In this document: in pieces, positions 1 through 17,601 of the stretch
Layout: every line of letters starts with the position of its first letter
Numbering within the stretch: position 1 is the first letter of the stretch
Assembly (NCBI GenBank): GCA_025526915.1
Contig: JAHLKH010000355.1
Span: 1 to 17,601 of the forward strand
Direction of reading: 5' to 3'
Origin: Entophlyctis helioformis
Taxonomy: Eukaryota; Chytridiomycota; Chytridiomycetes; Chytridiales; Chytriomycetaceae
DNA: 17,601 nt
The notes under the pieces: generated by a model
Databases searched by the model: none
What the model was told of the DNA's origin: nothing
What the model saw: the letters and a program-made list of their open reading frames with translations, nothing else
Position numbers and translations under genes: made by a program

Positions 1-1192
1 ACAGCGACGCGTTTCCCGTGGTATTCCACCGCTGCTGCTGGCACAACCCCTCAACGGCATCACAAGAAGTGACGGCAACGGCAGCCATTCTACCAGGCGA
101 ACCACCATTGGGTCAACATGCAGGCCAAGAGCAAATTGTCGAACAAGAGCCACTGCCAAGTACCGATGCTTCTGCTGGCTCCCATGCGGCGGTACCAGCA
201 CCGGCACCGCCATCTTGGACAGCCCACGAGCACCTGATGCGCTTCCAAGTGTGGCTACAGACGTTTCAACCTTACCAGGACTGGATGACACGAAACAGGC
301 AGCCGCTGATCCTGTGCCACAGATGGCGAACGGGACTGCAGACTTACCGCCGTTGCCAGTAGCAGATGCAGTGCTGCCAGCTGCAGTTGAATCTGCTGCA
401 GAATCGGTCGTCAGCGTCATTCTTGGTGACGGGATTGTCCCCGTCGTTAACTGCCCAAGAGGAGGCCGTTGATCAACTCCTTGCTATCGCACGCCCCACA
501 ATCGGGGATGGCTGATCGCGCCGAGGCCCCTGGCGCACTTGATGCAAGCATGGCAGTCTCACCACAGCAGCACGATGCTAAAGAGGTCGATCTTTCTTCA
601 TCTGCATCTCGGCAACCCTTGGCTTCCTCAGCCAGAATGCAGGTGGAGACCAAGTCACCGGCCGATCCAGAAACGCGAGCAGCTGATGAGCACTCTTTGA
701 GCACTGTCTTCTCTGGCTCACGTCGAAGTGGCCGAGATTGACGCTGTGTTTGATGAGGTTTGTGACTTTGACTGTTGCATTGGTGGCGGTACGCTTAGCC
801 TCGGGTACTGATCCGGTTGCCAATGCAGTTCATCTCGGTCAAGGATCAAGAGTATTCACCGGTTGAGCCGTCCCATGACCTGATTGTGCATAACGTTATT
901 GATTATGGCCGGCTCAAGGTATGAATGTGGATTGTTTGAGCATCATCTACGCGCTTGGACTGACTCGAATGCGTTTGAAATGTGATGCGATGGATGGACT
1001 TGCTATTCTCAAGATATTTGAGCTTGACATCGAACCTATTCTGATTGACCAGGAGCCCCTCGACAGAAATTGACTTTTCGATCCTCACAAGCCGGCCGCC
1101 GCCATTTGGACGCGAAGAATCGGTAAGCTTTTGCCTGGCTGAACGCAGATGCGTCTTGGGCTTGAATAGCTGACTGATCGAGATGCTACTTG

Positions 1193-1250
<58 letters not shown>

Positions 1251-1454
1251 ATCTGTCCACTCACGATTGCGGGATTGTGATCCTGACAGGCCAACAAGAG
1301 CACGGTGAATGCCAAGGAGCAGCGCAAAGCCTACCTATCAGTCTTTCCAGCACTGGGACGCAAACAGCGCAATGCAAAGGCGGATCCGTTTACAGACTGG
1401 GGCGATGGCGTGCTCTACGGACGCGGTGTCCAGCTCTATCCGCCCTTTGAATGA
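1..1454 (+). CDS. Unrecognised protein, 3' part (5' end outside window)
   Basis: I do not recognise this gene. Coding sense is clearest at its 3' end. The last exon, 1290-1454, follows a TGACAG acceptor and encodes 54 residues from ANKSTVNAKEQ to GVQLYPPFE, then TGA. It joins in phase to an exon ending at 1122 (PPPFGREES, donor GTAAGC). That exon can be followed back to about 829 (start FISVKDQEYSP) with one-base breaks near 919 and 1075; its middle reads MNVDCLSIIYALGL and LAILKIFELDIEPILID. The block 1-757 is rich in Ala, Pro and Ser and ends AEIDAVFDE before a GTTTGT donor. Its best reading changes frame several times (near 215-230, 455, 500 and 725), so exact exons are uncertain. No signal peptide or membrane segment is evident. 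It is convergent with QCR7, the two stops lying about 200 bp apart. The frame breaks could be assembly indels, as in the neighbouring genes, or real decay. Confidence 0.6.
1191..1249. repeat. (TG)n microsatellite in an intron
   Basis: About 29 TG units run without gaps except for one GG interruption near 1216-1217. The tract lies in the last intron (1123-1289) of the unrecognised plus-strand gene, so it does not affect the protein. The Cys-Val-rich reading frames across it are artefacts of the repeat. Confidence 0.95.
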
Positions 1455-1655
1455 ATCCGCACAGTTTAGCGCTACAATTCTCCATGTCGAAGATTGCAAC
1501 AGGACAATCGGTCTATATCCGACGAGCATGCAGGCGTGCCCGCAGATCCGGTTGGGCCAGTGCATGCTTTTGTTGGATGGCTGGCCCGATCGAGGCTAGG
1601 GATTCATTTGACGTGATATGGAGAATGTGGTGTTATGCGATTGCAGACTGTATTC

Positions 1656-2266
1656 TTACGAGCTGCGGTTGCGGTTGCGAAGGGCTGCAGGGATGGAGTC
1701 GAGGTTGTCAAAGTTCTCCTTGGTCTGGATCTCAGCCTCAACCAGGTTGATGTAAGGGCTGAGGTAGGCGATGTCCTGCCAACAGCAACGGTGAGGGATT
1801 GGAATGCGTGAGCAACGGATTTGGGATCGAATGCCAGCAGGGCGTCGCTTACCGTGGCGGCAGTGGTCCATTCCTCGCGAGGAGCCTGGGTCTTGAGCAT
1901 GGAGAGGTTCAGGGCACGCTTGAAGCGGAAGTGGCGGTCCTGGAACTCTCTCGGGGCAGTCTGCGGAGAGCCTCCTGGACAAGGTCGCTCTCGTCGGGCA
2001 CCAGGTCGTCAAAGCGCAGACCTGCAAAAACAATGTGATGAGTTGGCGTTCCTGCACAGCGACGCACGAGCGACGCAGCAGCGTGGAGGAGGTGGGGGTG
2101 GTGGTGACTGGCTGCGACGGGCGAGGAAGCGGGGCAGACAAAGCAAGGCACGCAACCATACACTGCTTACCCATCTGCCTGTAGCCCATGAGGTTGGCGT
2201 GCCATTCAGCAAGACCGGTGAGGGCCTGGCTTGAGCGAAGCGAACGGAGAGTCTCGAGGAACTTCA
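1656..2266 (-). CDS. QCR7: Ubiquinol-cytochrome c reductase (complex III) subunit 7
   Basis: This small matrix-side subunit of the mitochondrial cytochrome bc1 complex supports its assembly. Three exons on the minus strand are visible: 2266-2171, 2021-1853 and 1775-1656 (stop TAA 1658-1656). The introns are GTAAGC...TTTGCAG and GTAAGC...TTGGCAG. The exons give about 127 residues, the usual family length. Family landmarks appear in order: NLMGYRQMG, LRFDDLVPDESDLVQEALRRLP, REEWTTAATDIAYLSPYI and LVEAEIQTKENFDNLDSI. Near 1956 the sequence has one AG too many (GAGAGA where GAGA is expected), which breaks the frame; this is probably an assembly error because everything after it matches the family. 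The first visible exon begins TG AAG TTC directly after a TTGCAG acceptor. The start codon is therefore either split across this junction (A|TG) or in a small upstream exon I could not place between 2280 and 2480. Confidence 0.9.
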
Positions 2267-2469
2267 CTGCAACAGAGACGGCCGGTCAGTACGAGTGCGG
2301 CTGGCCAGAGAGGAGAGAGGCAGATGCGCAGAGCGGACAGAGTAGGCAGTGCGAGCAGTGCTGCCAAGCACCCAGCGTGCATGGCCACGAGAGCCGTGCT
2401 CGCTGCCTGCATGTCCGTCTGTCCAGCACACTGGCGAGGTGTCGTTGTCAAGCGCTCATCGTCAACCAA

Positions 2470-2724
2470 CTTTAATGGGCCCGATATTCAAACAATTACC
2501 AAGAATTTTGCAATTAAATTCGTCGCAAGAGGCGTCGAAAAGAAGCCCACATATCACACGATGGAAGGTTCGAGTCAGCAACGAGCATGCCACGACAGGT
2601 GGGCGAGGCACATCCAACGAAGTGCTCACCTTTATCGTTAGAAAAAGTGACCCGTTAGGTCGATCGGGAGGTGCCCCGATTCAAAGAGTTGGTGGTCAAA
2701 CAAGTCACTGTGTGGGATGCCAGG
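2470..2724. other. AT-rich 3' flank of the Fanzor gene / upstream region of QCR7
   Basis: No convincing coding sequence is seen here. The stretch 2472-2530 is clearly more AT-rich than its surroundings. It lies just beyond the Fanzor stop (2725) and upstream of QCR7, so it should hold the terminator of one gene and part of the promoter of the other. In known Fanzor and TnpB loci the guide RNA is encoded at or beyond the 3' end of the nuclease gene, so this is where a guide-RNA scaffold would be looked for. That is inference: I did not identify a convincing RNA fold or element end by eye. GGTTCGAGTC at 2567-2576 resembles a tRNA B box, but no cloverleaf fits around it. Confidence 0.3.
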
Positions 2725-5700
2725 TCAAGTGACTTGAGGGCAGGCTGTCTGCGTGCTGGTCGCAGCTGGACGACGGATGGACCGTGTCTTGAACGCTGCT
2801 GTACAGCACGTCTTGAACGCTGCTGGTCGACAGGCTGATCTGATCCATGAGGCCACATGCGACTTGAAGTGTTTCCGCGTTTGAGGCTGTGGGACAACAG
2901 ACGGAGCATCTCGTGCACGCAGCTTGATGGCAGTATGCATTGCCGCGATGCTTTTGAGGTACTCTGGCGTGGCTGGATTGCTGTCAGCTTTGGTGTGTGT
3001 CAAGTAGAGCGGCCGGTGTCCAAAGAGCAGATGCCACAGTGCAACCATCCCGATGTTAGTGGCTCCAAGCACATCGCGGTGGTAGACGGTCGTGCAGTCT
3101 GTGGACTCGTAGCGTCGCAGGTTGGTGCGGTTCTCGTATGGGATCCGCTGCTTGCACTGCGGGCACATCTGGCTGGTCAGGTTCTCGTTGCAGCGGTAGA
3201 TCTGTGTGTGTGCATGATTGTGTGTCAGTTGGTGCACAGATGGATGGATGGACAGCGTGGCATCGGACGCACATAGGCATATCCAGACGACCGCAGATGC
3301 CTGATGAGAAACTTCTCAAACACAGCATGCCGGCCACCTTGGCCTGTAAAGTCGATGCCAAATGCCCACACAACGGGAATGTTGTCCTCTGGGTTGCTGA
3401 CAGGGCGGCCTTGAGATGCACGAGATGCGCGCTTTCCAGTGGTCGATCCTGCCAGCTTCATGATGCCCTCAAGAGCGTTTCCGCGATCAGACGTGCTGTT
3501 GCTGCGCTTGGTGAACCGCTTGGCCTTGACCTTCTGTGGAATGCCATGCCATGCCATGCCATCCAGTGTGATCAGCAGGCGATCAAGCAGCATGGCGGTC
3601 ATGTCAATGGGCATCCAGATACAGAGAAAACGTACCCGTGCATTCAGGAATGGCGTGCAGTACGCACGGCAGCGCAGATCCCAAAAGGCTCTCTCGCCTG
3701 CTGTGGCGTTTGGATCGGCATGCTTTGCTGTCTTGAATGCAATGGCCGCCTGGATGTCGGCTGCCTTGGCATATCGATTGTTGAGCCTGGCACAAGAGGC
3801 AGGCACTGTGAGTTGATCTGGTCAAGAGTGCACGTGGCAGAGTCATTGCATGCATACCACCGCTGAAGGCTGTGCTCGGCTCGTGCCATGCCAGAGGAGA
3901 GCACGTAGTTGGACTCGAGCGTATACGAAAAGTCTCTGAGATCGACCAAGATGCTGGATGCGCCATACAGGTACCGGCTTGCCCCAGTCAAAGCTGACAA
4001 CGCGAACAGTCTGGTAGCCTTGGTCAGTGAACAGGTTGTTGGCGTTGACAATGTTGGGCAGTCGCTGCGAGGCGTAAAAGTTGCGCTGGGCCTGTCGTGC
4101 CATGGCATGAGTGAGGAATGTGCAGTGCATGTGCACCAATGCGTGAGGTTAGCAGGCAAGTGGCTTACAGGATTGGGCGTGTATGGCTTGGCGGCTGATG
4201 GGTCGGCAGGATCGGCGGCTGTGGATGGCATGTCAGTCGGTGTGGACAACAAGAACGTGTCTGAATTGGCACAGCAACTCACATTCGCCGTTAATGTAAT
4301 CGGGCTCACCATCAGCCTCGTCAACAAGCCACGGCTGCTCGCCTGAAGACGCCGCGTTGGGATCTGCAGATCAAGGCGGCAGTCAGAATCCATGTGTGCA
4401 CCAAAGCATTCAAGCATGCCACATACTGCGAGGCGACTCTGGACAGTTTGTGTGGCCATTGAGAGCCAGCTGGTAGATGCTGTATCCATCCGTCATGATG
4501 CTGCCCAGTCTGATTGTCTTGATTGGCCTCGCTGGACACGCGGCATCAATCGCAGCCTTGATATGCTCCTCGCGCTCCTGGCCATCCAGACCCCGCTTGT
4601 CGGCCTCTCGCGTCGCCTTGGCTGTGGCATCGGCTGTGGCCTTGGCAACCGCGTCCATTCGCGCTTTGGCCTCCGCAGGTGTCTGGAAGCGTCGCTCGCT
4701 CAAACAGAGTCCAGGAAGGAGGATGTCGAGAACACAAACCTCATGGCTTGCACTAAACGCCTTCTCGATCGTGTCATTTGGTGACTCGAGTGTCAAGTCT
4801 TCATCTTTGTAGTCTACAATAAAAGTGCAGTGTCAGCATCATATCATCCAGACATGGCATTTACAGGCAGTGCGACCTACTGAGTGCAGCAAGGAGCTGC
4901 TCTCTCAATGCTTGCAAGACAGCATTGTCCTTGGTGGGTACGCGATCCTTCTTTGCCCCCATCACAGCCCAAAAGAGGGTGGTTTCTGTGATGAGGACAA
5001 AGGGATCGCGGCTCGCCGGCTGCGGGCACAGCTTGATGGCTGTGCCTGCGAGATCTCGCAGTTGCTTGAACTTGCCTGCCGGCGACAATGACGCGTTGCA
5101 CTCGACCGCCATGAGCTTGTGCAATGCTTGCGGTAGCTCAATGTCGTCCTGGCCCTCTGTGGCTTGCGTTGTGCCAGGCGTACCGTCCTTGGTGGGGGCC
5201 TTGTCCTTCCTGTGCCGTTGCCTCTTGGGTTTGGCGCTGTTGGTGGCCAATGAAGAGCTTGATGCGGGCCGCTTGCAGCCTGCTGTGGGAGGGGCGGCAT
5301 CCAGAGTGGCTTGTGGTGTGGCGTCCTCGGCGGTAGCAAGCTTGGCGGCCTTGGCAGCCTTGGCAGCAGCAGCCTTGGCGGCCTTGGCAGCCTTGGCGTC
5401 CTCAGCGTCCTTTGCAGCCTTTGCGGCCTTGGCAACATCAGCGGCCTTGGACATGATCTCGCGCCATTTCTTGACATCCTTGGCAGACGAGCCAGGAACC
5501 AGGCGGTGGATTGCCGCGTCCACCAGCATCGACTGGTTCGAGATAAAATGCGTAGAGAGGGTGCCGCAGATATCCCTGGCCAGATTGCTGAAGATACTGG
5601 ACATGGCATCTGCACATAAGCTGTTGTCAAGAATGCCAGGCAAAACGCCATCCATGGCGTCTGCCTCCATCTGCACCGCGTCATCCTGCATCTCAGACGC

Positions 5701-7330
5701 CTGGATTGTGGCTGCCTGCTGTGTTGCGACCGCCGTGTCTGCATCCATTGCAAACATGCGCAGCTTGGCCGCATCCTCCTGCATCTGTGCCATGCTGTCC
5801 TGCATCATCCCCTTTGTCCAAGTGCGATGAATGATCATCTGCATGGTCGTAACAAGCCATGAGTGCACAACATGCTTGTATGCTCGTGGCTTGACCATCT
5901 GGCCACCTGCCAGAATGTACGCGAGGTATCGCAGAAGCATTGTGACGGCTCCCTCGCCGCCAGAGATGCTGCTGGTGAGCGCCGCGAGCAGATCATTTGC
6001 TGTTGGGACGGCTGGTCGCTGGACAGCTTGTGGTGGAGCATCGGTGCCACTGGATGCTGCTGCTGGATTGTGCACATCATGCTCGTCATGGGTGTCCAAG
6101 TCGTCAGGCTGCACAGGCAGCTCGGGCACATTGTGCAAGGAGATCTCGAGTGACACGCCCTGCTCATCATGCTTGCCGTGGTTGTCATGGTCGCTGTGGT
6201 TGTTGTGGTTGTTGTGGCCATGATCGCTGTGGTCATCAGGCTGTGTGGCCTTCTTGGCTGCCTTGAACTCGCAGATCTTGAGCACCGCGCCGCTCTCGAG
6301 GGTCACCAAGTCGCCATACCGATGCAGCTTGCTGTTGCTGCTGCGTGGGCCATTGCCGTACATCTGCCACGCGGTGATGGGTTGTCTGAGGATGCACCCA
6401 TTGGCATAGAGTCCCATGATCTCCTTCTTGCCAAGGTCGTCCGGATTGACAAAACAGAGTGTCGTCATGCCGTCCTTTGTTGCTTCCAAGACGCAGTATT
6501 GAAGTGGCAGCGGCGCATCTGGCTTGAGCATGACCAGCTCCTCAATCATCGCGGCGATCAGAAGGAGTCCTGCGCGCCATATGGTCGCTGTAAAGCGATA
6601 CACGGTGTTGAAAATGTCCTCCACGACCGTACCGCGCGTCTGCATCGCCGGCAGCGTCTTGACTTGGCATCCAAACGCCTTCATAAAGATAGGGTCGGCA
6701 GAGAGCATTTCCTGCACATCGCACAAGTCAACACACACAAAACCAGACGCGCAGATCAACATGCCAATCCAAAACCATACCGCCAGATTGACAATCTGCT
6801 CAGGACGATTGTATGTGCTCTCCACCAGCCTTGGCTCGTTGCCATGGATGGCAGCGGCACCTGTCATGACTGGCAATGCAATCAGGCGATAGATTGCTTC
6901 CAGTAGCTGCCGTATTGCTGATCTCTCACCACGCTCGTATCTGTCAAAGAACGCGCTGGTCAGCATGCACATTCAAGGCAGGCAACATGCCTTATGCCAC
7001 TTACGCCTGTGTCTCGTCCTCAGATTGAGCCTGGCGGGCTTGCTTGCTTGCATCCTTCTTGTGCTCCTGGATGGTCTTGTCCGTCACGGCCTTCTCGGCA
7101 CGCTCTGCTCGCTCCTTCTTGAATACAGCCTGTCTGGCCAGTGTGACCAGGTATGGATCCTGCCGTGGTTGAATGTAATGTTAGGCATGCATTTTGAATG
7201 TGCGCAAGATGCTCACAATCACAAGCCAGCAGTTCAACTCACGGTTGTCTTTGTGTCTTGAAGCACATCAATGTAGAGGATCTTGTCGCGATCTGTGCCA
7301 TCAGCTGCAGCTGGAGATGGCAGCAGCATC
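2725..7330 (-). CDS. Fanzor (TnpB-like RuvC nuclease) half of an XPG-Fanzor fusion gene
   Basis: Fanzors are eukaryotic relatives of TnpB/Cas12, RNA-guided DNA nucleases often carried by transposons. Minus-strand exons: 7330-7243, 7159-7005, 6940-4881, 4813-4427, 4363-4283, 4260-4169, 4091-3636, 3533-3273 and 3201-2725 (stop TGA); all junctions agree in phase. Family marks, numbered in the full fusion: SIMTDGYS near 1545; RuvC-I aspartate in VVSFDWG near 1658; PVVWAFGIDF near 1840; glutamate in CNENLTS near 1868 (the shifted position typical of Fanzors); CPQC 1875-1878; HRDVLGATNI with RuvC-III Asp near 1905. The 2-kb exon also encodes a His/Asp/Asn-rich stretch (6165-6245), an Ala/Lys-rich coiled-coil-like stretch (5335-5450) and a likely nuclear signal KPKRQRHRKDK. 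Exon 4091-3636 has two compensating one-base breaks (GGGG near 4000; near 3810). The C-terminus holds a short duplication (AAFKT twice). The first exon shown is the downstream part of the exon split by the LTR element. Confidence 0.85.
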
Positions 7331-7335
7331 TTTGG
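7331..7335. repeat. Target site duplication TTTGG (left copy)
   Basis: TTTGG directly precedes the TGTAG end of the left LTR, and an identical TTTGG follows the TTACA end of the right LTR at 9247-9251. A 5-bp duplication is the usual footprint of LTR-retrotransposon integrase. Keeping one copy and removing the element restores an open exon reading KAPKM across the junction. Confidence 0.93.
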
Positions 7336-7604
7336 TGTAGTACTGGGCCGCCAGACGGACTTGCCGGCTGGTCTCTCGGGTCAGTATGTGTGCACGCGAG
7401 GAAGGGCGGGCAGACGACTACTTCATTGGGAGGCAGCACAGACCTGGTCTCGGGGCAGTGAGTATGCACGCAGGGGAACGGCGGGCAGACGACTGCAAGA
7501 ACGGGGGAAACCAGAGCGGCCGGTGCGGCCCGACAATGTCTGTCCGGTCACGTGGGTCACGTGGATCACGTGGATCACGTGACCGCGACCGAGCATCCGT
7601 TACA
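7336..7604 (-). repeat. Long terminal repeat (3' LTR in element orientation)
   Basis: This 269-bp repeat is bounded by TGTA/TACA and is nearly identical to 8978-9246. It contains four CACGTG boxes and a twice-repeated GGGCAGACGACT motif. Read on the minus strand its end lies only six bases before an in-frame ATG of the Fanzor half. Confidence 0.95.
7549..7581. promoter_or_regulatory. Array of four CACGTG E-boxes in LTR
   Basis: CACGTG occurs at 7549, 7558, 7567 and 7576, an exact 9-bp period, framed by GGT...ACC so that the block is nearly palindromic. CACGTG is the core site of bHLH factors (Cbf1, Pho4 or USF type). The array is conserved in the other LTR. A role as the LTR's transcriptional control element is inferred from its position. 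Confidence 0.6.
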
Positions 7605-7612
7605 CTCCCCCC
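7605..7612 (-). other. Polypurine tract next to 3' LTR
   Basis: On the minus strand the bases directly before the LTR read GGGGGGAG then TGTAAC. A purine run touching the 3' LTR is the normal primer for plus-strand synthesis in LTR elements, and this sets the element's orientation. The other side offers only a less clean run (GAAAAAAAG, 8957-8965), separated from its LTR by 12 bases. Confidence 0.65.
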
Positions 7613-7987
7613 AGCGTAGACAGCCACTCATAAGAAAGAAGAGTGGATGAACAGCGACTAAGAGGATGCATGGGCGTTGCACACACAAGAAGCAGAGGTG
7701 TGGGCAACAATGGACGCGAAGGACACAGGACGGGGAACCGTGCGCACAGAGCAACAAGGAGAGAGAGAGATGGAGTGGATGGAAGGGGAAGAGATGGAGA
7801 GGTGGATTGGATGGAAGAGGGAAAGGTGGAGAGGTGGACAGATCAGGGCCGAGAGGGTGAACATGGTCAACAGACACATGAACAGGTGGACAAGCCGGAT
7901 GGTGCGGCGATCAGGATGGAAAGGCGACAGCGGCTGCGAGATCGTGCCGGTGGTGACCGAGCTGACGTGCGTGGCCGTGTTGGTGTA

Positions 7988-8560
7988 AGCTGATCCGAAT
8001 GTGGTCAGAGCCGTACGGTGTAGGGTGGCGGCTGATGGCTGGTCAGGGACGCAGTGTGGGTTCAAGTGGCGATCCAAAAGGGATCCCACCCCAGACTCCT
8101 CTCGCAAGAGGCACCGAGCATGGCCTGGATACCCGGTCCAGGAGCTGATGCTGAGCTACAGATGTGCAACGTGCTGGGGCTGGTGTCTGCAGGCTGTGGC
8201 CGATGGATGCTGATGCCGAGACCAATGGCGGCTGGGTGGCTGAGGCGGCTGATGCTGCCAAGGCCGAGGTGATGAACGCGCCCGTCGACGAGAACATCGT
8301 GCTGCAGAAGCAGCGAGGCACAAGCCGATCCAGTGGTGGTTGATATGGCGGACAATGCAGCTGTGGCAGATGCAGGCCGTGCCGTGCTGAAGCGAATGCC
8401 GATACTGACGTGCTGATCCAGATGTGGTCAGGACTGATCGGCGTGGTTGTGGCGGCTGACGAAAGTTGCAGCGGTGCAGTTGAGGGTGTAAGTGGTGATC
8501 GGCTGTGGATCCCGCCCCAACTCCTCTCACAGGAGGCACAGAGCATGCCTGGAGACAATG
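7988..8560. repeat. Degenerate internal duplication within the LTR element
   Basis: Two blocks about 424 bp apart resemble each other: 7988-8120 and 8412-8560. Both run GCTGATCC..ATGTGGTCAG, then GTGGCGGCTGA, then GTGG.GATC..GGATCCC.CCCCA, then ACTCCTCTC, then GAGCATG..CTGG. The copies are clearly diverged, with short gaps. Short GCTGATGC motifs also recur nearby. The interior therefore seems to have grown by duplication; no protein function can be assigned. Confidence 0.55.
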
Positions 8561-8977
8561 TCCAGAAGCAGATGCGGCGACAAGCAGGTGGAGCTGATGC
8601 TGGTGAGCGAGCTGATGCTGGCAGATATCAAACCATGCGACGGAAGGCGAGTGTGAGGCGGCTGTAAAGAGGCATAGGATGCCAGAGCCGGTGGGTGGAT
8701 GACGACACTGCCCACTGCCAGCTGCAGACCAAGACGCATGAAAAAAAGTGCGCTGGTGCACAGCAGCAAGTGTCGACAAGCGGATGCCGCGAGAGCACAG
8801 GAGCGTTGAGACGAGGACGTCCAGTGTGCGAGACTCGAGGCGCAACTCCGCAGGGCCTGGGTGGCAAGACTGCCGACCGCCAGCAGGCCCTGGTTCCAGC
8901 CGAGGCAGCAGAGGCGGCGAGGATGTCCAGCCAAGCTCACCAATGCTGCCCCGACTGAAAAAAAGTTGGGTTCTTGC

Positions 8978-9246
8978 TGTAGTACTGGGCCGCCAGACGG
9001 ACTTGCCGGCTGGTCTCTCGGGTCAGTATGTGTGCACGCGAGGAAGGGCGGGCAGACGACTACTTCATTGGGAGGCAGCACAGACCTGGTCTCGGGGCAG
9101 TGAGTTTGCACACAGGGGAACGGCAGGCAGACGACTGCAAGAACGGGGGAAACCAGAGCGGCCGGTGCGGCCCGACAATGTCTGTCCGGTCACGTGGGTC
9201 ACGTGGATCACGTGGATCACGTGACCGCGACCAAGCATCCGTTACA
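8978..9246 (-). repeat. Long terminal repeat (5' LTR in element orientation)
   Basis: This is the partner of 7336-7604, again 269 bp with TGTA/TACA ends. Substitutions are seen in AGTTTGCACACAGG (versus AGTATGCACGCAGG), CGGCAGGC (versus CGGCGGGC) and ACCAAGC (versus ACCGAGC). Confidence 0.95.
9191..9223. promoter_or_regulatory. Array of four CACGTG E-boxes in second LTR
   Basis: CACGTG occurs at 9191, 9200, 9209 and 9218, identical in spacing to the other LTR. In element orientation this copy would sit in the promoter-bearing 5' LTR. Confidence 0.6.
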
Positions 9247-9251
9247 TTTGG
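9247..9251. repeat. Target site duplication TTTGG (right copy)
   Basis: This is the match of 7331-7335 and directly follows the TTACA end of the right LTR. It is part of the exon of the nuclease gene on the minus strand (CCAAA). Confidence 0.93.
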
Positions 9252-11706
9252 CGCTTTTGGTGGCTTGCCGACCTGTCAAGTCAAAGCATGAGCAGGTGCA
9301 TCAAGCCGCCACATGCAAACAGAGCATAGAAATGCAAAGACGCACTGGAGCCCTGTCAATGATCAGTTTCAGCGCGTCCGTTGCTTGTTGATACTGCTCA
9401 GAAAGTGCCGGCAGCTTGAAGTCATCCGGGCTGTGTTTCTTTTGGCATTCCAAGAGATTCAGCGTGTCTACGGCCTGGTTGCGAATGGCAGCAACAGCCT
9501 TTCGAGTCGCGATCCGTGTGCTCTTTCTGCGGTGCTGTTTAGCCTTGCGGTTGCCTGCCAGAAGAGTGCCATGATCGATTGTGAATACACAAGGTCGCAC
9601 TGTGCCAAACAAATGCAGAGCAAACCTGGCTTCCTTGAACGCCTGAATGGTGCACATGCGATGCCTGGATACCTCTTGAGCCGTTCCTCCAGTCTCAGGA
9701 TCACTGTCTGCTCGCCCAGTGATGGATCAAGTCAGCCATGCTCAAAATCAGCAACAGCATGCAGTGGACAGTCAAGACATGCATCCAAGCCATCCAAAAC
9801 TCACAAAGGCATGTAATATGCTCTGCTCAGCTGGGCTGAGTATCTCATATCCTTTTGTAGCAAGATCCTTCTCGTGCACAGCCTGGAGCAGCTGCTTGCT
9901 TGCATTCTCGCAGATATCAGCAAGAATGTCGCGGCCGTTGATGCTGTCATTGGCAAGCTGATCTGCTGTGCACTGGAGGACGCAGCTAAACACAACACGG
10001 CAGCTGTAGACTGCTGCAAAAACTTCGTCCAGCCGCCTTGTGTTGGCAATCCGTTTGGCAAGCCCCTTGACTGTGTCCCATGTGAGGTGGAAAACTCCAT
10101 GACTGGCATTGCCCTTCAGCTGCTGTGCCGTGTGGCTCAAGCAGCAATCACTGCAGACCGTGCATGCAGAGGCAGATCTGCCAGTGGCATCCATCAGAGT
10201 CAGTGCCATGAGAATCCTGCAGAGATCGCAGCCGTGCCTACCTGTTTTGGGGCGAGATGGTCCTGTTGGCAGTCCTGCTGTCGCCATTGGATGGTGCATG
10301 CATTCATGTCAATGCCATGCTGTCCAAGTGCATCCAAAGCAAGACTTACTGCCGCATCTGTCCTGCAAACACACTGGCATAATGGCCACATGCTGGGGCT
10401 GTGATCTCTCCAATATCGGCTCCTCTCTCGTCACGGTTGAGAAACACCGCGAAGGCATTGCTGAATGACTGAGCAAGAGGCTTGCCGCCGATCTTGTACA
10501 TCTGCCACATGAACGCAATCTTGATGACATGCACAAACATCCTCGCAATGTCGGGGTCTTGGAGGCATTCACAGACATCCGCGACAGAGATACCCAGCTG
10601 CTCTGCCTCCAACCGAATGCATGCCATGATGCACTTTGCAGCCGTGACAATCCCTTTCAAGCCAACATCGCAGCATCATGCATAAGTCAAGGTCGCAGTG
10701 CATGGCATCCAAAAATGCAAAGCAGGCAAGCCAACCTACCAATCCCAACACAATGGAAATAGTCGTTGCTCGCCATTGCGGCCACCAACTGGCAGACAAA
10801 GGGAATGTCTGGCAAGCCTAAGGCGGCTGCAATAGAGGCAATCCCATGGTGATTGTAGGATCGCATTCTATTGATCTGCCCACTGCGCATTTGCAGCAGC
10901 AGGACAGGGCAATAGCCGGCACAGTGGAACACCAGATCGGAGTCGCCACTGATCACAATGACTGGCACATTGCTGTCAAGAAGGCGCGTGAGCCATGGAT
11001 TCTAGAAGCATGCAGAAGGCCGACCAACCTTGCTTCACGGGAATGGCGTGCAATGCAAACATCCGCTTCGTTCTCGCAAAGGCACACAGACGACCCGCCT
11101 TTGAAGTATCTGAGAAGACTGCCCAGGGCCCTCGAGATGGCTGCCTTGCGCTCGCGTGTGAGGGGGTATGCCTTCTGCAGGCGCTGCATCTCGTTTCTGG
11201 AATGGCATTGAGTCAGTACAGCATGCAGATCAACAGAAGCCAACAACATACCTCGAGAGCTTGCCGCTCTTCTTGCCAGCATTTCGCTTGGCTGCCTCAG
11301 CCATGAGAAAGGATGCCGCCTCCAATGCCGCCCAGGCCCGCCCGGCATAGGCAGTCTTGATGGCGGTGTTGAGCTGCGAGCCGTCAACGTGCAGCTGGAC
11401 TGTGTGCAGCTGTCCAATGGCTGCGGCAAGGCTGCTGATGAGCGGCTCGAGTAGCAGCCTCCAGTCGTCGTCAGACTGGGGCGGCTTTGCGGCTGCTGCT
11501 CTCATAATGTCAATGAAGAGCAGGCAAACAATGTCGATGTGGAGGATGCAGCTGATGGGCTCCGAGTCGGCTGCTGCTGCTGCTTCTGCTGCATCTGGCT
11601 GCTGCTGGGCAATGGCCTGAATGGCAGTGGGCAGAGGGGTGTCTGCTTTGTATGTCTTGACACCACCTCTCTTGTCGATGGTGGGGAGACTGTCGTCGAC
11701 TCCCAT
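9247..11706 (-). CDS. XPG/FEN1-like nuclease half of an XPG-Fanzor fusion gene
   Basis: XPG/FEN1 family nucleases cut flap, bubble or junction DNA using a cluster of acidic residues. Minus-strand exons: 11706-11252, 11196-11034, 11001-10740, 10653-10350, 10237-9805, 9707-9346 and 9272-9247, the last cut by the LTR element. I chose the ATG at 11706 because the family needs Met-Gly at the N-terminus (MGVDDSL); an in-frame ATG-like start further out would hide it. Expected acidic positions are all present: D58 (HIDIV), D108 (HVDG), E193 and E195 (CENEAD), D226 and D228 (SGDSDL), D286 (SNDY). The DNA-binding hairpin follows as VGIGIVTAAK (291-300). Residues 398-427 carry CDLC...CTVCSDCC, a possible zinc knuckle. 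Exon 9707-9346 needs one extra base near 9660 and then encodes a basic region (GNRKAKQHRRKSTR). Intron 11033-11002 is only 32 nt with a GC donor. Junction phases run on into the Fanzor half. Confidence 0.82.
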
Positions 11707-12114
11707 GTGTGTTTGTTGTGTGTTGTTTTGTGTCGGTCGTTTTACGGGCAAGCTGCTCTCATAATATCAGACTGATGGTTGGTGGCAACACATGGAGCAC
11801 TGGTCTGTGTGTGTGTGGAATGGCATGCTCCTCAGAGAGAGAGAGAGAGCGTTGCACATGACTATGTACTCGCCCCTCTTTATTCATGGAGGACACACAC
11901 GCACCCCCCAGCGAGACAGCAGACGCTGCTGCCTGCACCACTGCCGTTGCTGTGCTCGCATCGCGCAGCGACTGCACTGCGCAACGGCTCTCTAGATCGA
12001 CCAATCACAGCGATTCCACCAGGAGTTGACCAATCACAGCGATTCCACCAGGGGTATGAACCGGACCAACTTTTTCACTGGTGAGTGACGATTGAATCGC
12101 ACACCAACAGCGAG
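11707..12114. promoter_or_regulatory. Divergent promoter between nuclease gene and COG2
   Basis: These 408 bp separate the start codons of two genes read in opposite directions, so they should contain both promoters and 5' leaders. Visible elements are the duplicated CCAAT unit (11999-12052), a short GA run near 11837-11850, and pyrimidine-rich sequence around 11866-11880. I see no clear TATA box and no coding sequence. The leader of COG2 contains GTGAGTGACG at 12081; with no acceptor before the ATG I do not call an intron there. Confidence 0.6.
11999..12052 (+). repeat. Tandem 25-bp repeat with two CCAAT boxes
   Basis: GACCAATCACAGCGATTCCACCAGG appears exactly twice, at 11999-12023 and 12028-12052, with a 4-bp spacer. 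Each copy has CCAATCA, the binding core of the NF-Y/HAP complex, 86 and 115 bases upstream of the COG2 ATG, a normal distance for CCAAT boxes. Confidence 0.85.
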
Positions 12115-14052
12115 ATGGCAACTGGCGCTGTCGAGCACAGTGGTGGCGGGGCGACGGCCTTCGCAGAGACCAAGAGCGCCACCACAGAGGACACCGACAT
12201 GTTTCTGTCCTTCAGGCGCCACGACTTTCTTGCAGACTCGTTCGCACCCGTTGGCTTCGTTGCAGCACGCAAGCATCTACCGGTGGACCAGTTCAAGCAC
12301 GACCTGCACGGAACGCTTCGAGTGCTCAAGACCGAGCTCGTCGAGCTCATCAACAACGACTATGCGCAGTTCATTTCGCTCTCAACCAACCTTGTCGGCG
12401 TCGACAGCATGATATCCGACCTCAAGAAGCCGCTGTCTCGCATCCAGGCCAATGTCGAGGTGTGTGTTTGTGAATGCCAGTGTGGCGGCGGCCACGTTCA
12501 GCTCGACCACCACAAACGGCGCAGCTTATAATTCCAGCGGTCGAGGTTCTATTCCCAGATCTGGAGCTGGACTGACTGATGCCGATGGGCTCTCCGTCGC
12601 ATGGCGGATCTTTAACGACAGACCGTCCAAGGCGCCATTGATGGTGTCATTGACCGACTCGAGACGGGTCTGCAAAAGCGTGCACTTGTCCGAACCAAAA
12701 AGGCAGCGTTGGAGGTCTTTCTCAGCATCCACGAGTCGCTTGAAAAGGTCCAGGCAGTCATCGACTCATCTGCGGCAGGATCTGCATCTGGCTCGTCAGA
12801 CGACATGGACGAGAAGCTGCTTGAGCGTGTTGCCATCGAGTACAACCAGCTCCGCTACCTTGTTTCTCGCGGCCAAAACCTGGCGTTTGTCTCCAATATC
12901 GCATGGGTATGTTTACAGCCAGCATCCATGATCCTCACGCGTGCTCTGCGGGCTGTACTGCATTGTTTACATATTTACTCTTGCATGTACGCTGCGTCAT
13001 GTGCGCTGCATCATGTGCGCTGCTGGATGCATCTGAGCAGAGAATCGAAAATATCAAGAATACGCTCGTGTCTACGCTTTCCAACTATGTGCGGCAAGGG
13101 TACACGACCCTCTCAGTCGACCCGTCAAACGCCAGTGCCGCATCTTCATTGCTGCAAACACTACGTGTTTTTGTGCTCATCGATCGCGTTGGCGACGCCT
13201 TGAATGTCTTTGACGAGTGTATTCTTGGGCCATTTGTTGATGAGGTAAGTCGTGTAGACTGCACGTGGATGCCACGTCTGCTGTAGCCTTGACTCGTGTT
13301 GGATTGTGTGGCAGAGCATTCGCGCAGATTCTGTGGATCTTGCAGGTGTCTCGACTCCTACCGGAACACCCGGTCGCTCAGAGCTCAAATCCGCTGCAAG
13401 ACATGCTCGACCGTGTCTTGATGTTTGTTACGACGCGGTGTTCCCGTATCTATGACATCACAACAGTTGCGTTCAAAGGAACCCACTACGATCTGCTGGC
13501 CAACACCATCTGGACTCGAATCATCACAGCTATTGTCACGAAGCTGCCCATCATCTTCAATGCTGGCATTCCAAGCATCTTCCATGGCAACTACCAGACG
13601 GCCATGGCGTTTGTGTGTGAGTTTGAACGCATGTGCAAAAGCCGCGACGCTCTGCGCAGTCTCCGAAACAGTCAGCCCTATTCGGACTTTATGCGTAAAT
13701 GGCAGCTCTCCATCTACTTCCAGATACGGTAGGTGCATTTCTCACTTGCTATACAGAAACGACTCCACAGACTGGCTGGTCAAGTCTGTTGATGGCACTG
13801 ATGCCATCACTCTTAGGCACAACGAGATTGCCGTCAAGTTCGAGACGGCAATTGCCATTGGCCGCGAGCCGCGCGATCCTATCGAGAATGGCAGTCTGCC
13901 TACCTTTGGCGGCGCTAGCCTACAACTCAAAGCTAGTGTGGCATTGATTCAGGCACTTTCGCGATGCTGGGACGATACCGTCTACCTTGGGTCTCTTTCG
14001 CACCGTTTCTGGCGCTTCACGCTTCAGGTAAGCACCGCTCTATATGCATTCA

Positions 14053-14086
<34 letters not shown>

Positions 14087-15440
14087 CTGCTGTCAATCGC
14101 CGGAACAGTTGTTAACGCCGCATCTTCAACCAGTTGATCTCTCGCTACTCTGATTGGCTGCACAAGGCCATTTCAGATGAGCTTCAATCTGGTCCTCCAT
14201 CAAAGAATGGCATGGGATCAACAGCGCAGTTGAATGCAAGTGCAGAGGTGTGTCACGCTGCTCTTTGATATCCGCATCTATGCTGTGCGCTCATCAATGC
14301 AGAGCCAACAGTCTTCAGAGTCGATATCTGCAAATGCAAGCACGAGCCAGATGTTGCTTGCTTCGTCATCTTCCATTTCTGCTGCCGGTGGGCTCGGAGG
14401 TATCAGCGATGATGCCTTTGCCAAGCAAACACTTGGGATTCCACAGCGACATGCTCCAGATCCGCGACGATGCAAGTATCACCACACAAGACCGCTGCGA
14501 CACGCTCAATCTCCCCACACTGACTCTTTGCACAGATTATGCTGCTCTACACGCTCCAGATTGCACCAAAGCTTTCAACCGACAATCCAATCCTTCTTGG
14601 TGAATATCTGCAATCACTTGCCCCCGTTCCGATGGCTGAGCCGGCTAACACACTGGCTGCTCAGATTCCCTCACGCTTGCTTTGGACGAGATCCAGTCTG
14701 CAATGCCTGAGCTGAACGACCGGATTGTCTCCCACTTCACACGCAAGTGTGTCGAGCCTCTGCGGAGCAGCGTCAAGAACATTCCTGGCCTTTACCGGCG
14801 AACCAACAAGGAGGTGCGATGGCGTGGCCTGGACATTCACGAGTGGGTAGCGTTGGCGAGGCACTGACACCGTGAAACCCGACATGGACCGATGCGTTCG
14901 TTAGACTCCGACAAAGTGCTCCTACTTTGTGCCGGCGATCTTCAGACCACTGACGACGTTTGTGCATGCCAACTACGAGCGTCTGGACCGCCGCTTGGTG
15001 GATGATTGGCAGGATGCTGTTGCCAGAGCCGTAACCCACCAGTAGGTCGATTGCCGTCAGAGTCCATGCGCTTGTTGAGTCGTACTCAGCAAGCAATTCA
15101 CGGCAGATATCTCGAGCAAGTCAAGGAAACACTCGCGTCCGTGCGTGCTATTGAAGAGTCCCTCAAGCGCCTCAAGAAGGTCAAGAAGGCAACGACGACC
15201 GCATCAGCTGGCGAAGACGCGCTTTCAGATGACGACAAGATCCGCTTGCAGATCTTCCTGGACGCTCCAGCAGTACGGCGTTGAGTCAGTGGATCACTGC
15301 TCGCTTGCAGACTTGCTATTAGCCGACGGCTCACCGACTCGTTGCCTGGGGTACGCCCACACAGCTCACTCAACTTGGCGTTGAGTGCAACAGCATTCCC
15401 AGCTACGTTGAGCTGATGCAAATCGGTTTCGGCGAAATGA
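12115..15440 (+). CDS. COG2: Conserved oligomeric Golgi complex subunit 2
   Basis: COG2 is a lobe A subunit of the COG tether, which captures vesicles in retrograde transport within the Golgi. Exons: 12115-12459, 12622-12906, 13041-13244, 13315-13728, 13757-14027, 14134-14247, 14303-14471, 14536-14813, 14905-15030, 15090-15279 and 15365-15440, about 822 residues. Family landmarks: DMFLSFRRHDFLADSF, HGTLRVLKTELVELINNDY, FISLSTNLVGVDSMI, IFNAGIPSIFHGNYQTAM, FMRKWQLSIYFQIR, LYRRTNKEV, AIEESLKRLKKVKK and LSDDDKIRLQ. One-base breaks occur near 13391 (+1), 14431 (GGG, +1), 14668 (CCC, -1), 15265 (+1) and 15425 (GG, +1); correcting each makes every exon fit its phase and gives the expected C-terminus ELMQIVSAK. 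They look like assembly indels in a working gene. Intron 13729-13756 is only 28 nt, and intron 14472-14535 uses a GC donor (GCAAGT). The start has MATGAVEHSG just ahead of the conserved block. Confidence 0.95.
14054..14085. repeat. (CAGC)8 microsatellite in a COG2 intron
   Basis: Eight perfect CAGC units lie inside the intron 14028-14133 of COG2. It has no coding effect. Confidence 0.95.
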
Positions 15441-15511
15441 AAATTTTGACCCATTTATCAAACTACAATCGACGGCACTCGACTGCTGAGCAGCACCGAC
15501 ACACCTACCCC

Positions 15512-16151
15512 ATGGTCAACTTTGACATTGGCGTTGGCCCGCCCGCCACCTACATCCCGCCGTCATGGCCGTCGCTTGCGTGGGTTGCGGGACCGCAGCC
15601 CATCTTCAGCACAGCGCCGGTCCTGTGTACCGAGAAGGTTTGTTTGTGCCAAGCGCACACGTGCCCAGGGTGATTTTCGTCGGTGCCCGTTTGGGCGGCT
15701 GCAAACAATGCTGACGGGCTTGGCCGCCGTGCACCTGCTTGGACAGATATGCTCTTCTTCATCATGCTCTGGGACCATCGTCGTCTTCTTTGCCGTCTTC
15801 ACGATCGCTGGCCTGGTAGCCGCTCCTAATGTTCCATCGGCACAGAGCTGGCCTCTTTCTGCTGATCGGATTCGCAGCGTATGGTGTGTCTATTGGGGCT
15901 GCCTCTGGAGCCATTGTTGGTACGTCGAGTGCATTCTTGTGGCCCTGCCCGAGCGCATCAAGGCACATGCGACACTGCTGACCTCCATGCATCCATGCAT
16001 GTGCATGGCTTACATAGGCGCAATGCTGTCTTCCTTTTATGTAACTGGGTTCCTGAGCATGCCCACATGGGTTCCGCTGGCATGGGCGATCATACAGGCA
16101 GGCATCGCCGCCATATTCTCGTTCTCCAAGATCTCCATGAATGCTGCCTGA
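15512..16151 (+). CDS. TMEM170-like integral membrane protein
   Basis: The TMEM170 family consists of small proteins with three membrane spans; the animal members act in shaping endoplasmic reticulum and nuclear envelope membranes. Exons: 15512-15641 (alternative donor 15638), 15747-15919 and 16018-16151. The corrected product is about 144 residues, the usual length for the family. The first exon encodes MVNFDIGVGPPATYIPPSWPS, an extramembrane N-terminus. Hydrophobic segments follow: MLFFIMLWTIVVFFAVF with AGLVAAL, then FLLIGFAAYGVSIGAASGAIV, then WVPLAWAIIQAGIAAIFSF near the C-terminus (ends SMNAA, TGA). Between spans 1 and 2 lies MFHRHRAG, like the basic HRH motif of the family. Two one-base insertions (GGG near 15771; CC near 15827) break the frame and are probably assembly errors. 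It starts only about 70 bp after the COG2 stop. Confidence 0.75.
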
Positions 16152-16350
16152 AGTGTGGCCTAGTTGGCCGTGTTGTAAATACATACATATGCCAGTCTTG
16201 CAAGTCGGCATAGGGCGATCGGGCGTGCGAATGCTGCAGGCTCTGCCAGTTCAAGATGCACGTTTGTTGGCATGCCCAGGCCGCCTATCGATGCCGTGTT
16301 GCTCTCGTCGCGCTGCCACGGCTTGCCCAACCATCAATCGAACGGCTGTG

Positions 16351-17601
16351 ATGGACCCGAGACTCACTGCTGCCGAGGCTGCGTCAGTCCATGCGGCTGC
16401 AGTCACCCGCAACTACGCTGTGGAGCCCAGACTCGGTGAGCGCATCGTTGAGCGGACCACCACACACACACACCCTCGCACGCCTATGCCGCCACCCCTC
16501 GCCAGACACCGCCCATCTGCAGCACCACCTCTGAGCAGTCGTCGTGGTGGCCTTGCTCCTCGCTGCCACTTTGCCGTTGCTGGCAGGTCCAGCTAGCGTC
16601 AGCTTGGACAAACCTACGCTTGGCCATGCTTGAGTGGCACTGACCCAGCCGACTGCTAACTGCTGCCATGCTCGTCTGCCTCACACCCGCACCCGCACCC
16701 GCACCGCCTCCCCTGGCCTGCCCTCCGCTCTCGCTGGCTTGCTCTCGCTGGCTGGCTGCTGGCACCATCTGTCGTGTCGCGTCGTCGGGTCTGTTCGCTG
16801 GTGCTTGTTGTGGCACACCTCTGGCTGGCTGCTTCCGGCGCACAGACTATCGTACGGTTTCTGGTGTCAACGGCCCGCTTGTTCATTCTCGACCAGGTCA
16901 AGGTGGGTACCTGTTGGGCAGCACAGACGGAGCTGTTGTTCATGCTCTTTTGCTAAACCATCCTGCCATATTATGCTGGCTCAGTTTCCAAGTTTGCCGA
17001 GATCGTCGAGCTGACTCTGCCAGACGGATCCAAGCGTTCTGGCCAAGTCCTTGAGGTGCAGGGCAAGAAGGCTATTGTGCAGGTACGAGAGCCCCCTGCA
17101 TGCTCAAGCAAGCCTATACTGCTCTTTTCTGCTTGCTTGCTTGCTTGCTTGCTCTCGTTTTGAATGGGACGGCGTCGAGGCTCACATGGCTTGAATGGCT
17201 TGGATGCACAGGTCTTTGAGGGCACTTCTGGAGTGGATGCCAAGGCGACTCGCGTCGAGTTTACTGGCGATGTGCTCAAGATCCCCGTGTCCGAGGATAT
17301 GCTTGGCCGTGTCTTTAACGGCTCCGGAAAGGCGATCGACAAAGGCCCCAAGGTCTTTGCCGAGGAGTTCCTGGACATTCAGGGTGCGTAACTGGCCGCT
17401 TGCTTGAGTGCCCCTTCCCTCTTTCATTCTGTCTGCATGGCAGACTAACGCTCGCTGCTTGCCGGCAACAAAACTCTCGATCCTCTCGTCGCAGGCCAGC
17501 CAATCAATCCATACTCGCGTATTTATCCCGAGGAGATGATTCAGACTGGCATTTCGGCCATTGACACCATGAACTCGATCGCTCGTGGCCAAAAGATTCC
17601 C
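16351..17601 (+). CDS. VMA2: V-type proton ATPase subunit B, 5' part (runs off window)
   Basis: Subunit B is the non-catalytic nucleotide-binding subunit of the V1 sector of the vacuolar proton pump, alternating with catalytic subunit A in the A3B3 ring. Exons: 16351-16435, 16846-16902, 16985-17082, 17212-17383 and 17495->17601. The start is the ATG of [20 protein letters not shown], matching the fungal N-terminus. Later landmarks: [67 protein letters not shown] and [20 protein letters not shown]. The window ends at ARGQKIP, before the nucleotide-binding part. Two breaks exist: one extra C near 16884 (GTTCATT for GTTATT) and one missing C at 16988-16989 (TTTCCAAG for TTTCCCAAG). The match around them is so close that assembly error is the likely cause. 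The first intron is long (410 nt) compared with the others. Confidence 0.96.
16684..16705. repeat. (ACCCGC)n short repeat in VMA2 intron 1
   Basis: About three and a half units of a 6-bp motif lie in the 410-nt first intron of the V-ATPase subunit B gene. The rest of the intron is C/T-rich, with repeated CTCGCTGGCT-like words, and shows no gene. Confidence 0.8.
17131..17152. repeat. (GCTT)n microsatellite in a VMA2 intron
   Basis: GCTT is repeated about five times inside the intron 17083-17211. It has no coding effect. Confidence 0.9.

Follow-up and report, generated by a model that had tools for sequence, protein, structure and literature searches.

Fanzors are RNA-guided nucleases borne by transposons. 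A window of 17,601 nucleotides from the chytrid Entophlyctis helioformis (contig JAHLKH010000355.1, positions 1-17,601) raises the question of whether a nuclease of this kind can be joined, in one protein, to a nuclease of the XPG/FEN1 type, as an initial annotation of the window had proposed. Comparison among copies supports this reading, in which an XPG/EXO1-like nuclease and a Fanzor-type nuclease form one predicted protein, because many sites share the order and strand of the two parts, the linker is in frame in three lineages, the N-terminal part has an XPG/EXO1-type fold in a low-confidence structure model, and the C-terminus is of Fanzor type. P0001, a gene model that NCBI gives for a related copy, seems however to close the nuclease part at intron 5, so that a nuclease-only product is conceivable.

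The gene occupies the minus strand of the window (11706-2725), its exons running from an ATG at 11706 to a TGA at 2727-2725. On recount it has 18 introns and about 1,917 predicted residues, in place of the 14 introns and about 2,020 residues annotated initially. The XPG/EXO1-like nuclease part and its extension are encoded by exons 1-6 (11706-11252, 11196-11029, 10972-10740, 10653-10350, 10274-10242, and 10177-9805), which have GT-AG borders and an open frame. The linker exons (9707-9626, 9554-9346, 9272-9247 continued at 7330-7243, and 7159-7005) are all open and are followed by the two exons of the middle part, 6940-6781 and 6711-4881. The C-terminal exons (4813-4427, 4363-4283, 4218-4169, 4091-3858, 3786-3636, 3533-3273, and 3201-2725) carry the TDG motif, RuvC, the zinc finger, and RD.

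The window copy is damaged by an LTR insertion, a frameshift, and the loss of a zinc ligand. The LTR element, already recognised initially, lies within a linker exon on the minus strand (9246-7336); its 269-bp LTRs show 4 differences, and its target duplication CCAAA is found at 9251-9247 and 7335-7331. The allelic copy C26, alike on both flanks, lacks the insert, and its linker exon is unbroken across the insertion site. The RuvC-I exon (4091-3858) is 234 nt long in the window versus 233 in five of five other family-1 copies, and the last exons are therefore read in a shifted frame (frameshift near 3977). The matching phases first described are thus not kept throughout this copy. Among nine copies read, none is intact, each being broken somewhere in the gene models. 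In a neighbouring gene, at least one indel is likely to be an assembly error.

In the N-terminal half, the seven acidic XPG/FEN positions and the hairpin motif, of GIG type, are all present in the window, as first annotated. D58, D108, E195, D218, D220, and D278 are invariant in all four lineages compared, whereas the other lineages have K, A, or D at the seventh position, E193; only six of the seven are thus invariant. A low-confidence structure model of this part matches EXO1, ExoIX, and T5 FEN in the PDB. Foldseek ranks 1-19 with this model are all EXO1, FEN1, T5 FEN, or plastid EXO1, and XRN1 is first met at rank 25. On this low-confidence model, a FEN-type fold is predicted. The order of fold elements and the six invariant acidic positions are held in common with EXO1, FEN1, T5 FEN, and ExoIX, whereas the Entophlyctis nuclease sits in a transposon protein and is devoid of a conserved seventh acidic position.

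The sequence itself is too distant for a PDB sequence search. The Pfam profile XPG_I_2 is matched in three of four members (best E 2.3e-4; 21.2 bits versus a curated cut-off of 24.2), the C125 composite matches no Pfam XPG profile, and none of the four transposon nuclease members reaches the curated cut-off of these profiles. Matches to XPG_N are found in host genes on C1, C2, and C43 only. The sub-cut-off score is a detection limit more than a defining trait, and the claim concerns the fold, not the Pfam family.

In the C-terminal half, the TDG motif, the RuvC aspartates, and a candidate for the shifted glutamate of the initial annotation are all read in the window, together with RD, and PF07282 is matched with an E value of 3.5e-9. 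The TDG motif reads SIMTDGYSIYQLAL in the window and recurs in C342 and C18. In CNENLTSQMCPQC, Glu precedes the TS motif, which, as judged by motif, would place the RuvC-II glutamate at the alternative position. The annotated zinc knuckle stands in part: CxxC...CxxC is kept in six of the six loci where the motif is readable (eight other loci examined), but in the window one zinc-finger Cys of the Fanzor motif is replaced by Ser. The published motif D-X(125,275)-[TS][TS]XX-C4 zinc finger-X(5,50)-RD is present in the C10 copy with spacings of 188 and 5.

It has been reported that DPG in RuvC-I is near-exclusive to Fanzors (PMC10711439). DPG is absent from the window, C342, C18, C10, and C60, all five of which have DWG in its place. 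The protein is therefore labelled Fanzor-type, a divergent relative, in place of a canonical Fanzor1. The middle part (6940-4881) is probably the N-terminal half of the Fanzor. A search of the genome with it gives 144 exon-level matches; at identities of about 40-55%, many of these exons have kept 500-850 aa of open frame. A Pfam search of the 6711-4881 exon gave no match, and structure analysis of the middle part resolved no fold.

The two halves recur together. Among the matches listed for the Entophlyctis helioformis genome there are 72 nuclease sites. At 44 of them a match to the Fanzor part follows on the same strand, 4.5-11.4 kb downstream; at none of the 72 does such a match lie upstream or on the opposite strand. 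This order exceeds chance, since dozens of sites repeat it and no reversed case occurs among the listed sites. The linker exons (7005-9707) measure 82/82/82, 209/212/236, 114/117/114, and 155/155/158 nt in the window, C10, and C125, respectively; all are open, and every length change is a multiple of three. Amino-acid identities of the linker among these three copies are 60%, 32%, and 31%, and when the C125 linker is shuffled by mononucleotide, the frame is open in only 63 of 20,000 trials.

The nuclease-Fanzor gene is the sole recognised gene of a DNA transposon amplified in this genome. The element spans 12064-2474 on the minus strand (5′ end at 12064, 3′ end at 2474), measures 9591 bp, or 7680 bp without the later LTR insert, and ends where the homology of unlinked copies stops. 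Its ends are imperfect inverted repeats, whose pattern gives 190 matches versus 0 for the reversed control, and they are flanked by a 9-bp target-site duplication, AAAGTTGGT, at 12065-12073 (5′ copy) and 2465-2473 (3′ copy). A flank duplication score of at least 8 is reached in 14 of 27 copies versus 8 of 700 mismatched pairs. Near the 5′ end (11999-12052), two 25-bp direct subterminal repeats, CCTGGTGGAATCGCTGTGATTGGTC, are exact matches versus 0 expected from shuffles. A 9-bp duplication is a MuDR/MULE trait. The MULE transposase PF10551 has no match in the genome in an exon-by-exon search that a diverged gene could escape, and 3 of 14 control genomes are positive.

Between the gene and the 3′ end, about 200 noncoding bases (2479-2685, minus strand) are conserved in an alignment of 33 sequences; they extend to the 3′ repeat, with which they can form base pairs. 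The single-sequence fold has a z of -0.54. Identity, consensus structure, and hairpin variants indicate that this stretch is probably a guide-RNA scaffold. The candidate scaffold is encoded at the 3′ end of the element, so that the guide would be the DNA just past the insertion. What the comparison of sequences shows is the order of the two parts, their shared open frame, both ends of the element, and the conservation of the putative 3′ RNA.

How such an element might work can be outlined. There is about an even chance that this is a Fanzor-type transposon family with one long protein (XPG/EXO1-like nuclease, linker, and Fanzor-type RNA-guided nuclease) and a 3′ guide scaffold, acting by guided cutting, end resection, and element copying. 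The protein-RNA complex would cleave chromosomes without the element (empty sites), and the fused nuclease would then resect or trim the 5′ ends, thereby favouring homologous repair, by which the gap would be filled with a copy of the element. Initial insertion at new sites with 9-bp duplications would depend on a transposase from elsewhere. Guided cutting with end processing is plausible as the role of the protein. SpuFz1 leaves 5′ overhangs (PMC10432273), on which an EXO1-like domain could act. More tentatively, and with somewhat less than even likelihood, a single polypeptide that cuts an RNA-chosen site and resects its ends would make the element self-spreading, with target and repair choice joined; in effect, it would be an RNA-guided gene drive of natural origin in which homologous copying is enforced.

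Other readings of the locus have to be considered. The locus might yield two products, with intron 5 retained, so that the nuclease is made by itself as a protein of about 400 residues, while the Fanzor arises from a different splice form or from a start codon inside the gene and acts separately. The unspliced intron-5 donor reads TAG in the window and in C10, an internal ATG (7329) lies, once the LTR insert is taken out of the window, about 55 nt past the stop that is met on reading through after exon 8, and P0001 ends in SARKK, as C10 read into intron 5 would. P0001 is, however, a prediction. In C125 there is no immediate stop at the intron-5 donor and no internal ATG, and an in-frame stop lies immediately upstream of exon 6; moreover, phase is kept through exons 5-9 in three lineages. 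Two separate products are regarded as unlikely. The fused nuclease might instead act on RNA, trimming messenger or guide RNA rather than DNA ends, much like XRN1 or Rat1 of the same fold class; the DNA nucleases that fill the first 19 Foldseek ranks, ahead of XRN1, make this about equally improbable. That the element is a fossil of two adjacent genes, with a joint frame accidental or in disuse, would suit nine broken copies out of nine. It is by far the least probable reading, as the joint frame survives at 31-60% identity in three lineages, many middle exons stay open, strand and order are constant among the listed sites, and the assembly has the likely indel error mentioned above.

The preferred reading, that of a guided cutter fused to an end-processing nuclease, can be set beside known systems. 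A fungal TIR element with a Fanzor protein, 9-bp duplications, and no transposase of its own is alike in these respects, but the main text of its paper mentions no fused nuclease (XPG, FEN1, flap: 0 occurrences). The Fanzor1 protein SpuFz1, from the chytrid Spizellomyces punctatus, also belongs to a chytrid transposon and has RuvC, a zinc finger, and a guide RNA from the element end (PMC10432273, PMC3627910). Its element SPu-1 is about 2.1 kb long, with one 633-aa ORF, 33-bp TIRs, and putative TA duplications (PMC10432273, PMC3627910), whereas the Entophlyctis element is about 7.7 kb long, its gene has 18 introns, and the predicted protein of about 1,917 aa carries a nuclease domain in front. 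TnpB (PMC10711439) shares RuvC, the zinc ribbon, a right-end RNA, and a D-hydrophobic-G motif corresponding to DWG; in contrast, the Entophlyctis protein has the Fanzor marks TDG and, putatively, alternative-position glutamate, as well as introns and the fused nuclease. PMC3627910, PMC10711439, and PMC10432273 use neither XPG nor FEN1 as a term in their main text, and no description of a nuclease-Fanzor fusion in a transposon was found in the Fanzor/TnpB literature searched.

A proliferative advantage of Fanzors has been inferred from copy numbers (PMC10711439). If true, fusion to a 5′ nuclease of EXO1/FEN1 fold would suggest that the control of repair is part of how Fanzors aid element spread in eukaryotes, and it would offer genome editing a natural precedent for combining an exonuclease with a guided cutter. 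For chytrid biology, the finding adds a transposon family that is abundant and offers candidates for both guide RNAs and target sites.

The minus-strand nuclease-Fanzor gene of the window was rebuilt with 18 introns and about 1,917 residues, replacing the 14 introns and 2,020 residues proposed in the initial annotation. On the side of the XPG/EXO1/FEN1-like nuclease, the exons lie at 11706-11252, 11196-11029, 10972-10740, 10653-10350, 10274-10242, 10177-9805, 9707-9626, 9554-9346, and 9272-9247, and they form a single open frame of 627 codons. The linker exon at this point is interrupted by an LTR element (9246-7336; 269-bp LTRs differing at 4 positions; 5-bp TSD CCAAA), in which a Pfam search of one long frame gave no convincing match. 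The frame resumes at 7330 and runs through exons 7330-7243, 7159-7005, 6940-6781, 6711-4881, 4813-4427, 4363-4283, 4218-4169, and 4091-3858, is broken near 3977 inside the last of these, and is followed in a shifted frame by exons 3786-3636, 3533-3273, and 3201-2725. The exons had been said to join with matching phases throughout, which holds for the 627 codons and on past the LTR element and fails near 3977.

The window contig (C355; 17,601 bp) is one of 482 in a genome of 29.6 Mb. An allelic copy on contig C26 matches it at 93-98% over 13047-1813 apart from the LTR insertion, which is absent from C26; one of the later exons of the C26 copy contains a separate 149-nt insertion. The RuvC-I exon measures 234 nt in the window versus 233 nt in five of five other family-1 copies. 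None of nine copies (window, C26, C342, C193, C7, C18, C10, C125, and C60) is free of frame breaks when read with exon borders mostly transferred from the window. In a neighbouring gene that weakly matches UCR_14kD (about 1650-2290, minus strand), one base in a C homopolymer run differs from C26, where the allele reads in frame; C355 may therefore contain indel errors, and part of the damage in the window copy may be assembly error. The window copy is damaged, yet the family is not due to chance. The surroundings also include a COG2 N-terminal gene (12085-12531, plus strand, E 6e-19), a gene with a weak Tmemb_170 match (15450-16151, plus strand), and a long CA/TG dinucleotide run at about 1190-1250.

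Exon-level matches in the genome number 325 for the Fanzor query and 216 for the nuclease query; gene order was counted on the matches listed, which are part of these totals and collapse to 72 distinct nuclease sites. Among the matches listed, a Fanzor match lies downstream on the same strand at 44 of the 72 (4,457-11,440 bp, median 5,217 bp), a Fanzor or middle-exon match is found at 52, and within 12 kb none of the 72 has a Fanzor match on its upstream side or on the other strand. Contig C60 carries a Fanzor although it is among the 20 nuclease sites without a listed Fanzor or middle-exon match; therefore, at least one of these 20 has a Fanzor outside the matches listed. Middle-exon sites (n = 68) have, among the matches listed, a Fanzor downstream in 50 cases and a nuclease upstream in 36.

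The exons joining the two halves are all open in the window, C10, and C125 (82/82/82, 209/212/236, 114/117/114, and 155/155/158 nt, respectively), and their length differences are all multiples of three. Amino acid identity of the linker is 60% for window-C10, 32% for window-C125, and 31% for C10-C125. By Nei-Gojobori count, its dN/dS is about 0.53 for window-C125 and about 0.73 for window-C10, the latter being weak evidence because the two wrong frames give near-equal pN. The C125 linker, when shuffled, was still open in 63 of 20,000 trials.

The two halves could instead be two genes. The intron-5 donor (GTAG, window 10241, minus strand) yields an in-frame TAG if unspliced in the window and C10, not in C125, and the terminal residues of P0001, a 397-aa NCBI model of a related copy and itself a prediction, are those that C10 would have on read-through of intron 5. 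Against separate genes, the internal ATG of the window and C10 is missing in C125, where an in-frame stop directly upstream of exon 6 means that this exon must be spliced to an earlier one; moreover, once the LTR insert is taken out of the window, the internal ATG lies just 55 nt past the read-through stop behind exon 8. The same order and strand at many sites and a linker open in three lineages favour nuclease and Fanzor in one gene, as originally suggested. The intron-5 donor may allow the gene to alternate between a short and a long product. Searches of open-licence papers found no description of this architecture, and the earlier statement was that no described XPG-Fanzor fusion is known.

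The C-terminal half gives PF07282 matches above cut-off (E 3.5e-9 and 4.6e-10), and the published Fanzor motif is satisfied in the C10 copy. Among the features first listed, TDG is present and a Glu directly precedes the TS motif, whereas the window zinc finger has one Cys replaced by Ser; its four cysteines are kept in all six other loci where the motif is readable (eight other loci examined). Passages of a survey (PMC10711439) describe the RuvC-I motif DPG as near-exclusive to Fanzors and D-hydrophobic-G as the form in TnpB; here, DWG is read. Since it is DWG and not the typical DPG, the predicted protein is called Fanzor-type, a divergent relative. The middle exon (610 aa) has no Pfam match and no resolved fold. 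In an alignment of middle exons (L115 and L116 versus the window and L066), lineages are about 44% identical, and for these copies DNA similarity in the nuclease and RuvC ends can reach about 90%; the middle part is apparently swapped as a unit.

The element spans 12064-2474 on the minus strand. Loci are homologous as far as the imperfect TIRs; the two ends differ at 4 of the 22 bp compared, and the TIR on the 5′ side is degenerate in the window copy. The TIR pattern has 190 genome hits and the reversed pattern none. Flank duplication scores of at least 8 occur in 14 of 27 copies versus 8 of 700 mismatched flank pairs, and the window TSD is AAAGTTGGT. A second end type, with 49 further conserved bp beyond the usual TIR (CATTTGCC...CCCACCCCTC), is carried by 10 of the 28 3′ ends read at L006-L035 and L072 (L008, L011, L012, L014, L018, L020, L030, L031, L032, and L072); a search of the 1.75 kb preceding the C125 gene did not reveal its 5′ end. 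An exon-by-exon search of the genome with PF10551 gave no MULE transposase; KDZ-type transposase matches (PF18758) occur at L121 on C334, and the ends of this family are absent near that region. Fanzor elements of fungi that combine MuDR-like TIRs with 9-bp TSDs and lack a transposase are already described in passages of PMC3627910.

The 200 nt that lead up to the end of the 3′ TIR are 84-95% identical across four lineages, whose nuclease domains show 36-62% amino acid identity. A consensus structure from 33 sequences closes via CCCGAU:AUCGGG pairing inside the TIR. Double changes affect 4 of 37 consensus pairs, with a small covariation term (−0.44), and one hairpin has at least four sequence and length variants, all pairing-capable (z −0.7 to −3.9, mononucleotide shuffles); the single-sequence fold of the 3′ stretch is not unusual (z −0.54). 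Sequence past the TIR varies between sites, except where the second end type adds its 49 bp. A Fanzor guide-RNA scaffold and the guide behind it would be expected to look like this. The 3′ coding part is likewise well conserved, and recombination between lineages may therefore contribute to this conservation.

Sequence comparison gives good support for a nuclease-Fanzor architecture that is conserved in a multicopy transposon of a chytrid. The main rival role for the nuclease domain is that it would process RNA instead of DNA ends. SpuFz1 cuts leave 5′ overhangs, according to passages of PMC10432273; a fused EXO1/FEN1-like domain could resect ends of this kind and bias repair so that the element is copied from the chromosome that carries it.
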